Shown in pieces: positions 1 through 64,000 of a stretch of 64,000 nucleotides of DNA. The DNA is taken from positions 9,610,001-9,674,000 of the forward strand of contig NZ_CP016279.1 of assembly GCF_001542625.1 (NCBI RefSeq). Direction: 5' to 3'. How positions within the stretch are numbered: the first letter of the stretch is position 1; each line of letters starts with the position of its first letter. The notes beneath the pieces were generated by a model. It was not told the origin of the DNA, did no database searches, and saw only the letters and a list, made by a program, of their open reading frames with translations. The position numbers and the translations under genes are program-made. This stretch comes from Streptomyces griseochromogenes. GTDB taxonomy: Bacteria; Actinomycetota; Actinomycetes; Streptomycetales; Streptomycetaceae.

Positions 1-353
1 AGATCGATCCGCCCCGGCGCCATCGCCTCCAGCGTGCCGAACTGCTCGGCGATCACCAGCGGGGCGTGGTTGGGCAGCATGACGCCGCCGGAGCCGAGCC
101 GGATGCGGTCGGTGTGGGCGGCGAGGTGGGCGAGGATCACGGCGGGCGAGGAGGAGGCGACGCCGGGCATGGAGTGGTGCTCGGCCACCCAGTACCGGTG
201 AAAGCCGCGCGACTCCGCGAACCGGGACAGCTCCACGCTGGTACGCAGCGCATCGGTCGCGGTACTGCCCGCGCCGACGGTCACCAGATCCAGTACGGAG
301 AGGGGGACGGGGGCGGTCCCGTGAGTCGTGCCCCGGATCTCGTCTGCCGACAC
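1..353 (-). CDS. LLM-class flavin-dependent oxidoreductase, N-terminal part
   Basis: This is the N-terminal 117 residues of a bacterial-luciferase-like (LLM) flavin monooxygenase; the rest lies beyond the left edge. The GTG at 353 has an AGGAGG about 9 nt upstream. The translation opens with [11 protein letters not shown], followed by [22 protein letters not shown] and [15 protein letters not shown], all hallmarks of the MsnO8-type subgroup that binds FMN or F420 and oxidises small organic substrates. The substrate cannot be told from this fragment. It points away from the isomerase pair at 576-2119 but is on the same strand, with a hairpin between them. Confidence 0.85.
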
Positions 354-536
354 GGTGTGTGCCTCCTGTTGTCCGACCGTGAACTGTCCTGCCGGGCCAT
401 AACAGGAGGCGGTCCCCGGTTATTCCTCTTGGCTGATCGAGGCGGGCCTGGGGTGGGCTCCCGGTTCCTGGGCGGTCGGGGCGGGGAGCAGGGAAACCTC
501 TCGGGGTGCCGAGTCGGGTGGGTGGGAGATGGGGGG

Positions 537-553
537 CTGGGGCGGAGCCCCGG
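537..553 (-). terminator. GC hairpin after the isomerase pair
   Basis: GGGGC-GGA-GCCCC forms a 5-bp stem with a 3-nt loop about 25 bp past the stop of the gene ending at 576. Compact hairpins of this kind commonly end Streptomyces transcripts. No T-run follows, so the call rests on position and symmetry only. Confidence 0.4.
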
Positions 554-575
554 GGGCACCGGGGGCCGGTGTCGG

Positions 576-1307
576 TCAGGCCTGGACGATGGGCTCACGG
601 GTGAACAGTGTCCCCAGCACAGGAGCGTTCACCCTCCGATCGGCCAGCCGCAGCCCCTCCCACACCGACACCTGGTTCGCCGTGAGCACCGGCTTGGACA
701 GCGCCTTCTCCAGCAACCCGAGGTGCGCGGCCGTGTGCAGCGCCGTGTCCGGCAGCAGCACGGCCTCCACACCGGAGGCATCCGCCGCCCGCGCCAGCGT
801 CAGCACCTCCTCCTCGCCCCACGTACCCACCTCCGCGGCCGTGACGATCCCCGAGGACCGCACCCCGGCCACCTCCAGCCCTCCGGCCCGCAGGAAGTCC
901 GCGAACAGCGCGGCCACGTCCTCCGGGTAGGTGGCACCCACGGCGACCCGTCGTACGCCGATCTCCCGCGCCGCGTGCACGAACGCGAAGGACGTCGAGG
1001 AGGCCGGCATCCCCGCCAGCCGGGCCAGCGCCCGCACCTGCTCCTGGGCGCCCTCCCAGCCGTACACGAAGCTGCCGCTGGTGCACGCCCACACCACCGT
1101 CTCGACGCCGGTCAGCCGCAGCTGCTCCACGCCGGCGGCGAGCCGCTCGGCCGAACCCATCTCGCGCAGCGCGTCCACCCGGTGCGCGTCCACACCGATG
1201 TCCGTGTGCACCAGGTCCACCCGGATGTCGCTGCCCAGAAGCTGCTCGATGCGCGGATAGTCGCCCTCGCCGGAGTGGCCGGGGTAGAGGAATCCGAGTG
1301 CGGTCAT
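576..1307 (-). CDS. Asp/Glu racemase / maleate cis-trans isomerase family protein (second copy)
   Basis: 243 aa. Its family (aspartate/glutamate racemase, maleate isomerase, arylmalonate decarboxylase, EutA-like) uses two active-site cysteines for cis-trans isomerisation, racemisation or decarboxylation of carboxylates. The first is visible in the WACTSGSF motif at about residue 73. The usual second-half cysteine is replaced, since the equivalent region reads LLPDTALHT. LTANQVSVWEGLR near the C-terminus is the conserved family tail. The ATG overlaps the stop of the upstream paralogue (576-1307 and 1304-2119 share ATGA), so translation is coupled and a heteromeric enzyme is possible. The lost second cysteine suggests a decarboxylase-like or regulatory role for this copy. 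The substrate is unknown. Confidence 0.8.
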   Translation of the reverse strand: MTALGFLYPGHSGEGDYPRIEQLLGSDIRVDLVHTDIGVDAHRVDALREMGSAERLAAGVEQLRLTGVETVVWACTSGSFVYGWEGAQEQVRALARLAGMPASSTSFAFVHAAREIGVRRVAVGATYPEDVAALFADFLRAGGLEVAGVRSSGIVTAAEVGTWGEEEVLTLARAADASGVEAVLLPDTALHTAAHLGLLEKALSKPVLTANQVSVWEGLRLADRRVNAPVLGTLFTREPIVQA

Positions 1308-2119
1308 GTCAGCCCTTCTCCGTGGTCCTGGTGGTCCTGGTGGTCCGGTGTCTCTTCCGTCAGTGCGGGCCACACCCGCGCGGTCTCGTCGAGCAGCGCC
1401 TGATAGGGCCCCACGGCTCGGGTACCCAGTCGGCGCAGCGCCGCCCACATCGTGACCTGGTTGGCCGACAGGACGGGGATGCGCAGCTCGGCCTCCAGCT
1501 GGGGGATCACGTCGTAGGTCGCCAGGTTGGTGCACGAGATGAACAGCGCGTCGGCCGAGCCGGGACGCACCGCGCGGTGGGCCATCGCGACCACGTCCCG
1601 GTACGGCACCTGCCAGATGCGCCGGGTCAGCCCCATGAAGGAGCAGCCGGTGACCCGTACGCCCGCCTCGGCGACGTACCGCTCCAGGGCGCGGGTGACG
1701 GACACCGTGTACGGGGTGACGAGGGCGACCCGGCGTATCCGCAGCTCCTCCAGTGCCTCCAGCAGCGCCCCCGAGGTGGTGACCGAGGGCAGCGCGTCGC
1801 CGTCCCCGCTCATCGCCGCGCACATCGCCCGCTCCCCGGCGATCCCGCCGACGAAGCTGCCGGAGGTGCAGGCGTAGGCCACGACCTCGGGGGCGACGGC
1901 GCTCAGCGCGCGCACCGCGTCGACGAGCGTCTCGTGCTCGCTGACCAGCCGGGCCAGGTCCAGGCTCACCTCGACCGGCACGAACGGGGTACGGGTCAGG
2001 TGCAGCGACACCTCGTCGGGCACCCAGCGCCACAGCTCGCGGTCGAGGGCGAAGTCGAAGGGCGCGACCACAGCGACACCGCGCTGTGGGCGGGGGCCGC
2101 CGAGAAAGGAGACGTCCAT
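1304..2119 (-). CDS. Asp/Glu racemase / maleate cis-trans isomerase family protein (first copy)
   Basis: 271 aa, paralogous to the gene that follows it. Both expected cysteines are present, in YACTSGSFVGG (about residue 98) and FISCTNLATYD (about residue 200), so it looks catalytically complete, unlike its partner. LSANQVTMWAALRRLG closes the domain. The ATG start has only a weak GTGAGG-like ribosome site, and a slightly upstream start cannot be excluded. It is divergent from the D-2-hydroxyacid dehydrogenase, so the 126-bp gap probably holds both promoters. With the amidase and the importer it suggests use of a nitrogen-containing carboxylate. Confidence 0.8.
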   Translation of the reverse strand: MDVSFLGGPRPQRGVAVVAPFDFALDRELWRWVPDEVSLHLTRTPFVPVEVSLDLARLVSEHETLVDAVRALSAVAPEVVAYACTSGSFVGGIAGERAMCAAMSGDGDALPSVTTSGALLEALEELRIRRVALVTPYTVSVTRALERYVAEAGVRVTGCSFMGLTRRIWQVPYRDVVAMAHRAVRPGSADALFISCTNLATYDVIPQLEAELRIPVLSANQVTMWAALRRLGTRAVGPYQALLDETARVWPALTEETPDHQDHQDHGEGLT

Positions 2120-2245
2120 GGCAGCACCGGCCTCACACGGGAAGAAGGGACGGCAACGAATGGTGGATGCGCCTGTGTTGACGAAGGTAGGTTCCGGTGC
2201 GAGCGTGGTCAATCCGCGCATGTCAGACGCTCGGAGCCGCCCCGT

Positions 2246-3199
2246 ATGACGCCGCCCCTCCCCACCCTCCTGGTCCTCGACGCCGACCCCCCGCCCCGGC
2301 TCGGCCGCCTCACCGGCCGGGCCCGGATCGTGCACACCGACCCGGCCGGCCTCGCCGCGCGGCTGCCGGAGGCGGACGTGCTGCTGGTGTGGGACTTCAC
2401 CTCGCACGCCGTGCGCGAGGCCTGGCCCGGGGGCGGGCGGCGGCCGCGCTGGGTGCACACGGCGAGCGCGGGCGTGGACCATCTGATGTGCCCCGAGCTC
2501 GCCGCGTCCGGCACCGTGGTGACCAACGCGCGCGGGATCTTCGACCAGCCGATCGCCGAGTACGTGGCCGCCCTGGTGCTGGCGGTGGCCAAGGACCTGC
2601 CGCGTACGCTGGAGTACCAGCGGGAGCGGGTCTGGCGGCACCGGGAGACCCGGCGGGTGGCGGGCACGCGCGCGTGCGTGGTCGGCTCCGGCCCGATCGG
2701 CCGGGCGATCGCGCGCAAGCTGAAGGCCCTGGACGTGACGACGGCGCTGGTCGGCCGGGAGCCGCGCACCGGCATCCACGGCCCGGGCGATCTTGACCGG
2801 CTGATCTCCCGCGCGGACTGGGTGATCTGCGCCGCGCCGCTGACCGAGCAGACGACCGGCATGTTCGACGCCCACCGGTTCGGCGTGATGCAGCCCTCGT
2901 CGGTCTTCGTGAACGTCGGCCGCGGGCAGCTGGTCGACGAGGACGCGCTCGCCGAGGCGCTGCGCAGGCGCTGGATCGCGGGCGCGGCCCTGGACGTGTT
3001 CACCGCCGAGCCCCTTCCCGAGGACAGCCCGCTGTGGGGACTGCCGGGGCTGATCGTCTCCCCGCACATGAGCGGCGACACGATCGGATGGCGCGATGAA
3101 CTCGGCCTTCAGTTCGTGGAGTTGTACGAGCGGTGGGCGGCGGGCAGATCACTGGTGAACGTGGTCGACAAGAAACGCGGCTACGTCCCCGGTCACTGA
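2246..3199 (+). CDS. D-2-hydroxyacid dehydrogenase
   Basis: 317 aa, typical size for the NAD(P)-dependent D-isomer 2-hydroxyacid dehydrogenases that interconvert 2-oxoacids and D-2-hydroxyacids. Visible motifs are the Rossmann GSGPIGR at about 151-157, NVGRGQLVDEDAL carrying the catalytic Arg, AEPLPEDSPLW carrying the Glu, and SPHMSGDT carrying the catalytic His at about 276. The ATG start follows a modest GGAG. The gene begins a forward unit with the amidase 16 bp downstream and is divergent from the isomerase-family pair, so it is probably part of the same catabolic route. Substrate unknown. Confidence 0.9.
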   Translation: MTPPLPTLLVLDADPPPRLGRLTGRARIVHTDPAGLAARLPEADVLLVWDFTSHAVREAWPGGGRRPRWVHTASAGVDHLMCPELAASGTVVTNARGIFDQPIAEYVAALVLAVAKDLPRTLEYQRERVWRHRETRRVAGTRACVVGSGPIGRAIARKLKALDVTTALVGREPRTGIHGPGDLDRLISRADWVICAAPLTEQTTGMFDAHRFGVMQPSSVFVNVGRGQLVDEDALAEALRRRWIAGAALDVFTAEPLPEDSPLWGLPGLIVSPHMSGDTIGWRDELGLQFVELYERWAAGRSLVNVVDKKRGYVPGH

Positions 3200-3215
3200 T
3201 CCACCAGGAGGGTGC

Positions 3216-4604
3216 ATGCAGCTCACCGACCTGACCGCCGTACAACTCCTCGACGGCTACCGCAAGGGCGAGTTCAGTCCCGTGGAGGCGACCGAACAGG
3301 CCCTGGAGCGGGCGCGGCGGATCCAGCCGGAGGTGAACGCGTTCGTGCGCCTCACCGAGGAGGACGCGCTGGCGCGGGCGCGGGACTCGGAGCGGCGGTG
3401 GCGGCGCGGCGAGCCGGCCGGGCTGCTGGACGGGGTCCCGGTCACCGTGAAGGACATCCTGCTGCTGCGCGGCCACCCCACGCTGCGCGGCTCGAAGACC
3501 GTCTCCGACCAGGGCGGCTGGGACGAGGACGCACCGTCCGTCGCCCGGCTGCGTGAGCACGGCGCGGTCTTCCTCGGCAAGACGACGACACCCGAATTCG
3601 GCTGGAAGGGCGTCACCGACTCCCCGCTGTCCGGAGTGACCCGCAACCCCCACGCCCCCTCCCGCACCGCGGGCGGCTCCAGTGGCGGCAGCGCGGCGGC
3701 CGTCGCGCTCGGCGCGGGCCCGCTGTCGCTGGGCACGGACGGCGGCGGCAGCATCCGTATCCCGGCCGCGTTCTGCGGGATCTTCGGTCTGAAGCCGACG
3801 TACGGCAGGGTGCCCCTGTATCCGTCGAGCCCGTTCGGGACCCTGTCGCACGCGGGCCCGATGACCCGGGACGCGGCCGACGCGGCGCTGCTGATGGACG
3901 TCATCGCGGCCCCCGACGCCCGCGACTGGTCGGCGCTGCCGCCGGCGCCGGGGTCCTTCGTCGCCGCGCTGGAGGGCGGTGTGCGCGGGCTGCGGGTCGC
4001 GTACTCCCCGACCCTGGGCGGGCAGGTCGCGGTCCGCCCGGCGGTCGCGGCGGCCGTACGGAAGGCGGTGGCGTCGCTCGCGGGCCTCGGCGCGTACGTC
4101 GAGGAGACCGACCCGGACTTCAGCGACCCGGTGGAGGCCTTCCACACCCTGTGGTTCAGCGGCGCGGCCCGGCTCACCCAGCGCTTCTCGCCGCACCGGC
4201 GCCGGCTGCTCGACCCCGGCCTCCGGGAGATCTGCACCCAGGGCGCCCGCCTCGGCGCGCTGGACTACCTGGCCGCGGTGGACGTCCGCATGAACCTCGG
4301 CCGCCGCATGGGCCGCTTCCACGAGACGTACGACCTGCTGGTGACACCGGCACTGCCGCTGACGGCGTTCGAGGCGGGCGAGGAGGTGCCCAAGGGGTCC
4401 GGCCTGCGCCGCTGGACCGGCTGGACGCCGTTCACCTATCCGTTCAACCTCACCCAGCAGCCCGCGGCGACGGTCCCCGTGGGCACCGACGACGACGGAT
4501 TGCCGGTGGGAATGCAGATCGTCGCGGCCCGGCACCGGGACGACCTGGTGCTGCGGGCCTCACACGCCCTCTACGAGGCGGGGCTCACGCTCGCCGGAAG
4601 CTGA
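3216..4604 (+). CDS. Amidase (amidase-signature family)
   Basis: 462 aa. Amidase-signature enzymes hydrolyse carboxamides with a Ser-cisSer-Lys triad. All three residues are visible: Lys79 in PVTVKDILL, cis-Ser155 in AGGSSGGSAAA and nucleophile Ser179 in DGGGSIRIP. The 24-residue spacing between the two serines matches the family. An AGGAGG lies 6 nt before the ATG. It follows the dehydrogenase by 16 bp, and its 3' end overlaps the convergent DUF3830 gene by 20 bp. Context suggests it releases ammonia from an imported amide or lactam-derived compound. The exact substrate cannot be read from sequence. Confidence 0.93.
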   Translation: MQLTDLTAVQLLDGYRKGEFSPVEATEQALERARRIQPEVNAFVRLTEEDALARARDSERRWRRGEPAGLLDGVPVTVKDILLLRGHPTLRGSKTVSDQGGWDEDAPSVARLREHGAVFLGKTTTPEFGWKGVTDSPLSGVTRNPHAPSRTAGGSSGGSAAAVALGAGPLSLGTDGGGSIRIPAAFCGIFGLKPTYGRVPLYPSSPFGTLSHAGPMTRDAADAALLMDVIAAPDARDWSALPPAPGSFVAALEGGVRGLRVAYSPTLGGQVAVRPAVAAAVRKAVASLAGLGAYVEETDPDFSDPVEAFHTLWFSGAARLTQRFSPHRRRLLDPGLREICTQGARLGALDYLAAVDVRMNLGRRMGRFHETYDLLVTPALPLTAFEAGEEVPKGSGLRRWTGWTPFTYPFNLTQQPAATVPVGTDDDGLPVGMQIVAARHRDDLVLRASHALYEAGLTLAGS

Positions 4605-5079
4605 GCGTCTCCCCCGCCGCCCCGCCGCGCCACAGGTCGTTGCAGGCCTCGGCCATGCGTTCGAGGCCGTCGACGACCTGACCCCAGACGATCCCGGGCA
4701 CCCACCCCACGTCCCCGTTGAGCAGCAGATTGTTGCGCTCGTAGAACAGGGCCAGATCGACGACCGTGCTGCCGGGGCGCAGCTCACGGTCGTAGCCATA
4801 GGCCTTCGTGCCCAGTTCGGCGCCGGCGAAGGAGAAGTAGCAGAGGTCGCCGGGGATCGGGGTGACCGTCGGGTTTTCCAGTGGGGGTTCCGTGGAGGCG
4901 AAGGGCGGGAAGAGGGCGTAGATCTCGTTGCGCGCGTATTTGGCGTGAAAGACGTCGCCCGCGAGGGGCAGGGCCTCCCACACCGCCGCGCAGGTCAGGG
5001 GCGCGCGGTCGTCCAGCAGGCGTGCCGTGCAGTGTGCGTCCCGCTTGTCGAGCGAGACGGTGACGAATCGATCGGCCAT
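4585..5079 (-). CDS. DUF3830 family protein
   Basis: 164 aa, no signal peptide or membrane segment. I recognise it as the cyclophilin-like DUF3830 family: HAKYARNEIYALFPPF, PTPIPGDLCYFSF-like core and FYERNNLLLNGDVG-like tail. This family recurs next to amidase/racemase-type catabolic genes and ABC importers, but its biochemical role is unknown. The ATG was chosen because the residues upstream of it in the open frame are low in coding character. It is divergent from the substrate-binding protein gene 48 bp away and overlaps the amidase 3' end by 20 bp. Confidence 0.75.
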   Translation of the reverse strand: MADRFVTVSLDKRDAHCTARLLDDRAPLTCAAVWEALPLAGDVFHAKYARNEIYALFPPFASTEPPLENPTVTPIPGDLCYFSFAGAELGTKAYGYDRELRPGSTVVDLALFYERNNLLLNGDVGWVPGIVWGQVVDGLERMAEACNDLWRGGAAGETLSFRRA

Positions 5080-5126
5080 GGAATCAAGGGTGCATACGAC
5101 GGGTCCGGTTGGGTAGCCGCGCCGCC

Positions 5127-6044
5127 ATGGCTCCACCAACTGGGAACGACGTAGACACATTCCGGTCGGAAAACAGACACAGCAGACGCTCGGTGCTCGC
5201 AAGCCTCGCGGCGGTCGGCGTCCTGGGGGCCGCGGGCTGTTCGCGGGTGGCCTCGGCCTCGGGCAAGCAGGGCGGCGACCTGCTGCAGCGGCTGCGCGCG
5301 CAGGGGGTCGTGCGGCTCGGGATAGCCGGTGAGATCCCCTTCGGGTACATCGACAAGGACGGCCATCTCACGGGGGAGGCGCCCGAGCTGGCGAAGGCGG
5401 TCTTCAAGCGGCTCGGCGTGGACCGGGTGCAGCCGGTGCCGACCGAGTTCGGCTCGCTGATTCCGGGGCTGAAATCCCAGCAGTTCGATGTCGTGGCCGC
5501 CGGGATGTACGTCAATCCCGAGCGCTGCCGGCAGGTGATCTTCGCGGATCCGGACTATCAGATGCTGGATGCGTTCATCGTGCGCAAGGGCAACCCGATG
5601 GGGTTGCACTCCTACCGGGACGTAGTGGAGAAGAAGGCGAAGTTCGCCACCGGGACGGGGTACGCCGAGATCCAGTACGCGGTCGAGGCAGGGTACAAGG
5701 AGGGCGACATCCTGATCGTCCAGGACCAGGTCGCCGGGCTGAACGCCGTCGAGGCCGGGCGCGTCGACGTCTTCGCCGGTACGGCGCTCACCGCCCGCGA
5801 GGTGGTGAAGAAGTCCGCCTCGACGGAGGCCACCCGGCCGTTCGCGCCGCTGGTCAAGGGCGAACCGCATGTCGACGGGGGCGCCTTCGCGTTCCGGACG
5901 GGCGAGACGAACCTGCGTGACGCCTTCAACGTCGAGCTGCGGAAGCTGAAGAGGAGCGGGGAGCTGTTCCGGATCCTCAGGCCCTTCGGCTTCACCAAGG
6001 CCGAGATGACCGACCTCACCGCGAAGGAGCTGTGCGGCGGATGA
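5127..6044 (+). CDS. ehuB: ABC transporter substrate-binding lipoprotein (family 3, ectoine/amino-acid type)
   Basis: 305 aa. The N-terminus SRRSVLASLAAVGVLGAAGC combines a twin-arginine-like motif with a lipobox whose Cys would be lipidated, so the mature protein is membrane-tethered outside the cell. The body is a family 3 solute-binding protein: VRLGIAGEIPFGYIDKDG, FGSLIPGLKSQQFDVVAAGM and an ELCGG end. Streptomyces homologues are usually named EhuB (ectoine/hydroxyectoine), but no ectoine-degrading hydrolase lies nearby, so the ligand is open. No good ribosome site precedes the ATG; a TTG 18 nt upstream is an alternative. It starts a four-gene importer operon. Confidence 0.82.
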   Translation: MAPPTGNDVDTFRSENRHSRRSVLASLAAVGVLGAAGCSRVASASGKQGGDLLQRLRAQGVVRLGIAGEIPFGYIDKDGHLTGEAPELAKAVFKRLGVDRVQPVPTEFGSLIPGLKSQQFDVVAAGMYVNPERCRQVIFADPDYQMLDAFIVRKGNPMGLHSYRDVVEKKAKFATGTGYAEIQYAVEAGYKEGDILIVQDQVAGLNAVEAGRVDVFAGTALTAREVVKKSASTEATRPFAPLVKGEPHVDGGAFAFRTGETNLRDAFNVELRKLKRSGELFRILRPFGFTKAEMTDLTAKELCGG

Positions 6045-6763
6045 CCTCGGGGCTGTGGGAACTCGTACTCAAGGGGGTCTGGACGACCGTCCAGCTGCTC
6101 GTCTTCAGCGCGCTGCTGGCCGCCGCCGTCTCCTTCGTCGTCGGTGCCGCGCGCACCCACCGGCTGTGGATCGTGCGCTTCCTCGCCGGCTTCTACACCG
6201 AGGTCTTCCGCGGCACCTCGGCACTGGTGATGATCTTCTGGGTGTTCTTCGTGCTGCCGATCGCCTTCGGCTGGCAGCTGGTGCCCATGTGGGCGGGCAC
6301 GCTGGCGCTCGGGCTGACGTACGGCGCGTACGGCTCGGAGATCGTGCGCGGCGCGCTCAACGCGGTCGACCCGGCGCAGAAGGAGGGCGGCGTCGCTCTC
6401 GGCTTCACGCCCTGGCAGCGGCTCAGGCTGGTCGTACTGCCCCAGGCGGTGCCGGAGATGATCCCGTCCTTCTGCAACCTGCTCATCGAGCTGCTCAAGG
6501 GCACCGCGCTGGTGTCGGTCATGGGCATGGGCGATCTGACGTTCAGCGCCGGCCTGGTGCGGCTGGCGCTCCAGCAGAGCGCGGAGATCTACACGTACGT
6601 GCTGCTGATCTACTTCGCGATCGCCTTCGTGCTCACGCGGCTGATGCGCGCTCTGGAGAAGCGGCTGAAGGCGGGGATCGGCAAGGAGGCCGGCACGTTC
6701 TCGGCGGCCCGTGAGCTCAAACGCGCGCAGACGACCGGTGTCGGGGGGAGTGGTGTCGTATGA
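6041..6763 (+). CDS. ehuC: ABC transporter permease (HisM/EhuC type)
   Basis: 240 aa polytopic membrane protein of the polar amino-acid permease family. Several hydrophobic segments flank the conserved EAA loop, EIVRGALNAVDPAQKEGGVA with LGFTPWQRLRLVVLPQA. The ATG overlaps the binding-protein stop as ATGA, which supports this start over a GTG 9 nt earlier. It should pair with the next permease to form the channel of the importer. Confidence 0.9.
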   Translation: MTSGLWELVLKGVWTTVQLLVFSALLAAAVSFVVGAARTHRLWIVRFLAGFYTEVFRGTSALVMIFWVFFVLPIAFGWQLVPMWAGTLALGLTYGAYGSEIVRGALNAVDPAQKEGGVALGFTPWQRLRLVVLPQAVPEMIPSFCNLLIELLKGTALVSVMGMGDLTFSAGLVRLALQQSAEIYTYVLLIYFAIAFVLTRLMRALEKRLKAGIGKEAGTFSAARELKRAQTTGVGGSGVV

Positions 6764-7410
6764 CGTGGGACTGGAACGCCGTGCGCGACTTCATGCCGCA
6801 CTTCTGGGACGGGCTGCTGGTCACGCTGCAGATCCTGGCCCTCGGTTCGCTGCTGTCGTTCACCCTCGGCCTGGTCTGGACGCTGCTGATGCGCGCGCCG
6901 AGCCGGTGGGTGCGCTGGCCCGTCGGGGTGGTCACGGAGTTCGTGCGCAACACCCCGCTGCTGGTCCAGCTGTTCTTCCTCTTCTACGTGCTGCCCGAGT
7001 GGGGCCTGACCTTCTCGGCCCTGGCCACCGGGATCTTCGCGATCGGCCTGCACTACTCGACGTACACGATGCAGGTCTACCGGGCCGGTATCGAGGCGGT
7101 GCCCGTGGGCCAGTGGGAGGCGGCGACGGCGCTGAACCTGCCCCTGTGGCGGACCTGGACCGCGGTGATCCTGCCGCAGGCGATCCGCCGGGTGATCCCC
7201 GCCCTCGGCAACTACGTGATCGCGATGCTCAAGGACACGCCGATGCTGATGGTGATCACCGTGCTGGAGATGCTCGGGCGGGCCCGGCTCTTCTCCCAGC
7301 AGCACTTCCAGTTCACCGAGCCCCTCACCGTGATCGGGGTGGCCTTCATCCTCATCTCCTACCTGGCCTCCCTTCTTCTGCGAGCCCTGGAGCGACGCCT
7401 TGTCCGTTGA
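6760..7410 (+). CDS. ehuD: ABC transporter permease (HisQ/EhuD type)
   Basis: 216 aa, second permease subunit. The EAA-type loop (VYRAGIEAVPVGQWEAATA, then RTWTAVILPQAIRRVIP) is clear and about five hydrophobic segments are visible. The ATG overlaps the previous stop by 4 bp and the gene overlaps the ATPase start by 11 bp, so the four genes are translationally coupled. Confidence 0.9.
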   Translation: MTWDWNAVRDFMPHFWDGLLVTLQILALGSLLSFTLGLVWTLLMRAPSRWVRWPVGVVTEFVRNTPLLVQLFFLFYVLPEWGLTFSALATGIFAIGLHYSTYTMQVYRAGIEAVPVGQWEAATALNLPLWRTWTAVILPQAIRRVIPALGNYVIAMLKDTPMLMVITVLEMLGRARLFSQQHFQFTEPLTVIGVAFILISYLASLLLRALERRLVR

Positions 7411-8182
7411 GACCCGTACGAAGTCGTCCGTCACCGACGCCCAGCCGACCGAGCTGATCCGCCTGGCGGGCGTCACCAAGCGCTTCGGCGCCAACACCGT
7501 CCTCGACCAGCTGGACTTCTCCGTCGACGCCGGCAAGCACGTGACCCTGATCGGCCCCTCCGGCTCCGGCAAGACCACGATCCTCAGACTGCTGATGACC
7601 CTCACCAAGCCGGACGAGGGCACGATCACGGTCGACGGGCAACAGCTCTTCCCGGCGCCGGAGAAGCAGATCCGGGAGGTCCGCAAGAAGATCGGGATGG
7701 TGTTCCAGCAGTTCAACCTGTTCCCGAACATGAGCGTGCTGCGGAACATCACCGAGGCGCCGGTGCAGGTACTCGGCATGTCCAGGGACGAGGCCGAGGC
7801 GCGCGCCCGCGAGCTGCTGGACCTGGTGGGGCTCGCCGACAAGTGCGACGCCCGGCCCACCCGGCTCTCGGGCGGCCAGCAGCAGCGGGTGGCGATCGCC
7901 AGGGCGCTGGCGATGCGGCCGCGCGTGCTGCTGCTGGACGAGGTGACCTCCGCGCTCGACCCCGAGCTGGTCGCGGGAGTCCTCGATCTGCTCAGGGACA
8001 TCGCGCGCAGCACCGACATCACCATGCTGTGCGTGACCCATGAGATGGGTTTCGCCCGGGACATCTCCGACCAGGTGCTGATGTTCGACTCCGGGCGGGT
8101 CATCGAGTCGGGCCCGCCGGAGAAGATCTTCAGCGATCCGGAGCAGGACCGCACCCGGGAATTCCTCAGCGCGGTGCTCTGA
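7400..8182 (+). CDS. ehuA: ABC transporter ATP-binding protein (GlnQ/EhuA type)
   Basis: 260 aa. Energises the importer by ATP hydrolysis on the cytoplasmic side. Walker A GPSGSGKTT at 52-60, Q-loop VFQQFNLFP at 101-109, signature LSGGQQQ at 156-162, Walker B VLLLDE at 176-181 and an H-loop in VTHEMGFA are all intact. The start is TTG with GGAG 8 nt upstream, inside the end of the permease gene. It is the last gene of the operon; the IclR regulator gene follows after 236 bp. Confidence 0.92.
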   Translation: MSVETRTKSSVTDAQPTELIRLAGVTKRFGANTVLDQLDFSVDAGKHVTLIGPSGSGKTTILRLLMTLTKPDEGTITVDGQQLFPAPEKQIREVRKKIGMVFQQFNLFPNMSVLRNITEAPVQVLGMSRDEAEARARELLDLVGLADKCDARPTRLSGGQQQRVAIARALAMRPRVLLLDEVTSALDPELVAGVLDLLRDIARSTDITMLCVTHEMGFARDISDQVLMFDSGRVIESGPPEKIFSDPEQDRTREFLSAVL

Positions 8183-8367
8183 CTACGTGGTGTGAAGACG
8201 GTAAGTGCCGAGGTCCCAGCGATGGGTGATACCTCTGGCATATGCCAACGGATCTGCGCCCCAGTTGGGAGGGGTGGGCGAAGACCATAATCTCGCCAAC
8301 CCCCTCTCCCCAACGACCCGTTGACCGTTATCGTGATAGAGAACCGCCGACCGGATTTCACGGCCAG

Positions 8368-8410
8368 ACGAGCGAGCGCAGACAAGCGAGCGCAGACAGG
8401 TGAGCGCAGG
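8368..8410 (+). repeat. Short tandem repeat ahead of the IclR gene
   Basis: Three near-copies of a 13-bp unit (consensus GCGAGCGCAGACA) end about 9 bp before the IclR start. The 8183-8418 gap holds no gene. The array would lie in the 5' leader or operator of the regulator. Whether it is a binding site is unknown. Confidence 0.55.
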
Positions 8411-8418
8411 GGGAAACC

Positions 8419-9177
8419 GTGGCGCTGATGCACGAGCCGACCGCCCCGTACCACTCGGCCCAGGACGCGCTGCGCGTGCTGGAGACCGTGGCCCGTCACC
8501 CCGCCGGCGTCACCGACACCGAGCTGGCCCGCCGCACCGGCCTGGGGCCCGAGCGACTGACCGGCCTGCTGCGCATGCTGCGCCGTGAGGGCTACGTCGA
8601 GCAGATCACCGACGGGGCGTACGTCACCGGGGACACGCTGCGCCGCCTCACCTCGGCGCACGGCCGCGAGCGCGCCCTGCGCGACAAGCTCCAGCACACG
8701 CTGGACCGGCTGCGGGACTCGGTCGGCGCGGCCGTCTACATGAGCCGTTACGTGGACGGCGAGGTCAGGGTCACCCAGTACGCCGCCGGTCCGACCACCC
8801 CGGCGGTCAACGAATGGGTCGACTTCCGCTACTCCGCCCACGCCACCGCCGTGGGCAAGAGCCTGCTGACCCAGCTGGACCACAACGCCCGCCGCGACCA
8901 TCTCTCCCGGCACAAGATGGCCCGCCTCACCTCGCGCACCATCACCAGCGACAAGCTGCTGCTCTCCCGTCTGGAGTCCCAGCCGCCGACGGTGCCCGTG
9001 CTGGACCTCCAGGAATACGCGATCGGGACGGTCTGCGCGGCCGTCCCGATCACCGCGGGGTCGTCGGTCGGCTGCCTGGCGCTGTCGCTCCCCGTGGAGC
9101 ACGCGCACCGGCTCCGGCAGGCCGCGGACGCGCTGAACCGGAACGCGGCACCGGTCCTGCTCTCGCTCACGATCTAG
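8419..9177 (+). CDS. IclR family transcriptional regulator
   Basis: 252 aa. An N-terminal winged helix-turn-helix (about residues 13-70, with TDTELARRTGLGPERLTGLLRMLRR split around the recognition helix) is followed by an IclR effector domain containing HATAVGKSLL, YAIGTVCAAVPI and SVGCLALSLP. IclR proteins bind small organic acids or other metabolites and control neighbouring catabolic genes. It lies directly after the importer and likely controls it and the upstream enzymes. GTG start with AGGGGGA 5 nt before it; the tandem repeat just upstream may be its leader or operator. Confidence 0.88.
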   Translation: MALMHEPTAPYHSAQDALRVLETVARHPAGVTDTELARRTGLGPERLTGLLRMLRREGYVEQITDGAYVTGDTLRRLTSAHGRERALRDKLQHTLDRLRDSVGAAVYMSRYVDGEVRVTQYAAGPTTPAVNEWVDFRYSAHATAVGKSLLTQLDHNARRDHLSRHKMARLTSRTITSDKLLLSRLESQPPTVPVLDLQEYAIGTVCAAVPITAGSSVGCLALSLPVEHAHRLRQAADALNRNAAPVLLSLTI

Positions 9178-9185
9178 GCGGTCAC

Positions 9186-9211
9186 GAGCACCCCCCGGAA
9201 CCAGGTAGTAT
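9186..9211 (+). promoter_or_regulatory. Promoter-like block of the first tRNA-Lys
   Basis: GAGCAC at 9186 and TAGTAT at 9206 are separated by 14 nt. The same pair (GAGCAC, 14 nt, TAGAGT) precedes the second tRNA-Lys at 13260-13285. Conservation between the two otherwise different flanks supports a promoter. Confidence 0.5.
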
Positions 9212-9262
9212 TTTCTTCGTCGCCGACCGCGGGAAGAAAAAACCGCGAAAGGCGGGAGTCAT

Positions 9263-9336
9263 GCGCCGCTAGCTCAGTTGGTTAGAGCAGCTGACTCTTA
9301 ATCAGCGGGTCCGGGGTTCGAGTCCCTGGCGGCGCA
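9263..9336 (+). tRNA. tRNA-Lys (CTT anticodon)
   Basis: 74 nt cloverleaf. The acceptor GCGCCGC pairs with GCGGCGC, the anticodon stem GCTGA/TCAGC encloses the loop CTCTTAA with anticodon CTT, and the T-arm is CGGGG-TTCGAGT-CCCTG. Discriminator A follows and CCA is not encoded. It is identical to the copy at 13300-13373. Confidence 0.98.
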
Positions 9337-9341
9337 CAGAT

Positions 9342-9374
9342 GAAGGGCCCTTCGCCTCGGCGAGGGGCCCTTCG
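9342..9374 (+). terminator. Hairpin terminator after tRNA-Lys
   Basis: GAAGGGCCC pairs with GGGCCCTTC across a short CG-rich loop, a few nt past the tRNA 3' end. The stem and position fit intrinsic termination and 3' processing. Confidence 0.75.
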
Positions 9375-9429
9375 ACGTCTTCCGCGGCCGGCCTCCGACA
9401 GGCGTGACACGGCGACGGCCACCGCGCCC

Positions 9430-9891
9430 TTACGGCAGCAGCCCGTCCACCGCCGAGAACATCAGATGGGCGGCGACCATGAAGGCGACACAGCCCGCGA
9501 TGAACACGCCGAGGAAGGCCAGTACGCAGCCCGACTCGGCCGCGAGCCTCCCACGCGCCGGGGCGTGCGCCGTGGCCCGCTCGGGACGCTCGGCCGCGTA
9601 GTGCACGGTGACGATGTCGCCCTCGACGGTCGTCCCCGGCCCGTTGCTCTCCTCGAAGCGGACGGCACGGCCCTCGCGGGTGGTGAACTCGTACACGTGG
9701 TGCAGCGTCGTGCTCACGGAGGTCTCACCGCCACCGCTGGTCGTCGTGTACGTCCGCAGGCACCGCGCCTCGGCCGTCAGCCCGCTGTTCCAGGCGCTGC
9801 GCACCTCCTGGGCGCGGCCGACCAGCCTGACCAGGGCGAAGACCGCCAGGGCGATCATGAGCGTCGGCACGACGTAGAACAGTGCTTCCAT
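9430..9891 (-). CDS. DUF3592 family membrane protein
   Basis: 153 aa. A hydrophobic segment at about 5-24, a beta-rich middle (TAEARCLRTYTT, HHVYEFTTREGRAVRF, DIVTVHYAAERPE) and a second hydrophobic segment at about 120-145 match DUF3592 membrane proteins of unknown function. The start ATG is preceded by a GGGGGACCC-like region. It stands alone between the tRNA and the LPMO gene. Confidence 0.75.
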   Translation of the reverse strand: MEALFYVVPTLMIALAVFALVRLVGRAQEVRSAWNSGLTAEARCLRTYTTTSGGGETSVSTTLHHVYEFTTREGRAVRFEESNGPGTTVEGDIVTVHYAAERPERATAHAPARGRLAAESGCVLAFLGVFIAGCVAFMVAAHLMFSAVDGLLP

Positions 9892-9979
9892 GGGTCCCCC
9901 GAACTCCGTGCGCGGCCACCGATCGGCCGGCGTGGGAGGACCCTACCCACGCCGGCCGCGCCGCCGGCTCAGCGGAACC

Positions 9980-10594
9980 TCAGAACGTGACGTCCGAGCA
10001 GGCGTAGAACGCGTTGCCCGTGTCGGCGATCGTCCACACCGCGAGGATGACGTGGTGACCGCTCAGGCCGGACGGCAGGGTGCCGCTGTGGCTGAGGGTG
10101 GCCGGCGGACGCTGGCCGTTGTACGGCACCGTCAGGAACGGAGTGAGGTTGAGGTCGGAGCGCGTCAGGGCGTGGTTCTGGTCCCAGCCCGGCTTGGTGA
10201 CGTAGTACTTGAAGTCCGTCGTGGCGTGCATGGCGGTGAACTGCCAGCGGAAGGTGTACGACTGACCGCCGGTCACCTTGGTGGCGGGCCAGGCCGCGCC
10301 GGACGGCGTGGTGGGCGAGCTGAGCTGGGCGAAGCGGCTCAGGCCGCCGTTGCAGATCTGGCCGTCGGCGGGACCTGCGGCCGGGAAGCCCTTGGGTCCC
10401 TCGACGCTCTGCGGCTCCCACTGGATGTCGCCGCAGTTCGCCACGGTGCCGTTCTGGCAGAGCTTCTGCCTGCTGATGGGGAGGTCGGTGTAGCCGTGCC
10501 CGCTGGCGCCGCCGGTGGAGAGCACGAAGGCTCCGGCGGTCACCACGCCCAGCACGGCCGCGGACAACACAGACAATCTGGTCTTGGTGCGCAT
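9980..10594 (-). CDS. lpmP: AA10 lytic polysaccharide monooxygenase (LpmP-like)
   Basis: 204 aa secreted copper enzyme that oxidatively cleaves crystalline chitin or cellulose. The signal peptide (about 1-32) ends so that the mature protein begins with His33 in HGYTDLP; this His and His123 in FTAMHATTD form the copper histidine brace. A C-terminal GNAFYACSDVTF supplies the axial Phe and the family ending. An AGGAG lies before the ATG. In Streptomyces the homologue near cslA/glxA is LpmP, implicated in processing the tip glucan. A DasR-like palindrome lies 51 bp upstream, so control by N-acetylglucosamine status is likely. Confidence 0.93.
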   Translation of the reverse strand: MRTKTRLSVLSAAVLGVVTAGAFVLSTGGASGHGYTDLPISRQKLCQNGTVANCGDIQWEPQSVEGPKGFPAAGPADGQICNGGLSRFAQLSSPTTPSGAAWPATKVTGGQSYTFRWQFTAMHATTDFKYYVTKPGWDQNHALTRSDLNLTPFLTVPYNGQRPPATLSHSGTLPSGLSGHHVILAVWTIADTGNAFYACSDVTF

Positions 10595-10644
10595 GCTGCC
10601 GCTCCTGGAGAACGTGGGGGATGTTCGCTGAGCTGAGCTGTGCA

Positions 10645-10660
10645 GTAGGTCTAGACCAAG
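10645..10660. promoter_or_regulatory. DasR-responsive-element-like palindrome
   Basis: Contains GGTCTAGACC at 10648-10657, the perfect core of the DasR consensus ACTGGTCTAGACCAGT; the outer three bases match poorly. It sits 51 bp upstream of the LPMO start. DasR is the GlcNAc-responsive GntR regulator of chitinolytic genes in Streptomyces. Confidence 0.65.
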
Positions 10661-10699
10661 TCTGAGGTTATTGCCGTTAGTTGAACATGTCCATACCAA

Positions 10700-11929
10700 T
10701 CACACGGGCTCCCCGCGCCCCGAGCAGAACGCCACCGTCAGATCCCGGACCAGCACCTTGCGCTCGTAGTCGTCCAGTTCGACCAGACCGCGCATGGTCA
10801 GCCGGGTCACCGTGTCCTCGACCGAGTCCACGACCGAGTTGAGCATGGTGGACCGCTGCCGGGCGTCCAGCGCGGCGAGCCGGCGCTTGTGCATCGCGGC
10901 CGCGACCTCGGGGGCGTACTCCACCCGGACCGGCTGCACCGAGAACACCTCCAGGCCGATCGGCACCGCGTCCGCCCCGACCAGCCGGGTCAGCGTCTCC
11001 CCCGCCACCGCCGCCCCGCCCCGCGTCCCGCCCGGCGGCTCCACCGGCACCCGGGCCAGCGCCGCCTCCACGCACTCACGCAGATACCTCTCGTGGTCGT
11101 CGATCTCCAGCACGGCCCGCGCGGTGTCCCGCACCCGCCACACCACCAGCAGCACCACCCGCAGCGGCACCCCGTTGGCGTCCGCCGCCGGCATCGCCTC
11201 GCTGCGCCAGTGCCGCAGCCGTACGTCGACCCGGCGCCGCCGCAGCAGCGGGTTCACCCACAGCAGGCCGGTGCGCCGGACCGTCCCCCGGTAGCGGCCG
11301 AACAGCCCGAGCAGCCAGGCCTGCCCGGTGCGCCCCCGGGCCAGACCGCCGAAGCCGGTCAGGCCCAGCGCCCCGGCCCCGGCGTACGCCGCCCACTGCG
11401 CGGGCCCGAGACCCGTGCCCGTGTACGTCGGCAGGCGCAGCGACTCCATCGCGAGCGGCGGCAGCACACCCGCCCACCACGAGGTGGCCAGGCATCCCGC
11501 GAGGCCGGCCACCCCGGTCAGCACCCCGGCCGCGCCGGGCAGCACCCGCGCCGGCCGCTCCACCAGCTCCGGGTCGGCCTGTGGCACCACCCGGCTGCGG
11601 GCCGTGGCCGGACGGGTCAGCCGCGGCTGTTCGCCGGTGCCCTGCCGTCGCCCCACCACGGCGGGCTTCAGCGGCACCGACACCGGCTCGGGTTCGTCAC
11701 GGAAGAGCAGGTGGACGGGGATCTCGGTGGTCACCTCGTTCTGGATCAGCCGGGCCGGACGGGTGGCCGTACCCCCTGGGCCCGCCAGGGCGCCCGTGCC
11801 CGCCCCGGCTCCGCCGCCTCCCGCGGCCGCCGGACCCGCCGCGCCCCCGGGACCCGCCGTTGCCTCGGGGCCGGCCGGACCCTCGGGATGCTCCTCGGAC
11901 TCGGGCGTGTGTGACGTGGTCGTACTCAT
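10700..11929 (-). CDS. SPFH/band 7 domain membrane protein
   Basis: 409 aa. A Gly/Ala/Pro-rich N-terminal stretch (about 1-65) precedes a linker, two hydrophobic segments (about 135-200) and an SPFH-type domain: LWVNPLLRRRRVDVRLRHW, VPLRVVLLVVWRVRDTARAV and PEVAAAMHKRRLAALDARQ. SPFH proteins form membrane-bound ring or raft assemblies and recruit partners. The ATG has GGAGG upstream. Its conserved place between the LPMO and NlpC-like genes suggests an envelope or hyphal-tip role, but no activity can be assigned. Confidence 0.83.
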   Translation of the reverse strand: MSTTTSHTPESEEHPEGPAGPEATAGPGGAAGPAAAGGGGAGAGTGALAGPGGTATRPARLIQNEVTTEIPVHLLFRDEPEPVSVPLKPAVVGRRQGTGEQPRLTRPATARSRVVPQADPELVERPARVLPGAAGVLTGVAGLAGCLATSWWAGVLPPLAMESLRLPTYTGTGLGPAQWAAYAGAGALGLTGFGGLARGRTGQAWLLGLFGRYRGTVRRTGLLWVNPLLRRRRVDVRLRHWRSEAMPAADANGVPLRVVLLVVWRVRDTARAVLEIDDHERYLRECVEAALARVPVEPPGGTRGGAAVAGETLTRLVGADAVPIGLEVFSVQPVRVEYAPEVAAAMHKRRLAALDARQRSTMLNSVVDSVEDTVTRLTMRGLVELDDYERKVLVRDLTVAFCSGRGEPV

Positions 11930-12064
11930 GCGTGCCTCCAGCCTCCGCGCCAGATGCGTCATGACAGTGGTGCCGGCGGTGGGAGCGGGTTCAGGGGTGC
12001 TCCCACCCGTCAGGGGCGCTCCCCCCGCGCGGCAGAGGTGCTCCTGCGCGCATCGCGGGAGCGC

Positions 12065-13114
12065 CTACGCGAACAGGCGGCGCCAGGTCTCCGGGCCGGG
12101 GTAGCCGTCCGCCGCGCCGCCCCGCCAGCCCTGGCCGCGCTGGTAGGCCTCCACGGCCCGCCGGTCCGCTTCGCCCCAGCGCGGACCGGGCCCGGCGGCA
12201 TAGAAGCCGCCGAATCCCTTCTCCACCAATCGCCTCCCCAGCTCGGTGACGTACTCGTTCTCCTCGCCCGGGCGGAAGAACCTCCGGCCGGGATAGCCGG
12301 GCACTCCGTGCGAGGCGGGCCGGGCGCCCGGGGAGGAGGGCGCCGGTGCCTTGTCGTCGGTCGCCGCCTTCTTGCCCGCGGCAGCGGTCACACCCTTGTA
12401 GCGGTAGGGGACGTACTTGTCGGCGTGGGTCCAGTAGGGGTAAGGGGTGGCCTGGCGGCGGGTGCGCGGGGGTGTCTGTTCGTAGACCATGTAGTAGGTG
12501 TGCGTGTAGTCCGTCCAGCCGCCGAAGATCACGACGTGGGAACCGTTCTCGGGGTTGTCCTGGTTGTGGAAGAGCAGCATGTCACCGGGTTGCAGGTCCT
12601 CCTTGGCGATCTTCATCCCGAACTGGCCGAGGCTGCCCGTCCACTCGTTGCCCGGCAGGCCCCAGGCCATGGACACGAAGCCCGAGCAGTCCTGCCGGTA
12701 CCCGTCGGTCCAGTAGGTGCTCATGCTGTACGGCACCTTCGCGGCGACCCAGATCTTGGCCCGGTTGATGATGTCGGTCCGGCTGGTGGCGGGGATGGGG
12801 ACGGCCGGGGGCCTGACCGGTGCGGCGGCCGGGCCGAACAGCGGGGACTCCTTGCCCTGCGGGGTGGCGGGCTCACCGTCCGCGGCGGGGGTGCCGGGCC
12901 GGTGCGGGGCGTGGAGGGAGGCGTGGGCGGCGGCCGGAAGGGCCGGGCCCAGGGCGGCGGAGGCGGCGGCGGCCACGACCGCGACCCCCCGGGCCGCCGG
13001 GCGGCCGCCGAAGCGGGCGGGCAGCGGGCCGGGGCCCGCCCGCCGCCCGCGGACGCAGCCGGGGCAGTCACAGTCGCTCACGGGGCCGACGTCCTCGAAC
13101 ACCGGAGTACTCAT
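12065..13114 (-). CDS. NlpC/P60-like cell-wall protein with peptidoglycan-binding domain
   Basis: 349 aa. A Cys-rich N-terminus (DCDCPGCVRG at about 15-24) and a hydrophobic Ala-rich segment (about 42-65) are followed by a cysteine-protease-like domain with the nucleophile in QDCSGFVSMAWGLP (about 145) and a His in GSHVVIFGGW. A C-terminal helical peptidoglycan-binding module (EADRRAVEAYQRGQGW) closes it. This layout fits wall anchoring and peptide or amide bond cleavage in peptidoglycan. The ATG has a GAGG site. It precedes the second tRNA-Lys, on the opposite strand. Confidence 0.8.
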   Translation of the reverse strand: MSTPVFEDVGPVSDCDCPGCVRGRRAGPGPLPARFGGRPAARGVAVVAAAASAALGPALPAAAHASLHAPHRPGTPAADGEPATPQGKESPLFGPAAAPVRPPAVPIPATSRTDIINRAKIWVAAKVPYSMSTYWTDGYRQDCSGFVSMAWGLPGNEWTGSLGQFGMKIAKEDLQPGDMLLFHNQDNPENGSHVVIFGGWTDYTHTYYMVYEQTPPRTRRQATPYPYWTHADKYVPYRYKGVTAAAGKKAATDDKAPAPSSPGARPASHGVPGYPGRRFFRPGEENEYVTELGRRLVEKGFGGFYAAGPGPRWGEADRRAVEAYQRGQGWRGGAADGYPGPETWRRLFA

Positions 13115-13259
13115 GCGATCTGCCTCACATTCGGGGTGGAAATGTCCGCGAGTGTGCACGTTGATCAGTTTCACAACTGTCCTCCGCACGCGCATGTTGA
13201 CGGTCCGAATGATGTACAGCCGCCACGGCCGCCTCTCCCGGACACGAAGGGGTGGTCGG

Positions 13260-13285
13260 GAGCACCCCGCCAGGTCGGGTAGAGT
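13260..13285 (+). promoter_or_regulatory. Promoter-like block of the second tRNA-Lys
   Basis: GAGCAC, a 14-nt spacer and TAGAGT repeat the arrangement upstream of the first tRNA-Lys. The TAGAGT ends 14 nt before the tRNA. Confidence 0.5.
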
Positions 13286-13299
13286 TCTCTTGTCAGCAG

Positions 13300-13373
13300 G
13301 CGCCGCTAGCTCAGTTGGTTAGAGCAGCTGACTCTTAATCAGCGGGTCCGGGGTTCGAGTCCCTGGCGGCGCA
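13300..13373 (+). tRNA. tRNA-Lys (CTT anticodon), second copy
   Basis: Identical over all 74 nt to the tRNA at 9263-9336, with the same arms and CTT anticodon. The flanking DNA differs, so the two are separate copies about 4.0 kb apart in direct orientation. Confidence 0.98.
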
Positions 13374-13380
13374 CAGACCG

Positions 13381-13412
13381 AGCAGGCCTCTCATGTGAAT
13401 GAGGGGCCTGTT
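13381..13412 (+). terminator. Hairpin terminator after second tRNA-Lys
   Basis: AGCAGGCCTCTCAT pairs with ATGAGGGGCCTGTT (two G-T pairs) around a GTGA loop, starting 8 nt past the tRNA. Confidence 0.75.
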
Positions 13413-13427
13413 CGTCGTTTGGCCGGA

Positions 13428-13433
13428 TACCCT
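13428..13433 (+). promoter_or_regulatory. Minus-10 element of a leaderless FadR-type gene
   Basis: TACCCT ends 6 nt before the ATG at 13440 and no ribosome site is present. This spacing puts the transcription start at the start codon. Confidence 0.6.
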
Positions 13434-13439
13434 CTGGCC

Positions 13440-14162
13440 ATGGCAGCCCGGGACCTCCAGGAGCGGATCAAGAAGCTCATCATCGACCGTCGGCTGCTCT
13501 CGGGTGCCCCGCTGCCGACCGAGCCCGAGCTGATGGAGTACCTCGGGGCGAGCCGGAACTCGGTACGGGAGGCGCTGAAGGCGCTGCAGGCGATGGGCAT
13601 CGTGGAGATCCGGCACGGGTTCGGGACCTACGTCGGCCCGATGTCGCTCGCACCGATGATCGAGGGCCTCGCCTTCCGCACGGTCGCCGGGCACTACCGG
13701 GGCGAGGACTCCCTGCTCCAGCTGCTGGAACTGCGCGAGGCGGTGGAGACGGGACTCGTCTCGCGGCTGGCCGGCCGGCTGCCGGATGCCGACCTCGTCG
13801 AACTGGACGCCCTTGTGAACCGTATGGAACGGGAGGCCGCCGAGGGACGCGGCCTCGCCGAAACGGACCGGGCGTTTCACGCCACCCTCTACCGGGGGCT
13901 GGACAACGTCCTGCTGAGCGAGGTGATGGAGGCGTTCTGGGACGCCTTCCACCGGGTCCAGCGGGATCTGGTGGACGTGCCCCAGGACCCGCGGGTCACC
14001 TGCCGGCAGCACCGGGAGATCCTGGACGCGGTCCGCTCCGGCGACTCCATACGGGCGGAGGAGGCCATAAGGGACCACTTCGGCAACATCCGTGCCCGCC
14101 TCTCTCCCACCGGCGCACCCGAGCCTCCGGAGTCCCACCCGCGCCACAATGAACGGGTTTGA
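13440..14162 (+). CDS. FadR-type (GntR/FCD) transcriptional regulator
   Basis: 240 aa. N-terminal winged helix (AARDLQERIKKLIIDRRLLS, then LPTEPELMEYLGASRNSVRE and GIVEIRHGFGTYV) with a C-terminal all-helical FCD ligand domain. The FCD metal-site residues are visible as D and H in ETDRAFHATL, H in CRQHREIL and H in AIRDHFGNI. FadR-type proteins sense carboxylates or sugar acids. The gene appears leaderless. It is followed by 309 bp and then cslA; whether it controls cslA-glxA is not shown. Confidence 0.9.
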   Translation: MAARDLQERIKKLIIDRRLLSGAPLPTEPELMEYLGASRNSVREALKALQAMGIVEIRHGFGTYVGPMSLAPMIEGLAFRTVAGHYRGEDSLLQLLELREAVETGLVSRLAGRLPDADLVELDALVNRMEREAAEGRGLAETDRAFHATLYRGLDNVLLSEVMEAFWDAFHRVQRDLVDVPQDPRVTCRQHREILDAVRSGDSIRAEEAIRDHFGNIRARLSPTGAPEPPESHPRHNERV

Positions 14163-14471
14163 CCGGTAAACACGGCGTTTCGCGTCTTGCGATCATGCTA
14201 AGCGCCGTAGAACCCTGGTTGTTCACGAAGCCGCGCCTTCGCGGCAGTTGGGGGAAGAAACCGGTTGCCCGCAGACGGGGAGGGGGCCCCGTTCATGAAC
14301 CGGTGCCGAGGGGGGCATCATGCAACCGGAAGGTCGCACTCCCGTGTCTATAAAGTGTGCAAGGCGTGGTGATTGCGACCGCCACTGACCTGCCCGTGAC
14401 GGCCGAGGGGACCCTGACCGGGCGGAAGGACCGACGAACACGCGATGACCCGCGTGTGGGGGGAATGACTC
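14163..14471. other. cslA upstream region, no gene
   Basis: 309 bp with no credible ORF. It contains a CCGCG/CGCGG hairpin near 14230 and an AT-rich TCTATAAAG patch at about 14348 that could be a minus-10 element, giving a leader of about 110 nt. No riboswitch could be identified with confidence. Confidence 0.5.
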
Positions 14472-16505
14472 ATGACGTCGACGCCGACGGGCGCCCGGCA
14501 GAGCCAAGGACAACACGACGATCCGTCACAGACCACGCGCCTCAGGGCGCTTACGCACCACACGGGCCAGTTCCGCAGGATAAAGAAGAGCCTGCCCAGA
14601 TACGACTACGAGCACTACAGCCGGCTTGCGGGTCCCCTCACCCAGCCCGACCCGGGCAAGCCCTACACGGTGCAGTACCGCTCACTGCTCTCGCAGGAAC
14701 CGCACCGCATACGCGCCGCGCTGATGCTGGGCGCGGCCCCGCTGCTGTCGCTGGTCCTGCTGGCCTGGCTGCTGCAGCCCGATCACTGGACCGAACGCGA
14801 CTACCCGGCCTACGACTTCCTGCCCGCGCTGGACGTCGTGATGCTGGTCTCGATCGGCCTGATCGAGTTCTTCCGGTGCATGAACGTGCTGTCGAACGCG
14901 CACGCCACACTGGTCGCGCGCGATCCGGTCCCGGTCGTGCCGGAGACCGGCACCCGCGTCGCCTTCCTCACCTCCTTCGTGCCCGGCAAGGAGCCGCTGG
15001 AGATGGTGACGAAGACCCTGGAGGCGGCGGTCAGGCTGCGCCACCGGGGCGTGATGCACGTCTGGCTGCTGGACGAGGGCGACGACCCGGCCGTCAAGGA
15101 GGTCTGCGCCCGGCTCGGCGTCCACCACTTCACCCGCAAGGGCGTCGCCAGGTGGAACCAGCCCAAGGGCCCGCACCGCGCCAAGACCAAGCACGGCAAC
15201 TACAACGCCTGGCTGGAGGCGCACGGCGACGACTACGACTTCTTCGCCTCCGTCGACACCGACCATGTGCCGCTGCCCAACTACCTGGAGCGGATGCTCG
15301 GCTACTTCCGTGACCCGGACGTCGGCTTCGTCATCGGCCCGCAGGTCTACGGCAACTACGACACGTTCGTCACCAAGGCGGCCGAGTCGCAGCAGTTCCT
15401 CTTCCACGCGCTGATCCAGCGCGCCGGCAACCGCTACGGCGCCCCGATGTTCGTCGGCACGTCCAACGCCGTGCGCATCAGCGCCATCAAGCAGATCGGC
15501 GGCCTGTACGACTCGATCACCGAGGACATGGCGACCGGGTTCGAGATGCACCGGGCCAAGAACCCGGCCACGGGCCACAAGTGGCGGTCCGTCTACACCC
15601 CGGACGTGCTGGCCGTCGGCGAGGGCCCGGGCGCCTGGACCGACTTCTTCACCCAGCAGCTGCGCTGGTCCCGGGGTACGTACGAGACGATCCTCAAGCA
15701 GTACTGGAAGGGCTTCTTCTCGCTGCCGCCCGGCAAGCTCTTCAACTACACGATGATGATCATCTTCTACCCGATGTCCGCCCTCAACTGGATCCTCGCG
15801 GCACTGAGCTGCGCACTGTTCCTGGGCCTGGGCGCCTCGGGTGTGAACATCGACCCGACCGTGTGGCTGATGCTGTACGGCAACGCCTCCGCCCTCCAGA
15901 TCGGCCTCTACGTCTGGAACCGCAGGCACAACGTCTCCCCGCACGAGCCGGAGGGCTCGGGCGGTGTCGCCGGCATGGTGATGTCGGCCCTCTCCGCGCC
16001 GATCTACGCCCGCTCGCTGATGGACGCGGTGCTGCGCCGCAAGAGCAAGTTCGTGGTGACCCCGAAGGGTGAATCGGCCAGCCCCGACACGCTGTTCGGG
16101 ACGTTCAGGATCCACTGGTTCTTCATCCTGGTCTTCGCCGGCTCGCTCGCCGCCGGCTTCGTGTTCGGGCACTCCCACCCGGCGATGATCACCTGGGCGA
16201 TCTTCGCCCTGCTGATCACCGCCTCACCGATCTTCGCCTGGCGGTACGCGCTGCGGCAGGAGAGGAAGAAGCCCCGGCAGGCGCCCGGTGCGGCCGCACC
16301 CGCGCCCGCACCGGCGGTGGCGGAGCCGCAGGACGCGGTGCCCCCGCAGTACGCGGCCTACGGGCCGCACGCCGCACAGGCGCCGCACGCCCGTCAGCGG
16401 CCCACCTGGGCCGCCTCGTCCGGGGGGCCGGGCGGGGACCCGGCGGCAGACAGCGACCAGAGCATGCAGATCGCCCTTGGTGGACTTGGGGGACGTAAGG
16501 AATGA
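14472..16505 (+). CDS. cslA: Cellulose-synthase-like glycosyltransferase CslA
   Basis: 677 aa GT2 membrane synthase that builds the beta-glucan at growing hyphal tips in Streptomyces. Membrane segments at about 84-103 and 121-140 precede the catalytic domain: D201 in LLDEGDD, DTD at 262-264, TED at 350-352 and QLRW at 396-399, the full processive GT2 set. Several further membrane segments (about 420-610) form the secretion channel, and a Pro/Ala-rich cytoplasmic tail ends the protein. The ATG follows GGGGGAA. Its stop overlaps the glxA start by 4 bp, so both are made together. In the family, CslA works with GlxA to deposit the tip polymer needed for aerial growth. Confidence 0.95.
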   Translation: MTSTPTGARQSQGQHDDPSQTTRLRALTHHTGQFRRIKKSLPRYDYEHYSRLAGPLTQPDPGKPYTVQYRSLLSQEPHRIRAALMLGAAPLLSLVLLAWLLQPDHWTERDYPAYDFLPALDVVMLVSIGLIEFFRCMNVLSNAHATLVARDPVPVVPETGTRVAFLTSFVPGKEPLEMVTKTLEAAVRLRHRGVMHVWLLDEGDDPAVKEVCARLGVHHFTRKGVARWNQPKGPHRAKTKHGNYNAWLEAHGDDYDFFASVDTDHVPLPNYLERMLGYFRDPDVGFVIGPQVYGNYDTFVTKAAESQQFLFHALIQRAGNRYGAPMFVGTSNAVRISAIKQIGGLYDSITEDMATGFEMHRAKNPATGHKWRSVYTPDVLAVGEGPGAWTDFFTQQLRWSRGTYETILKQYWKGFFSLPPGKLFNYTMMIIFYPMSALNWILAALSCALFLGLGASGVNIDPTVWLMLYGNASALQIGLYVWNRRHNVSPHEPEGSGGVAGMVMSALSAPIYARSLMDAVLRRKSKFVVTPKGESASPDTLFGTFRIHWFFILVFAGSLAAGFVFGHSHPAMITWAIFALLITASPIFAWRYALRQERKKPRQAPGAAAPAPAPAVAEPQDAVPPQYAAYGPHAAQAPHARQRPTWAASSGGPGGDPAADSDQSMQIALGGLGGRKE

Positions 16506-18439
16506 AGGACCAGGCCGGCCGCCGCCGTGCTCGTCGACTCGCGATAGGCACTGCGGTGGTCCTCGCGCTGGCCGGGATGAACGGGCCGTGGCTCTACCGC
16601 TTCGGAACCGAGCAGTACCACCAGTACAAGATCAACAAGCCCGAGTACAAGGCCGCCAACGGCCACTGGGACATCATCGACTTCCCCGAGGAGTACCGCC
16701 AGGACACCATCCACGCCGCGCTCCTGCACACCGGCAAGGTGCTGCTGGTCGCGGGCTCGGGCAACAACCAGGACAACTTCGACAAGAAGAAGTTCGACAC
16801 CCGGATCTGGGACCCGGTCAAGGGCACGATCAAGAAGGTGCCCACGCCCGCCGACCTGTTCTGCACCGGCCACACCCAGCTGGCCAACGGCAACCTGCTG
16901 ATCGCGGGCGGGACCAAACGGTACGAGAAGCTCAAGGGCGATGTGACCAAGGCCGGCGGCCTGATGGTCGTGCACAACGAGAACCCGGACAAGCCGATCA
17001 CACTGCCCGCCGGAACCAAGTTCACCGGCAAGGAGAACGGCAAGACCTTCGTCTCGAAGGACCCGGTGCTCGTGCCGCGCGCGAAGAAGGTCTTCGACCC
17101 GAAGACCGGAGCGTTCCTGCGCAACGACCCGGGGCTCGGCCGTATCTACGTCGAGGCGCAGCAGAGCGGCACCCAGTACGAGACCGGTACGCAGGACAAC
17201 TACCGCGTCCAGGGCCTGGCCGGCACCGACGCGCGCAACACGTACGGCATCGCGCAGAAGCTCGCCCTCGACAAGAAGGATTTCCAGGGCATCCGCGACG
17301 CCTACGAGTTCGATCCGGTCGCCGAGCGGTACATCAAGGTCGACCCGATGAACGAGGCCCGCTGGTACCCGACGCTGACCACGCTGTCGGACGGCAAGAT
17401 CCTCAGCGTCTCCGGCCTCGACGACATCGGTCAGCTGGTTCCGGGGAAGAACGAGATCTTCGACCCCAAGACCAAGAAGTGGACCTACACGCAGCAGATC
17501 CGGCAGTTCCCGACGTATCCGGCACTGTTCCTGATGCAGAACGGGAAGATCTTCTACTCGGGGTCCAACGCGGGCTACGGACCGGACAACATCGGCCGTG
17601 AGCCCGGTGTCTGGGATGTCGACACCAACAAGTTCACCAAGCTGCCCGGGCTCAGTGACCCCAACATGATGGAGACGTCCGGGACCGTGCTGCTGCCTCC
17701 GGCGCAGGACGAGAAGTTCATGGTGATCGGCGGGGGCGGGGTCGGTGAGTCGAAGCTGTCCAGCAAGAAGACGCGGCTCATCGACCTGAAGGCGAAGAAC
17801 CCGCGCTTCGTCGACGGGCCCGAGCTGGAGAAGGGGACCCGGTATCCGCAGTCCTCGATCCTGCCGGACGACACGGTGCTGGTGTCGGGCGGCTCGGAGG
17901 ACTACCGGGGGCGCGGCGACTCCAACATCCTGCAGGCGCGGCTGTACCACCCCGACAGCAACAGCTTCACCCAGGTCGCCGATCCGCTGGTCGGACGGAA
18001 CTACCACTCCGGCTCGATCCTGCTGCCGGACGGGCGGGTGATGTTCTTCGGGTCCGACTCGCTGTACGCGGACAAGGCGAACACCAAGCCGGGGAAGTTC
18101 GAGCAGCGGATCGAGATCTACACGCCGCCGTATCTGTACCGGGGGGCTCGGCCGACGCTCAGTGGTGGTCCGCAGACCATCGCCCGGGGCGCCTCGGGGA
18201 CGTTCACATCGAAGCACACGGCCAGCATCAAGAAGGTGCGGCTCATCCGGCCGAGTGCTTCGACTCACGTGACGGATGTGGATCAGCGGTCGGTCGCCCT
18301 GGACTTCAAGACCTCGGGCGACAAGATCACGGTGACCGTCCCCAAGGACCGGAACCTGGTTCAATCGGGGTGGTACATGATGTTCGTGGACGACGACCAG
18401 GGGACGCCGTCCACGGCTCAGTGGGTCAAGGTTCCCTAG
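16502..18439 (+). CDS. glxA: Copper radical oxidase GlxA (galactose-oxidase-like)
   Basis: 645 aa, membrane-anchored by an N-terminal hydrophobic segment (about 12-28) and facing outward. The Tyr-Cys cofactor is Cys121 (LFCTGHT) and Tyr289, with the stacking Trp288 directly before it (EARWYPT). Copper ligands by comparison with galactose oxidase are Tyr501, His502 (RNYHSGS) and His589 (STHVTD). Kelch-like blades lie between. GlxA acts on the CslA-made glycan in Streptomyces and is needed for its maturation. ATG overlaps the cslA stop. Its own TAG directly abuts the convergent cslZ stop. Confidence 0.96.
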   Translation: MKDQAGRRRARRLAIGTAVVLALAGMNGPWLYRFGTEQYHQYKINKPEYKAANGHWDIIDFPEEYRQDTIHAALLHTGKVLLVAGSGNNQDNFDKKKFDTRIWDPVKGTIKKVPTPADLFCTGHTQLANGNLLIAGGTKRYEKLKGDVTKAGGLMVVHNENPDKPITLPAGTKFTGKENGKTFVSKDPVLVPRAKKVFDPKTGAFLRNDPGLGRIYVEAQQSGTQYETGTQDNYRVQGLAGTDARNTYGIAQKLALDKKDFQGIRDAYEFDPVAERYIKVDPMNEARWYPTLTTLSDGKILSVSGLDDIGQLVPGKNEIFDPKTKKWTYTQQIRQFPTYPALFLMQNGKIFYSGSNAGYGPDNIGREPGVWDVDTNKFTKLPGLSDPNMMETSGTVLLPPAQDEKFMVIGGGGVGESKLSSKKTRLIDLKAKNPRFVDGPELEKGTRYPQSSILPDDTVLVSGGSEDYRGRGDSNILQARLYHPDSNSFTQVADPLVGRNYHSGSILLPDGRVMFFGSDSLYADKANTKPGKFEQRIEIYTPPYLYRGARPTLSGGPQTIARGASGTFTSKHTASIKKVRLIRPSASTHVTDVDQRSVALDFKTSGDKITVTVPKDRNLVQSGWYMMFVDDDQGTPSTAQWVKVP

Positions 18440-19465
18440 TCACTCGCTGTTCTTGGCAAGGGCGAGTGCGTAACTCGCCCACCAATCCCCTGCCTTCGGG
18501 CCTCCCTTGCAGTCGCCGTCCGACTCCCCGGGGCGCTTCACCCACAGGTACGCGTCGACCAGGGGGTCGGTCGTCTTCGTCGTGGGGGCTTCTCCCAGGG
18601 AGCGGCCGGGCGGGTTGCACCAGCGTTCGGAGGGGTTGCCGGCCGTGTCGGGGCCGTTGCCGTTGCGGCTGGTGTCGATGACGAAGTGCTTGCCGCCCAC
18701 CTTGGCCGAGAGCTGTTTGCCGTAGGCGATGGAGTCCTGGGTGGAGTAGAAGTTGGAGACGTTGACGGAGAAGCCGTCGGCCTGGTCGATGCCGGCCCGC
18801 TTCAGGGGCTGGAAGATCTGGTCGGGGTGGCCCCAGCCCGCGTTGCCCGCGTCCAGGTAGACCTTGGTGTTCTTCAGGGACTTGAGCTTGGCGACGGCAC
18901 CCTTGAGCAGGTCGTAGCGCTCCTCCTGGAACTGGCCCGGGGTGCAGCCGTCGACGAGGTGGAGCAGGGCGTCCGGTTCGAGGACGACGGTGGCGGCGCG
19001 GTCGCCGATGCCCTGGGCGACGCCGTCGATCCAGGCGCGGTAGGCGTTGCCGTCGGCGGCGCCGCCCTGTGAGTACTGGCCGCAGTCGCGGTGCGGGATG
19101 TCGTAGAGGACGAGCAGGGCGGTGCGGTCGGACTTCTCGGCGGCCTCGGTGAAGCCGCGGGCCTCCTGCTCGGGGTTCTCCGGGCCGATCCACTCCCCCG
19201 TCGGCTGTTCGGCGATCTTGCGGATCTGCCCGGCCTCGGTCTTCTTGCCCGCCTTCTCGTAGGTGGCGACCTGGCGGGCCGCGTTGGTGTCCGGGTTCAC
19301 CCAGAACGGGTCGGCGGACTTGGGTTGCTGGGTGATCCGGCCGGCGTGGTCGTCGGGCTTGTCCCCGTCGCCGGAGGAGCACCCCGCCAGCAGCAGTGCC
19401 GCCCCGAGCACCGCCGCGGACGCCCGTGCCCGTGCCGAAGGCCGGGCCCCCGTGCTGTCGTACAT
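18440..19465 (-). CDS. cslZ: GH6 endoglucanase lipoprotein CslZ
   Basis: 341 aa. An N-terminal lipobox (LLLAGC, Cys29) predicts an outer-membrane-face lipoprotein. The GH6 fold is shown by YDIPHRDCGQYS (Asp127), VVLEPDALLHL (catalytic acid Asp165), YLDAGNAGW, and HFVIDTSRNGNGP. GH6 enzymes invert at beta-1,4-glucan linkages. Next to cslA-glxA it is expected to trim the tip glucan. The downstream ATG (19465) was chosen because GGGGGGAA precedes it. The gene converges on glxA with zero bases between the two stop codons. Confidence 0.92.
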   Translation of the reverse strand: MYDSTGARPSARARASAAVLGAALLLAGCSSGDGDKPDDHAGRITQQPKSADPFWVNPDTNAARQVATYEKAGKKTEAGQIRKIAEQPTGEWIGPENPEQEARGFTEAAEKSDRTALLVLYDIPHRDCGQYSQGGAADGNAYRAWIDGVAQGIGDRAATVVLEPDALLHLVDGCTPGQFQEERYDLLKGAVAKLKSLKNTKVYLDAGNAGWGHPDQIFQPLKRAGIDQADGFSVNVSNFYSTQDSIAYGKQLSAKVGGKHFVIDTSRNGNGPDTAGNPSERWCNPPGRSLGEAPTTKTTDPLVDAYLWVKRPGESDGDCKGGPKAGDWWASYALALAKNSE

Positions 19466-19544
19466 GCGATTCCCCCCTGGGCGCATTGTTCCGAATGCCC
19501 ATCGTGGCACACCGGCCGTGCCGGTCACGAGGTCGCGCGGAAGC

Positions 19545-20207
19545 TCAGGGGCCGGTGCCGGAGAGGTAGGCGGAGACCACCACGTTGGCCGTGTAGCTGT
19601 GGGTCGTGCGGTCGAAGGCGCCGCCGCAGGTGATCAGGCGGAGCTCGGCGCGGCCGGGCTTGCGGGGGCCGTAGGCCTGCTGGGCGTCGAAGTCGTCACG
19701 GGCCAGGACGCGGATGTCGTCGATGGTGAAGTGGGCGACCTTGCCGTCCGCGCGGACCACCCGGACCGTCTCGCCGGGCTGCAGGCTGCTGAGCTTGTAG
19801 AAGACGGCGGGCCGGGTCGCGGTGTCGACGTGTCCCACCATCAGCGCGGCTCCCGCCGCGCCGGGCGTGGTTCCGGAGCGGTACCAGCCGACCACGCCCG
19901 GCTGGTCGAACGGCGGCGGGTCGACAGCTCCCCGGCTGTCCAGGCCACGGGCCACCACGGGCGCCTGCACGCCGAGTTCCGGGATGTCGACGCGCTGCGG
20001 GAGCGCGGGCGCGAGGGGTGCGGCCGCGGGCGGCAGCCGGACCTGCCGGCCGAGTCCGGCCACGTCGCCGGTGGCGGGTCCGGAGGGGCTCGGCGGTACG
20101 TCGGTCACGCTGCGCCCCCACAGCCACAGTCCGAGCAGCAGGACGGCCCAGGCCGCCGCGGTGGCCAGGTGCCCGGTGCCGGTGGTGCGCTCCTGCCCGT
20201 CGGACAT
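19545..20207 (-). CDS. Class F sortase
   Basis: 220 aa. One N-terminal membrane anchor (about 14-31), a Pro/Ala-rich linker, then the sortase barrel with catalytic His in LMVGHVDT, Cys in LRLITCGGAF (about 194) and a downstream Arg region. Sortases cleave a sorting signal and join proteins to the wall or process membrane proteins; class F is the actinobacterial group. It follows the 20220-20789 gene by 12 bp on the same strand, so that protein is its likely partner. Confidence 0.88.
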   Translation of the reverse strand: MSDGQERTTGTGHLATAAAWAVLLLGLWLWGRSVTDVPPSPSGPATGDVAGLGRQVRLPPAAAPLAPALPQRVDIPELGVQAPVVARGLDSRGAVDPPPFDQPGVVGWYRSGTTPGAAGAALMVGHVDTATRPAVFYKLSSLQPGETVRVVRADGKVAHFTIDDIRVLARDDFDAQQAYGPRKPGRAELRLITCGGAFDRTTHSYTANVVVSAYLSGTGP

Positions 20208-20219
20208 GTCGTGGGTGCC

Positions 20220-20789
20220 TCAGTCCGTACCGCGGCTCCGGCGGGCCCTGAGCAGCCCGACGGCGGCAGCGGCGGCCCCGGCGAGCGCGAGGCCCGTCAC
20301 CGCCTGGACGGTGCCGGGCCCTGAGCCGCTGCCGGCCACCGTGGCGAAGTGCGCGGTGCCGCCGCCGCCCGCCTGGACCGGGGCGACCGGAGAGGGGGAC
20401 GCGGTGGGCTGGAACAGCCGGCCGAACAGGTCGGTCCTGCCGGACTGCCCGGATCCTTTGGCGACCACGGTGACCGTGCCGGTCAGCGCGGAGCCGGCGC
20501 AGGTGACCTTCACGTCGTAGGCGCCGGGGGTGACCGAGGAGCGGACGCGGGTCTCGCCGGACAGGGTGCCCTGGGTGCCGGTCAGCAGTGCGTCGGTGAC
20601 GAAGGCGGACGAGGCGGCGGTGCCCTGGGATCCGGTGCAGCCGCGCACCCGGAGGGTCACATCGGTACCCGGGGCCGGGGAGGCCGGGGTCACGGAGACT
20701 CCATGGCCGTCGTCGGCCGCGTGCGCCACCGGGGTGAGGGCGCTGACGACCAGGAGTCCCGTACAGACAGTGAGGCGAAGTGAGCCCAT
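20220..20789 (-). CDS. Secreted, C-terminally membrane-anchored protein
   Basis: 189 aa. Signal peptide at about 1-24 (cleaved after VAHA), an immunoglobulin-like extracellular part with two Cys pairs (RVRGCTGS, VKVTCAGS), a Pro/Gly/Ser linker, then a hydrophobic segment (about 160-178) and RARRSRGTD tail. This is the layout of a sortase substrate, but no LPXTG or LAXTG pentapeptide is visible before the anchor. Upstream gene of the sortase operon. Role unknown. Confidence 0.75.
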   Translation of the reverse strand: MGSLRLTVCTGLLVVSALTPVAHAADDGHGVSVTPASPAPGTDVTLRVRGCTGSQGTAASSAFVTDALLTGTQGTLSGETRVRSSVTPGAYDVKVTCAGSALTGTVTVVAKGSGQSGRTDLFGRLFQPTASPSPVAPVQAGGGGTAHFATVAGSGSGPGTVQAVTGLALAGAAAAAVGLLRARRSRGTD

Positions 20790-20826
20790 CGTGAACCTCC
20801 AGACACTGGGAGGCTCCCCCGCACAG

Positions 20827-20853
20827 CGCGCCTCCGCATCCTCGGGAGGCGCG
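20827..20853 (-). terminator. Hairpin between HAD gene and sortase operon
   Basis: CGCGCCTCC at 20827-20835 pairs perfectly with GGAGGCGCG at 20845-20853, loop 9 nt. It lies 43 bp past the HAD stop and 38 bp before the next start, fitting a terminator for the HAD gene. Confidence 0.6.
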
Positions 20854-20895
20854 GGATTACTCCATCCGGGTGGTGCGGGTTCTGGAAATCCCTGG

Positions 20896-21675
20896 TCAGA
20901 CGAGGTCGACCAGGTCCGCGATGGAGTCGACGACCTGGGAGGGGCGGAAGGGGTAGCGGTCGATGTCGTCGGGCTGGGTGACCCCGGTCAGCACCAGGAA
21001 GGTGCGCATCCCGGCCTCCAGGCCCGCGAGCACGTCGGTGTCCATGCGGTCGCCGATCATCGCGGAGGTCTCCGAGTGGGCGCCGATCGCGTTGAGCCCG
21101 GCCCGCATCATGAGCGGGTTGGGCTTGCCGACGAAATACGGCTTCTTGCGGGTGGCGGCGGTGATCAGGGCGGCGACCGAGCCGGTGGCGGGCAGGTCGC
21201 CCTCGGTGGAGGGGCCGACGTTGTCGGGGTTGGTGGCGATGAACCGGGCGCCGTCGTTGATCAGGCGTACGGCCTTGGTCAGGGACTCGAAGGAGTAGGT
21301 GCGGGTCTCGCCGAGGATCACGAAGTCGGGCTCGTGGTCGGTGAGGATGTAGCCGATGTCGTGCAGCGCCGTGGTCAGGCCCGCCTCGCCGATGACGTAG
21401 GCGCTGCCGCCGGGCCGCTGGTCGTCCAGGAACTGGGCGGTGGCCAGCGCGGAGGTCCAGATGTTCTCCACCGGCACGTCCAGGCCCATCCGGCGCAGCC
21501 GGGCGTGCAGGTCACGGGCGGTGTAGATGGAATTGTTGGTGAGCACCAGGAAGGGGCGCCCGGACTCGCGGAGCTTCTTCAGGAAGGCGTCGGCGCCCGG
21601 GATCGGGACCCCCTCGTGGATGAGGACGCCGTCCATGTCGGTGAGCCACGATTCGATGGGCTTGCGGTCTGCCAT
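20896..21675 (-). CDS. NagD-type HAD-IIA hydrolase
   Basis: 259 aa. Nucleophile motif DMDGVLIHEG at about 13-22, motif II LTNNS, a C2-type cap, a Lys in VGKPNPLM and motif III GDRMDTDV. HAD-IIA members dephosphorylate sugar phosphates or nucleotides such as UMP or GMP. The physiological substrate is not determined by the sequence. It is flanked by hairpins and probably monocistronic. Confidence 0.9.
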   Translation of the reverse strand: MADRKPIESWLTDMDGVLIHEGVPIPGADAFLKKLRESGRPFLVLTNNSIYTARDLHARLRRMGLDVPVENIWTSALATAQFLDDQRPGGSAYVIGEAGLTTALHDIGYILTDHEPDFVILGETRTYSFESLTKAVRLINDGARFIATNPDNVGPSTEGDLPATGSVAALITAATRKKPYFVGKPNPLMMRAGLNAIGAHSETSAMIGDRMDTDVLAGLEAGMRTFLVLTGVTQPDDIDRYPFRPSQVVDSIADLVDLV

Positions 21676-21771
21676 GTTCTTGCGTCTCCTGGCGTGCGTA
21701 CGGTCAAGAAGCGGGGGGCGCCGGAACCACGGCGTACCGACGCCCCCAGCCTAATCAGGCGGCCCGTTCCT

Positions 21772-21792
21772 GACCCCGGTCAAGACGGGGCG
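21772..21792 (-). terminator. Hairpin after phosphodiesterase gene
   Basis: CCCCG at 21774 and CGGGG at 21786 form a 5-bp stem immediately beyond the stop at 21794. A second stem (GGGGGCG/CGCCCCC) lies at about 21711-21746. Confidence 0.5.
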
Positions 21793-21793
21793 A

Positions 21794-23281
21794 TCACTGG
21801 GTGATCCGCACGCCGTCGACCACCCAGTACCAGTTGTTCCCCCCGGTGTAACGGAAGCGGACCCGGACCGTGCTCGCCCCGGCCGGGACCTGGAGCGTGA
21901 CGGTCTCGGTGCGCGAGGGGACGTCGGCGGTGTAGGTGCGCACGGAGACGGGGGCGGCGCCGTCGTAGGAGACGAGGACCTCGCCCTTCTGCGGGGACTC
22001 CTGCCGGTAGTAGGTGGTGTAGGCGAGGGTGGCGGTGCGGCCGCCGGTGACCGGGTAGGCCGGGCTGACCAGGGTGGAGTCGAAGGAGCCGGTCAGGCTC
22101 TTGTCGCTCCACTCGTCGCCGTCGGCGACCGCGAAGACGTCGCGGGCCCGGACGTTGCACTCGCGGTTCTGGTCGCGCTGGGTCTGGGTCCAGAACTCGT
22201 CGGTGGTGAAGGACCAGCCGCGCCACTCGGTGACCCCGCCGCCGCCCATCGCGGAGTTGTCGACGGACCAGCCGGCGGGCGGGGTGTGGGTGAAGCCGAG
22301 GATGCTCGCCGGGATGCCGGTCTCGTCGACGCGGGCCTGCAACTGGCCGCGCAGGGCGTCGAAGTCGTCGGGGGCGGGCTGCTGGACGGGGCGGCCGTCC
22401 AGGTCCCAGGCGGGGTCGAGCGCGATGCCGAGGTGGGCGAGCGCGGAGGCGGCGATGTCGGGCATCTTCACGTCGTGGCGGACCGAACCGGGCGCGAGGG
22501 CCGGCCCGGTGGCGATCATGAAGGTCTGGCGCTCCTGGAGGGTGGAGCCGCCGTGGCCGCCGGGGTCGGTGTGGCCGTGGTCGGCGGTGACCATGATCAG
22601 CCAGTCCTCGTCGGCGTACGTGGCCCGGGACTTGACGGCGGCCACCATCTGGCCGACCTGGGCGTCGGCGCCGTGGATGGCGTCCAGGTACTGCTGGGAG
22701 GCGGCGCCGTAGCTGTGTCCCGCGTGGTCGATGTTGTCGAGCTGGACGAAGACCGCGTCCGGGTTGCCGTCCCTGAGCTCTGCGACGGCGCGGGAGGCGG
22801 TGCCGGTGTCGTACTCGGCGCTCGGCGTGGAGACCCGGGTGTCGACCTTCGAGGAGAAGACGGTGTCGGTGATCGGCGCCCAGGAGGAGACGGCGTACGT
22901 CACCAGCTGCGGCTTGGCCGTCTCGACGCGGGTGAGGAAGTCCGGGTACCGGGCGAACCGGGCGCCGGTGAAGGTGTTGTCCTTGACGTTGTGCTTGTCC
23001 GGCCACACGCCGGTGATGATCGTCGACCAGCCGGGGCCGGACAGGGTGGGCGCGAGCGGGTTGGCGTAGATGCTGCTGGGCGCGGTGAGGCCCGCGGTCA
23101 TCAGGGCGTCGAGGTTCGGGGCGTCGGCGTCCTTGATACGGCTGAGCAGGCAGCCGTCCAGGCCGACGACCAGTACCTTCGGCGTGCGGGTGGCCGCACG
23201 GGCGGCGGCGCCGAGCGGACCGGCCGAGGCGGCGACCACGGCGGCGGAGACGAGGAACGTACGACGGGAGAGATTGGGCAC
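21794..23281 (-). CDS. Secreted alkaline-phosphatase-superfamily phosphodiesterase
   Basis: 495 aa. A twin-arginine signal (LSRRTFLVSAAVV) exports the folded enzyme. The nucleotide pyrophosphatase/phosphodiesterase-like domain shows metal-site Asp in VVGLDGCLLSR, a nucleophile region in APTLSGPGWSTIITG, LDNIDHAGH and TADHGHTDPGGHGG. A beta-sandwich C-terminal module (about 380-495) ends in WYWVVDGVRITQ. The GTG start has GGAGG 5 nt upstream. Directly downstream of the aminoethylphosphonate-type operon, it could release phosphate or phosphonate headgroups from esters outside the cell for import; this is inference. Confidence 0.88.
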   Translation of the reverse strand: MPNLSRRTFLVSAAVVAASAGPLGAAARAATRTPKVLVVGLDGCLLSRIKDADAPNLDALMTAGLTAPSSIYANPLAPTLSGPGWSTIITGVWPDKHNVKDNTFTGARFARYPDFLTRVETAKPQLVTYAVSSWAPITDTVFSSKVDTRVSTPSAEYDTGTASRAVAELRDGNPDAVFVQLDNIDHAGHSYGAASQQYLDAIHGADAQVGQMVAAVKSRATYADEDWLIMVTADHGHTDPGGHGGSTLQERQTFMIATGPALAPGSVRHDVKMPDIAASALAHLGIALDPAWDLDGRPVQQPAPDDFDALRGQLQARVDETGIPASILGFTHTPPAGWSVDNSAMGGGGVTEWRGWSFTTDEFWTQTQRDQNRECNVRARDVFAVADGDEWSDKSLTGSFDSTLVSPAYPVTGGRTATLAYTTYYRQESPQKGEVLVSYDGAAPVSVRTYTADVPSRTETVTLQVPAGASTVRVRFRYTGGNNWYWVVDGVRITQ

Positions 23282-23384
23282 GGGGTCCTCCGGAGGAGAG
23301 GGTGGACGTGCAGGACGGTGGTCATGACACCGCCCCCGGTGGTACCAGGGGCGGGGCGGAGCAGCCGACGGGGCGGGCAACTCC

Positions 23385-23425
23385 CCCAGGGGCGCGGGGA
23401 ACTGCGCGACCAGCCACGACGGCGG
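23385..23425 (-). repeat. Streptomyces interspersed intergenic repeat
   Basis: Contains GGGGCGCGGGGAACTGCGCG followed by ACCAGCCACGACGG. I recognise this as a widely scattered intergenic repeat of Streptomyces chromosomes, able to fold as a hairpin. Here it sits between the binding-protein stop and the phosphodiesterase start. Confidence 0.6.
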
Positions 23426-23480
23426 AGGCGAAGACGTACGGCGGGGCGGAACCCATGGGGCGGCCGAACCCCCGGAGGGC

Positions 23481-24536
23481 TCAGCTGCCGGTGGCGGACT
23501 TCCAGTCCTCGACGTAGGACGCGAGGTTCGTGTCGATGTCCTTCCAGTCCGGCGCGAAGATGTCCACGCCGTCCATCAGCTTGGCGAGCGCGATGGCGTT
23601 GGCGTCGACGGCCTTGACGTCCGAGCGGGCGCTGAAGCCGCCGCCGATCTCGCTGACCTCCTGCTGCTGCTTCTGCGCGAGCATGAAGTCGAGGAGCTTC
23701 TTGCCGTTCTCGCTGTGCGGGGCCTTGGTGACCAGGCCGGCCGCGTAGGGCAGGGCGAACGTGGTGGGCTTGCCGCCCTGCTTCGCCGGGAACCAGATGC
23801 CGAGGCCCGGCATGGTCTTGGACTGGGCGTAGTTCATCTGGACGTCGCCGTTGGCGACGAGCAGTTCGCCCTTGTCGACCTTGGGGGCGAGCTTGCCGGT
23901 GGAGGCGGACGGGCCGACGTTGTTGGCCTGGAGCTTCTTCAGGTAGGCGAGGGCCTGGTCCTTGCCGCCGAAGTCGTGGATGGCCTTGATCAGTACGGCG
24001 GTTCCGTCGCCGGCGACACCGGGGGTGGAGTACTGGAGCTTGTTCTTGTACTTGCCGTCGAGCAGCTCGTCCCAGGTGGTGGGGGCCTTCTTCAGCTCCT
24101 TCTTGTTGTAGACGAAGCCGAAGTAGTTGTTGACGACGGAGGTCCAGGTGCCGTCGACGGCCTTGTCGGCGCCGCTGACCTGGACGGCGTCCTTCGGCTC
24201 GTACTTCTCCAGCAGGCCCTTGCTGTCGGCCTGCTGGATGAACGGCGGGAGGGTGACCAGCACGTCGGCCTGCGGGTTGCTCTTCTCGCGGACGGCGCGC
24301 TGCACCATCTCGCCGGAGCCGCCCTCGACGTACTTGACCTTGATCCCGGTCTGCTTGGTGAAGTCGGCGAAGACCTTGTCGTACCAGCCGTCGCCGTTCT
24401 CGCCCTTGAGGCCGTCGGCGCTGTAGACGGTGACGGCCTTCTCGTCGGAGGCGGCGGAGGAGCCGCCGCACGCGGACAGCAGCGGGGTGGCGAGGAGGGA
24501 GACGGCGATGGCGAGTCTGAGGGTGTTTCTGGGCAT
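23481..24536 (-). CDS. 2-aminoethylphosphonate-type ABC substrate-binding lipoprotein
   Basis: 351 aa. Lipobox LLSACGG near residue 23, then a type 2 periplasmic-binding fold of the iron/AEP/thiamine group: VTVYSADGLKGENGDGWY, WTSVVNNYFGFVYNKKEL, PGVAGDGTAVLIKAIHDFGG and a GGGFSARSD end. The linked phosphonatase-like hydrolase and FAD oxidase point to 2-aminoethylphosphonate or a relative as ligand (PhnS-like). The ATG follows AAGGAG. It is the last gene of the operon. Confidence 0.85.
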   Translation of the reverse strand: MPRNTLRLAIAVSLLATPLLSACGGSSAASDEKAVTVYSADGLKGENGDGWYDKVFADFTKQTGIKVKYVEGGSGEMVQRAVREKSNPQADVLVTLPPFIQQADSKGLLEKYEPKDAVQVSGADKAVDGTWTSVVNNYFGFVYNKKELKKAPTTWDELLDGKYKNKLQYSTPGVAGDGTAVLIKAIHDFGGKDQALAYLKKLQANNVGPSASTGKLAPKVDKGELLVANGDVQMNYAQSKTMPGLGIWFPAKQGGKPTTFALPYAAGLVTKAPHSENGKKLLDFMLAQKQQQEVSEIGGGFSARSDVKAVDANAIALAKLMDGVDIFAPDWKDIDTNLASYVEDWKSATGS

Positions 24537-24585
24537 GGCGGGGCGAACTCCTTGCGGCGGAAGGGGCTGTGAGCGGGTCGGGCGG

Positions 24586-25383
24586 TCAGCGGTAGGAGGC
24601 TTTGGTGCGGACCCTGGAGACGGCGAACAGGACGAGCAGGGTCGCGGCCATGAGGACCACCGCGACGGCGGAGCCCACGAACAGGGCGCCCCGGTCGGTG
24701 GCCGCGTAGATCAGGACGGGAAGCGGGGTCCAGTCGGGCGGGTAGAGCATCATCGTGGCGCTCAGCTCGCCCATGGACAGGGCGAAGCAGAGGCCGGCGG
24801 CGGCGGTGAGCGAGGGCAGCAGGAGCGGCAGCCGCACCCGCCACAGGACGTACGCGGGCCGGGCGCCGAGGGAGGCGGCGGCCTGTTCGTACGCCGGGTC
24901 GAGGCGGGTGATCGCCGCCGACACGGACTGGTGGGCGAAGGCGGTGACCAGCACGGTGTGGGCGACGATCACGATCCACCGGGTGCCGTTGAGCAGCATC
25001 GGCGGCTTGGAGAAGGCCACCAGGACCGACAGTCCGACCACCACGGACGGCACGGCGACCGGCAGCACGAACAAGGCGTCGAGGATACGGCGGTGACGCT
25101 TCTTCAGGGCTGCCCCGGCCAGCGCGGCCCAGGTGCCGACGGCCAGGGCGAGCAGGCTCGCGGTGACGGCGGTGACCAGGCTGGTGGTCAGCGCCTGGAG
25201 GGCCTCGCCGCGAGTGGCGGAGCGGTAGTTGGCCGTCGTCAGGCCCGAGGGCAGGACGCTGGACCAGTGGGTGGCGAAGGAGGCGCCGAGGACGACGAGA
25301 AGGGGCAGGGCGAACAGCGGCAGGAACAGGACGAGGAACACGGCCCATACGGCCCACTTGGCCTTGCGGCTATGCACCAGCAC
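24586..25383 (-). CDS. ABC transporter permease, phosphonate importer (PhnV-like)
   Basis: 265 aa polytopic permease with about six hydrophobic segments. The inner-membrane EAA loop reads LDPAYEQAAASLGARPAYVLWR. The GTG start lies 14 bp inside the previous permease gene, giving coupling. It pairs with that permease in the aminoethylphosphonate-type importer. Confidence 0.88.
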   Translation of the reverse strand: MLVHSRKAKWAVWAVFLVLFLPLFALPLLVVLGASFATHWSSVLPSGLTTANYRSATRGEALQALTTSLVTAVTASLLALAVGTWAALAGAALKKRHRRILDALFVLPVAVPSVVVGLSVLVAFSKPPMLLNGTRWIVIVAHTVLVTAFAHQSVSAAITRLDPAYEQAAASLGARPAYVLWRVRLPLLLPSLTAAAGLCFALSMGELSATMMLYPPDWTPLPVLIYAATDRGALFVGSAVAVVLMAATLLVLFAVSRVRTKASYR

Positions 25384-26254
25384 GACGGCTCACCACCCGG
25401 TAGAGGCCGTACAGCCCCACGGAGATCAGGACGTTGACGACGGCGACCACGCAGGCGCCCGGGTAGTCGGACTCCAGGATCGCCTTGCTGTAGACGAGCA
25501 TCGGCAGGGTCGTGACCCCCTTCGCTCCGGTGAACAGCACGATGCCGAACTCGTTGAGACACAGCACCAAGACGAGGCTCCCGCCGGCCGCGAGCGCGGG
25601 CAGCGCCTCCGGCAGGATCACCTGCCGCACGATGCGCGGCGCGCGGGCGCCGAGCGAACTGGCCGCCTCCAGCTGCGCGGTGTCGAGCTGGGAGAAGGCG
25701 GCGAGCAGCGGCCGCATCACGAAGGGCGTGAAGTAGGTGATCTCCGCCAGCAGCACGCCCCAGGGTGTGGTCAGGAACTGGAAGGGTCCCTCCGCCGCCC
25801 CGGTGACGTCCGTCCACACCCCGTTGGCCATGCCGACGCTGCCGTAGATGAACAGCAGCGCCAGCGTGATCAGGAAGGACGGGAAGGACAGGAACACATC
25901 GATGAACCGCGCCACCGCCTTCGCCCCGGGGAACGGCACGAACGCGATGACCAGCGCCAGCAGGAACCCGAGGACCAGACAGCCGACGGTGGAGGCCACC
26001 GCCAGCCACACGGTGGTCCACAGCGCGTTCCGGAACGCCTCGGAGGCGAAGACGTCGGCGTACGGCCGCACGGAGGTGCCACCGCTGTCGGGCCGGAAGG
26101 ACTGCTGGACGACGAGGGCGAGGGGGTAGAGGAAGAAGAGGGCGAGGGCGGCCGTCGGGGGAAGGGTCCACAGGAGCGGCCGCAACCGCTGCGGGCGGTC
26201 GTTGCGCAGGGCGGAACGGGTGGGCACAGCCTGCAGCGCCGGGTTACTCGCCAT
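25370..26254 (-). CDS. ABC transporter permease, phosphonate importer (PhnU-like)
   Basis: 294 aa with about six hydrophobic segments and the EAA loop LDTAQLEAASSLGARAPRIVRQ. The ATG lies 11 bp inside the ATPase gene end. The residues encoded upstream of this ATG in the open frame belong to the ATPase region, so the longer start is rejected. Confidence 0.88.
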   Translation of the reverse strand: MASNPALQAVPTRSALRNDRPQRLRPLLWTLPPTAALALFFLYPLALVVQQSFRPDSGGTSVRPYADVFASEAFRNALWTTVWLAVASTVGCLVLGFLLALVIAFVPFPGAKAVARFIDVFLSFPSFLITLALLFIYGSVGMANGVWTDVTGAAEGPFQFLTTPWGVLLAEITYFTPFVMRPLLAAFSQLDTAQLEAASSLGARAPRIVRQVILPEALPALAAGGSLVLVLCLNEFGIVLFTGAKGVTTLPMLVYSKAILESDYPGACVVAVVNVLISVGLYGLYRVVSRRAGA

Positions 26255-27296
26255 CGCGGCCCACCCCTGCGGGCAGCAGTGTCGCGTCCTCGGGGGCGAA
26301 GTGCAGGGCAACCACATCCCCGTACGTCGGCGGTGCCTTCAGCTCGCGCAGGTCCGCCATCACCTGCTGCCCGTCCACCTCGACATAGAGCCGGTGGGTC
26401 GAGCCCCGCCACTGGATCTCGGTGACGGTCCCGGTGATCCGGTTGGGGCCGTCGCCGAGGCCGATCAGATGCGGCCGTACGCACAAGGTGGCCCGTGCGC
26501 CCGCGGCCGCGCCCGCCGTGTCGACCTTCAAATCGGCGCCCGCGAAGCCGACGCCGCCGTGGCCGACGGTCACCGGCAGCAGGTTGGCGTTCCCGACGAA
26601 GGACGCGGTGAACTCGTCGGCCGGGGCCCGGTACAGCTCCCTCGGCGTTCCACAGGCCCGCAGCCTCGCCTTGTCCATGACCGCGATCCGATCGGCCAAG
26701 GTCAGTGCCTCGACCTGGTCGTGGGTGACGTACAGCATCGACACCTGAGGCAACTCGCGGTGGAGCCGGGCGAGTTCGGCCAGCATCCCGGACCGCAGCT
26801 GGGCGTCGAGCGCGGACAGCGGTTCGTCCAGGAGCAGTACGTCCGGCCGGATGGCGAGCGCGCGGGCGATGGCGACGCGCTGCTGCTGCCCGCCGGACAG
26901 CTCCCGCGGGAAGCGGCGGGCGTAGCCGGCCATGCCGGTCATCTCCAGCGCCTCGGCGACCCGCCCCCGTATCTCGCCTCTGGGAACCTTGCGGGCCTTC
27001 AGTCCGAAGGCCACGTTGTCGTCCACCCGCATGTGCGGGAAGAGGGCGTACTGCTGGACGACCATGCCGATGCCACGCCGGTGGGGCGGCAGGTCCGTCA
27101 CGTCCCGGTCGCCGAGGAAGACGCGCCCGGAGGCGGGCCGTACGAACCCGGCGACCGCCCGCAGCGCGGTGGTCTTGCCGGATCCGGACGGCCCGAGGAG
27201 CGCCATGACCTCGCCGGGCTCGACGGTCAGGTCGAGCGAGTCGAGCACGACGTTGCCGTCGTAGGCGACCGTGACGGAGTCGAAGCGGATGCCCAT
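26244..27296 (-). CDS. ABC transporter ATP-binding protein, phosphonate importer (PhnT-like)
   Basis: 350 aa. Walker A GPSGSGKTT (about 34-42), Q-loop VVQQYALFPHM, signature LSGGQQQ, Walker B VLLLDEP and H-loop VTHDQVEA. A C-terminal TOBE-type domain (about 270-345) is typical of the PotA/FbpC/PhnT group. The ATG follows the hydrolase stop after a single base (TGA-G-ATG), so translation is coupled to the upstream gene. Confidence 0.92.
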   Translation of the reverse strand: MGIRFDSVTVAYDGNVVLDSLDLTVEPGEVMALLGPSGSGKTTALRAVAGFVRPASGRVFLGDRDVTDLPPHRRGIGMVVQQYALFPHMRVDDNVAFGLKARKVPRGEIRGRVAEALEMTGMAGYARRFPRELSGGQQQRVAIARALAIRPDVLLLDEPLSALDAQLRSGMLAELARLHRELPQVSMLYVTHDQVEALTLADRIAVMDKARLRACGTPRELYRAPADEFTASFVGNANLLPVTVGHGGVGFAGADLKVDTAGAAAGARATLCVRPHLIGLGDGPNRITGTVTEIQWRGSTHRLYVEVDGQQVMADLRELKAPPTYGDVVALHFAPEDATLLPAGVGRDGE

Positions 27297-27297
27297 C

Positions 27298-28005
27298 TCA
27301 CCGTGCTCCGGTGAGCAGCGCGGGCAGGCCGGCGACGGAGTCGAGGACGTGGGTGGCGCCGGCGGCCCGGAACTCGGCGTCGCCGTGGGCGCCGGTGCGG
27401 ACGCCGGCGACCAGTCCCGCACCCGCGCGTACGCCGCTGAGCACGTCGTAGGACGTGTCGCCCACGACGGCGACCTGCCGGACGTCCTCCGCGGCCTTGG
27501 TCCGCACGAAGGCCTCCAGGACCATGTCCGGGAAGGGCCGCCCGCGCCCGCCGGCGTCGGCCGGGCACAGGGTGAGCGGTACGAGGTCCTGCCAGCCGAG
27601 GGCGGCGAGGATGGCGTCCTGGGTGACGCGGGCGAAGCCGGTGGTCAGGACGACGCCGCGGCCGCCGGCGGCGATGTCCTCGATGGCCTCGCGGGCGCCG
27701 GGGACCGGGGCGACGAGCCCCGCGTCGACGAGGTCGCCGTAGGCCTTCTCGAAGGCGGTGTTGGCGCGCCGGGCGCGATCCTCGTCCCCGAACAGGTGCC
27801 GGAAGACGGAGATCTTGGACTCGCCCATGGTGGCGCGGACGTAGTCCAGCTTCTCGGCGTGGTCGGCGGAGCCGGGCTCGACGCCCAGTTCGGCGGCGGC
27901 CGCCTCGAAGGCGCGCTCGACCAGGCCGCCGTCGGCGACGGTGGTGCCGGCCATGTCGAGGACGACGAGACGGATGTCGTGGATGTCGGTGGTCAACTCT
28001 CTCAC
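27298..28005 (-). CDS. Phosphonatase-like HAD hydrolase
   Basis: 235 aa. HAD nucleophile motif VLDMAGTT (Asp17) matches the DxAGTT form seen in phosphonoacetaldehyde hydrolases and the PhnX-like family. Lys64 in ATMGESKISV lines up with the Schiff-base lysine of PhnX (MGxxK). Motif III is VVGDTSYDVLSG. Likely cleaves the C-P bond of phosphonoacetaldehyde or a close analogue, made by the oxidase encoded just upstream. The GTG start overlaps the oxidase stop by 4 bp. Confidence 0.87.
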   Translation of the reverse strand: MRELTTDIHDIRLVVLDMAGTTVADGGLVERAFEAAAAELGVEPGSADHAEKLDYVRATMGESKISVFRHLFGDEDRARRANTAFEKAYGDLVDAGLVAPVPGAREAIEDIAAGGRGVVLTTGFARVTQDAILAALGWQDLVPLTLCPADAGGRGRPFPDMVLEAFVRTKAAEDVRQVAVVGDTSYDVLSGVRAGAGLVAGVRTGAHGDAEFRAAGATHVLDSVAGLPALLTGAR

Positions 28006-29126
28006 CAGCCCAGTTCGTTCGCGGTGGTTTCGGCGATCGCCGGCGAGCAGGTCATGCCGCGCCCGCCGGGCCCGGTGACCAGCCACACCCCGTCGCTCAC
28101 CTGCTGGCGGTGCACGACCCGGCTGGTGTCGGTGCACTGCGCGTACACGCCGGCCCAGCGGCGCCGGATCTTCGGCAGCGGCCGGCCGAGGAAGGACTCG
28201 ACCACGCCGGTGAGGTGGTCGTAGGGATCCTCCAGGGTGTCGAAGGCGAAGGGGTGCTCGTACTCGTGGGTGTCGCCGATGGTCAGGCCGCCGTCGGCGC
28301 GCTGCACCATGAGCAGCTGCATCTTGTGCTCGGCGGCGGTCGCCGGCTGCGGCTGCGCGGCGTTGAGCGCGTCGAGCGCCGGGGAGGCGTAGGCGGGGTA
28401 GTAGCGGAAGCTGTCGGTGTCCGCGACCGAGGTGGTCAGCGGCTCGCCCAGCGGGTCCGTCTGCATCATCTGGAGGCGGACGCGGCGCACGGGCAGATCG
28501 GGTCCGGCCAGCTCGCGGACGAGTCCGCTGAGCCAGGCGCCGGTGCACAGGACGACGGCGTCGGCGTGGTGCACGTCCCCGTGGTCGTCGCGCACGCTTC
28601 CCGCGCCGACCACCTCGCGGACCTCGCGGCCCGGCAGGAAGGTGTAGTTCGGGGACTTCAGCAGCTCTTCGCGCAGGGCGAGCTGGGCGGTACGCGGCTC
28701 GACGGCGGCGTCGCGCTCGCAGTGGAGGGCGGCGGTGAAGTCGCCGCGCAGGGCGGGGTTGAGGGCCCGGGCCTCGCCGGGGGTCACCAGCTTGTAGCCA
28801 CGGTCGGCAGCGTCCGGGCGGGCCACGGCGGCTTCCGCGACGGCGAGTTCGAGATCTCCGCGCACCGGGGTCAGCGACCCGTTGGCGCGGAACCCGAGCG
28901 CGGGCACGCGCCCGCCGATCTCCTCCCACAGCTCCCGCGCCCGCAGCGCGGTCTCCAGCTCTTCTCCGCCTGCGCGCCCGCTGACCCAGATCTGTCCGAA
29001 GTTGCGCAGCGAGGCGCCGCGCGCCTCCGCCTCACGCTCGATCTGGACGACCTGGTGGCCGCGTTCCACTGCTTGCCAGGCGTGCATGGTGCCCACCACG
29101 CCTGCTCCGACGACTGTCACTCTCAC
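28002..29126 (-). CDS. FAD-dependent oxidoreductase linked to phosphonate catabolism (TIGR03364-like)
   Basis: 374 aa DAO-fold flavoprotein. The FAD-binding VTVVGAGVVGTMHAWQA sits at about 3-19, followed by LRNFGQIWVSG, VLCTGAWLSGLV and a C-terminal GPGGRGMTCSPAIAETTA. This subfamily lies beside phosphonatase-like hydrolases and aminoethylphosphonate importers and is thought to oxidise an aminoalkylphosphonate to the aldehyde; substrate here is inferred. The GTG start is preceded by GAGGAG at 10 nt. First gene of a six-gene operon, with a possible GntR operator in the 156-bp upstream gap. Confidence 0.85.
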   Translation of the reverse strand: MRVTVVGAGVVGTMHAWQAVERGHQVVQIEREAEARGASLRNFGQIWVSGRAGGEELETALRARELWEEIGGRVPALGFRANGSLTPVRGDLELAVAEAAVARPDAADRGYKLVTPGEARALNPALRGDFTAALHCERDAAVEPRTAQLALREELLKSPNYTFLPGREVREVVGAGSVRDDHGDVHHADAVVLCTGAWLSGLVRELAGPDLPVRRVRLQMMQTDPLGEPLTTSVADTDSFRYYPAYASPALDALNAAQPQPATAAEHKMQLLMVQRADGGLTIGDTHEYEHPFAFDTLEDPYDHLTGVVESFLGRPLPKIRRRWAGVYAQCTDTSRVVHRQQVSDGVWLVTGPGGRGMTCSPAIAETTANELGW

Positions 29127-29201
29127 GGCTGCAACGCTCCTCGGGATCGGGGAACCGGAAGGGTCCGGCTGACAACGAGAGCGTGAACGACCCATCACGT
29201 T

Positions 29202-29213
29202 TGGGCTAGACCC
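29202..29213. promoter_or_regulatory. Candidate GntR/UTRA operator
   Basis: TGGGCTAGACCC matches the TGGTCTAGACCA-type operator of UTRA regulators (YvoA, DasR, and close to PhnF) at 10 of 12 positions. It lies between the regulator gene and the phosphonate operon it probably controls. Confidence 0.5.
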
Positions 29214-29282
29214 GTTATCGTCTCGTTACATTCGAGGAGTGTCACGAAGGGCGGTTTTCACAGGTGTGCCAGAGGGCGGTTC

Positions 29283-30038
29283 TCAGCCACCCAGATGGGC
29301 GGTGAAGGAGAATCGGTCGCCGCGGTACAGCGTGCGCACGCGCTCCAGCGGCCGCCCCTGTGTGTCCCGGGACACCCGGTGGATCAGCAGCATCGGCAGG
29401 GCCGGCGGGGTGCCGATGAGCAGGGCCTCGCGGGGGGTGGCCAGCACGGTCTCGATGCGCTCGTCGGCGTCGCCGAAGTCGATGCCCTGGGCCTTCAGAT
29501 AGGCGTAGAAGGAGGAGTCGGGATCGAAGTCGACGTCGAGACGCGGCACCCGCCCGACGGCGACGTAGGTGCTCTCCAGGCCGACCCGCTCGTCGTCGGC
29601 GAGCAGCACGCGCTCCAGGTGCCAGACGGGTTCGCCCCGGACGAGCCCGGCCTCCGCGGCGAGCGGTTCCGGACACGGGAAGCGGTCGAGGGTGACGAGC
29701 GTACGACCGGGCGTACGGCCCTGCCTGCGCACTCCCTCGGTATAGCTGGCGAGGGAGAGGGGCTGGGCCAGCTTGGGTCCGGCGACGACGGTCCCCCGCC
29801 CGCGCCGCCGCAGACGCCCCTCCAGCACCAGCTCCCGTACGGCCTGCCGGACGGTTTCGCGGGCGACGTCGTACCGCTCGGCGAGATCGCGCTCGGTGGG
29901 GATGACGCTGTCCTCCCCCAACTCCTCCAGCAGTCCGGCGATGCGCGCCTTCACCGCGTAGTACTTCGGGATGCGTCCGTGCTCGGGGATGCCGGAGCGG
30001 ACGGGGGCGCCGGGGGCCTGGTCGTTCGGGTAGTCCAC
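29283..30038 (-). CDS. GntR family regulator with UTRA domain (PhnF-like)
   Basis: 251 aa. The N-terminal winged helix contains IPTERDLAERYDVARETVRQ and LRRRGRGTVVAGPK; the UTRA effector domain spans about 95-245 (HLERVLLADDERVGLESTY, PMLLIHRVSRDTQGRPLERV). PhnF/HutC-type proteins act as repressors relieved by the pathway substrate. No ATG is available; GTG at 30038 is the best start though its ribosome site is weak. Placed directly upstream of the phosphonate operon on the same strand. Confidence 0.88.
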   Translation of the reverse strand: MDYPNDQAPGAPVRSGIPEHGRIPKYYAVKARIAGLLEELGEDSVIPTERDLAERYDVARETVRQAVRELVLEGRLRRRGRGTVVAGPKLAQPLSLASYTEGVRRQGRTPGRTLVTLDRFPCPEPLAAEAGLVRGEPVWHLERVLLADDERVGLESTYVAVGRVPRLDVDFDPDSSFYAYLKAQGIDFGDADERIETVLATPREALLIGTPPALPMLLIHRVSRDTQGRPLERVRTLYRGDRFSFTAHLGG

Positions 30039-30066
30039 GCAGGGATCGTCGCAGATGGGAGTCCGT

Positions 30067-30080
30067 CCGCCGAACGGCGG
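30067..30080 (-). terminator. Hairpin after LAXTG protein gene
   Basis: CCGCC-GAAC-GGCGG stem-loop 9 bp beyond the stop at 30089, before the GntR start. Short but perfectly paired. Confidence 0.45.
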
Positions 30081-30088
30081 TCCACGGC

Positions 30089-30967
30089 TCAACGCCGGCG
30101 GCGGGCCAGCAGGAAGGCGGCCGCGCCGACGGCGAGGAGTGCGGTGGTGGCCGCGAGCAGTCCGTGTGCGACGCCGAGGCCGGTGCGGGCGAGCTCCCTG
30201 GCCCGCTCTCCGGCCTCCTCGGCCTCCGCGGCGAAGGGGAGGGAGGTGTCGTCCGGGTCCGAGCCGCTGGGGGTGGGCCGTGGGGTGCCGGCCGGGGTGG
30301 CCGGGGTCGTCCCGGTCGCCTCCGGGGCCGCCGACCCTTCCGGTCGCGCCGTCCCGTCCGGAGCCGGGGTCCCCTCCGTCGCCCCGCCAATGTCCACGTC
30401 CTGCCCGATCCCGAAGCGGTAGTCGTTGGACTGGCCGACCCAGTCCCCGTCCTCGCCCCGGCGCTGGACGACGGCCGCGTTGGCGGTGACCTGGTCGGAT
30501 GCGGCGTCCATGGCGACCGCGAGTCTGACCTTGACGGACACGGTCCTGCCGGGGGCCACGGTGAATCCGTCGAACCCCTTGGTGTCCAGCACGCCGACCA
30601 GCTCCTGCTCGTCGGTGGTCTCGAACGTGACGGCGTGGGCGCGGGAGCCGTCGTAGAAGTCCAGCTCGGCCTGGGACGGCTTCAGGCCGCGCTTGCCGTC
30701 GACGAGGACGACGACGGGGTGGATGCCGGCGCAGGTCCGCCGGGTGGTGTTGGTGAGGTCGATGTACCAGGTGCCGTAGCCTCCGCCCGCCTCGTAGGAG
30801 GTGGGTCCACCGCGGATGCGGGTGGCCAGCGGAAAGGCCCGGCCGCCGGAGGTGGCGGAAGCGGCGCAGGGCGGAGTCGCCGTGTCCGCGCGGGCGGCGT
30901 TCGACGACACGGGTACGAGCACGACGGCTGCGGCGAGGCAGGGGGACAGGGACGTGCACAGTCGCAT
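30089..30967 (-). CDS. LAXTG-anchored cell-surface protein
   Basis: 292 aa. Signal peptide (about 1-27), a beta-rich exported domain with two cysteines (ATPPCAAS, RRTCAGIHPVVVLVDG) and a Pro/Thr/Gly stalk (about 195-245). It ends in the sorting signal LARTG, a hydrophobic stretch and a RRRR tail. LAXTG is the signal cut by class E sortases, one of which is encoded at 42884-43684. It resembles signal-peptide-containing Streptomyces wall proteins of unknown function. The ATG at 30967 gives better spacing to AGGG than the GTG 6 nt earlier. Confidence 0.8.
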   Translation of the reverse strand: MRLCTSLSPCLAAAVVLVPVSSNAARADTATPPCAASATSGGRAFPLATRIRGGPTSYEAGGGYGTWYIDLTNTTRRTCAGIHPVVVLVDGKRGLKPSQAELDFYDGSRAHAVTFETTDEQELVGVLDTKGFDGFTVAPGRTVSVKVRLAVAMDAASDQVTANAAVVQRRGEDGDWVGQSNDYRFGIGQDVDIGGATEGTPAPDGTARPEGSAAPEATGTTPATPAGTPRPTPSGSDPDDTSLPFAAEAEEAGERARELARTGLGVAHGLLAATTALLAVGAAAFLLARRRR

Positions 30968-31072
30968 GAACACATGACCCTGCCGGGTGGAAGCGGGAGG
31001 CCCGGGGTGCCACTCCGGGAGCGCGGGGCAAGTCCGCTCGATCGGCCGACCATCGCGGGTCCGCGCGGCCCG

Positions 31073-31321
31073 CTACCGGTGAACGGCGCTGCCGGAGGGT
31101 GCGAACACCGCCAACTGGCCGGTGATCCAGGGGTCGGCCGTCTCCAGCTGGCCAGCGACCCAGGGGTCGGAGTGGTGCCCGGCCGCGGTGATCCGGGCAG
31201 AGACATGCCCGTCCGCCGGAAGGGCGGCCGCACTCGCAGAGCCGCCCCCGAGGAGGAGAGCTCCTCCGGCGAGCGCGACGGACATACCCGCGGTCATCAG
31301 GCGCCGCATGAACTTCTGCAT
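31073..31321 (-). CDS. Small secreted protein
   Basis: 82 aa. AAGGAGG precedes the ATG. A signal peptide (cleaved after ASASA, about residue 32) leaves about 50 residues. The mature part carries a duplicated octapeptide, DPWVAGQL and DPWITGQL. No known domain is recognised. It is isolated between the LAXTG gene and the ROK regulator, so function is open. Confidence 0.7.
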   Translation of the reverse strand: MQKFMRRLMTAGMSVALAGGALLLGGGSASAAALPADGHVSARITAAGHHSDPWVAGQLETADPWITGQLAVFAPSGSAVHR

Positions 31322-31446
31322 CGTGTTTCCTCCTTGCCGTTGCTGTGGCGCTGTTCAAGCTACGCATTCCGGACTGGTTGAACAATAAACTACAGGGGTG
31401 AGACGGGTCACCCGGGGCAGCCCACCGTCGACATCTGCGGCTGTAC

Positions 31447-32580
31447 TCAGCCGTCCGCCCGGCCGAACAGGGGAGCCAGGAGGAGCTGTGCGGCGCCTTC
31501 CGCCACGGCCCGCGCTCCGCCGGGAGCGAGCCGCACCGGCACCGGCGCCCCGAGGGCCCCCTCGCGCCGGGCCCGGGCGTCGAGCACCTCCGCGACGCCG
31601 TCGACGAACGCCTCCGGCGCGGCGGCGACCGTCCGCCCCCCGAGCAGCACCACGTCGATGTCCAGCAGCGCCGCCAGATTCCCGGCCCCCACCCCCAGCA
31701 CCCGTGCCGCCTCTGCCGTCTCCCCCCGCCCCGCGGCCGCCAGGCACAGCGCCTCCACGCACCCGCGGTCCCCGCACTCGCACAGGGGTCCGTCCAGCTG
31801 GAGGACCTGGTGCCCGAACTCCCCCGCCCCGGTCCGCGCCCCCCGATGCACACTCCCGCCGATCACCAGCCCGGCCCCCAGCCCCGTACCGAGATGCAGA
31901 TACGCGAAGGACCCGCCCTCGCCCCCGACCGCCAGCCCGAACGCCGCCGCGTTCGTGTCCTTGTCCACCACGACCGGCACCCCCAGTCGCTGCGCGAGCG
32001 CGTCCCGCAGCGGGAACCCGTCCCACTCCGGAAACCCGGTCACCCGGTGCAGCACCCCGTCCACGTGGTCGAGCGGCCCGGGGACGGCCACCCCCACCCC
32101 GAGCAGCGAGGCGATCTCGCCGAGCCCCCGGCCCTCGGCGTCCAGCACCTCCTGCACCAGCCCCTCCACCGCACCGGTCACCACTCCCAGCACCACCTCC
32201 GCCCCGGCCCCGAGGTCCAGCGCCCCGCACCACTCCCCGACCACGGCCCCGTCGAGATCCACCAGCACGGCCCGCAGCTCGTCCCGGTCCAGATGCACTC
32301 CCACCGCGTGCCCGGCCTCCGGCACCAGCCGCAGCACGGTGCGCGGCTTGCCCCCGGTGGACGCCCGGCGCCCAGCCTCCGCGGCGAGCCCCGCCTCCCG
32401 CAGCCGGGCGGTGATCTTGCTGACGGCCTGCGGGGTGAGCCCGGTCCGCTCGGCCAGTTCGAGCCGGCTGATGCCGTCGACCCCTGCCGCCCGCAGCAGA
32501 TCCAGTACCAGCGCGGTGTTGTGACTGCGCACCGCGAAGAGGTTCGCTCCCGCCGGTCCGCCGCTCTTCGTCCTGTTCAC
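31447..32580 (-). CDS. ROK family transcriptional regulator
   Basis: 377 aa. N-terminal winged HTH (SRLELAERTGLTPQAVSKIT) followed by a ROK sugar-kinase-like domain: DLDGAVVGEW, GVGVAVPGPLDH, LGTGLGAGLVIGG and the zinc motif CECGDRGCVE. The HTH makes it a repressor of the NagC/Mlc/XylR class that senses sugars. GTG at 32580 is chosen because GAGGAG is 10 nt upstream; an ATG 9 nt earlier is nearly abutting that site. Divergent from the Gfo/Idh/MocA oxidoreductase, with a strong palindrome between. Confidence 0.9.
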   Translation of the reverse strand: MNRTKSGGPAGANLFAVRSHNTALVLDLLRAAGVDGISRLELAERTGLTPQAVSKITARLREAGLAAEAGRRASTGGKPRTVLRLVPEAGHAVGVHLDRDELRAVLVDLDGAVVGEWCGALDLGAGAEVVLGVVTGAVEGLVQEVLDAEGRGLGEIASLLGVGVAVPGPLDHVDGVLHRVTGFPEWDGFPLRDALAQRLGVPVVVDKDTNAAAFGLAVGGEGGSFAYLHLGTGLGAGLVIGGSVHRGARTGAGEFGHQVLQLDGPLCECGDRGCVEALCLAAAGRGETAEAARVLGVGAGNLAALLDIDVVLLGGRTVAAAPEAFVDGVAEVLDARARREGALGAPVPVRLAPGGARAVAEGAAQLLLAPLFGRADG

Positions 32581-32606
32581 GCCATCCATTCTCCTCGCCA
32601 CTTGCA

Positions 32607-32629
32607 CTTTGGCAACAGCGTTGCGAAAG
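32607..32629. promoter_or_regulatory. Probable ROK operator palindrome
   Basis: CTTTGGCAAC and GTTGCGAAAG are arms of a 10-bp inverted repeat (one mismatch) around AGC. It lies in the divergent promoter region, 9 bp before the oxidoreductase ATG. The form resembles NagC/Mlc-type operators. Confidence 0.75.
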
Positions 32630-32637
32630 TAGGGCGC

Positions 32638-33705
32638 ATGACTGGTACCCCCCTCCGCGTCGGCCTGATCGGCTATGGCCTCGCAGGCTCCGTCTTCCAC
32701 GCCCCGCTGATCGCCGCCACCGAGGGCCTCACCCTGGACACCGTGGTCACCTCGAACCCCGAGCGGCAGGAGCAGGCCCGGGCGGAGTTCCCGGGCATCC
32801 GCCTGGCCACCACCCCCGAGACGCTGTTCGACCGCGCCGACGAGCTGGACCTGATCGTCATCGCCTCCCCGAACAGGACCCATGTCCCGCTCGCCACCGC
32901 CGCCCTCAAGGCGGGTCTGCCGGTCGTCGTCGACAAGCCGGTCTCCGGCACCGCCGCCGAGGCACGGGGCCTCGCCGCCCTCGCCGAGGAGCGTGGTCTG
33001 CTGCTCTCCGTCTTCCAGAACCGCCGCTGGGACAACGACTTCCTGACCCTGCGAAAGCTGGTGGAGGACGGCGAACTGGGCGACGTCCGGCGCTTCGAGT
33101 CCCGCTTCGAGCGCTGGCGCCCGCAGCCCAAGGGCGGCTGGCGCGAGTCCGGCGACCCCGCAGAGATCGGAGGTCTGCTCTACGACCTCGGCAGCCATGT
33201 CGTCGACCAGGCCCTGGTGCTCTTCGGCCCGGCCGCCGAGGTGTACGCCGAGGCGGACGTCCGCCGCCCCGGCGCCGAGACCGACGACGACACCTTCATC
33301 GCGCTCACCCACGCAAGCGGCGTCCGCTCCCACCTCTACGTCTCCGCCACCACGCCCCAGCTCGGCCCGCGCTTCAGGGTGCTCGGCTCGCAGGCGGGCT
33401 ATGTGAAGTACGGCCTCGACCCGCAGGAGGCCGCCCTGCGCGAGGGCCTGCGGCCCGGCCCCAAGTGGGGGGCCGAGCCCGAGCCCCTGTGGGGGCGCCT
33501 GGGCGCCGGCGAGTCCCCGCTGACCGACGGCGGCCGCCCCGTGCCGACCGTTCCGGGCGACTACCCGGCCTACTACGCGGCCGTGGCGGCGGCCCTGACC
33601 GGCGCCGGACCCAACCCGGTGACCGCCCTGGAGGCGGCGGCGGCCCTCGACGTACTGGAGGCGGCCCACCGGTCCGCCCACGACAAGGTGACGGTGACCC
33701 TCTGA
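32638..33705 (+). CDS. Gfo/Idh/MocA family oxidoreductase
   Basis: 355 aa NAD(P)-dependent sugar or inositol dehydrogenase-type protein. N-terminal Rossmann motif VGLIGYGLAGSVFHAP, catalytic-site EKP-type motif present as VVDKPVSG (about 98-105), and GGLLYDLGSHVVDQ with the family's His. The exact sugar is unknown. The ROK operator overlaps its promoter. The stop is shared with the next start (TGATG). Confidence 0.9.
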   Translation: MTGTPLRVGLIGYGLAGSVFHAPLIAATEGLTLDTVVTSNPERQEQARAEFPGIRLATTPETLFDRADELDLIVIASPNRTHVPLATAALKAGLPVVVDKPVSGTAAEARGLAALAEERGLLLSVFQNRRWDNDFLTLRKLVEDGELGDVRRFESRFERWRPQPKGGWRESGDPAEIGGLLYDLGSHVVDQALVLFGPAAEVYAEADVRRPGAETDDDTFIALTHASGVRSHLYVSATTPQLGPRFRVLGSQAGYVKYGLDPQEAALREGLRPGPKWGAEPEPLWGRLGAGESPLTDGGRPVPTVPGDYPAYYAAVAAALTGAGPNPVTALEAAAALDVLEAAHRSAHDKVTVTL

Positions 33706-34205
33706 TGCACCACCCGCAGATCACCCCGAAGTTCGCCCCGGAGATCACCCCGAGCGTGGAGGAGCTGGAGGCACAGGAACGCCGCCTGGTCTTCCGGCAG
33801 TTCACCTACGAGGACGCCTGGGCCCTCGGCTCCCTCCTGGTCGAGCTGGCCCGGGAGCGCCAGGCCCCGGTCGCCGTCGACATCCACCGCGCCGGCCAGC
33901 AGCTCTTCCACGCCGCCCTGCCCGGCTCCACCCCGGACAACGACGCCTGGATCGCCCGCAAGCGCCGGGTGGTGGAGCGCTACGGCGCCTCCTCCTACCT
34001 GGTCGGCGCCCGCTTCCGCGCCAAGGGCACGACGTTCGAGGAGTCCTCCCGCCTGGACCCGGACACCTACGCGGCGCACGGCGGCTCGTTCCCGATCAAC
34101 GTCGAGAACGCCGGCATCATCGGCTCGGTGACCGTCTCGGGCCTCCCCCAGCTGCAGGACCACCGCTTCGTGGTGGAGGCCCTGGAGCAGTTCCTGGAGA
34201 ACTGA
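33705..34205 (+). CDS. UPF0303 / heme-degrading-domain (GlcG-HbpS-like) protein
   Basis: 166 aa. Compact alpha/beta protein with RRLVFRQFTYEDAWALG, PVAVDIHRAGQQLFHAA, ARKRRVVERYG and NAGIIGSVTVSGLPQLQDHRFVVEAL, which is the GlcG/HbpS-like PF03928 family. Members bind heme or small ligands; their role beside sugar dehydrogenases is not settled. Coupled to the previous gene by a 1-nt overlap. Confidence 0.85.
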   Translation: MHHPQITPKFAPEITPSVEELEAQERRLVFRQFTYEDAWALGSLLVELARERQAPVAVDIHRAGQQLFHAALPGSTPDNDAWIARKRRVVERYGASSYLVGARFRAKGTTFEESSRLDPDTYAAHGGSFPINVENAGIIGSVTVSGLPQLQDHRFVVEALEQFLEN

Positions 34206-34235
34206 GCGGGGATTACCGCGCGGCACCCTCCGGTT

Positions 34236-34258
34236 GTCACTGATGTCACATCCGTCAC
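34236..34258 (+). repeat. Triple GTCAC direct repeat
   Basis: GTCAC occurs at 34236, 34245 and 34254, an exact 9-bp period, 32 bp before the LLM gene start and just upstream of its ribosome site. Could be an operator array. Confidence 0.5.
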
Positions 34259-34289
34259 GGCAGCGCCCCGACCGGAGGGAAGCCAACAC

Positions 34290-35168
34290 ATGAGCGACAC
34301 CCCGAGCCTTCTCAAGGACTCCGTCGGCCGGTACGGCATCTGGAGCCACGGCCTGCGCGCCGAGGACCCCTCCCTGCGTGCCGAGATCGGCGAGGCCGCG
34401 GCCGAACTGGAACAACTCGGATACGGCGCCGTCTGGCTGGGCGGCAGCAGCGCCGCACGGCACGCCCTCCCCCTCCTGGAGACCACGTCGACGCTCGCCG
34501 TCGGCACCAGCATCCAGAGCATCTGGCAGTACGAGGCCGCCGAGAGCGCCGCGGCCTTCGCCGAGGTGGAGGCGGCCCACCCCGGCCGCTTCGTCCTGGG
34601 CCTCGGGATCAGCCACGCCAAGCTCCACGACCGGTACCGCCGCCCGTACTCGGCCCTGGTCGGCTATCTCGACGCGCTGGACGAGGCCGGGGTGCCCGAG
34701 AACCGCCGGGTGCTGGCCGCCCTCGGCCCGAAGACCCTCGCGCTCGCCGGCACCCGGGCGGCCGGCGCGATCCCGTACCTGGTCACCCCGGAGCACACGG
34801 CGCGGGCCCGGGAGATCCTCGGCGACAGCGCGCTGCTGGCCCCGGAGTTCAAGGTCGTCCTGGAGACCGACCCGGGCAAGGCCCGCGCCGCGGCCCGTGA
34901 CACCCTCGCCCCGTACCTCGCCCTCCCCAACTACACCGACACCTGGCTCCGCCTCGGCTTCACCGAGGACGACCTCGAGGACGGCGGCAGCGACCGCCTG
35001 ATCGACGCGTTCTTCGCCTGGGGCGACGAGACGAGGATCCGCTCCCGCGTCGAGGCCTTCCACCAGGCGGGCGCCGACCACGTGGCGGTCCAGGTGATCG
35101 ACGCCGGCTCCCGGGAGGGCTTGCCGCGCGAGGCCTGGCGCAGGCTGGCTGCCCTTCTGGAGGCGTAG
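34290..35168 (+). CDS. LLM-class F420-dependent oxidoreductase (TIGR03620-like)
   Basis: 292 aa, luciferase-like barrel. GRYGIWSHGLRA at the start, ELEQLGYGAVWLGG, AAFAEVEAAHPGRFVLGLGISH and RVLAALGPKTLALAG are typical of the F420-binding subgroup. Substrate unknown. GGAGGG lies upstream of the ATG. It ends 36 bp from the convergent monooxygenase gene. Confidence 0.85.
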   Translation: MSDTPSLLKDSVGRYGIWSHGLRAEDPSLRAEIGEAAAELEQLGYGAVWLGGSSAARHALPLLETTSTLAVGTSIQSIWQYEAAESAAAFAEVEAAHPGRFVLGLGISHAKLHDRYRRPYSALVGYLDALDEAGVPENRRVLAALGPKTLALAGTRAAGAIPYLVTPEHTARAREILGDSALLAPEFKVVLETDPGKARAAARDTLAPYLALPNYTDTWLRLGFTEDDLEDGGSDRLIDAFFAWGDETRIRSRVEAFHQAGADHVAVQVIDAGSREGLPREAWRRLAALLEA

Positions 35169-35204
35169 CGCCCCCGCTGGGCGGCACCTGCCCGGCGGCG
35201 TGCG

Positions 35205-35501
35205 TCAGTCGGCGGGCGCGGCGACCAGCTTGCGGACGGTCATCGGCTCGGCGAGGACACGTTCCAGTACCTGCTTCACGTGGTGGAAGTGAGCGGTGGT
35301 GAAGTGCTCGGCGAGGGCCTGCGGGTCCGTCCACTCCTCGACGATCACCATGCGGGCGCGGTTGTTGGGGTCGGCATAGGGGCGGTAGGCGAGGCAGCCG
35401 GGTTCTTCCAGGGACGGCTCGATCATCGCCTCCAGGGCGGTGCGGAGCCGGTCCTCCTGTCCGGGTGCGGCCAGGCACTCGGCGACAACGGTGAGGGACA
35501 T
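35205..35501 (-). CDS. Antibiotic biosynthesis monooxygenase (ABM)-domain protein
   Basis: 98 aa dimeric ferredoxin-like fold: MSLTVVAECLAAPGQEDRL, EPGCLAYRPYADPNN, VIVEEWTDPQALAEHF. ABM proteins include cofactor-free quinone monooxygenases and stress proteins (YgiN type). AAGGAG is 11 nt before the ATG. It lies 34 bp downstream of the aldo/keto reductase gene and is probably co-transcribed with it. Confidence 0.85.
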   Translation of the reverse strand: MSLTVVAECLAAPGQEDRLRTALEAMIEPSLEEPGCLAYRPYADPNNRARMVIVEEWTDPQALAEHFTTAHFHHVKQVLERVLAEPMTVRKLVAAPAD

Positions 35502-35535
35502 GCTGACGTGATCTCCTTGTGCGGCTGTGGACGGT

Positions 35536-36591
35536 CTACGGGCGGACGGGTCCGGTGCCCGCGCCCGACGTGCTGATGGCGGCGGCGATCTCCTCCAGGT
35601 CGGCCGGTGTCGGTTCCACCGAGCCCGCCCCGATCCAGCCGTCGACCTGGCCGGGCTTGCGGGCACCGACGATGGCCCCGGTGATGCCGGGCCAGGCCAG
35701 CGCCCACGCGATGGCCACCTCGGCGACGGTGGCACCGTGCCGGTCGGCGACGGGGCGCAGCGCGTCCGCCACCTGGAGGTTGGCGTCCAGGCCCGTGGTG
35801 AAGTCCTGGTGGGCGGCTCGCCAGTCGTCCGCGGGCAGGTTCGCGACGCGCTCGGCGGAGAAGGCACCGGTGAGCAGCCCGGACTGCAGCGGGGAGTAGA
35901 CGATCACGCCCGTGTCGTGGGCGTGCGCCCAGGCGATCTCGTCCGCGGCGGAACGGTTGATCGCCGAGAACGGCGGCTGGACGACGTCGACATGAGCGAT
36001 CCGCTCGGCGGCGGCCAGCTGCTCGGGCGAGTGGTTGGACAGGCCGATCGCCCGGACCTTGCCCTCGGCCTTCAGATCGGCCATGACCTGCCAGTACTCC
36101 TCCAGCGGGGTGGCGTTCGGGGAGACGGCGCCGCTGCCGTCACCCGCGTACTGAAGTGACTCGCCGGTGTCCGGCCAGTGCACCTGGTACAGGTCGATGC
36201 GCTCGACGCCCAGCCGGCGCAGCGAGTCCTCGATCTCGCGGCGGACACTGGCCGGCTTCATGGTCCGGCGGGGCGCGGCCTGCGGGTTGTCCGGGTCCCA
36301 GACCAGACCCACCTTCGTGAAGAGGTAGGGGCGGTCGGCCTCGGGCAACTGGGCGACGGCCTTGCCGACCAGTTCCTCGGAGTGGCCGAGACCGTAGGCG
36401 GCGGCGGTGTCGATCCAGTTGACGCCCGCGTCGATCGCGTGCCGGATCGCGGCGATCGACTCGGCGTCGTCGGTGGCACCCCAGCCGAAGCGCCAGCCGG
36501 ATCCGGACACCGCCCAGGAGCCGAACCCGACGCGGGTGATGTCCATACCGGTGCCGCCCAAGGCACGGGTGGTCAGGTGAGGGGTGGTCAT
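35536..36591 (-). CDS. Aldo/keto reductase
   Basis: 351 aa NADPH-dependent carbonyl reductase. The catalytic tetrad is visible: Asp and Tyr in NWIDTAAAYGLGHSEE, Lys in YLFTKVGL and His in LYQVHWPD. A GARKPGQVD-type motif near the C-terminus binds the cofactor phosphate. AGGGAG is 9 nt before the ATG. Divergent from the XRE/MmyB-like regulator gene, which may control it. Confidence 0.92.
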   Translation of the reverse strand: MTTPHLTTRALGGTGMDITRVGFGSWAVSGSGWRFGWGATDDAESIAAIRHAIDAGVNWIDTAAAYGLGHSEELVGKAVAQLPEADRPYLFTKVGLVWDPDNPQAAPRRTMKPASVRREIEDSLRRLGVERIDLYQVHWPDTGESLQYAGDGSGAVSPNATPLEEYWQVMADLKAEGKVRAIGLSNHSPEQLAAAERIAHVDVVQPPFSAINRSAADEIAWAHAHDTGVIVYSPLQSGLLTGAFSAERVANLPADDWRAAHQDFTTGLDANLQVADALRPVADRHGATVAEVAIAWALAWPGITGAIVGARKPGQVDGWIGAGSVEPTPADLEEIAAAISTSGAGTGPVRP

Positions 36592-36771
36592 ACCGAAGTA
36601 CTCCCTGTGGGTCGAGGTGCGGGGCGCCGGGGGCGCCCTGTGGGCCGGATCCGTTCCGGTGCCCCTCACTCTGGCCGCCCGGCGGCGGCCCACCCAGTGG
36701 CAGCCGGTGCCTGGGCACGGCATGACCAGGCTGGCCGGGGGCAGTTGGAGCGGGACAGGGATACTTGCGGC

Positions 36772-37635
36772 ATGGCTCTGGACAGACGCGCAGAACTGGG
36801 CGAGTTCCTCCGCTCCCGCCGGGCCCGGTTACGGCCCGAAGAGCTGGGGCTGCCGGACTACGGCGGCCAGCGGCGTGTTCCCGGGCTGCGCAGGGAGGAA
36901 CTGGCCCGGCTGGCCGGGGTGAGCGTGGACCACTACGTTCGCCTGGAGCAGGGACGCACCCTGCACTTCTCCGAGGCGGTACTGGACGCGGTGGCCCGGG
37001 CCCTGCGCCTGGACGCGGTGGAACGCGAGCATCTGTACCGGCTGGCGCGGCCGTGGTCGGACCCGGACCGCCCGGAAGGGCCGCCGCCGTCGCAGCGGGT
37101 ACGGCCGGGGCTGCGCCGGCTGCTGGACCTGGCGGCCGACGTGCCGGCGTACGTCGTCGGCCGGAACACCGACATCCTGGCGTGGAACCGACTCGCGGCG
37201 GCACTGATCACGGACTTCGGCGCGCTGCCGCCTCGGCAGCGCAACCTGGCCCGCCTGGTGTTCCTGGACGAGGGGACGCGCAGCCTGTACGCCGACTGGC
37301 GCGGCAAGGCGAGCGACGTGGCCGCCTATCTCCGGCTCGACGCGGGACGGCATCCGGATGACCCGCGGATGGCGGCGCTGCTCGACGAACTCTCCGCTGC
37401 CAGTGAGGATTTTCGTCAGGTGTGGGCGGAGCACCGGCTCAAGGACAAGACCCACGGACGGTACCTCTACCGGCACCCGGTGGTCGGCGAACTGGACCTC
37501 GGCTTCGAGACGCTGCGGCTCCCCGACGACCCGGACCAGGCGCTGGTCGCTCACACGGTGGAGGAAGGCTCACCGTCCCAGACCGCGCTGCGGCTTCTGG
37601 CGACGTGGGCCCGGGAGAGTCTGCCGGTGAGCTGA
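36772..37635 (+). CDS. XRE regulator with MmyB-like ligand domain
   Basis: 287 aa. HTH at about 5-70 (GEFLRSRRARLRPEELGL, LRREELARLAGVSVDHYVRLEQG) and a C-terminal MmyB-type PAS-like domain (about 95-280: DVPAYVVGRNTDILAWNRLA). This family often controls a divergent oxidoreductase gene, here the aldo/keto reductase. A GATACT hexamer 6 nt upstream of the ATG and a weak ribosome site suggest a leaderless transcript. Confidence 0.88.
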   Translation: MALDRRAELGEFLRSRRARLRPEELGLPDYGGQRRVPGLRREELARLAGVSVDHYVRLEQGRTLHFSEAVLDAVARALRLDAVEREHLYRLARPWSDPDRPEGPPPSQRVRPGLRRLLDLAADVPAYVVGRNTDILAWNRLAAALITDFGALPPRQRNLARLVFLDEGTRSLYADWRGKASDVAAYLRLDAGRHPDDPRMAALLDELSAASEDFRQVWAEHRLKDKTHGRYLYRHPVVGELDLGFETLRLPDDPDQALVAHTVEEGSPSQTALRLLATWARESLPVS

Positions 37636-37674
37636 ACCCGGCTCGCCCGCGGACTCCCCCGGTGAAACGGCCCG

Positions 37675-38532
37675 TCAGGCGTCCTTCAGCTCCTGCCGTT
37701 GCCGGCCGAGCCCCTCGATCTCCAGCTCCACGACATCCCCGGCCCGCAGATACGGCTTGGGCTCGGGCTGCCCCATGGCCACCCCCGCCGGAGTCCCGGT
37801 GTTGATGACATCCCCGGGGTAGAGCGTCATGAAGTGGCTGACGTACCGCACGACTTCCCCGACGGGAAAGATCTGCTCGGCGGTGGTCCCGTCCTGCTTG
37901 AGCTCCCCGTTCACCCACAGCCGCAGCGGCAGCCGCTGCGGGTCGGCCACCTCGTCCGCGGTGACCAGCCACGGCCCCAGCGGATTGAACGTCTCGCAGT
38001 TCTTCCCCTTGTCCCAGGTCCCGCCCCGCTCGATCTGGAACTCCCGCTCGGACACGTCGTGCGCCACCGCGTACCCGGCGACATGCGCCAGCCCCTCCTC
38101 GGCCGACTCCAGGTAGCGGGCCGTACGCCCGATGACGACGGCCAGCTCCACCTCCCAGTCGGTCTTGGCGGAGCCGCGCGGCACGAGCACGGTGTCGTTC
38201 GGCCCGACGACCGTGTCCGCGGCCTTGAAGAAGATCACGGGCTCGGCGGGCGGCTCGGCCCCGGTCTCGCGGGCGTGATCGTGGTAGTTGAGCCCGATGC
38301 ACACGATCTTGCCGATCCGGCCGAGCGGAGGCCCGGTCCTGAGCCCCGCCGCGTCCAGCGCGGGCAGCTCACCGGCCTCGGCCGCCGCCCGTACCCGGCC
38401 GAGCGCGCCGTCGTCGGCGAGCAGCGCTCCGTCGATGTCGTCCACGATGCCCGACAGATCCCGCAGGGTCCCCTCGGCGTCGAGCAGCGCGGGTCGCTCC
38501 GCACCGGCCGTACCGACTCGCAGCAGCTTCAT
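37675..38532 (-). CDS. Fumarylacetoacetate hydrolase family protein
   Basis: 285 aa. N-terminal small domain then the FAH fold: IVCIGLNYHDHARETG, metal-binding Glu/Asp in TDWEVELAVVIG, and INTGTPAGVAMGQPEPKPYL. Members cleave C-C bonds of acylpyruvates or decarboxylate and hydrate oxoacids. The ATG has GGGAG upstream. Converges with the XRE gene (39-bp gap). Substrate unknown. Confidence 0.9.
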   Translation of the reverse strand: MKLLRVGTAGAERPALLDAEGTLRDLSGIVDDIDGALLADDGALGRVRAAAEAGELPALDAAGLRTGPPLGRIGKIVCIGLNYHDHARETGAEPPAEPVIFFKAADTVVGPNDTVLVPRGSAKTDWEVELAVVIGRTARYLESAEEGLAHVAGYAVAHDVSEREFQIERGGTWDKGKNCETFNPLGPWLVTADEVADPQRLPLRLWVNGELKQDGTTAEQIFPVGEVVRYVSHFMTLYPGDVINTGTPAGVAMGQPEPKPYLRAGDVVELEIEGLGRQRQELKDA

Positions 38533-38682
38533 GGTCACAATCTCCCTCGATCGCGAGCGCCCGACCGATGGGTGCAGCCATCGGAGGACTGGTCGATCCT
38601 CCAACTCGGCCATCCACTCCGCAAGACCCTGTTCACGTACTGGACCGTAACCCCGGTTCGGGCCTGACCTCCGGGAACCGGC

Positions 38683-39399
38683 TCAGCGGTACAGCGCGGC
38701 CCGCTCCACCGCGCTCCACGTGGTGCTGGTGACGACGTACAGCGCGGCCGCGAGCGGCACCACCGCCACGGTGACGAGCGTGAAGAAGGACATGAACGGC
38801 ATGAGCTTGTTGACCGCGCCGAGCCCCGGCACCCGCTCTTGCTCGCCCGTCGCGATCTGGACCGGGTTCTTCGCCATCATCACCTTGGTGCGCCGGTAGT
38901 TGAAGGCGGCGACGGCCGCGACGAGGACGAAGAGCCCGAGGTAGACGAGCCCGGCCGCCCCGAAGACCCCTCCGTCGGTGAGGGCGTCGGCCCAGCGCCC
39001 GCCGAGCGGCGCGGCGAACAGTTCGTGTGCCAGCAGCCCGTTGCTCTCGCCGCCGATCGAGGAGCTGGAGAAGAGGTGGTAGAGGAGGAAGAAGGCGGGC
39101 AGCTGGAACAGGCTGGGCAGAAGGCCGGAGAACGGGGAGACCTTTTCCTCGGCGTGCAGCTCCAGCACCGCCTTCTGCAGCCGCTGGGGATCCTTCGCGT
39201 GCTTCTTGCGCAGCTCGGCGATCCTCGGCTGGAGCGCGGCCTGGGCGCGCCGGCCTCTGGCGGCGGCCCGCGACAGCGGGTGCACGAGCAGTCGTACGAG
39301 CGCCGTGATCAGGACGATCGTGGCGGCGGCCGCGGCGGCGTGGAAGAGCGGCTGGAGCAGATCGGCGAGCTGCTCGACGAGGTGGGCGAAAACGGACAT
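38683..39399 (-). CDS. YidC/Oxa1-type membrane protein insertase (paralogue)
   Basis: 238 aa, shorter than the essential YidC found next to rnpA. Five hydrophobic segments and the hydrophilic-groove Arg in TALVRLLVHPLSRAAARG are present, with QPRIAELRKKHAKDPQRL and the SLFQLPAFFLLYHLF helix. Inserts or folds membrane proteins. GGAGGG precedes the ATG. A 17-bp tandem repeat lies just upstream, and a small membrane protein gene precedes it on the same strand. Confidence 0.88.
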   Translation of the reverse strand: MSVFAHLVEQLADLLQPLFHAAAAAATIVLITALVRLLVHPLSRAAARGRRAQAALQPRIAELRKKHAKDPQRLQKAVLELHAEEKVSPFSGLLPSLFQLPAFFLLYHLFSSSSIGGESNGLLAHELFAAPLGGRWADALTDGGVFGAAGLVYLGLFVLVAAVAAFNYRRTKVMMAKNPVQIATGEQERVPGLGAVNKLMPFMSFFTLVTVAVVPLAAALYVVTSTTWSAVERAALYR

Positions 39400-39448
39400 G
39401 GTTGGACCCTCCGTGACGGGGTGCGTCGTCGTGCCGGTGGTGACGGGA

Positions 39449-39516
39449 CATGGCATGCGGACGGGCATGGCATGTGCGGGGACATGCCATGTGACGGGAC
39501 ATGACATGGCGGCATG
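39449..39516. repeat. Four 17-bp repeats with CATGNCATG core
   Basis: CATGGCATG, CATGGCATG, CATGCCATG and CATGACATG start at 39449, 39466, 39483 and 39500, an exact 17-bp period. A flanking NCGGGA part is also partly conserved. The array lies 50 bp upstream of the YidC-like start, in the gap behind the DUF6412-like gene. Confidence 0.8.
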
Positions 39517-39557
39517 ACGACCCGCGCGGGGGTCACGTATCGCTGTTGGCTGGTGCC

Positions 39558-39884
39558 CTACGCGCAGGTCGTCGCGAGGGCGTGTCCGGGTGCTCGGGGA
39601 CGGCGGCGCCCCGGGGCGTCGGGGTCGCGCTGCGGCAGGAAGGCCGTACGGCGGGCCCGGTCGCGTATCGCCGTACGGACCCGGGTGGGCGGGACGGCGG
39701 GCGCGCAGCGTGCGGTGAGGAGGGAGCAGACGGCGAGCGCGGAACCGGCGGCGGCGGTCGCGGCGAGCGCGACGGTGGTGGAGAGGCTGCCGGTGTCGAG
39801 GAGCGCGGCCTGGAGCAGCAGCAGATTCACCAGGAACAGCATGAGGGCGACGGGACGCACGGCGTCGAAGCGACTGCGAACCAT
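39558..39884 (-). CDS. Small membrane protein (DUF6412-like)
   Basis: 108 aa. Two hydrophobic helices (about 9-30 and 36-58), then an Arg-rich tail with PFLPQRDPDAPGRRRPR-like composition. I recall DUF6412 proteins beside YidC-type genes in Streptomyces, but this name is from memory. A strong GGAGGGGGAAG precedes the ATG. It likely sits in the same transcript as the YidC-like gene, before the repeat array. Confidence 0.65.
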   Translation of the reverse strand: MVRSRFDAVRPVALMLFLVNLLLLQAALLDTGSLSTTVALAATAAAGSALAVCSLLTARCAPAVPPTRVRTAIRDRARRTAFLPQRDPDAPGRRRPRAPGHALATTCA

Positions 39885-39940
39885 AACTTCCCCCTCCCGC
39901 TGACCTGCGCTTCTGCGCTCTTCCCCTGGGTCATCCCCCG

Positions 39941-40468
39941 TTATACAGGATCGGTCTCCAGGGGCTCCAACATGCGCTTCGGCTTGAGCAGCGCCCTGCT
40001 GACCGGATCCGCCGGGTCGGGATCGAGTCCCGGGCCCGGCACGAGTACAACGTCCGGGACGGGCACGATGGTTCCGCAGGCGGGACATTCGCCCAGCGAC
40101 CCGAGTTCGGTGCCGCAGTCCGCGTGCCGGAAGGACCGCAGCTGCGTCTCCTGGAAGTTCTCACGGCCCCACAGCGCGAGGGCCCGCAGCGCCGGCCACA
40201 GCGCGATGCCGCGCTCGGTGACGACGTACTCGTCGCGCGGCGGGGCCTGCTGATAGCGGCGCTTTTCGAGGATCCCGACCTCGGTGAGCGTCTTGAGCCG
40301 GGCCGAGAGGACGGCGCGCGGGATGCCGAGGTGGACGAGGAAGTCGTTGTAGCGCCGGACGCCGTAGAGCGCGTCGCGCACGACGAGGAGCGTCCACCGC
40401 TCGCCGACGACCTCCAGCGCGCGGGCGATCGAGCATTCCTGCGTCGCGTAGTCCTTGCCCAGTGCCAT
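39941..40468 (-). CDS. HxlR family transcriptional regulator
   Basis: 175 aa. HxlR winged helix at about 8-105: CSIARALEVVGERWTLLVVRDAL, RRYNDFLVHLGIPRAVLSARL, YVVTERGIALWPAL. A C-terminal extension has a zinc-knuckle-like CGTELGSLGECPACG. Usually represses a divergent gene and responds to electrophiles or drugs. Two identical-pattern palindromes lie in the divergent promoter. ATG at 40468 preferred; a GTG 9 nt upstream is possible. Confidence 0.9.
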   Translation of the reverse strand: MALGKDYATQECSIARALEVVGERWTLLVVRDALYGVRRYNDFLVHLGIPRAVLSARLKTLTEVGILEKRRYQQAPPRDEYVVTERGIALWPALRALALWGRENFQETQLRSFRHADCGTELGSLGECPACGTIVPVPDVVLVPGPGLDPDPADPVSRALLKPKRMLEPLETDPV

Positions 40469-40498
40469 GCGGTCCACTGTAACCGTTTCCCCGCCTTA

Positions 40499-40515
40499 GG
40501 TTCAGTGACCGAACC
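40499..40515. promoter_or_regulatory. HxlR operator candidate 1
   Basis: GGTTC-N7-GAACC palindrome within CTTAGGTTCAGTGACCGAAC. It overlaps the minus-35 hexamer TTCAGT of the MFS promoter. Confidence 0.7.
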
Positions 40516-40529
40516 GACGGTGCTACGGT
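40501..40529 (+). promoter_or_regulatory. Promoter of the leaderless MFS gene
   Basis: TTCAGT, a 17-nt spacer and TACGGT (40524-40529), followed by 6 nt and the ATG at 40536. The spacing predicts transcription starting at the start codon. Confidence 0.7.
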
Positions 40530-40535
40530 GTGGAC

Positions 40536-41945
40536 ATGCTTAGGTTCAATGAAAGAACCCTCAGTGCGCGGCAGCCCGCAGCCGTACGACGGGACACCCG
40601 CCCTTCGGCGCCGCCGCACCGCCCCCGCGCCACCCTGGCCCTGGCCAGCGCCGCGACCGCCGTGGCCCTCATGACCTACACGGCCCCGATGGTCACGCTC
40701 CCGGACACCGCGGCCGACCTGCACACCCCGCTCTCCGCCCAGGCCTGGCTCCTGAACGGCACTCCGCTGGGTCTCGCCGCCCTCCTCCTGGTGGCCGGCA
40801 GCCTGGCCGACGACTACGGCCGCCGCCGCGTCTTCCTCACCGGCACGCTCGTCCTCGGCCTGACCACGGCCCTGGGCGGCCTGACGACCTCCACCCTCCT
40901 GTTCACCCTGGCCCGCATCGCCCAGGGCGCGGCGAGCGCGGCGATCCTGGCGAGCAGCCTGGGCCTGCTGGTGACGGCCTTCCCGAGCCCGCGCGGCCGG
41001 CTGCACGCGACCGGCGTGTGGGGCGCGTTCGTCAGCGGGGGCATCGCGGCGGGCCCGCTGGTGTCCGGGGCGATGCCCTCGTGGCGGGTGGCGTACGGCG
41101 CCCTGGGCGCGGCGGCGCTCCTGGTGGCGGCCCTGGGCGTCCGGCCTCTGAAGGAGTCGAAGGCTCCCCGGGGCGGCCGCCCCGACATCCTCGGCGCGCT
41201 CACCTTCGGCTCGGCGCTGGTGGCCCTGGTGGCGGCGCTGATCCTGGGTCGTGACGGCTGGCTGCGCACCCCGGTGGCCCTGCTGCTGGCGGCGGCGGTG
41301 GCCGGGATGGGCCTGTTCACACTCGTGGAGCGCCGCACCCGCACCCCCATGATCGACCTCTCCCTCCTGCGCCACCCCCGCTTCCTGGCCTCCGCGGCCG
41401 GCGGCCTGTTCACCGGTCTGACGGTGATCGGCCTCTTCAGCTACCTCCCCGCCCTGCTGCAGCAGACCCTGCGTCTGTCCGCGATGAACACGGCCTGGCT
41501 GCTCCTGTTGTGGTCGGGCCTGTCCTTCGTGGTGGCCCTGCAGGCGAAGCGGCTGGCGGGCCGAGTGGGGCCACGACGGCAGCTGGCCGCCGGCTTCCTG
41601 CTGCACGCGGTGGGCGCGCTGGCGATGCTGGGCGCGATCGACGCGGGCTCGTGGCCGCGGATGCTGCCGGGCCTGGTGATCGGCGGCGTGGGCGGCGGCC
41701 TCCTGAACGCCGCGCTGCCGCTGGTGGCCGTGGAGTCGGTCCCCACCGAACGGGCGGCGATGGGCTCCGGCGCCCAGCAGACGTTCCGCTACATCGGCTC
41801 CTGCGCGGGCGTGGCCCTGACCATCGCCCTCGTCACCTCCTGCGGCGGCGGCCTGGCGCGGGGCGCGGACGTGGCGATGGTTGTTTCGGCGGGCCTGGCC
41901 GCGCTGGGAGCGGTGAGTGTGCTGGCGCTGCGCGAGCGGGTGTGA
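40536..41945 (+). CDS. MFS transporter (DHA2-type drug efflux)
   Basis: 469 aa with about 12-14 hydrophobic segments. Motif A is SLADDYGRRRVFLTG after helix 2, motif C-like GVWGAFVSGGIAAGPLVSG lies in helix 5. The DHA2 family exports drugs by proton antiport. Its start is leaderless. The second operator palindrome lies within codons 3-8, so the HxlR protein probably blocks both initiation and escape. Ends 16 bp from the convergent Imm50 gene. Confidence 0.92.
   Translation: MLRFNERTLSARQPAAVRRDTRPSAPPHRPRATLALASAATAVALMTYTAPMVTLPDTAADLHTPLSAQAWLLNGTPLGLAALLLVAGSLADDYGRRRVFLTGTLVLGLTTALGGLTTSTLLFTLARIAQGAASAAILASSLGLLVTAFPSPRGRLHATGVWGAFVSGGIAAGPLVSGAMPSWRVAYGALGAAALLVAALGVRPLKESKAPRGGRPDILGALTFGSALVALVAALILGRDGWLRTPVALLLAAAVAGMGLFTLVERRTRTPMIDLSLLRHPRFLASAAGGLFTGLTVIGLFSYLPALLQQTLRLSAMNTAWLLLLWSGLSFVVALQAKRLAGRVGPRRQLAAGFLLHAVGALAMLGAIDAGSWPRMLPGLVIGGVGGGLLNAALPLVAVESVPTERAAMGSGAQQTFRYIGSCAGVALTIALVTSCGGGLARGADVAMVVSAGLAALGAVSVLALRERV
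40543..40559. promoter_or_regulatory. HxlR operator candidate 2
   Basis: Second GGTTC-N7-GAACC within CTTAGGTTCAATGAAAGAAC, 44 bp (about four helical turns) from the first, inside the 5' end of the MFS coding sequence. Confidence 0.7.
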
Positions 41946-41961
41946 GTCGTCCCGTCAAGGC

Positions 41962-42369
41962 TCAGGGGCTGTCCGAGGCGAGGTAGGCGCGCGGTCCGGC
42001 GGGCCGCACCGCGGCCGCCCCGAACACGATCCCGGACTCCTCCGCCCCCAGTACGACGTCGAAGCCTCCGCCCTCCCGGAAGGACACCCGGACGCGCTTC
42101 GCCTCGGCGGCACCCCATCCCGTGACCCGAAGCCCCGTCACCTCCGTGAAGACAAGGTGGAACTCAAAGGCATTGAGGCCTTTCCGCTCCCACTCCGCGG
42201 GCAGGTTCACGGGAAGCCGCCGCGTATCGAACCCCAGGGTCACGGAGTTCCCGCGTTCGTCGATGTGCACGGAGAAGAGATCACACGCGTCCGGCGGGGG
42301 CGGATCCTCGCCGTACAGCACGCCCAGGCAGTCGGGGGAGGCGAGCAGCCGCTGCCAGTCACCGCCCAT
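41962..42369 (-). CDS. Imm50-like immunity protein
   Basis: 135 aa, soluble. MGGDWQRLLASPDCLGVLYG at the start and DACDLFSVHIDERGNSVTLGFD are what I associate with the Imm50 family that neutralises polymorphic toxins. ATG at 42369 is coupled to the upstream paralogue (11-bp overlap). No toxin gene is adjacent. Confidence 0.7.
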   Translation of the reverse strand: MGGDWQRLLASPDCLGVLYGEDPPPPDACDLFSVHIDERGNSVTLGFDTRRLPVNLPAEWERKGLNAFEFHLVFTEVTGLRVTGWGAAEAKRVRVSFREGGGFDVVLGAEESGIVFGAAAVRPAGPRAYLASDSP

Positions 42370-42874
42370 AGAACACCTTCTGATGTGTGGCGGGAAGCGA
42401 GCCGAACAGCAGGGAGTCCACTCTGCCCAGGAAGAGATGCGGCCCGTCGTCCTCTCCCGCGGGCCCGCGCCGGAAGGCGCTGACATGCCGTACGACCACG
42501 GACGCGGCGCACTCGAACCGCAGGTCGATCCCGGTCCCGCCGACCGACACCCGCATCCGCCGCTCGCCCCCGAACGGCACCGCACGCAGGTCACCCACGG
42601 CGGGCGGCTCCCAGCGCGCGAACGCCAGCGGCTCCACCGCGGGAAACTCCAGCTGACACTGCGCGGAGTCCATGCCCGCGTCGGCCCACTCCCGGGGCGG
42701 TGACGCGGGAAAGCAGGGCAGGTCGACCCGCAACGTCACCGTCGGGCCACGCCAGTCGAGATGGACGGAACGGACTCGTACCCGCTCCAGACCGGGAACG
42801 TGCCCGTACAGGGCCCGCAGGACGTCCGCGTTCACCAGGAGGCTTTCGAAGCCTTCGACAGAGCCGGACACCAC
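42359..42874 (-). CDS. Imm50-like protein, second copy
   Basis: 171 aa. FESLLVNADVLRALYG, RVRSVHLDWRGPTVTLRVDLP and a FECAASVVVRHVSAFRRG core parallel the following gene, so the two are distant tandem paralogues. The GTG start has only a GATGAG-like ribosome site. It follows the class E sortase gene by 9 bp in the same direction. Confidence 0.65.
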   Translation of the reverse strand: MVSGSVEGFESLLVNADVLRALYGHVPGLERVRVRSVHLDWRGPTVTLRVDLPCFPASPPREWADAGMDSAQCQLEFPAVEPLAFARWEPPAVGDLRAVPFGGERRMRVSVGGTGIDLRFECAASVVVRHVSAFRRGPAGEDDGPHLFLGRVDSLLFGSLPATHQKVFYGR

Positions 42875-42883
42875 CGCATGGTC

Positions 42884-43684
42884 TCATCCCGAAGACCCCT
42901 GCCCCCGAGGCCGCATCGACACCAGCTTCCCCCACACCGCCATCCGGTACCGCGAGGTGAACTCGGGCGTGCAGGTGGTGAGGGTGATGTAGTAGCCGGG
43001 CTCGTCGTACCCGTACGAAGGCCGGTCGAGGGAACGCGGCACGGGCCGTATGACACCCGAGTCCCGGGACGACGTCCGCGGAAGGATCTTGTCGACCGTG
43101 TACGTGTACGTCGCCGCCCTCGTCTCGACCTGGACGGTGTCCCCGGGCCGCAGCCGGGGGAGGTGACGGAAGGGCTCACCGTGGGTGTTGCGGTGCCCGG
43201 CGAGCGCGAAGTTCCCGGCCTGGCCCGGCTGCTGGGTGCCGGGGTAGTGACCGACGTACCCCATGTTGAGCACGTCCGGCTTGCTCACGCCTTCGGCGAC
43301 GGGAACGCGGAGGCCCAGCCGGGGGACGACGAGGATGGCGTACGCCTGCGAGGCGCGGGGGCGGCCGGAGACGACGAGCGAGCCGGACGACCGCCGCCTC
43401 GACCCGCCGGACGCACCCGTCGCCGCGGGCCGGGGCGCCGACGCGGAGGGCGCCGCACCCGGAGCCGAGCCGCCCCCGCCGCCATTGCCCCACTCCTTCT
43501 CCAGGGCCTCCACCTTCCGCTCGGCTCCCTGCCGGGCCTCGCGGTTGGTCCACCACAGCTGATGCACGACGAGCAGCATGAGCACGAGACCGGCGGTGAC
43601 GAGCACTTCGCCTCCGCTCCACAGACCCCGCCGCCACGTCGCCCGCCTGCGCCGATCCCGGTGCCGTACGACTCGTATCCGCAC
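42884..43684 (-). CDS. Class E sortase
   Basis: 266 aa. A basic N-terminus, a membrane anchor (about 27-46), a coiled Glu/Lys stretch and a Gly/Ser/Ala linker precede the sortase barrel. The catalytic residues are His in FALAGHRNTHG (about 171), Cys in ITLTTCTPEF (about 240) and Arg in TSRYRMAVWG. Class E enzymes anchor LAXTG proteins in actinobacteria; one such protein is encoded at 30089-30967. GTG with GGGAGG 6 nt before is preferred over longer starts. Confidence 0.92.
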   Translation of the reverse strand: MRIRVVRHRDRRRRATWRRGLWSGGEVLVTAGLVLMLLVVHQLWWTNREARQGAERKVEALEKEWGNGGGGGSAPGAAPSASAPRPAATGASGGSRRRSSGSLVVSGRPRASQAYAILVVPRLGLRVPVAEGVSKPDVLNMGYVGHYPGTQQPGQAGNFALAGHRNTHGEPFRHLPRLRPGDTVQVETRAATYTYTVDKILPRTSSRDSGVIRPVPRSLDRPSYGYDEPGYYITLTTCTPEFTSRYRMAVWGKLVSMRPRGQGSSG

Positions 43685-43856
43685 ACCCGCCTCCCAGGAG
43701 CCGCACGCACGATAGGGCGAGGCACGCCAACTCACCAGAGCGGTGGGGATTCCTCCCCGGAACCCGCCGCCCCTCCCTCCTCCTCAACGGGTTTTGAGAA
43801 AGGGCTGGTCGGTCCAGGCGCTCCAGGTGGACGGAGTCACCGTCCGGCGGGGCCGC

Positions 43857-44576
43857 TCAGGGCAGCGGAAGGGCGTCCTGGTACCCGTTCACCGGCCGGG
43901 CGACCTTCTGGACGGTACGGGCGTCGAGCGCGACCGCCGCGGAGCCGGTGCCCAGCTTCCCGGCGGCGTGCCAGGTGCCGGTGACCGTCACCCAGGTGTT
44001 GGCGGGCAGCGCGGGACCGCCGTGGATCCGCACCTTCACGGACTGCGCGTCCGCCGCGCAGCAGTTGAGGATGACCCGCGTCAGGTCCCAGCTCCCCGCC
44101 GGCCCACCGGGTGTGACGAACCCGGTCATCCGGATGCCGCGCCCCTTGATGTCCTGCCTCCGGTCCTGCCGCACGCGGCTGGTGAAGTCGGAGAGGGTCA
44201 TGGGGACGGGCGAAGTGGCGGGGAGCGGATCGAAGTCGCTCTGCTCGGCGACGGCCTTGGGCGGCTGCCGGGAGGCGGTGTAGGCGCCGAGGGCGGGCGG
44301 GGCGTAGCAGAGCAGGCTGAGCGCGGGGAGGAGGAGCAGCCAGGCGACGCGGGGCAGGCCGGAGTGATCATGCCCGTGCCCCTCGCCTTCCTTCTCTTGC
44401 CGCTTGTCGAGCACGGCGCTCGCCAGGCCCAGCAGGAGCAGCACCGCCCCGGAGGCGATCAGCAGGGGCCGCATCCCCTCCTTGACGTACCTCAGGTACA
44501 GCTCGGTGAAGAGGGAGACCTGCAGCAGCCCGAGCCCGCAGAGCACGAGCAGCAGCGCCTGGACGAAACGCCTCAC
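43857..44576 (-). CDS. TIGR03943 / DUF1980-type membrane protein
   Basis: 239 aa. Two N-terminal hydrophobic segments (about 4-22 and 37-57), a His-rich loop GEGHGHDHSG, a third hydrophobic segment, then a soluble domain with DIKGRGIRMTGFV and ILNCCAADAQSVKVR. It is regularly paired with a DUF318 permease, as here. GTG overlaps the permease stop by 4 bp. Possibly metal-related, given the His loop; not proven. Confidence 0.85.
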   Translation of the reverse strand: MRRFVQALLLVLCGLGLLQVSLFTELYLRYVKEGMRPLLIASGAVLLLLGLASAVLDKRQEKEGEGHGHDHSGLPRVAWLLLLPALSLLCYAPPALGAYTASRQPPKAVAEQSDFDPLPATSPVPMTLSDFTSRVRQDRRQDIKGRGIRMTGFVTPGGPAGSWDLTRVILNCCAADAQSVKVRIHGGPALPANTWVTVTGTWHAAGKLGTGSAAVALDARTVQKVARPVNGYQDALPLP

Positions 44577-45613
44577 AGCAGCACCCCTCCGACGACCGAG
44601 CTGCACGCGACAGCGACGACAAGGGTGGCGGCGGAGAACCGTACGGCGAAGGCCCGCCCGAAGGTCCCCGCCTGCAAGGCGATGAGCTTCAGGTCGACCA
44701 TGGGCCCCACCACCATGAACGTGAGCCGGGCGACCGCCGGGAACCCGGTCAGCGAGGCGGCGAGAAACGCGTCGGCCTCGGAACACACGGCGAGCAGCAC
44801 GGCGAGCCCGGCCAGGAAGAGCACGGACACCCAGGGCACCCCGGTGAAGGTGTCGAGCACGGACCGGGGCACCGCGACATTGAAGGTGGCGGCCGCCATG
44901 GCCCCGAGCACGAGAAACCCGCCGGCGTGCAGGAAGTCGTGCTGGAAACCGAGCCGGAATTCGTTCCACCGGTTGTGGCCTTCTCGGTGACCGGTATGCC
45001 GCACAGCGGGCGCCAGCCACTCGGCCCGCCCGAACCGCAGCCAGAGCCACCCCATCACGACGGCCGTGACGAGCGAGGCGACCAGTCGGGCCAGCACCAT
45101 GGCGGGATTCCCGGGAAACGCGACGGCGGTGGCGGTGAGCACGACCGGGTTGATGGCCGGCGCGGACAACAGGAACGCGAAGGCCGCGCCCGGGGCGACC
45201 CCCCGCCCGATCAGACTGCCGGCCACCGGTACCGAGGCACACTCGCACCCCGGCAGGACGACCCCGGCGACACCGGCGACGGGCACGGCGAGCACGGCCC
45301 GCGGCGGCAGGAGGCGACTGAACACCCGCTCCGGCACGAACGCGTTGATCGCACCGGACAGGGCCGTGCCGAGCAGCAGGAAGGGCAGGGCCTGCACGGT
45401 GACGGCCAGACACACGGTCCGCCACGCCTGCACGGCGGGCGCGTCCCCCCAGCGCCCCAGCAGAATGACGACCGTCCCGGGCACCACGGCGGCCACGAGA
45501 AGGAGCAGCGGCCAGGACCGAGGCGGCTCCGGCCGCACGTCACCGCCCTCCGCGCCCGCCACGGCACCGGCCGCCTCCTGCTCCCCGGCGACCAGGGCAA
45601 CCGTCTTCTCCAT
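44573..45613 (-). CDS. DUF318 (UPF0718) family permease
   Basis: 346 aa with about eight hydrophobic segments. Contains the family's PGCECASVPVAGSLIGRG (two Cys) and SAPAINPVVL repeats. UPF0718 permeases are predicted metal or organic ion transporters. Coupled to the TIGR03943 gene by a 4-bp overlap. Substrate unknown. Confidence 0.88.
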   Translation of the reverse strand: MEKTVALVAGEQEAAGAVAGAEGGDVRPEPPRSWPLLLLVAAVVPGTVVILLGRWGDAPAVQAWRTVCLAVTVQALPFLLLGTALSGAINAFVPERVFSRLLPPRAVLAVPVAGVAGVVLPGCECASVPVAGSLIGRGVAPGAAFAFLLSAPAINPVVLTATAVAFPGNPAMVLARLVASLVTAVVMGWLWLRFGRAEWLAPAVRHTGHREGHNRWNEFRLGFQHDFLHAGGFLVLGAMAAATFNVAVPRSVLDTFTGVPWVSVLFLAGLAVLLAVCSEADAFLAASLTGFPAVARLTFMVVGPMVDLKLIALQAGTFGRAFAVRFSAATLVVAVACSSVVGGVLL

Positions 45614-45784
45614 GCCGACTCCGCTTGTCGATGTCCGCGTCGAAGATAACGGTCCCCGTCAGCCGTCCCCCACCAGCCAAGGGCCCGCGCCCACTTCCCC
45701 ACCTCCTCTTTCCCCTCTCTTGCCCTCCCCTCTATGCCGCACGTTCCCTCCCCTGTGCGCCTCACGTTTGTCACCGCCCGGCAG

Positions 45785-45790
45785 TACGGT
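45785..45790 (+). promoter_or_regulatory. Minus-10 of a leaderless gene
   Basis: TACGGT ends 7 nt before the ATG at 45798, and no ribosome site is visible. Confidence 0.55.
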
Positions 45791-45797
45791 GTCCCTC

Positions 45798-46808
45798 ATG
45801 CGCCCCGACACTCCTGCCGAGAACGTCGACCACACCACCGAAGCGGCACGCCTGGAGCGAACCGCAGGCCTGTATCCCGAGGACGCCGAGGCCCTGCTCC
45901 TGCGCGCCGCGGCCCACCTCGAACTGGCCGGCGACCGCCCCGCCGCGACGACGCTCTACGACCGCCTGCTGTCTTCTCTCGACGGCTTGGAGAACCCCCA
46001 CCTCGTCCGCGCCCTGAAGGCCTCGAACCTCTGGGAGTACGACCACGAGGCGGAGGCAAGGGCGATCATCGACGGAATCCGGGCATCGGCACCCCGCGAC
46101 CCGGCCCCCTGGGTGATCGTGGCCGAGTCCCTGGAGGCGCACGACGAGCTGGAGGCGGCGGAGGAGACGTTCACCGAGGCGGCGAACCTGCTGCTGACGG
46201 ACGGGGCGGAGCCCCCGTACTCGACCCACCCCCTGCTGTTCGGCCGCCACCGCGTCCGCCGCATGCGGGGCCTGCCCCACGACACCTGGGACACCGTCGC
46301 CGACTCCCTCCACACCTCCCCGGTCTCCCTGGACGAACTCCACGACCCGAAGCGGGTGTGGTCCCTGGGGTCCGACAATCCGGCAGAGCTGGAGGCGGAG
46401 ATCTCGCGGCTGCGGGCAGAGCTCGGCGCATACCGGGAGGCCCTCTCCCGCCCCTTCCCGGTGGCAGTGCTGCACTGGCCGACGTCCGAGCTGGAGGAGC
46501 TGCTGTCGGCGTACCCCGGCCTGTCCTCCGAGTACCCCTCCCACCAGCAGCACCTGTCGACGATAGAGTCCGCGCTTCGCGAACTGTCTTCGTCCGGCAC
46601 CCCGAACCTGGGCATCGTCACGGGGACTGTGCCGTCGTACGAGGCGTTCGCGGCTTCGGAGGGGGCGTCGCCGGGGGACGTGACGTTGTTGCCGCAGTAT
46701 GCGACTACGTTGGCGGCACGGGGGAGGGCTGTGGTTTGGCCGCCGCAGCGGGCGGCCGACTGCTGGTGTGGTTCCTCCCAGGACTACGCCACCTGCCACG
46801 GAGTATAA
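45798..46808 (+). CDS. SEC-C motif protein with TPR-like region
   Basis: 336 aa. N-terminal helical tetratricopeptide-like repeats (ARLERTAGLYPEDAEALLLR, AAHLELAGDRPAATTLYDRL, and later helices) and a C-terminal SEC-C zinc motif, CWCGSSQDYATCHG. SEC-C motifs mediate protein interaction, as in SecA. Single-gene unit, apparently leaderless. It is the last clearly core-type gene before the IS element. Confidence 0.8.
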   Translation: MRPDTPAENVDHTTEAARLERTAGLYPEDAEALLLRAAAHLELAGDRPAATTLYDRLLSSLDGLENPHLVRALKASNLWEYDHEAEARAIIDGIRASAPRDPAPWVIVAESLEAHDELEAAEETFTEAANLLLTDGAEPPYSTHPLLFGRHRVRRMRGLPHDTWDTVADSLHTSPVSLDELHDPKRVWSLGSDNPAELEAEISRLRAELGAYREALSRPFPVAVLHWPTSELEELLSAYPGLSSEYPSHQQHLSTIESALRELSSSGTPNLGIVTGTVPSYEAFAASEGASPGDVTLLPQYATTLAARGRAVVWPPQRAADCWCGSSQDYATCHGV

Positions 46809-47120
46809 GGACGCCCCCCCGGCAGCGAGGCACAGGCCGCCGGCCTCAGTCGGCGCGCTGCCACTCAGCTGAGGCGCTCCCAGCTCCGGCCAGCCTCAGG
46901 CCTATGCAACGGCACCCCACTCCAGGACCCGTTTCCCTCGGGCCACCCGCTCGTTTCTCCGCCGTGTTGGAGCGGCCCGGGTCAGTCAAGGGTGGCTCGA
47001 AGGGCCATCGGCGTCGGCCGACGCGGGAGCGCCCTTGAGGCGGGCTGCGGAAGCACAACGATGAGCAGAAGCGGGCGGCCCCAACAACCCTGAGAAACTC
47101 GGCTCGGACAGCCAGCCCCC
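46809..47120. other. Gap before the IS element, no gene seen
   Basis: 312 bp, GC-rich, no ORF with convincing coding bias on either strand. I see no tRNA, repeat or attachment-site structure. It ends at the TTA target duplication of the IS. Confidence 0.5.
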
Positions 47121-47123
47121 TTA
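47121..47123. repeat. IS target-site duplication, left
   Basis: TTA directly left of the inverted repeat, repeated at 47977-47979. A 3-bp TNA duplication is typical of IS5-type insertions. Confidence 0.8.
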
Positions 47124-47161
47124 GAGGTCATCTCATTTGGGGTGTTCGATAGGCTCCAGAT

Positions 47162-47518
47162 GTGGGGATCGTTGAGCGGCTTGTGCCGGATGAGCTGTGG
47201 GAGTTGTTCCAGCGAGTGGTTCCGGAGGCGCCGAGTCGGCCTCAGGGTGGTGGCCGGCGCCGGCACGGCGACCGGGAGGTGTTGGCTGCGATCGTGTTCG
47301 TGGCCACGTCGGGCTGCACGTGGCAGCAACTGCCGTCCGCCTCGTTCGGGCTTTCAGGGCCCACGGCTCACCGGCGCTTCGCCGAGTGGTCGAAGGCCCG
47401 GGTGTGGGCGAAGCTCCATCGCCTGGTCCTCGACGAACTCGGCTCTCGCGGTGAACTGGACTGGTCTCGCTGCGCGATCGACTCGGTGAACATGCGAGCC
47501 CTGAAAAAGGGGACCTGA
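47162..47518 (+). CDS. IS5-family transposase, N-terminal ORF
   Basis: 118 aa from GTG. DELWELFQRVVPEAPSRPQGG and REVLAAIVFVATSGCTWQQL are the DUF4096-type N-terminal DNA-binding part; the first DDE aspartate is in CAIDSVNM. It ends in LKKGT. The slip site A5G4 at 47504-47512 precedes the stop; reading -1 there continues into the second ORF without a stop. Confidence 0.9.
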   Translation: MGIVERLVPDELWELFQRVVPEAPSRPQGGGRRRHGDREVLAAIVFVATSGCTWQQLPSASFGLSGPTAHRRFAEWSKARVWAKLHRLVLDELGSRGELDWSRCAIDSVNMRALKKGT

Positions 47519-47532
47519 CAGGTCCGAATCCG

Positions 47533-47967
47533 GTGGATCGCGGCAAGTACGGTTCAAAGATCCACTTGATCACCGAGCGTACCGGGCTGCCCCTGTCCGT
47601 CGGGATATCCGGTGCCAACCTGCACGACAGCCAGGCCCTCGAACCGCTCGTGCGAGGCATCCCACCCATTCGCTCCCGGCGCGGACCGCGCCGACGACGG
47701 CCCGCCAAACTCCACGGCGACAAAGGCTACGACTACAACCACCTGCGCCGATGGTTACGCAGCCGCGGCATCCGACATCGCATCGCCCGCAAAGGCATCG
47801 AGCCCTCCACACGGCTGGGCCGCCACCGCTGGACGATCGAACGCACCATGGCCTGGCTCGCCGGATGCCGCCGCCTCCACCGCCGCTACGAACGCAAAGC
47901 CGAACACTTCCTGGCCTTCACCAGCATCGCCTGCACCCTCATCTGCTACCGCAGACTCACCAAATGA
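47533..47967 (+). CDS. IS5-family transposase, C-terminal ORF
   Basis: 144 aa counted from an in-frame GTG, but the frame is open from the slip site, giving KGDLTGPNPVDRGKYGSKIH across the junction, a standard IS5 motif. The second Asp is in SGANLHDSQ and the catalytic Glu in WTIERTMAWL. The DDE triad is complete in the fused product. Confidence 0.9.
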   Translation: MDRGKYGSKIHLITERTGLPLSVGISGANLHDSQALEPLVRGIPPIRSRRGPRRRRPAKLHGDKGYDYNHLRRWLRSRGIRHRIARKGIEPSTRLGRHRWTIERTMAWLAGCRRLHRRYERKAEHFLAFTSIACTLICYRRLTK

Positions 47968-48069
47968 GATGACTTCTTAGCCCACTACAGTGCCGTTCGC
48001 TCAGCAACGGTCTCAGGCATTGAGCAGCAGCCCAACCGTCGACCCGTGCCCATCACCCGCACGTGCGGC

Positions 48070-48075
48070 TACCCT
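48070..48075 (+). promoter_or_regulatory. Minus-10 of leaderless vsr
   Basis: TACCCT ends 7 nt before the GTG at 48083; no ribosome site is present. Confidence 0.55.
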
Positions 48076-48082
48076 CTGCTGT

Positions 48083-48544
48083 GTGTCCGAAGTTCCCGCG
48101 TGGGAAGCACCAGAAGGTTCCTGGGCTTCGTCCGCAGCACGCCGCCGCAACATGCAAGCGATCCGCAGCCGTGACACAAAGCCTGAACGGCTGATCCGAC
48201 GCCTTGTCCATGCCCAAGGGCTGCGCTACCGCGTGGCTGCCCGACCATTGCCCGATCTCCGCAGGACAGCCGACATAGTCTTCCGGCCGGCGAAGGTAGC
48301 CGTATTCATCGACGGCTGCTACTGGCACGGCTGCCCGGAACACTACGTCCCACCGAAGACCAACTCGGGATACTGGTCGGAAAAGGTCCTGCGGAACATG
48401 AATCGTGACCGCGACACCGATCAACGACTCAAGGAAGCGGGTTGGCTTGTGCTCCGTTTCTGGGAGCACGAGCCATCAGGCGCCTGCGCCGACAAAATCG
48501 CTTCGGTGGTCATTTCCCGCCGAGATAGTGCGCGGAAGATCTGA
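48083..48544 (+). CDS. vsr: Very short patch repair endonuclease (Vsr)
   Basis: 153 aa. Vsr nicks next to T in T:G mismatches left by deamination of 5-methylcytosine. RRRNMQAIRSRDTKPE, Asp64 in RTADIVF, and FIDGCYWHGCPEH with Asp, His and the zinc Cys are all there; the ending LRFWEHE is also standard. The last 69 nt overlap the convergent methyltransferase gene. The presence of vsr shows that the adjacent enzyme makes 5-methylcytosine. Confidence 0.95.
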   Translation: MSEVPAWEAPEGSWASSAARRRNMQAIRSRDTKPERLIRRLVHAQGLRYRVAARPLPDLRRTADIVFRPAKVAVFIDGCYWHGCPEHYVPPKTNSGYWSEKVLRNMNRDRDTDQRLKEAGWLVLRFWEHEPSGACADKIASVVISRRDSARKI

Positions 48545-49825
48545 AACAGAAAACAGCATCTGCTCGGACTCAGACTTGAAGGAGGGACCGTCACTGGAGT
48601 CTACGACATACCCTTCGAGCAACTCTTCTCGCTGCTCCGGTCGCAGCACTGCAGCGATAGCACGACCGACCGCCTCCGCGACAGGCGGAGGAAAGGCGTT
48701 TCCAACCTGACGGTACTTTGCGGTCTTCCGCCCCTGGAACTTCCATTCTCCCGGAAAGCCCTGGATAATGGCAGCTTGATCCACAGTCAGCATAGGCCCA
48801 GCCGGACGGAAGAGATCCCGCTCCGGGTCGCACTCATGAGGATCATTCGCGACCCCCATGGCGTCAACCCCCAAGTCAGCCCAGGCACGCTTGGCCCTGG
48901 TCGGCCCGAGGTCCGCACCGCCATGCTTCTTGGAGCCACCAACGAGCGTTGGAGCGATTCCCTTACCTGCTTCAAGGGCAGATTCCGCATCATCATGCCA
49001 TTTTTCGTAAACATCCTTTCCGGTCCGCTCATCCGGAGCCGCCGGCAGTCCCCTGAAATTTCTATCCCAGAACGCATCACAGCGCTCCTTCATGCTCTCT
49101 TCGAGCTTCTCCACAACCGACGCCTTGGCGCCCTTCAGGCGGACTGGCCACTGGAAGTCGACTCCGCTTTTCTTGACTACGTCATTGCGGATAGCTACGA
49201 GAATCGCCCGGGGACGGAGTTGCGGAACGCCAAAATCGCTAGCATCCATCCTTCGCCAAACACTTCGCATCGCCAGATCCTGCTTCTCAGGAAGCCAGTG
49301 ATCTTCGATATCCGGGACCGCGTAACCGAACTCACGCAGTCGACTCAGGATATAGCTGCGATACTCAATGAAAACCTCAGGCGGCTCAAGAATCCCTCGG
49401 ACATTCTCAATCATGACGGCCTTAGGCCTGAGTGCATCAACAATGTCTAGAGCGTCCGGGAATAGATCACGCTCGTCATCTTTCCCAAGCCTCTTCCCAG
49501 CCAAGGAGAACGGAGGGCACGGAACTCCTCCCGCAAGGAGATCGAGATCCCCCTCCTTAAGCCCGAGTTTCTTGCGCACGTCAGAATCAAGGAACTTCTT
49601 CACATCCATCGGCTCAAGAGCGTCCGCGCGCTCCTTGCTCCACCCGGGCCAGTCGGCCACGTTCGCGCTGAGGGTCCGCACCGCGTGCGCGTCCCACTCC
49701 ACGAGAGCAAGATGATCAAAGCCGGCGTTGTGGAGCCCAACGGCTTGCCCGCCGGCCCCTGCACAGATCTCAATCGAGGTCAGTGGCGGGGTGAACTGCG
49801 GGCGCTTCCGGCCGCTGGCGCGCAT
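48476..49825 (-). CDS. dcm: DNA (cytosine-5) methyltransferase
   Basis: 449 aa. Motif I EICAGAGGQAVGL (19-31), motif IV GGVPCPPFSLAGK with catalytic Cys103, motif VI ENVRG (140-144), motif VIII QLRPRAILVA, a variable target-recognition region, and motif X VGNAFPPPVAEAVG. Recognition sequence cannot be predicted. The C-terminal tail (about 420-449) is encoded in the overlap with vsr. AGGAGG precedes the ATG. It lies 104 bp behind the helicase gene on the same strand and is likely the protective or marking methylase of the cluster. Confidence 0.95.
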   Translation of the reverse strand: MRASGRKRPQFTPPLTSIEICAGAGGQAVGLHNAGFDHLALVEWDAHAVRTLSANVADWPGWSKERADALEPMDVKKFLDSDVRKKLGLKEGDLDLLAGGVPCPPFSLAGKRLGKDDERDLFPDALDIVDALRPKAVMIENVRGILEPPEVFIEYRSYILSRLREFGYAVPDIEDHWLPEKQDLAMRSVWRRMDASDFGVPQLRPRAILVAIRNDVVKKSGVDFQWPVRLKGAKASVVEKLEESMKERCDAFWDRNFRGLPAAPDERTGKDVYEKWHDDAESALEAGKGIAPTLVGGSKKHGGADLGPTRAKRAWADLGVDAMGVANDPHECDPERDLFRPAGPMLTVDQAAIIQGFPGEWKFQGRKTAKYRQVGNAFPPPVAEAVGRAIAAVLRPEQREELLEGYVVDSSDGPSFKSESEQMLFSVSDLPRTISAGNDHRSDFVGAGA

Positions 49826-49929
49826 GGGCGCTCCTCCTGGTGTGGCTCAAAACATGCGTCGGTTCCCGAGAGGCAGCGATCACGCCTGCCTCTCGGCACC
49901 AGGAGTCTCCCAAATTGAATCTCGGGATG

Positions 49930-51747
49930 CTAGCGGCTGCCCATATGCCTCAGCAAGGCCTCGATGTCGCCTGGCGCCAGCCCGGCCGCGACGGATGGTT
50001 CTTCTTGCAGGTCGGCGAGCTGCTGCACTGTCGGATCATCGAGGATCCGGCCCATGAACTCGAGCTTCTGCTCCAAACGCGCCGCTACGACCTCATCAAT
50101 CGTGTTCCGGACAGCCAGGACAGTCACCCTGGTGTCCGTTCCCGGAGCCAGCCCCAAACGGTGAATCCGGTCGAGACTCTGCAGGAAGCGGCCTGCCATG
50201 AAGTCACGGTCCACGTACACAGCGTCATGACACACATGGTGCAGGCTGATGCCTTCACCCAGGGTCGCCGGGTTGGAGATCAGCACCATGCAGCTCGGAT
50301 CCTCACGGAACCGCCTCAGCTGCTCGTCACGGTCAGGCGTACCGCCATAGACGACCGCGGGGCTGAACTTCTCCAGCATCTGCTCCAGTGTCGCCAGACT
50401 CCGGACAAAGGTCGTCCACACCAGCGTCTTGCGCCCCTGTGCCGCGTTCTCCGCGATGATCGTCACCGCTTCCTGGTACTTAGGCGACAGCTCGTAATCC
50501 GGAAGATTCTGCATGAGTGAGTACAGCGAGCTGCCTTCCGGAATCTCCAGGGGCGGCAGCTGATAAGCCAACGGCTCATACCGGCTCCCCCCCTCAAGGA
50601 GCAGTGCCGGACTTGTAGCCGCCATCAGCAGACGCAAGGCCGTCTTGCCGAGCGAGCTGAGATCATCTCTGGCGGCGCCGCTGTTCACGCCACCCACCAA
50701 AGAGCCGTAGATCTCGTTGTGCAGCGGCGGCATGTCGACGTACCGCACCCTCGTCCAAACTGGCGGAAGGCCCAGTTCCTGCTTCGTGGTTCGGGTGAAC
50801 AAAGGCCGCAGGACCGAACTGGCGTAAGCGAGATCCCCTCCTGCTACCGCTTGGACGACCGTGCGTTGCCCGTGCCCAGGCCAGACGAAGCCCATCAGGT
50901 TCTCCAGGTCCTTTGAGCCATTGGGCGCAGGGGTCCCGGTGAGGATCAGACGCCGCTCGGCGAGAGGACCAAGGGCCATGCACGCAGCGCCATAGGTGCC
51001 CCGAGCGCCCAGCTTCATCCTGTGCGCTTCATCAAGAATGATCATGGAGGGACCGGCCTTCAGCCAGCTGGCCAGCGTGGGCAAGGAGCGGTCCAGCCGT
51101 TCGTAGTTGACGATCAGCACCTCCGCCCACTGATCCATCGACCCATCGAGAACATGAGTCCGTAGGGGATAGCTGAAACACACTGCGGTCTCGTATCGCC
51201 ATGATTCATATGCCGACTTGGGGCACACCACCAGAACCCGGCTCACGCGTCTCTGCGCCTTCTGGGCGGCATAGACAGCCATAGCCACGCGTGTTTTCCC
51301 CGCTCCAGGCACACTGAAGTTGGCCCCGTGCTGGAGTGACAGCAATTTCGCGATGTCCCGGATCTGGAACTCGCTCAGCTCCGCCTCCCAGGTGTCCCCG
51401 AGGAGCCCGGGCACCTCGTCCCGCGCGACATCGCCCTGAGGCTGCGCGCCGGCCAAGCGCTCCTTGACCGTATTGGCGTCCTGGACGACTCCGGCCACAA
51501 GGTTCCGCAGTTCAGGAGCCCACTCCACGCCTTCGTGGTGCGGCCATCCGCTGAGAACGCTCAGATCCGCGAGGAGCTCATCAAGGGCAACCGAGGCGGC
51601 CAGCTGGCCCAACTGGCCGCCCGTGCGGAAACGGGCGGCCAGCTGGACGAGGTCCTGCTGGTACTGATCAGTCGTCCTCAGGACAACTCGGGTACGCGTC
51701 TCGTCGAATCCCAGGTGAAGAGACGTCTCAGCCGGGGTACCGGTCAC
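49930..51747 (-). CDS. SNF2-type DEAD/DEAH helicase-translocase
   Basis: 605 aa SF2 enzyme. EFQIRDIAKLL (Q-motif-like), Walker A VPGAGKT (Lys151), DEAH 239-242, LTGTPAPN (270-277) and the C-terminal ISNPATLGEGISLH and QSLDRIHRLG arginine-finger motif are complete. SNF2-like translocases move on double-stranded DNA. The N-terminal 120 residues are unlike standard helicases. GTG overlaps the ParB-like stop by 4 bp. In this gene order it resembles the motor subunit of a restriction or defence system. Confidence 0.9.
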   Translation of the reverse strand: MTGTPAETSLHLGFDETRTRVVLRTTDQYQQDLVQLAARFRTGGQLGQLAASVALDELLADLSVLSGWPHHEGVEWAPELRNLVAGVVQDANTVKERLAGAQPQGDVARDEVPGLLGDTWEAELSEFQIRDIAKLLSLQHGANFSVPGAGKTRVAMAVYAAQKAQRRVSRVLVVCPKSAYESWRYETAVCFSYPLRTHVLDGSMDQWAEVLIVNYERLDRSLPTLASWLKAGPSMIILDEAHRMKLGARGTYGAACMALGPLAERRLILTGTPAPNGSKDLENLMGFVWPGHGQRTVVQAVAGGDLAYASSVLRPLFTRTTKQELGLPPVWTRVRYVDMPPLHNEIYGSLVGGVNSGAARDDLSSLGKTALRLLMAATSPALLLEGGSRYEPLAYQLPPLEIPEGSSLYSLMQNLPDYELSPKYQEAVTIIAENAAQGRKTLVWTTFVRSLATLEQMLEKFSPAVVYGGTPDRDEQLRRFREDPSCMVLISNPATLGEGISLHHVCHDAVYVDRDFMAGRFLQSLDRIHRLGLAPGTDTRVTVLAVRNTIDEVVAARLEQKLEFMGRILDDPTVQQLADLQEEPSVAAGLAPGDIEALLRHMGSR

Positions 51748-53180
51748 CGAGCACCTTCCGCGGCCGCGGCCTCAAGCAGCCAGGCCACTCCGTCACCGGG
51801 GTTGGGCAGGCCCCGGCCGGCCTGCTGGGCCAGCTTGCGAAGGCTGCCGCGCAGCTTCAGCACCGCCTCGTCGAAGGCCTCCTCGTCCAGGCTCCGGGAA
51901 GTACGGGCCTGGACGAGGTCCATCACGCACTGATCGATGCTCGCGCAAGCCTCGGCAAGACGCGCGGGGGCGAGCTGCTTACGCTTGCGCAGGCGTGCGC
52001 TGCGGCCGGCGGCTTCGATTGCCTCGTCGAAAGCGCTCTTGGCGTCATCTAGCAGCGCCTGATCCTGGGCCTTATCGCCGTCAGACAACTCGTGGGTTCC
52101 GCTACGAACGGCAGCGCTGGCCCGCAGGATCCGGTCGTTCAGGGCCCGTGCCTCGGACACGGCGGAAGAGGCTGCGGGCACCGCGAGGCCAAGGCCCGGG
52201 ATCGAGACCGCTTCCTGTCCCACCGCCCCGGAGTCGCCGGCGGAAAGCGTCTCCGGCAGCGTCCGCCCGAGGTGCCCCTCCTTCAGGAACTCTTCGTCGA
52301 TGTGGCGCACGTCCGTCTTCGAGAAGTCCAGGAGGATTGCCGCGAGCCGCCACTCCTTCAGGACCTCGGCCTGGTCACGGTCGACCGACTCCAGCTTCAC
52401 ATACAGACGGTGGAGCTCCTTGAGACGCTCCTGGGCCCCTTCCCAGTCCACCAACCTCAGGGCCACTCCGCCGCCGGTCTTACTGCGGTCGATGAGCTCC
52501 TGAATCGTGCTCAGAATCCAGCGCTCCTGGTGGTACGTCTTGACCTGGATCCGGAATTCCTTAGCGATCTGCTCAGGCGTACGCCCGAGCGAGGCCTGCT
52601 CCTCCATGGCCAGAAGCCTGTTGATGTACGAGTAGTCGCGGCGGTGGTCCTTGCGCAACTGGAGTGACAGCTCAACGGCGTTGATATCCGCCCAGGTGAA
52701 CGACTCAGGCAGCACGCCGACACGCATCGACTGGGCACCCAGTTCACGCAGTGCGGCGGCACGCGTGTTGCCGTTCACGAGGATGCCGTGATGGGTCACG
52801 AGCCCGGGATCGTTCTGTCCGAACTGATCGAGGCTTTCCTTGAGCTTGTCGAAGTCGGTGTCGCGAATGTTCGGATCGGTCGGCGAAGCCTGGAGCAGGA
52901 ACCGCAGATAGTCCTGGCTTTCAGCGTTCCACGGATCCCTTTCCAGCAACTCATCACGGGTCGGATCGTGGCTGCGCTGCGCCCGGATCCGGTGGGTGCT
53001 GGGGTTGAAGTACAGCCCGCTGAGCGGCAAGTCGATGACCTCCACATGAGCCTGCTGTTCATTCCAGTCGACGGTGACCGTCTCCCTTGTACCGCCGGCC
53101 GCCCTGACCTCCTCGACCTTCTTCTTGATCAGTTCACTGAACTCAGCCGCACGAGGCGGCTGCGGGAGCTCCCGCAGCAT
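51744..53180 (-). CDS. ParB/Srx-fold protein
   Basis: 478 aa. An N-terminal ParB/sulfiredoxin-type domain (about 40-190) has the box VNGNTRAAALRELG at 135-148 in place of the ParB CTP-binding/catalytic motif. An HTH-like segment RTPEQIAKEFRIQVKTYHQE (about 210-230) and a helical, charged C-terminal half follow. The fold occurs in chromosome segregation, nucleases and several phage-defence systems (for example DndB-like and DpdB proteins). No ParA is nearby, so plasmid partition is unlikely. Coupled to the helicase gene. Confidence 0.8.
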   Translation of the reverse strand: MLRELPQPPRAAEFSELIKKKVEEVRAAGGTRETVTVDWNEQQAHVEVIDLPLSGLYFNPSTHRIRAQRSHDPTRDELLERDPWNAESQDYLRFLLQASPTDPNIRDTDFDKLKESLDQFGQNDPGLVTHHGILVNGNTRAAALRELGAQSMRVGVLPESFTWADINAVELSLQLRKDHRRDYSYINRLLAMEEQASLGRTPEQIAKEFRIQVKTYHQERWILSTIQELIDRSKTGGGVALRLVDWEGAQERLKELHRLYVKLESVDRDQAEVLKEWRLAAILLDFSKTDVRHIDEEFLKEGHLGRTLPETLSAGDSGAVGQEAVSIPGLGLAVPAASSAVSEARALNDRILRASAAVRSGTHELSDGDKAQDQALLDDAKSAFDEAIEAAGRSARLRKRKQLAPARLAEACASIDQCVMDLVQARTSRSLDEEAFDEAVLKLRGSLRKLAQQAGRGLPNPGDGVAWLLEAAAAEGAR

Positions 53181-53200
53181 CGCTTTTCCCCGTCCTCTCC

Positions 53201-53899
53201 CTAGTCGTCCTGGTCATCCATGTCGTTCAGCGCGTCGGTGACGGCCTTACGGGACTCCTCCGGCAGAGTCCGGAAGATGCCCCACATCTTCTCCATCGGG
53301 CTCAGGGGCCGCTGATCGGCCGTGATCCACGCCAGGAAGATCTGCCGCTCCATGGGAGACAGGGCCTCCGCGAGGTCCAGGATCACCCCGAGGTCGACCT
53401 CGCGGTCTCCGCCCCCGACCCCGCAGCGCTTGCACTCCGTCACCAGCTGGTGCTCGGTCTCGCCGCTGGGCAGCAGCACCTTCCGGCGGGCCACGTTCAG
53501 CACCGCCAGCGTGACGCCGTCCTCGTACGCCTCACCGCCCGCGATTCCACAGGACCGGCAGAGGTGGTTGTCGGCCTGGAAGATCTTCATACGCTGCGCC
53601 GTGGTGAGGCTGGTCTTGTGCTTCGGCGCCTTCGACTTGCCCGGAACCCAGACATCAGCTCCACGAGCGACGAAGCGCTGCTCCTGCTGCTGCAGCGAAA
53701 CGTCATCACGGCTGGTGTCGATCCGCCAGTCGTGATCCCTCAGGTCCCGGGTGCGCCTGTCGATCTGAGCCACGTCCGGGAAGGCTTCACGCAACTGCGC
53801 CTTCGTGAAGACGTTCCCCTCCCCCACCTCCTGCAGAAGCCACAGCGCAGCCCGCGCCATGCTCCCCAGCTTCTTGTCCTGCCACGACGGCAGCGTCAT
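53201..53899 (-). CDS. Zinc-binding HNH-like protein of the defence cluster
   Basis: 232 aa. N-terminal winged-helix-like part (MARAALWLLQEVGEGNVFT, RRTRDLRDHDWRIDT), then a treble-clef region with Cys114-x2-Cys117 and Cys156-x2-Cys159 spaced like HNH nucleases. The usual central Asp-His is not seen; the matching stretch reads LAVLNVARRK, so activity is uncertain. C-terminal helices (170-232) are acidic, ending MDDQDD. GGAGG precedes the ATG. It is the first gene of the four-gene unit, 20 bp before the ParB-like gene. Confidence 0.7.
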   Translation of the reverse strand: MTLPSWQDKKLGSMARAALWLLQEVGEGNVFTKAQLREAFPDVAQIDRRTRDLRDHDWRIDTSRDDVSLQQQEQRFVARGADVWVPGKSKAPKHKTSLTTAQRMKIFQADNHLCRSCGIAGGEAYEDGVTLAVLNVARRKVLLPSGETEHQLVTECKRCGVGGGDREVDLGVILDLAEALSPMERQIFLAWITADQRPLSPMEKMWGIFRTLPEESRKAVTDALNDMDDQDD

Positions 53900-54157
53900 C
53901 TAGCGCCTCCGGTGAAGTCGTATGGCTGACATACCGCAATAAGCCACGCATGCAGGATGAACTCCGCATAGCTGACCTACGCCCCCCGCTCCTCAAGCGG
54001 TTGCGTCCTAAAGTCTCGCACCACGACCCAAACGGAAGTCCAGCGAAAGGACGCTTGCTCGCGAAATAGCAAGCGCCGGCCCCCTGTTACTCAGGCACAA
54101 TTACGGGATCTGGCAGGCCCAACGGGCCGCCCGCCGCGAGCTTGGAGGCCGAACGGC

Positions 54158-55231
54158 ATGACACGGGGCAGGGACACGACGCGCACATGCGGCTGGATAG
54201 ACAAGGAGCTCCGCAGTGACGTTCCTCCGGGCAAGCGCGCCTTGGCTCTGGCCCTACAGGGGCTCTGCCATCACATCGCTCCTGCCGTTTCGGGCAACAA
54301 GTCGACAGAGTCAGGACCAACGCAGGCAGAAGTGGCTGACCACTTGAAATGCAGCGAGACTTCCCTGTCCAGGTTTCTGAGCGGGCAGTCCGTGCCACGG
54401 TCCGTTGACTTCATCTACAAGAAGGCCTGCGCTGATGCTGGCGGCGGGGACGTGCTCGGCATCAGCTTCGACGAGCTCGAAAAGCTCCGCGAGCAGGCGT
54501 GGGCCGAGCGATGTCACAGCTGTGTCGCCCTACGAGCTGAGCGCGATGCTCTAGTCGAACAAGTCGCAGACGCACAGGCCGAGCTCACCGGCCTGCGGAA
54601 GGCAGCAGCTCGCGACGCGGCGGAGCTAGCAGCCCTTCGACAGGACGCGCAGTCATTCGTCGCAGTGCAAGCTGAGCGCGATGCACTGATCGAGCAAGTC
54701 AAGGACGCACAGGCCGAGCTCACCGGCCTGCGGAAAACAGCAGCTCGCGACGCGGCGGAGCTAGCAGCCCTTCGGCAGCAGGTGCGGTCATTCAATGAGG
54801 CCCTCTTGGAACTTAGGGAGTCGGTCACGGAGTTGAGGGCAACCCGAGCCGGCTTGCAAGCACGTCTCGCCGCTCAGGCATCGCTCACTCTGCTGCCGGT
54901 CCCCCGCCGGAGGGGGGACCGGCAGCAGAGCGGAATCGATGCGTCGGCAGCGCGGCGGGTCGCCCAGCAGGCTGCAGAGCTGCACGACGACGGCCGGCAA
55001 GGGGCCGCACTGAGCTTGCTGCGCCACACCACGGACGTTCTCAGCCCTCTCGAAACAGCCACGCTGCTCCAGGCGCTCCGGCGACAGCAGCAGAACAAGC
55101 TCGCCGACAACGTGATCCATATCTACGGTCGCGATCACCACGACCAGGACGTACTCCAGGTGACGTTGGAACTCCACAAGCTGGGCGCTCCAGATGACGC
55201 CGGCGCGCTACTCCGAGCAGCGCTGGGGTGA
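54158..55231 (+). CDS. HTH and coiled-coil regulatory protein with internal repeats
   Basis: 357 aa. A helix-turn-helix (about 45-95: TQAEVADHLKCSETSLSRFL) leads into a coiled coil (about 125-245). This holds two 45-residue tandem copies beginning AERDALVEQVADAQAELTGL and AERDALIEQVKDAQAELTGL. The C-terminal part (about 265-357) is helical, with HDDGRQGAALSLLRHTTDVL typical of Streptomyces regulators of this design. GGAGG precedes the ATG. A perfect inverted repeat is buried at 54888-54930. No specific function known. Confidence 0.75.
   Translation: MTRGRDTTRTCGWIDKELRSDVPPGKRALALALQGLCHHIAPAVSGNKSTESGPTQAEVADHLKCSETSLSRFLSGQSVPRSVDFIYKKACADAGGGDVLGISFDELEKLREQAWAERCHSCVALRAERDALVEQVADAQAELTGLRKAAARDAAELAALRQDAQSFVAVQAERDALIEQVKDAQAELTGLRKTAARDAAELAALRQQVRSFNEALLELRESVTELRATRAGLQARLAAQASLTLLPVPRRRGDRQQSGIDASAARRVAQQAAELHDDGRQGAALSLLRHTTDVLSPLETATLLQALRRQQQNKLADNVIHIYGRDHHDQDVLQVTLELHKLGAPDDAGALLRAALG
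54535..54804 (+). repeat. Two tandem 135-bp coding repeats
   Basis: Near-identical 135-bp units begin at 54535 and 54670 (both with AGCTGAGCGCGATGC) and keep the reading frame, duplicating 45 residues of coiled coil. Confidence 0.85.
54888..54930. repeat. Perfect 18-bp inverted repeat inside a CDS
   Basis: CTCTGCTGCCGGTCCCCC (54888-54905) and its exact complement (54913-54930) flank a 7-nt loop. It codes in frame for the linker between the coiled coil and C-terminal part of the HTH protein. Confidence 0.9.
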
Positions 55232-55254
55232 CCGCCGACGCACATGCCACTTCT

Positions 55255-55887
55255 TCAGGCCGCGCTTGTGTCAGCCTCGTAATGCATTTGGGCGCGGTCG
55301 AGGATGTCATCCGGGTCATGGCCTCGGGCCACTGACCAGTGGAGCAGGTCGGCGATCAGTTCGACAGCTGTCTCTTCCAGAGCAGCTTCCTGCCCCCTCC
55401 CCCGCAGCGCAGCCGTACTGCCCGGCCCCTGGTAGTTCTCAAGCGCTTCAATCGCTCGCTCGATACGCAGGCAATCCCGGCCCATACCCACGGCCACTTC
55501 ACACCAGACTGCCTTGCCGACCACAGTCAGCACTGCCCCCCAGTCAGCTGCGAGGGTCGCCAGGAGATGCAGGCCCCGCCCATATTCCTCATCGCAGGTC
55601 GGCTTCTTCAGCGTCGGCAGGGCGCTGTTCTTGTCATGGACTTCAAGCCGTAGCCGTGGGCCACTCCACTCGAGGATCAAGGCAGCCGACGCGCCCTCCC
55701 CGACATGTTTGACAACATTCGTCGCCAGTTCCGTGACGAGCAGCTCTGCCTCATCTGGGGCTACGGGCATCCCCCACCGGTTCAGCTGCTTGACGGCGGC
55801 TCTCCGGAGCAGGGGCACTTCCGCCGGCGCCGCCTCGAACGGCAGGACACAGCGGAGTCGGGGTTCGGTGACTTCGTAGCCGGACAC
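55255..55887 (-). CDS. Anti-sigma-factor-like histidine-kinase-fold ATPase
   Basis: 210 aa. GHKL fold: N-box ELLVTELATNVVKHVG, RLRLEVHDKNSALP and G-box YGRGLHLLATLAADWG. RsbW/SpoIIAB-type serine kinases or their relatives. Together with the divergent XRE gene and DUF397 gene it forms the abaA/whiJ-type trio of Streptomyces developmental regulators. GTG at 55887 fits the GGAGGGAGGA site by spacing; a GTG 6 nt earlier is too close. Confidence 0.87.
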   Translation of the reverse strand: MSGYEVTEPRLRCVLPFEAAPAEVPLLRRAAVKQLNRWGMPVAPDEAELLVTELATNVVKHVGEGASAALILEWSGPRLRLEVHDKNSALPTLKKPTCDEEYGRGLHLLATLAADWGAVLTVVGKAVWCEVAVGMGRDCLRIERAIEALENYQGPGSTAALRGRGQEAALEETAVELIADLLHWSVARGHDPDDILDRAQMHYEADTSAA

Positions 55888-56104
55888 GGCCACTCCTCCC
55901 TCCCTAGCCACGCGCGTGCTGCGCCTGCCGTATCCGTACGACTGCACTGCGTAGCGACCTGGGAACGAGCATGGCATGGAGAACTCTCACTATGTAACTT
56001 CTCACGAGAATCTATCGAGTGAATCCGGTGGTGAGCCTGGTTCACCGCTACCTAGCCTGTTGGGGTCTCCGGGCCCTCACCCCGGCGCACGGCGAAGGAG
56101 TCGA

Positions 56105-56950
56105 ATGTCCGTACGGACCACAACACGTCGCCGCCAACTCGGCGCCATGATGCGCAAGTTGCGCGCACGCAAGGGGTTGACTCTTGAGGAGGCCGGCGGT
56201 CTCGTCGGCGTTTCGAAAGCGACGATCAGCCGATACGAGACCCAAGCCGGGCCGGTCAAGTGGATCGTCATCGATGCTCTGTGCCGTGGGTACGGGGCAA
56301 CGGAGTCCGAGCGGAGGGTCGTTGTTGGCCTAGCGAAGGATGCCAAGCAACAAGGCTGGTGGAACTCCTTCGCCGACTCCATCCCCGAGAGCATGAACCT
56401 GCTGCTCACCCTTGAGGACGAAGCGGTACGCGAGAGTCACTTCTCCTGCGTCTACGTCCCAGGCCTCCTGCAGACGCGCGCCTACAGCACTGCACTGCAG
56501 AAGGCGAACGAAGTGCCACTGGAGGAGGTGGAGGTCGAGCGACTGGTCGACATCCGTATGAAGCGGCAGGAGATCCTCGCCCGCCCGAAGCCACCGCGTC
56601 TGTGGGCAATCCTCGACGAGTCGGTCATCCGCCGCGTCGTCGGGTCACCTCAGACTATGAAGGAACAACTCGCAAGGCTGCTCGAAGCGAACGACTCCCC
56701 TCACGTCACGCTCCAGGTGTTGCCGTTCTCCAAGGGAGCCCATGCCGCCGCATTGGGAAGCTTCGTCATCATCGGCGGCGCCGAACCCGCTCTCGATGTG
56801 GTGTACGTCGACTTCCACGCGGGCTCCCTCTTCCTGGAAAAGGACGAGGAACTGGAGCGATACAGACTTGCGTTCGAGTACCTCCAGGCACAAGCGTTGG
56901 ACATGGAGGCTTCCTCCGCCATGATTCATTGCGCCCTCAAGGAGCTGTAA
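56105..56950 (+). CDS. XRE regulator with DUF5753 (WhiJ-like)
   Basis: 281 aa. HTH in MMRKLRARKGLTLEEAGGLV and SKATISRYETQAGPVKW; the C-terminal DUF5753 domain (about 95-280) shows VPGLLQTRAYSTAL, RLWAILDESVIRRVVG, VTLQVLPFSKGAHAAALGSF and VVYVDFHAGSLFLEK. WhiJ-like proteins repress development and work with the small DUF397 partner encoded next. GAAGGAG precedes the ATG. Confidence 0.92.
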   Translation: MSVRTTTRRRQLGAMMRKLRARKGLTLEEAGGLVGVSKATISRYETQAGPVKWIVIDALCRGYGATESERRVVVGLAKDAKQQGWWNSFADSIPESMNLLLTLEDEAVRESHFSCVYVPGLLQTRAYSTALQKANEVPLEEVEVERLVDIRMKRQEILARPKPPRLWAILDESVIRRVVGSPQTMKEQLARLLEANDSPHVTLQVLPFSKGAHAAALGSFVIIGGAEPALDVVYVDFHAGSLFLEKDEELERYRLAFEYLQAQALDMEASSAMIHCALKEL

Positions 56951-57178
56951 ATGTCCGCCGCCTCTCAGCCCTCCTCGAAGCCCAGCTGGTTCAAGTCGTC
57001 TTACAGCGGCGGCAACGCGACCGAGTGTGTAGAAGCCGCATTCATCTCGGCTGGCGTGCTCGTTCGTGACTCGAAGGCTGGTAGCGGGCCCGTCGTCGCC
57101 GTCCAGGGCCCGGCCTGGCACGCGTTCTCGCGAGCCTTGCGGAAGGACCAGTTCGAAGGTGAAGACATGCATAGTTAG
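56951..57178 (+). CDS. DUF397 protein
   Basis: 75 aa. WFKSSYSGGNATECVEAA, VLVRDSKAGSGP and a W-x2-F end are the full DUF397 pattern. The ATG follows the XRE stop with no spacing. In this module DUF397 proteins modulate the XRE partner. Confidence 0.93.
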   Translation: MSAASQPSSKPSWFKSSYSGGNATECVEAAFISAGVLVRDSKAGSGPVVAVQGPAWHAFSRALRKDQFEGEDMHS

Positions 57179-57693
57179 TGGAGTCGTCTTCGGCATCGGT
57201 GAGTCCGTGTAGACGGGGATCAAAGACTATGGCACTTGAGCCAACTGGCCTCAGGCGCCGAGACACGCTTTCGCGCGATGTTTGGGCGGTGATCCAGGCC
57301 GTGACTACCGCGAGACCTTCCAAGAGCTCCGGCCTGCGTTCGATCTGGACGAGAAGCGGGAGAAGCGAGCCGTCGCCAGGCAGGCAGAGGCGTTTGGAGA
57401 ACCTGCGATGTCTGAGGGTGACGCGCTTTAGGCGTCGCCATGGACCAATGATGATGCTGCGGTCTGACGATCGGGGCTGGAACGTGCAATGCATTGAAAG
57501 TTCGGGCGGGACAATTGGCAGTGCTCGTGGCGAACGTCGCCCTCCGCCTTGCGTGCGACGGCCTCGTCGCGGGCGTTGCAGGCTCCAAGGCAGTCGGCCG
57601 TCACTGGCACGTCGGTGTGCCAGTGGAGACCCGCCCTGGTCACGGAGTTCATGCTGCGGGGGACGGCAGGCTCTCCGTGACAAGGACGGGAGC
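57179..57693. other. Apparently decayed region
   Basis: 515 bp with no intact gene. Frames are short and overlap with no consistent ribosome site; a codon-biased fragment lies at 57267-57431. Confidence 0.45.
57267..57431 (+). pseudogene. C-terminal gene remnant
   Basis: The frame from 57267 to the TAG at 57429 has coding-like codon use and reads RDYRETFQELRPAFDLDEKR, then KRAVARQAEAFGE and a short tail. No start or upstream domain is found in this frame, so it looks like the 3' end of a lost gene. Family not recognised. Confidence 0.3.
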
Positions 57694-58059
57694 CTAGCCG
57701 CGGCGGAGGAACCTGCTTTGGCCGCGGTGCCTGCCAGTGCGCCGGGCCGAGCGTGGTCCCGCAGCGGTGGTCTCGTTCGGCCGGTTGGCGCGAGCTGTTT
57801 CGTCCCTGCTGAGGAGGGACTGCCAGACCCGTTCCTGAAGCGCACGGATGTATGGCCCGCAGGCGTACATGGACGCCTGGGCGCCGGCGACGCTCGCGGA
57901 ACTCCACAGGTCACGAGTCCACCGCTGGCCGCAGCAGAGCCAGCAGAATCCGTCGAGCCACTCGTTGCCGTTGTCCGTAGCTGCTACTGGCAGCCCCTCA
58001 CGGGTGATCTCGGCGATCCCCGAGATCACCCTGTGCTGTAGGGCGGCTTCCGTAAGCAT
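57694..58059 (-). CDS. Hypothetical protein, possibly frame-damaged C-terminus
   Basis: 121 aa from ATG with AAGAGG at 11 nt. Residues 1-85 look genuine (MLTEAALQHRVISGIAEITR, DGFCWLCCGQRWT, YIRALQERVWQSLL) with Cys pairs that might bind a metal. The last 35 residues are Arg/Ser/Gly-rich and look out of frame, so the gene may be truncated. No family assigned. It lies on the same strand as, and 19 bp before the end of, the CYTH-side region. Confidence 0.45.
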   Translation of the reverse strand: MLTEAALQHRVISGIAEITREGLPVAATDNGNEWLDGFCWLCCGQRWTRDLWSSASVAGAQASMYACGPYIRALQERVWQSLLSRDETARANRPNETTAAGPRSARRTGRHRGQSRFLRRG

Positions 58060-58077
58060 GGATAGTCCGCCTCTTGG

Positions 58078-58665
58078 TCAACCGCCTTGAACTGCCAAGG
58101 GAGCACTCCCCTGCTTCTCGGCATCGGAGAACAGCAGGGTGGGCTCGGCGAGGATGTCGCGGCCGGCCTCGCTCTTGTAGATCTCATCGACGCTGCCGAA
58201 CCGGGCTTCGGAGTAGTCGAGTTCCAGAAGAGCGGCGGCCTGCCGTACCGACGCCTCGTCGGGCCCCTCGATCTCCAGGAACGTGGGGAGGTCGGGCCAG
58301 GTGTCGAAGTCGAAGGCGACCTCTCCCAGGCGCCACTCCTCGCGGTAGTTCTCCTGGTAGCGGACCTCGGTGAGGCCCACCCGGCTCAGGATTTCGGCCA
58401 TGGCGTGCAGGTCGGCGACCTCGGTCTCGATCTCCTTGGTGCCGTCGATCGTCGTGGCGTCGGTGACCTGCTTGAGCGTGAGCGTCGAGCGGGTGCCCTC
58501 GTCCCTCAGCCGGAGCCACGCCCCTCCGTCGAGGGAATCGTTCTCGAAGATCTTACGGGTGAGGAGGGTGCGGGGGAGCGCCTTGACGGCACCGAGGGCG
58601 GCCAGCTTGGCCTGCAGGCCAACGACGTCGACGGCCAGGAACTTCGCCTCGTACTCGTGCTTCAT
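58078..58665 (-). CDS. CYTH-domain protein (class IV adenylate cyclase / triphosphatase type)
   Basis: 195 aa. The signature ExExK is visible in MKHEYEAKFLAVD, with paired acidic and basic tunnel strands: AWLRLRDEGTRSTLTLKQV, KEIETEVADL, RYQENYREEW, FDFDTWPDLPTFLEIEGPDE. CYTH enzymes bind nucleotide or inorganic triphosphates and act as adenylyl cyclases or triphosphatases; which one is not decidable here. GAAGGA precedes the ATG. Last gene of the radical-SAM operon, 11 bp behind the methyltransferase. Confidence 0.9.
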   Translation of the reverse strand: MKHEYEAKFLAVDVVGLQAKLAALGAVKALPRTLLTRKIFENDSLDGGAWLRLRDEGTRSTLTLKQVTDATTIDGTKEIETEVADLHAMAEILSRVGLTEVRYQENYREEWRLGEVAFDFDTWPDLPTFLEIEGPDEASVRQAAALLELDYSEARFGSVDEIYKSEAGRDILAEPTLLFSDAEKQGSAPLAVQGG

Positions 58666-58676
58666 GTGTCCTTCTC

Positions 58677-59339
58677 TCAGAAACGGTCGGTGAGGGTGGA
58701 CGTACGGGCTGCCAGGAGCAGGCCCATGCGATGGGTGTGGTCGTGCAGCTGGTCGACGTGGGGCCGTTCGGTGAACTCGTCCGTGCGCAGGGTGAGCAGG
58801 ACATCCCAGTCACTGAGGAAGTGACGGTGCAGGCGCTCGGGAGAGGTGTAGTGCTCCACCAAGTGGTGGCGCGTTTCGACGGGCATCATGAACTCCGCAC
58901 CGAACACGCCGCCCGGGTGGACCAGGCGTTGCATGCGGTCGACGAACTCGGCGAGCGGGCGGTGGTGGTTGGCACTGTAGTGCCACGAGCAGCTCGTCCA
59001 GACCGCCTCACATTGCATGTCCAGGGGATCCCCTGCCAGGAAGTCCTCTTCAACGACCTGCACACGAGCGTCGAGTTCCTCTTGCTTCAGCCGGTCGATC
59101 AAGCCCATCGCGTGCGCTTCGCTGTCACCCGGGAGGCGGACCTCACCTCCGTGCACGGCAAGCGCATCGCGCTCGATCGCTACTACGCGGTACCCAGCGG
59201 CTGCCAGAGGCAGGACGAACTTGCCGTCGCTCGCACCGACGACTGCGATGGTGGCGTTAGAGGCAACGCGCTCCCGCAGAGTGACGAGGAACTGAGGGAA
59301 GAAGGTGAGGGTGTGCTCCCACAGGCTCCGTGTCTGCAT
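58677..59339 (-). CDS. SAM-dependent methyltransferase-like protein
   Basis: 220 aa. Rossmann motif I as IAVVGASDGKFVLPLAAAG, an acidic end of strand 2 in VVAIERDA, VQVVEEDFLAGDP (motif III-like) and VWTSCSWHYSANHHRPLAEF with a histidine-rich active-site region. Thus probably uses SAM, but the acceptor is unknown. The start lies 83 bp inside the kinase gene; this long overlap means either coupling or a later true start. Confidence 0.75.
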   Translation of the reverse strand: MQTRSLWEHTLTFFPQFLVTLRERVASNATIAVVGASDGKFVLPLAAAGYRVVAIERDALAVHGGEVRLPGDSEAHAMGLIDRLKQEELDARVQVVEEDFLAGDPLDMQCEAVWTSCSWHYSANHHRPLAEFVDRMQRLVHPGGVFGAEFMMPVETRHHLVEHYTSPERLHRHFLSDWDVLLTLRTDEFTERPHVDQLHDHTHRMGLLLAARTSTLTDRF

Positions 59340-59898
59340 GGGAGTGCGCTCCTTGCGTATCGGTGGCGGTGATCACGCGGAGGACCTCTTCGGGGGTGAG
59401 CCCCGTGGTGTCGATGCGATGCATCGGGAACGAGGCGTAGGCATCCGTCACTCGGTCCGTGACGGTTTCCATCAGCGCGTCCCATCGCCATGTCGGCTTG
59501 TTCCGTGCTGCGAGGCGGCGTCGGCGTTCGTCGTCAGCGCAGACGAGGTGGTAGGTGACGGGCGTTGGCAGCCAGGCCGGCAGAGTGACGCCGAGCCGGG
59601 CGCCCAGGGCACGGTGGCTGGAGAGACACCGGGCGAAGTAGCTCTCCACGACGACCGGGACGCCACCTCTGAGTTGGTGCTGGATCTCTTCGGCTGCTGT
59701 GAACAGTGCGGAGAGGTAGAGACACATCCGCGCTTCGACGTTCGTCCGCTTGTCCACCTCGCGCCTGAGGGGCTGGTACAAGGCAGGCACGGTGGGGACT
59801 AGAACGGCTTGTCGGGCAGCGGCGAGCAACGGTGCGATGGTCGACTTCCCGGTGCCGCGTAAGCCTTCCAGGCTCTCGAACCTCGGGTGGTCAGGCAT
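59257..59898 (-). CDS. P-loop nucleoside/nucleotide kinase (dTMP-kinase-like)
   Basis: 213 aa. Walker A in FESLEGLRGTGKSTIAPLL, followed by a helical lid and VVVESYFARCLSSHRALGAR (DR-motif-like) and LVCADDERRRRLAARN. Resembles thymidylate kinases, which phosphorylate nucleoside monophosphates. ATG at 59898 overlaps the radical SAM stop by 8 bp. The C-terminal 40 residues extend over the methyltransferase start and may be a non-conserved tail. Confidence 0.78.
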   Translation of the reverse strand: MPDHPRFESLEGLRGTGKSTIAPLLAAARQAVLVPTVPALYQPLRREVDKRTNVEARMCLYLSALFTAAEEIQHQLRGGVPVVVESYFARCLSSHRALGARLGVTLPAWLPTPVTYHLVCADDERRRRLAARNKPTWRWDALMETVTDRVTDAYASFPMHRIDTTGLTPEEVLRVITATDTQGAHSHADTEPVGAHPHLLPSVPRHSAGARCL

Positions 59899-60793
59899 GC
59901 GCGTACACCACGTCCGGTACCGGGAGCGTGATCTCGTCCGTGGCGGAGGGCCTGTGGACGATACGGTTCGCGGACTTCTCGTACCAGAACGCGTGGGAGT
60001 CCTTGCCCACCGCCTTGCAGGACATGGTGAGCGCACCGCGTGGGTCGGCCTCGATCCGGTCGATCTCGCGAGGTCCGCCGGACGGTGCGCAGACCTCAGG
60101 AGCGCTGTGCTCGGAGAGGTCCTCGTCGACGATCACTTCAAGCGGCAACTCGGTTTCCGCGAGCTCTTCGCGGAGCCGGCCGTAGGCGGCCGTGTCGGTT
60201 ACCAGCAGCTCGGGATGGTTTGCGGCGTTGCCGACGGGCCGCAGATGGTGGAGCTTCAGCTGCCGGACTCCGAGGTGGGCCAAGACACGGGCGAGGGGGA
60301 GTACCTCGCCGATGTTCCGTGAGGTCACGGTCATGGTCACGCCGGTTGAAACACCGAGGTCCCGTGCCAGGCCGAGCGAGTGGAGAGCGCTCTGGTAGCT
60401 GCCGCGCTTGCGGATGCCGTCGTTGGTCGAGCCGACACCCTCCAGGGAGACCCGGAGCAAGTCCAGGTGCGGAGCAATCTCGGTCAGGCAGCGCTCGATC
60501 CGGTACCCGTTGGTGCAGATCTCGACACGCTGGCCCAGCTCCTGCTTGGCGTGCCGGACGACCTGTGGGAGCTCCCGATGGACGAACGGCTCCCCACCGA
60601 GCAGGGTGACGGCCTCCGTGCCGTATTCATCCCGCATCAGGTCGAGAAGGCTGACGGCTTCCTCAGCGGTGAAGGCATCGGCATACTGAAGGCGCTTGCC
60701 GTGGAAGCAGTGCAGACACGTGAAGTTGCAGCGGTACAGCAACTGCAGGTACAGCATTCGGATCTTCTTGATCCCCGTGACTTCCCCGATCAC
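59891..60793 (-). CDS. Radical SAM protein
   Basis: 300 aa. Cluster motif CNFTCLHC (Cys22, 26, 29) is followed by LLGGEPFVHRELPQVV (GGE SAM site), EICTNGYRIERCL, DLLRVSLEGVGSTND and GVTMTVTSRN. Two later Cys (EVCAPSGG, TMSCKAVG) may help bind another cofactor, but a full SPASM domain is not visible. Radical SAM enzymes start reactions by a 5'-deoxyadenosyl radical. Product unknown. GTG with AAGGAG 7 nt before; the long upstream frame lacks coding character. Confidence 0.9.
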   Translation of the reverse strand: MIGEVTGIKKIRMLYLQLLYRCNFTCLHCFHGKRLQYADAFTAEEAVSLLDLMRDEYGTEAVTLLGGEPFVHRELPQVVRHAKQELGQRVEICTNGYRIERCLTEIAPHLDLLRVSLEGVGSTNDGIRKRGSYQSALHSLGLARDLGVSTGVTMTVTSRNIGEVLPLARVLAHLGVRQLKLHHLRPVGNAANHPELLVTDTAAYGRLREELAETELPLEVIVDEDLSEHSAPEVCAPSGGPREIDRIEADPRGALTMSCKAVGKDSHAFWYEKSANRIVHRPSATDEITLPVPDVVYAHA

Positions 60794-60857
60794 ATGGGCT
60801 CCTTCGGCTGACTTCCTGGTGGGAACCCTGATGGTGGCCGTCCGTCCGGGGACCTCG

Positions 60858-61592
60858 TCACCGCATTCGGGGACGATCCAAGGACGTCCTGGGACGTTTT
60901 GCGTGACCCGCGAAGGACTCCAGGACGCTGAGAACCTCTTTGGTGTCCAATAGGTCGGGCAGGATTTCGTGAGCGCCGGCAGCGGCCAGCTCCTCGGGAC
61001 TGTGGACGCCGGAGGCGACCGCGACGATCCCCGAATCCGTGGACAGGGCGGCCTCCACGTCACGGGGAGTGTCCCCCACCAGTACGGCGGGCACATCGGC
61101 CGGAACGCCACGGAGCCGCTGTATGCGTTGGCGGGCGACCGCGACAAGTTCGGGACGGAGCTCGGCGTCCGCTCCGTAGGAGCCCACCGACAGGTCCAAC
61201 AGGGAGTCGAGGCCGAAAGCGGACAGCTTCACATGGGCGTTGGCGGCGATGTTGCCGGTCAGGACAGAGGAAACCCAACCGCTTCGCAGTGAGGCGGCCT
61301 TCAGTACCTCGTGGACCCCCGGCAAGGCTGTCCCGCGCGAGCGCAGATCACCCAGGCGGTCATGCCCGGCCTGTGCGAGGGCGTCCTCGATCACGGGCCA
61401 CTCTGGCACGGGCAGCTCGTCACGAAGGAACATCTCGCGCATGATCAGCCGATCCGTGCGCCCCTCGGTGCGAGCCGGCCCCGTCGGCACACACCCCGCG
61501 AGTGATGAGAAGGCAGCCGCGTAAATCTCCTTGCTCACCCCCGAGTTCTCAATGAGGGTATGGTCGATGTCCCACAGGATGATGAGCTCCAT
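60858..61592 (-). CDS. HAD family phosphatase
   Basis: 244 aa. Nucleophile motif ILWDIDHTLIENSG (Asp8, Asp10), a helical cap, motif II VLTGNIAAN, and motif III VLVGDTPRDVEAAL. Subfamily I HAD phosphatases act on small phosphorylated metabolites. First gene of the operon that continues with the radical SAM gene after 64 bp, and divergent from the HTH regulator. Confidence 0.9.
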   Translation of the reverse strand: MELIILWDIDHTLIENSGVSKEIYAAAFSSLAGCVPTGPARTEGRTDRLIMREMFLRDELPVPEWPVIEDALAQAGHDRLGDLRSRGTALPGVHEVLKAASLRSGWVSSVLTGNIAANAHVKLSAFGLDSLLDLSVGSYGADAELRPELVAVARQRIQRLRGVPADVPAVLVGDTPRDVEAALSTDSGIVAVASGVHSPEELAAAGAHEILPDLLDTKEVLSVLESFAGHAKRPRTSLDRPRMR

Positions 61593-61642
61593 GGCGCCAG
61601 CGTAGGCAGTTGGCGCTGCTCTGCCTTCGTCACAACGTCCCG

Positions 61643-61648
61643 TAACGT
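61643..61648 (+). promoter_or_regulatory. Minus-10 of leaderless HTH gene
   Basis: TAACGT ends 6 nt before the GTG at 61655. It is preceded by an overlapping AACGTCC direct repeat (61634 and 61644). Confidence 0.55.
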
Positions 61649-61654
61649 CCTTGC

Positions 61655-62461
61655 GTGATCAGACAGCGCACCGCTTCCATGGCTGCTGTGAACGACCGAC
61701 TGCACTCTGTGCTCGCGCAGCGCGGTGTCTCGCCCGAATCGCTCGCGGAAGTGTGCGAGGTGGATCCCAAGACGGTGAGCCGGTGGCTGGGCGGGCGGAT
61801 TCCGCATGCTCGGCATCGCTTCCGTGTCGCGCGCCACCTGCGCGTGGAAGAGACCTTCCTATGGCCAGCATCGCCTCGACGATCCGGCCGGTCGCGTGAC
61901 GGGTTAGGCACCGAGCTGGTCGGCACCTATCAGAACCGAGCCAGCGTGCCGCGGGACGTCTGGCTCTCGCTGCTGCGAGAGGCTCAGCACGAGATCAGCG
62001 TCCTCGTCTTCTCCGGCACCTTCTTCGCGCAGTCCAACCCGCATGTTGCCAAGATGCTCTCCGAGCGTGCTGCCGAGGGCATCCGGGTACGCCTGTGCTT
62101 CGGTGACCCAGACGGTCAGGCAGTCGCAATCCGAGGCCGTGAAGAGGGTATCGGCGACACCCTGGCCGCCAAGATCCGGGCCTCGCTGACGTACTACCAC
62201 CCCTTGCTGGGTGAGGCCGGATGCGCCGTACGGCTCCACGACACCACGCTCTACACGTCCATGTTCCGCTACGACGACAACCTTCTGATCAATCCGCACA
62301 TCTGGGGACAACCTGCCAGCGCCAACCCTCTGCTCCACCTCAAGAGGGCTGGCGGTATCGGGTGGTTCGACAACTACGCTGAGAGCTTCGACTCCGTCTG
62401 GGCCGCTGCGCGGCCATGGACGCCCGATCAGGAGAGGACCGCCCCCTATGGGCAGGACTGA
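61655..62461 (+). CDS. HTH regulator with PLD-like C-terminal domain (DUF5919-like)
   Basis: 268 aa. XRE HTH (LHSVLAQRGVSPESLAEVCE, PKTVSRWLGGRIPHARHRFR) followed by a domain with phospholipase-D-like topology: EISVLVFSGTFFAQSN, GIRVRLCFGDPDG and YDDNLLINPHIWGQP. The HKD catalytic motif is not seen, so it likely senses a ligand. Leaderless GTG start. The gene overlaps the NUDIX gene by 14 bp and diverges from the radical SAM operon, which it may regulate. Confidence 0.8.
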   Translation: MIRQRTASMAAVNDRLHSVLAQRGVSPESLAEVCEVDPKTVSRWLGGRIPHARHRFRVARHLRVEETFLWPASPRRSGRSRDGLGTELVGTYQNRASVPRDVWLSLLREAQHEISVLVFSGTFFAQSNPHVAKMLSERAAEGIRVRLCFGDPDGQAVAIRGREEGIGDTLAAKIRASLTYYHPLLGEAGCAVRLHDTTLYTSMFRYDDNLLINPHIWGQPASANPLLHLKRAGGIGWFDNYAESFDSVWAAARPWTPDQERTAPYGQD

Positions 62462-62915
62462 GTACTACAACGACCCGGCTGCCCCGAAGGCGAACACCCT
62501 CATCCCGGCCAGCAACCTGCTCGTCGTCGACGAGACCGGAGCCATCCTCCTCCAGCGCCGCCGCGACACCGGCCAGTGGGCGCTTCCCGGCGGCGCCCAG
62601 GACATCGGCGAGACCGCGGCCGAGTGCGCGGTACGCGAGTGCCTGGAGGAGACCGGCATCATGGCCGAGATCACCGGATTCCTCGGCGTCTACACCAACC
62701 CGAACCACATCGTCGCCTACACCGATGGCGAGATCCGCCAGCAGTACGAGAACACCTACATCGGCCGCCCCATCGGCGGAGCCCCCACGATCAACGACGA
62801 GGCCGACGGCGTCCGCTTCGTCCAGCCGACCGACCTCGACCAGTACGACATCCACCCGAGCATGCGCCAGCAGATCGGGGACTACCTGGCCGGCACCTAC
62901 CCTTACCTCGGCTGA
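62448..62915 (+). CDS. NUDIX hydrolase
   Basis: 155 aa. The NUDIX box GGAQDIGETAAECAVRECLE then ETGI matches GX5EX7REUXEEXGU fully. NUDIX enzymes cleave nucleoside diphosphates linked to another moiety. Start inside the HTH gene end gives coupling. Converges on the HD gene with a 13-bp overlap. Confidence 0.95.
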   Translation: MGRTEYYNDPAAPKANTLIPASNLLVVDETGAILLQRRRDTGQWALPGGAQDIGETAAECAVRECLEETGIMAEITGFLGVYTNPNHIVAYTDGEIRQQYENTYIGRPIGGAPTINDEADGVRFVQPTDLDQYDIHPSMRQQIGDYLAGTYPYLG

Positions 62916-63466
62916 GCCGCCAGCGCCGTCTCGATCCTCTCTACGGAGGAGAAGATTTCCGGCGCCGCGCGGCGGATGAATCGGCCGACCACGCTGTCCA
63001 CGCTATAGCGGCCGACGATCTCCGCGATCCGCTCCTGCATACTGGTCCGGCCGCCGTCAGGCGTCGTCGTCATGTCGCAGTACACGAGGGCATCCACCAG
63101 CAGAGGCTCCTCCAGCAAGGGGAACTCCGACGCCAACTCGTCCCGCAGACCACGCTCCTCGGCCTCCAACAGGGCAAAGGAGTGGTTCGCGACCAGCCGC
63201 ACGAGCCGCTCGTCGGCCCCGTGCTCGTCACGAAGAAACCTTGCCCCGTCCAGCGGGTGGAACCCCGTCACGGCCAGCCGAGGCGCGTACCCGACGTCAT
63301 GCAGCGTGGCAGCGGCGATGAGCAGGCCAGCGCCTTCGCCAAAGAGCCCGCTGACTTCGATTGCACGCTCGGCCACGCCTTGCGTATGCGCCCACCTTCG
63401 TGGAAGCGCAGCGCTGAGCTCGGTTTCCGCTACCTGCGTCGCCCACTCAGCAATCAGATCGGCCAT
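62903..63466 (-). CDS. HD-domain phosphohydrolase
   Basis: 187 aa. His in RRWAHTQGVAERA and the metal HD pair in AATLHDVGYAP, with VANHSFALLE and VDALVYCDMTT. HD enzymes hydrolyse nucleotides or cyclic nucleotides. ATG with AGGAAG upstream is preferred. Converges with the NUDIX gene. Confidence 0.9.
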   Translation of the reverse strand: MADLIAEWATQVAETELSAALPRRWAHTQGVAERAIEVSGLFGEGAGLLIAAATLHDVGYAPRLAVTGFHPLDGARFLRDEHGADERLVRLVANHSFALLEAEERGLRDELASEFPLLEEPLLVDALVYCDMTTTPDGGRTSMQERIAEIVGRYSVDSVVGRFIRRAAPEIFSSVERIETALAAQPR

Positions 63467-63764
63467 GCCGGACTTCCTGCCCCCCAAAGTGCCCCGAGCC
63501 CACGCTGGGCTTCCCGCCGCTCAGACGTACACCGGCTACGACCAAGCATCGTCGTCGCTGCCGAAGCCGAGTCCTCCCTGACATTGTTGATCTGGCCGCT
63601 GTCGTCGACTCCGCTGCCGAGAGGCTAGTTCAGGCGCTGACGTCTCGCTCGGGTTCTACCTTGAACGACCCTCGGCCTATCACTCGCGGTGGTGACGTGT
63701 TCTCCGAGTAGATCGAAGTCTGAACTTACCCTTTCTATCTGGTAGTTACCGAAGGAGATCGACC

Positions 63765-63941
63765 GTACCCAAAGCCCGGCTCGAATTGGACCAGACGTAT
63801 ACCCTGCTTGCTGAGGTTGAGGCCTTCCGTGCTTTCGTGACCGAAGAGCCGATGCCGGATGGCTTCAACATGCGCCGGCACCTGACCTTCCGCGATAGCA
63901 CGGCGACGGGGATGACCACCGGCCCGATGGCACGCAGATGA
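63765..63941 (+). CDS. Small ORF with non-canonical GTA start, likely remnant or unusual start
   Basis: 58 aa if read from GTA at 63765, which is exactly 7 nt after AAGGAG. Reads PKARLELDQTYTLLAEVEAF, RAFVTEEPMPDGFNMRRHLTF. The frame has no ATG, GTG or TTG at the expected position; the first in-frame standard start is TTG at 63786. Could be a mutated ATG or GTG. Family not recognised. Confidence 0.4.
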   Translation, partial: VPKARLELDQTYTLLAEVEAFRAFVTEEPMPDGFNMRRHLTFRDSTATGMTTGPMARR

Positions 63942-63967
63942 ATTGAGAACGGATCCAGGACCCGGGC

Positions 63968-64000
63968 ATGGACAAGTATTTCGCGCGGCGGGATCTCGCT
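63968..64000 (+). CDS. Start of a gene running off the right edge
   Basis: ATG at 63968 with AGGA 9 nt upstream reads MDKYFARRDLA before the edge. Too short to identify. Confidence 0.4.
   Translation, partial: MDKYFARRDLA

Follow-up and report, generated by a model that had tools for sequence, protein, structure and literature searches.

In the window, by which we mean the whole 64-kb stretch of DNA that was analyzed (9.61 to 9.67 Mb of a single-contig genome of 10.76 Mb), five genes with intact open reading frames form a compact block (Table 1). The nearest relatives of the window's proteins are from Streptomyces. A sequence-only reading had described four genes on one strand in close or overlapping order, encoding an HNH-like protein, a ParB-fold protein, an SNF2-family translocase, and a DNA cytosine-5 methyltransferase (Dcm), with a vsr gene facing dcm, and both coordinates and frames confirmed this layout. 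The HNH-like gene is separated from the ParB-fold gene by 20 bp, the ParB-fold and SNF2 genes overlap by 4 bp, and dcm follows after 104 bp; vsr converges on dcm with a 69-bp overlap. The near contiguity of the first three genes (hereafter the triad) suggests that they are expressed as one transcript. Comparison with three relatives gave dN/dS values of 0.05 to 0.26 across the five genes, which indicates purifying selection, and the decayed frames that would speak against a working system were not seen.

Table 1. Features of the block and its flanks, in window positions.
Feature	Length (aa)	Position	Strand	Remarks
HNH-like protein	232	53201-53899	-	first gene of run
ParB-fold protein	478	51744-53180	-	
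SNF2-family SF2 translocase	605	49930-51747	-	Pfam SNF2-rel_dom 5.6e-16, Helicase_C 1.7e-6
DNA cytosine-5 methyltransferase (dcm)	449	48476-49825	-	Pfam DNA_methylase 9.5e-54
Vsr endonuclease	153	48083-48544	+	GTG start; TIGR00632 5.8e-40; Pfam Vsr 3e-20
HTH and coiled-coil protein, divergent		54158-55231	+	weak HTH_31 and coiled-coil matches
IS5-like element, two transposase frames		47123-47977	+	PF13340, PF01609; inverted repeats 17/18

The block had also been said to adjoin an insertion sequence, and an IS5-like element does lie beside vsr, between it and the next gene, in the flank and outside the system. The description of the block as less GC-biased held. Its GC content is lower than that of the first 47 kb of the window (0.60 to 0.66 versus 0.65 to 0.78), but the drop is not unique to the block: the low-GC stretch continues to the window end, and the region from 13 to 19 kb is fairly low as well (0.65 to 0.69). 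The divergent HTH and coiled-coil protein is perhaps a regulator; it is not an obligate part of the system, since a relative was found in just 45/80 of the loci described below. Farther along, at positions 58078 to 63487, genes of the CYTH, methyltransferase-like, kinase-like AAA, radical SAM, HAD, DUF5919, NUDIX, and HD types cluster in a linked, nucleotide-related module; four of them have relatives between SNF2 and dcm in loci L058 and L059. Two identical tRNA-Lys(ctt) genes (9263 to 9337 and 13300 to 13374) lie 4,037 bp apart in the window, with a 78-bp exact repeat.

The HNH-like protein combines a winged-helix-like domain (residues about 8 to 88) with a zinc HNH-like fold (residues 97 to 168) and matched neither a Pfam family nor any PADLOC 2.0 model. 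Four Cys of this protein, earlier described as zinc-finger HNH-like, are invariant in the alignment; the column of the catalytic His is Arg138 in 80/80 aligned sequences, and the window protein has CKRCG in place of CxxCN, so that the HNH Asn is gone too. Judged by these residues, the protein is no canonical nuclease and has lost the HNH catalytic residues. Elsewhere, a paralogue of the HNH-like protein (33 to 37%) directly adjoins dcm in L031, L068, L189, L196, L198, and L202, and in five of these six loci it has a dcm gene on either side. Among three paralogues that were aligned, those of L031 and L068, which lie beside dcm, retain GH and CARCN, and that of L051 does not.

Structure prediction gave the ParB-fold protein a ParB/Srx-type fold, predicted to be a true ParB-CTPase fold, with the ParB-CTPase domain at residues 45 to 177, an HTH region at about 185 to 235, and a long C-terminal helix at 367 to 427. 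Profile searches returned a lone Pfam match of 13.5 bits, far under the cutoff, and one PADLOC 2.0 match of 17 bits. The SNF2 protein, which SNF2-family chains in the PDB match, carries GKTR, DEAH, TGTP, and RIHR, which we take to be SNF2 motifs; no nuclease domain was detected in it. Likewise, PCPPFS, ENV, QLRPR, and GNAFPP in the methyltransferase are presumably Dcm motifs. The window Vsr aligned with Vsr chain 1cw0 at 4e-19, with D64 and H82 matching D51 and H69 of the Escherichia coli enzyme and D77 matching H64 (we assume the usual numbers and roles of these E. coli residues). Within the five-gene set, a clear nuclease fold was recognized only in Vsr.

How tightly are these genes linked? 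The sequence-only reading had proposed a search for co-occurrence, and an outcome in which homologues mostly stood alone would have spoken against a system. An alignment of the ParB-fold protein searched over species genomes found 223 relatives, and in the best 80, which were kept, all five genes were present in 80/80 loci. Among them, three copies of dcm or vsr and one of the HNH-like gene are truncated where a contig or stretch ends, and the dcm frame of L199 is short. The hosts, with many soil actinobacteria among them, were Streptomyces, Actinacidiphila, Kitasatospora, Streptacidiphilus, Amycolatopsis, Saccharopolyspora, Lentzea, Labedaea, Microbispora, Sinosporangium, and others. With the HNH-like alignment as bait, matches were found in 52 of 293 genomes of the order, and 35/39 further loci (places in genomes already covered and four weak partial matches were excluded) held all five genes; L244 had no dcm within its 18 kb, and the HNH-like matches of L258 to L260 stood alone. 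Homologues were thus mostly not alone. In the genus sample, which like the order sample overlaps the 80-locus set and is not independent of it, ParB matches were present in 47/295 genomes and were strong (E < 1e-100) in 42, compared to 6/396 genomes in the phylum sample (three strong and of the same genus, three weak). The genus sample had 47 non-own ParB places; among 40 of these, 38 were close relatives, of which 37 had the five genes and L047, which lies at a contig end, showed no Vsr. Three more non-own places were examined beyond those 40. The five-gene co-occurrence was tighter than that of the other neighbors counted (45/80 or fewer). These data show that the association is a conserved unit, beyond chance.

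Loci differ in how dcm and vsr are ordered and oriented, and the distances of the ParB-fold protein correlate at 0.94 with those of SNF2 and only at 0.34 with those of Vsr, so Vsr may be exchanged. Which partners, then, does such a Vsr have? NaeI is a Vsr neighbor in many relatives (representative match, 3e-123) and NgoMIV in some (1e-110); NgoMIV was also present near Vsr in the Streptomyces sample. From 295 Streptomyces genomes, the 68 Vsr genes with E ≤ 1.5e-72 (from the best 100 entries of a longer list) were taken as one clade; within 15 kb of them we found ParB only in 28 cases, NaeI only in 19, both in 15, and neither in 6, a tally based on 46/48 ParB places (two short partial matches were omitted) and 44/47 NaeI entries (one per genome). 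No NaeI or NgoMIV was found in the window with one reference each or with profiles. The NaeI profile PF09126 matched 0/1 in the own genome and nothing in control genomes; the same model matched 44/295 genomes of the genus.

The methyltransferases of these loci have a target-recognition motif in common, which in the window Dcm reads GGSKKHGGADLG at residue 296. The pattern GG[ST][KR]KHGGADLG was present in 130/135 loci having a Dcm match (the distant-branch Dcms L049, L050, and L122 were left out of this count), in triad-, NaeI-, and NgoMIV-linked Dcms alike. The five exceptions were L146, where the contig end truncates dcm, and L115, L116, L121, and L124, which have neither triad nor NaeI nor NgoMIV. 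The target of NgoMIV is given as GCCGGC in a passage of PMC4081073, and that of NaeI likewise in a passage of PMC9802373; the passage of PMC4081073 gives another string for the NaeI site. Because the motif is common to the NaeI and NgoMIV loci and both enzymes recognize GCCGGC, the window Dcm is predicted to target this site. In the window GCCGGC occurs at 0.84 of expectation, with other GC palindromes at 0.62 to 1.08; it is not clearly avoided, so motif counts add no support for the target.

Like the NaeI- and NgoMIV-type restriction-modification loci with Vsr, the window has a similar Vsr and a C5 methyltransferase with the same target-recognition motif. The difference is that it holds the triad in place of NaeI or NgoMIV and has no GCCGGC restriction endonuclease beside the methyltransferase, although endonuclease and triad can share a locus elsewhere. 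By these sequence features, the block is a variant of the NaeI/NgoMIV-type GCCGGC loci, a point absent from the earlier reading. On a Dcm tree (n = 127), triad presence required at least 6 changes (shuffled mean, 19) and endonuclease presence about 12 (shuffled mean, 37; 50 shuffles), and a single clade of 20 triad-free NaeI/NgoMIV Dcms was rejected (quick tree; p-AU, 4e-6). These results indicate that partners were exchanged more than once. Loci without any effector that we searched for made up 56/80 of the nearest relatives versus 13/40 in the genus sample; given the latter figure, the triad may be an accessory in many genomes that have a nuclease at hand. A NOV_C protein directly follows SNF2 in 8/80 nearest relatives, and a distant branch has a homologue of type II restriction endonucleases encoded just ahead of ParB-SNF2 (PADLOC, about 2e-19).

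From the exchange of triad and NaeI beside Vsr, the common Dcm motif, and the GCCGGC enzymes, we infer that the triad most likely takes over from, or works alongside, the restriction endonuclease of a GCCGGC methylation system. The reading that we prefer, and hold to be probable though well short of certain, is that the block forms a methylation-protected restriction module specific for GCCGGC, with the HNH-like, ParB-fold, and SNF2 proteins replacing or supplementing a type II enzyme. Of the earlier proposal of a methylation-dependent, ATP-driven defense or restriction system, a conserved restriction- or defense-like module with an SF2 motor finds good support in the co-occurrence and the exchange with NaeI. 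Methylation dependence in the type IV sense is unlikely: a matching methyltransferase is present in 80/80 nearest loci, so host methylation should protect.

In such a module, Dcm would methylate GCCGGC in the host, and Vsr would repair 5-methylcytosine deamination at these sites and might also be a cutting partner. The HNH-like protein, with its winged-helix domain and dead HNH fold, most likely would sense the site or the missing methylation. The ParB-fold protein, by its predicted fold, would most likely act as a nucleotide-gated clamp on that DNA, and the SNF2 protein, by its family, would translocate along the DNA so marked, which would then be blocked or passed to a nuclease. Candidates for the latter are Vsr in the five-gene form and NaeI, NgoMIV, or the DUF3883/NOV_C protein where present. 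In Caulobacter, according to a passage of PMC12907096, loss of YGCCGGCR methylation sets off a DNA damage response dependent on a Vsr-like protein; the authors propose there accidental breaks during repair, not restriction. For our purposes, this case indicates only that a Vsr-like enzyme can be harmful when sites of this kind lack methylation in the cell.

One potential alternative is maintenance rather than defense: Dcm would be an orphan, Vsr would carry out very-short-patch repair, and the triad would aid repair or chromosome organization at methylated GCCGGC. An ordinary repair role does suffice for Vsr at the NaeI loci, since these carry a like Vsr; for the whole set, we consider the maintenance reading doubtful. 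The triad could also be an independent defense system, blind to GCCGGC, that merely shares islands with Dcm and Vsr. The variable arrangement of dcm and vsr, in both order and strand, and the contrast between the two distance correlations would fit such independence, as would a Streptomyces albidoflavus plasmid with ParB-SNF2-NOV_C, on which relatives of the HNH-like protein, Dcm, and Vsr were absent in the 17 kb compared. However, the five genes occur together in 80/80 and 35/39 loci, and the triad loci counted have the same Dcm motif, bar the one cut by a contig end, and we regard independence as improbable. Could the own genome simply hold a leftover, its endonuclease lost, perhaps upon IS insertion beside vsr? 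We judge this highly improbable, as the same form is found in 56/80 nearest relatives, the space of about 1.3 kb between the upstream gene and vsr is mostly IS, and all frames are open and under the selection described above.

The mismatch with DISARM and Dpd that had been claimed was upheld, in that among the matches listed for eight window proteins (up to 25 each for Dcm and SNF2) required components were not found and only helicase and methylase cross-matches were. In these listings, DISARM (DrmA, DrmB, DrmC) was represented by DrmD at 51.8 bits (PADLOC) and 41.5 bits against a cutoff of 610 (NCBIfam), DrmMII at 107 bits, and DrmA at 12 bits; for Druantia, Dcm matched DruM2 (4.8e-105), with no DruE or DruH. 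For Dpd, which has the DpdA transglycosylase and a full set, there was just a DpdE-like helicase match of 32 bits against a cutoff of 500. The ParB-fold protein resembles the ParB/Noc/KorB clamps in its CTPase fold, HTH region, and long C-terminal helix; it differs in having, by eye, NGNTR near the place of GERR, and in its restriction-type locus, and no ParA family match was found among 10 window proteins scanned. In SspE and GmrSD, a ParB-like NTPase and an HNH-type domain go together, whereas here these are two separate proteins, the HNH catalytic residues are lost, and no DUF262 or DUF1524 Pfam match was found in the window proteins scanned.

Passages of PMC2292703 describe restriction-modification operons in which Dcm and Vsr occur with SF2 helicases, HNH genes, and GHKL ATPases, with SNF2 and HNH genes together in one MORC/paraMORC operon type; these operons and Mza likewise join Dcm and Vsr to an ATPase and an SF2 helicase. 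The DUF3883 (NOV_C) endonuclease domain with an SNF2 helicase was already known, as a passage of PMC3710099 indicates; NOV_C is absent in the window and in relatives is a separate protein, not a fusion. A published description of the HNH-ParB-SNF2 set with dcm and vsr was not found in the open-license literature. The proposed reading links a motor-and-clamp module of three genes to a single predicted DNA site, and its mechanism can be tested with methylated versus unmethylated GCCGGC DNA. If true, it would bring ParB clamps into restriction, give Vsr a possible second role, perhaps account for actinobacterial Dcm-Vsr pairs without an adjoining restriction endonuclease, and be relevant to DNA transfer into Streptomyces.

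Some further loci are of interest in their own right. The whole set, with a ParB relative at 54%, was found in a metagenome-assembled genome titled Clostridia bacterium (L200), probably on a misbinned actinobacterial contig. On the S. albidoflavus plasmid stretch, the annotation includes a "restriction endonuclease" and an "HNH endonuclease family protein," and the ParB-SNF2 pair there has radical SAM, dTMP kinase, and NUDIX genes nearby. Finally, in L109 and L213 to L216, relatives of NaeI and NgoMIV occur together at one Dcm-Vsr locus, two enzyme families for the same site.
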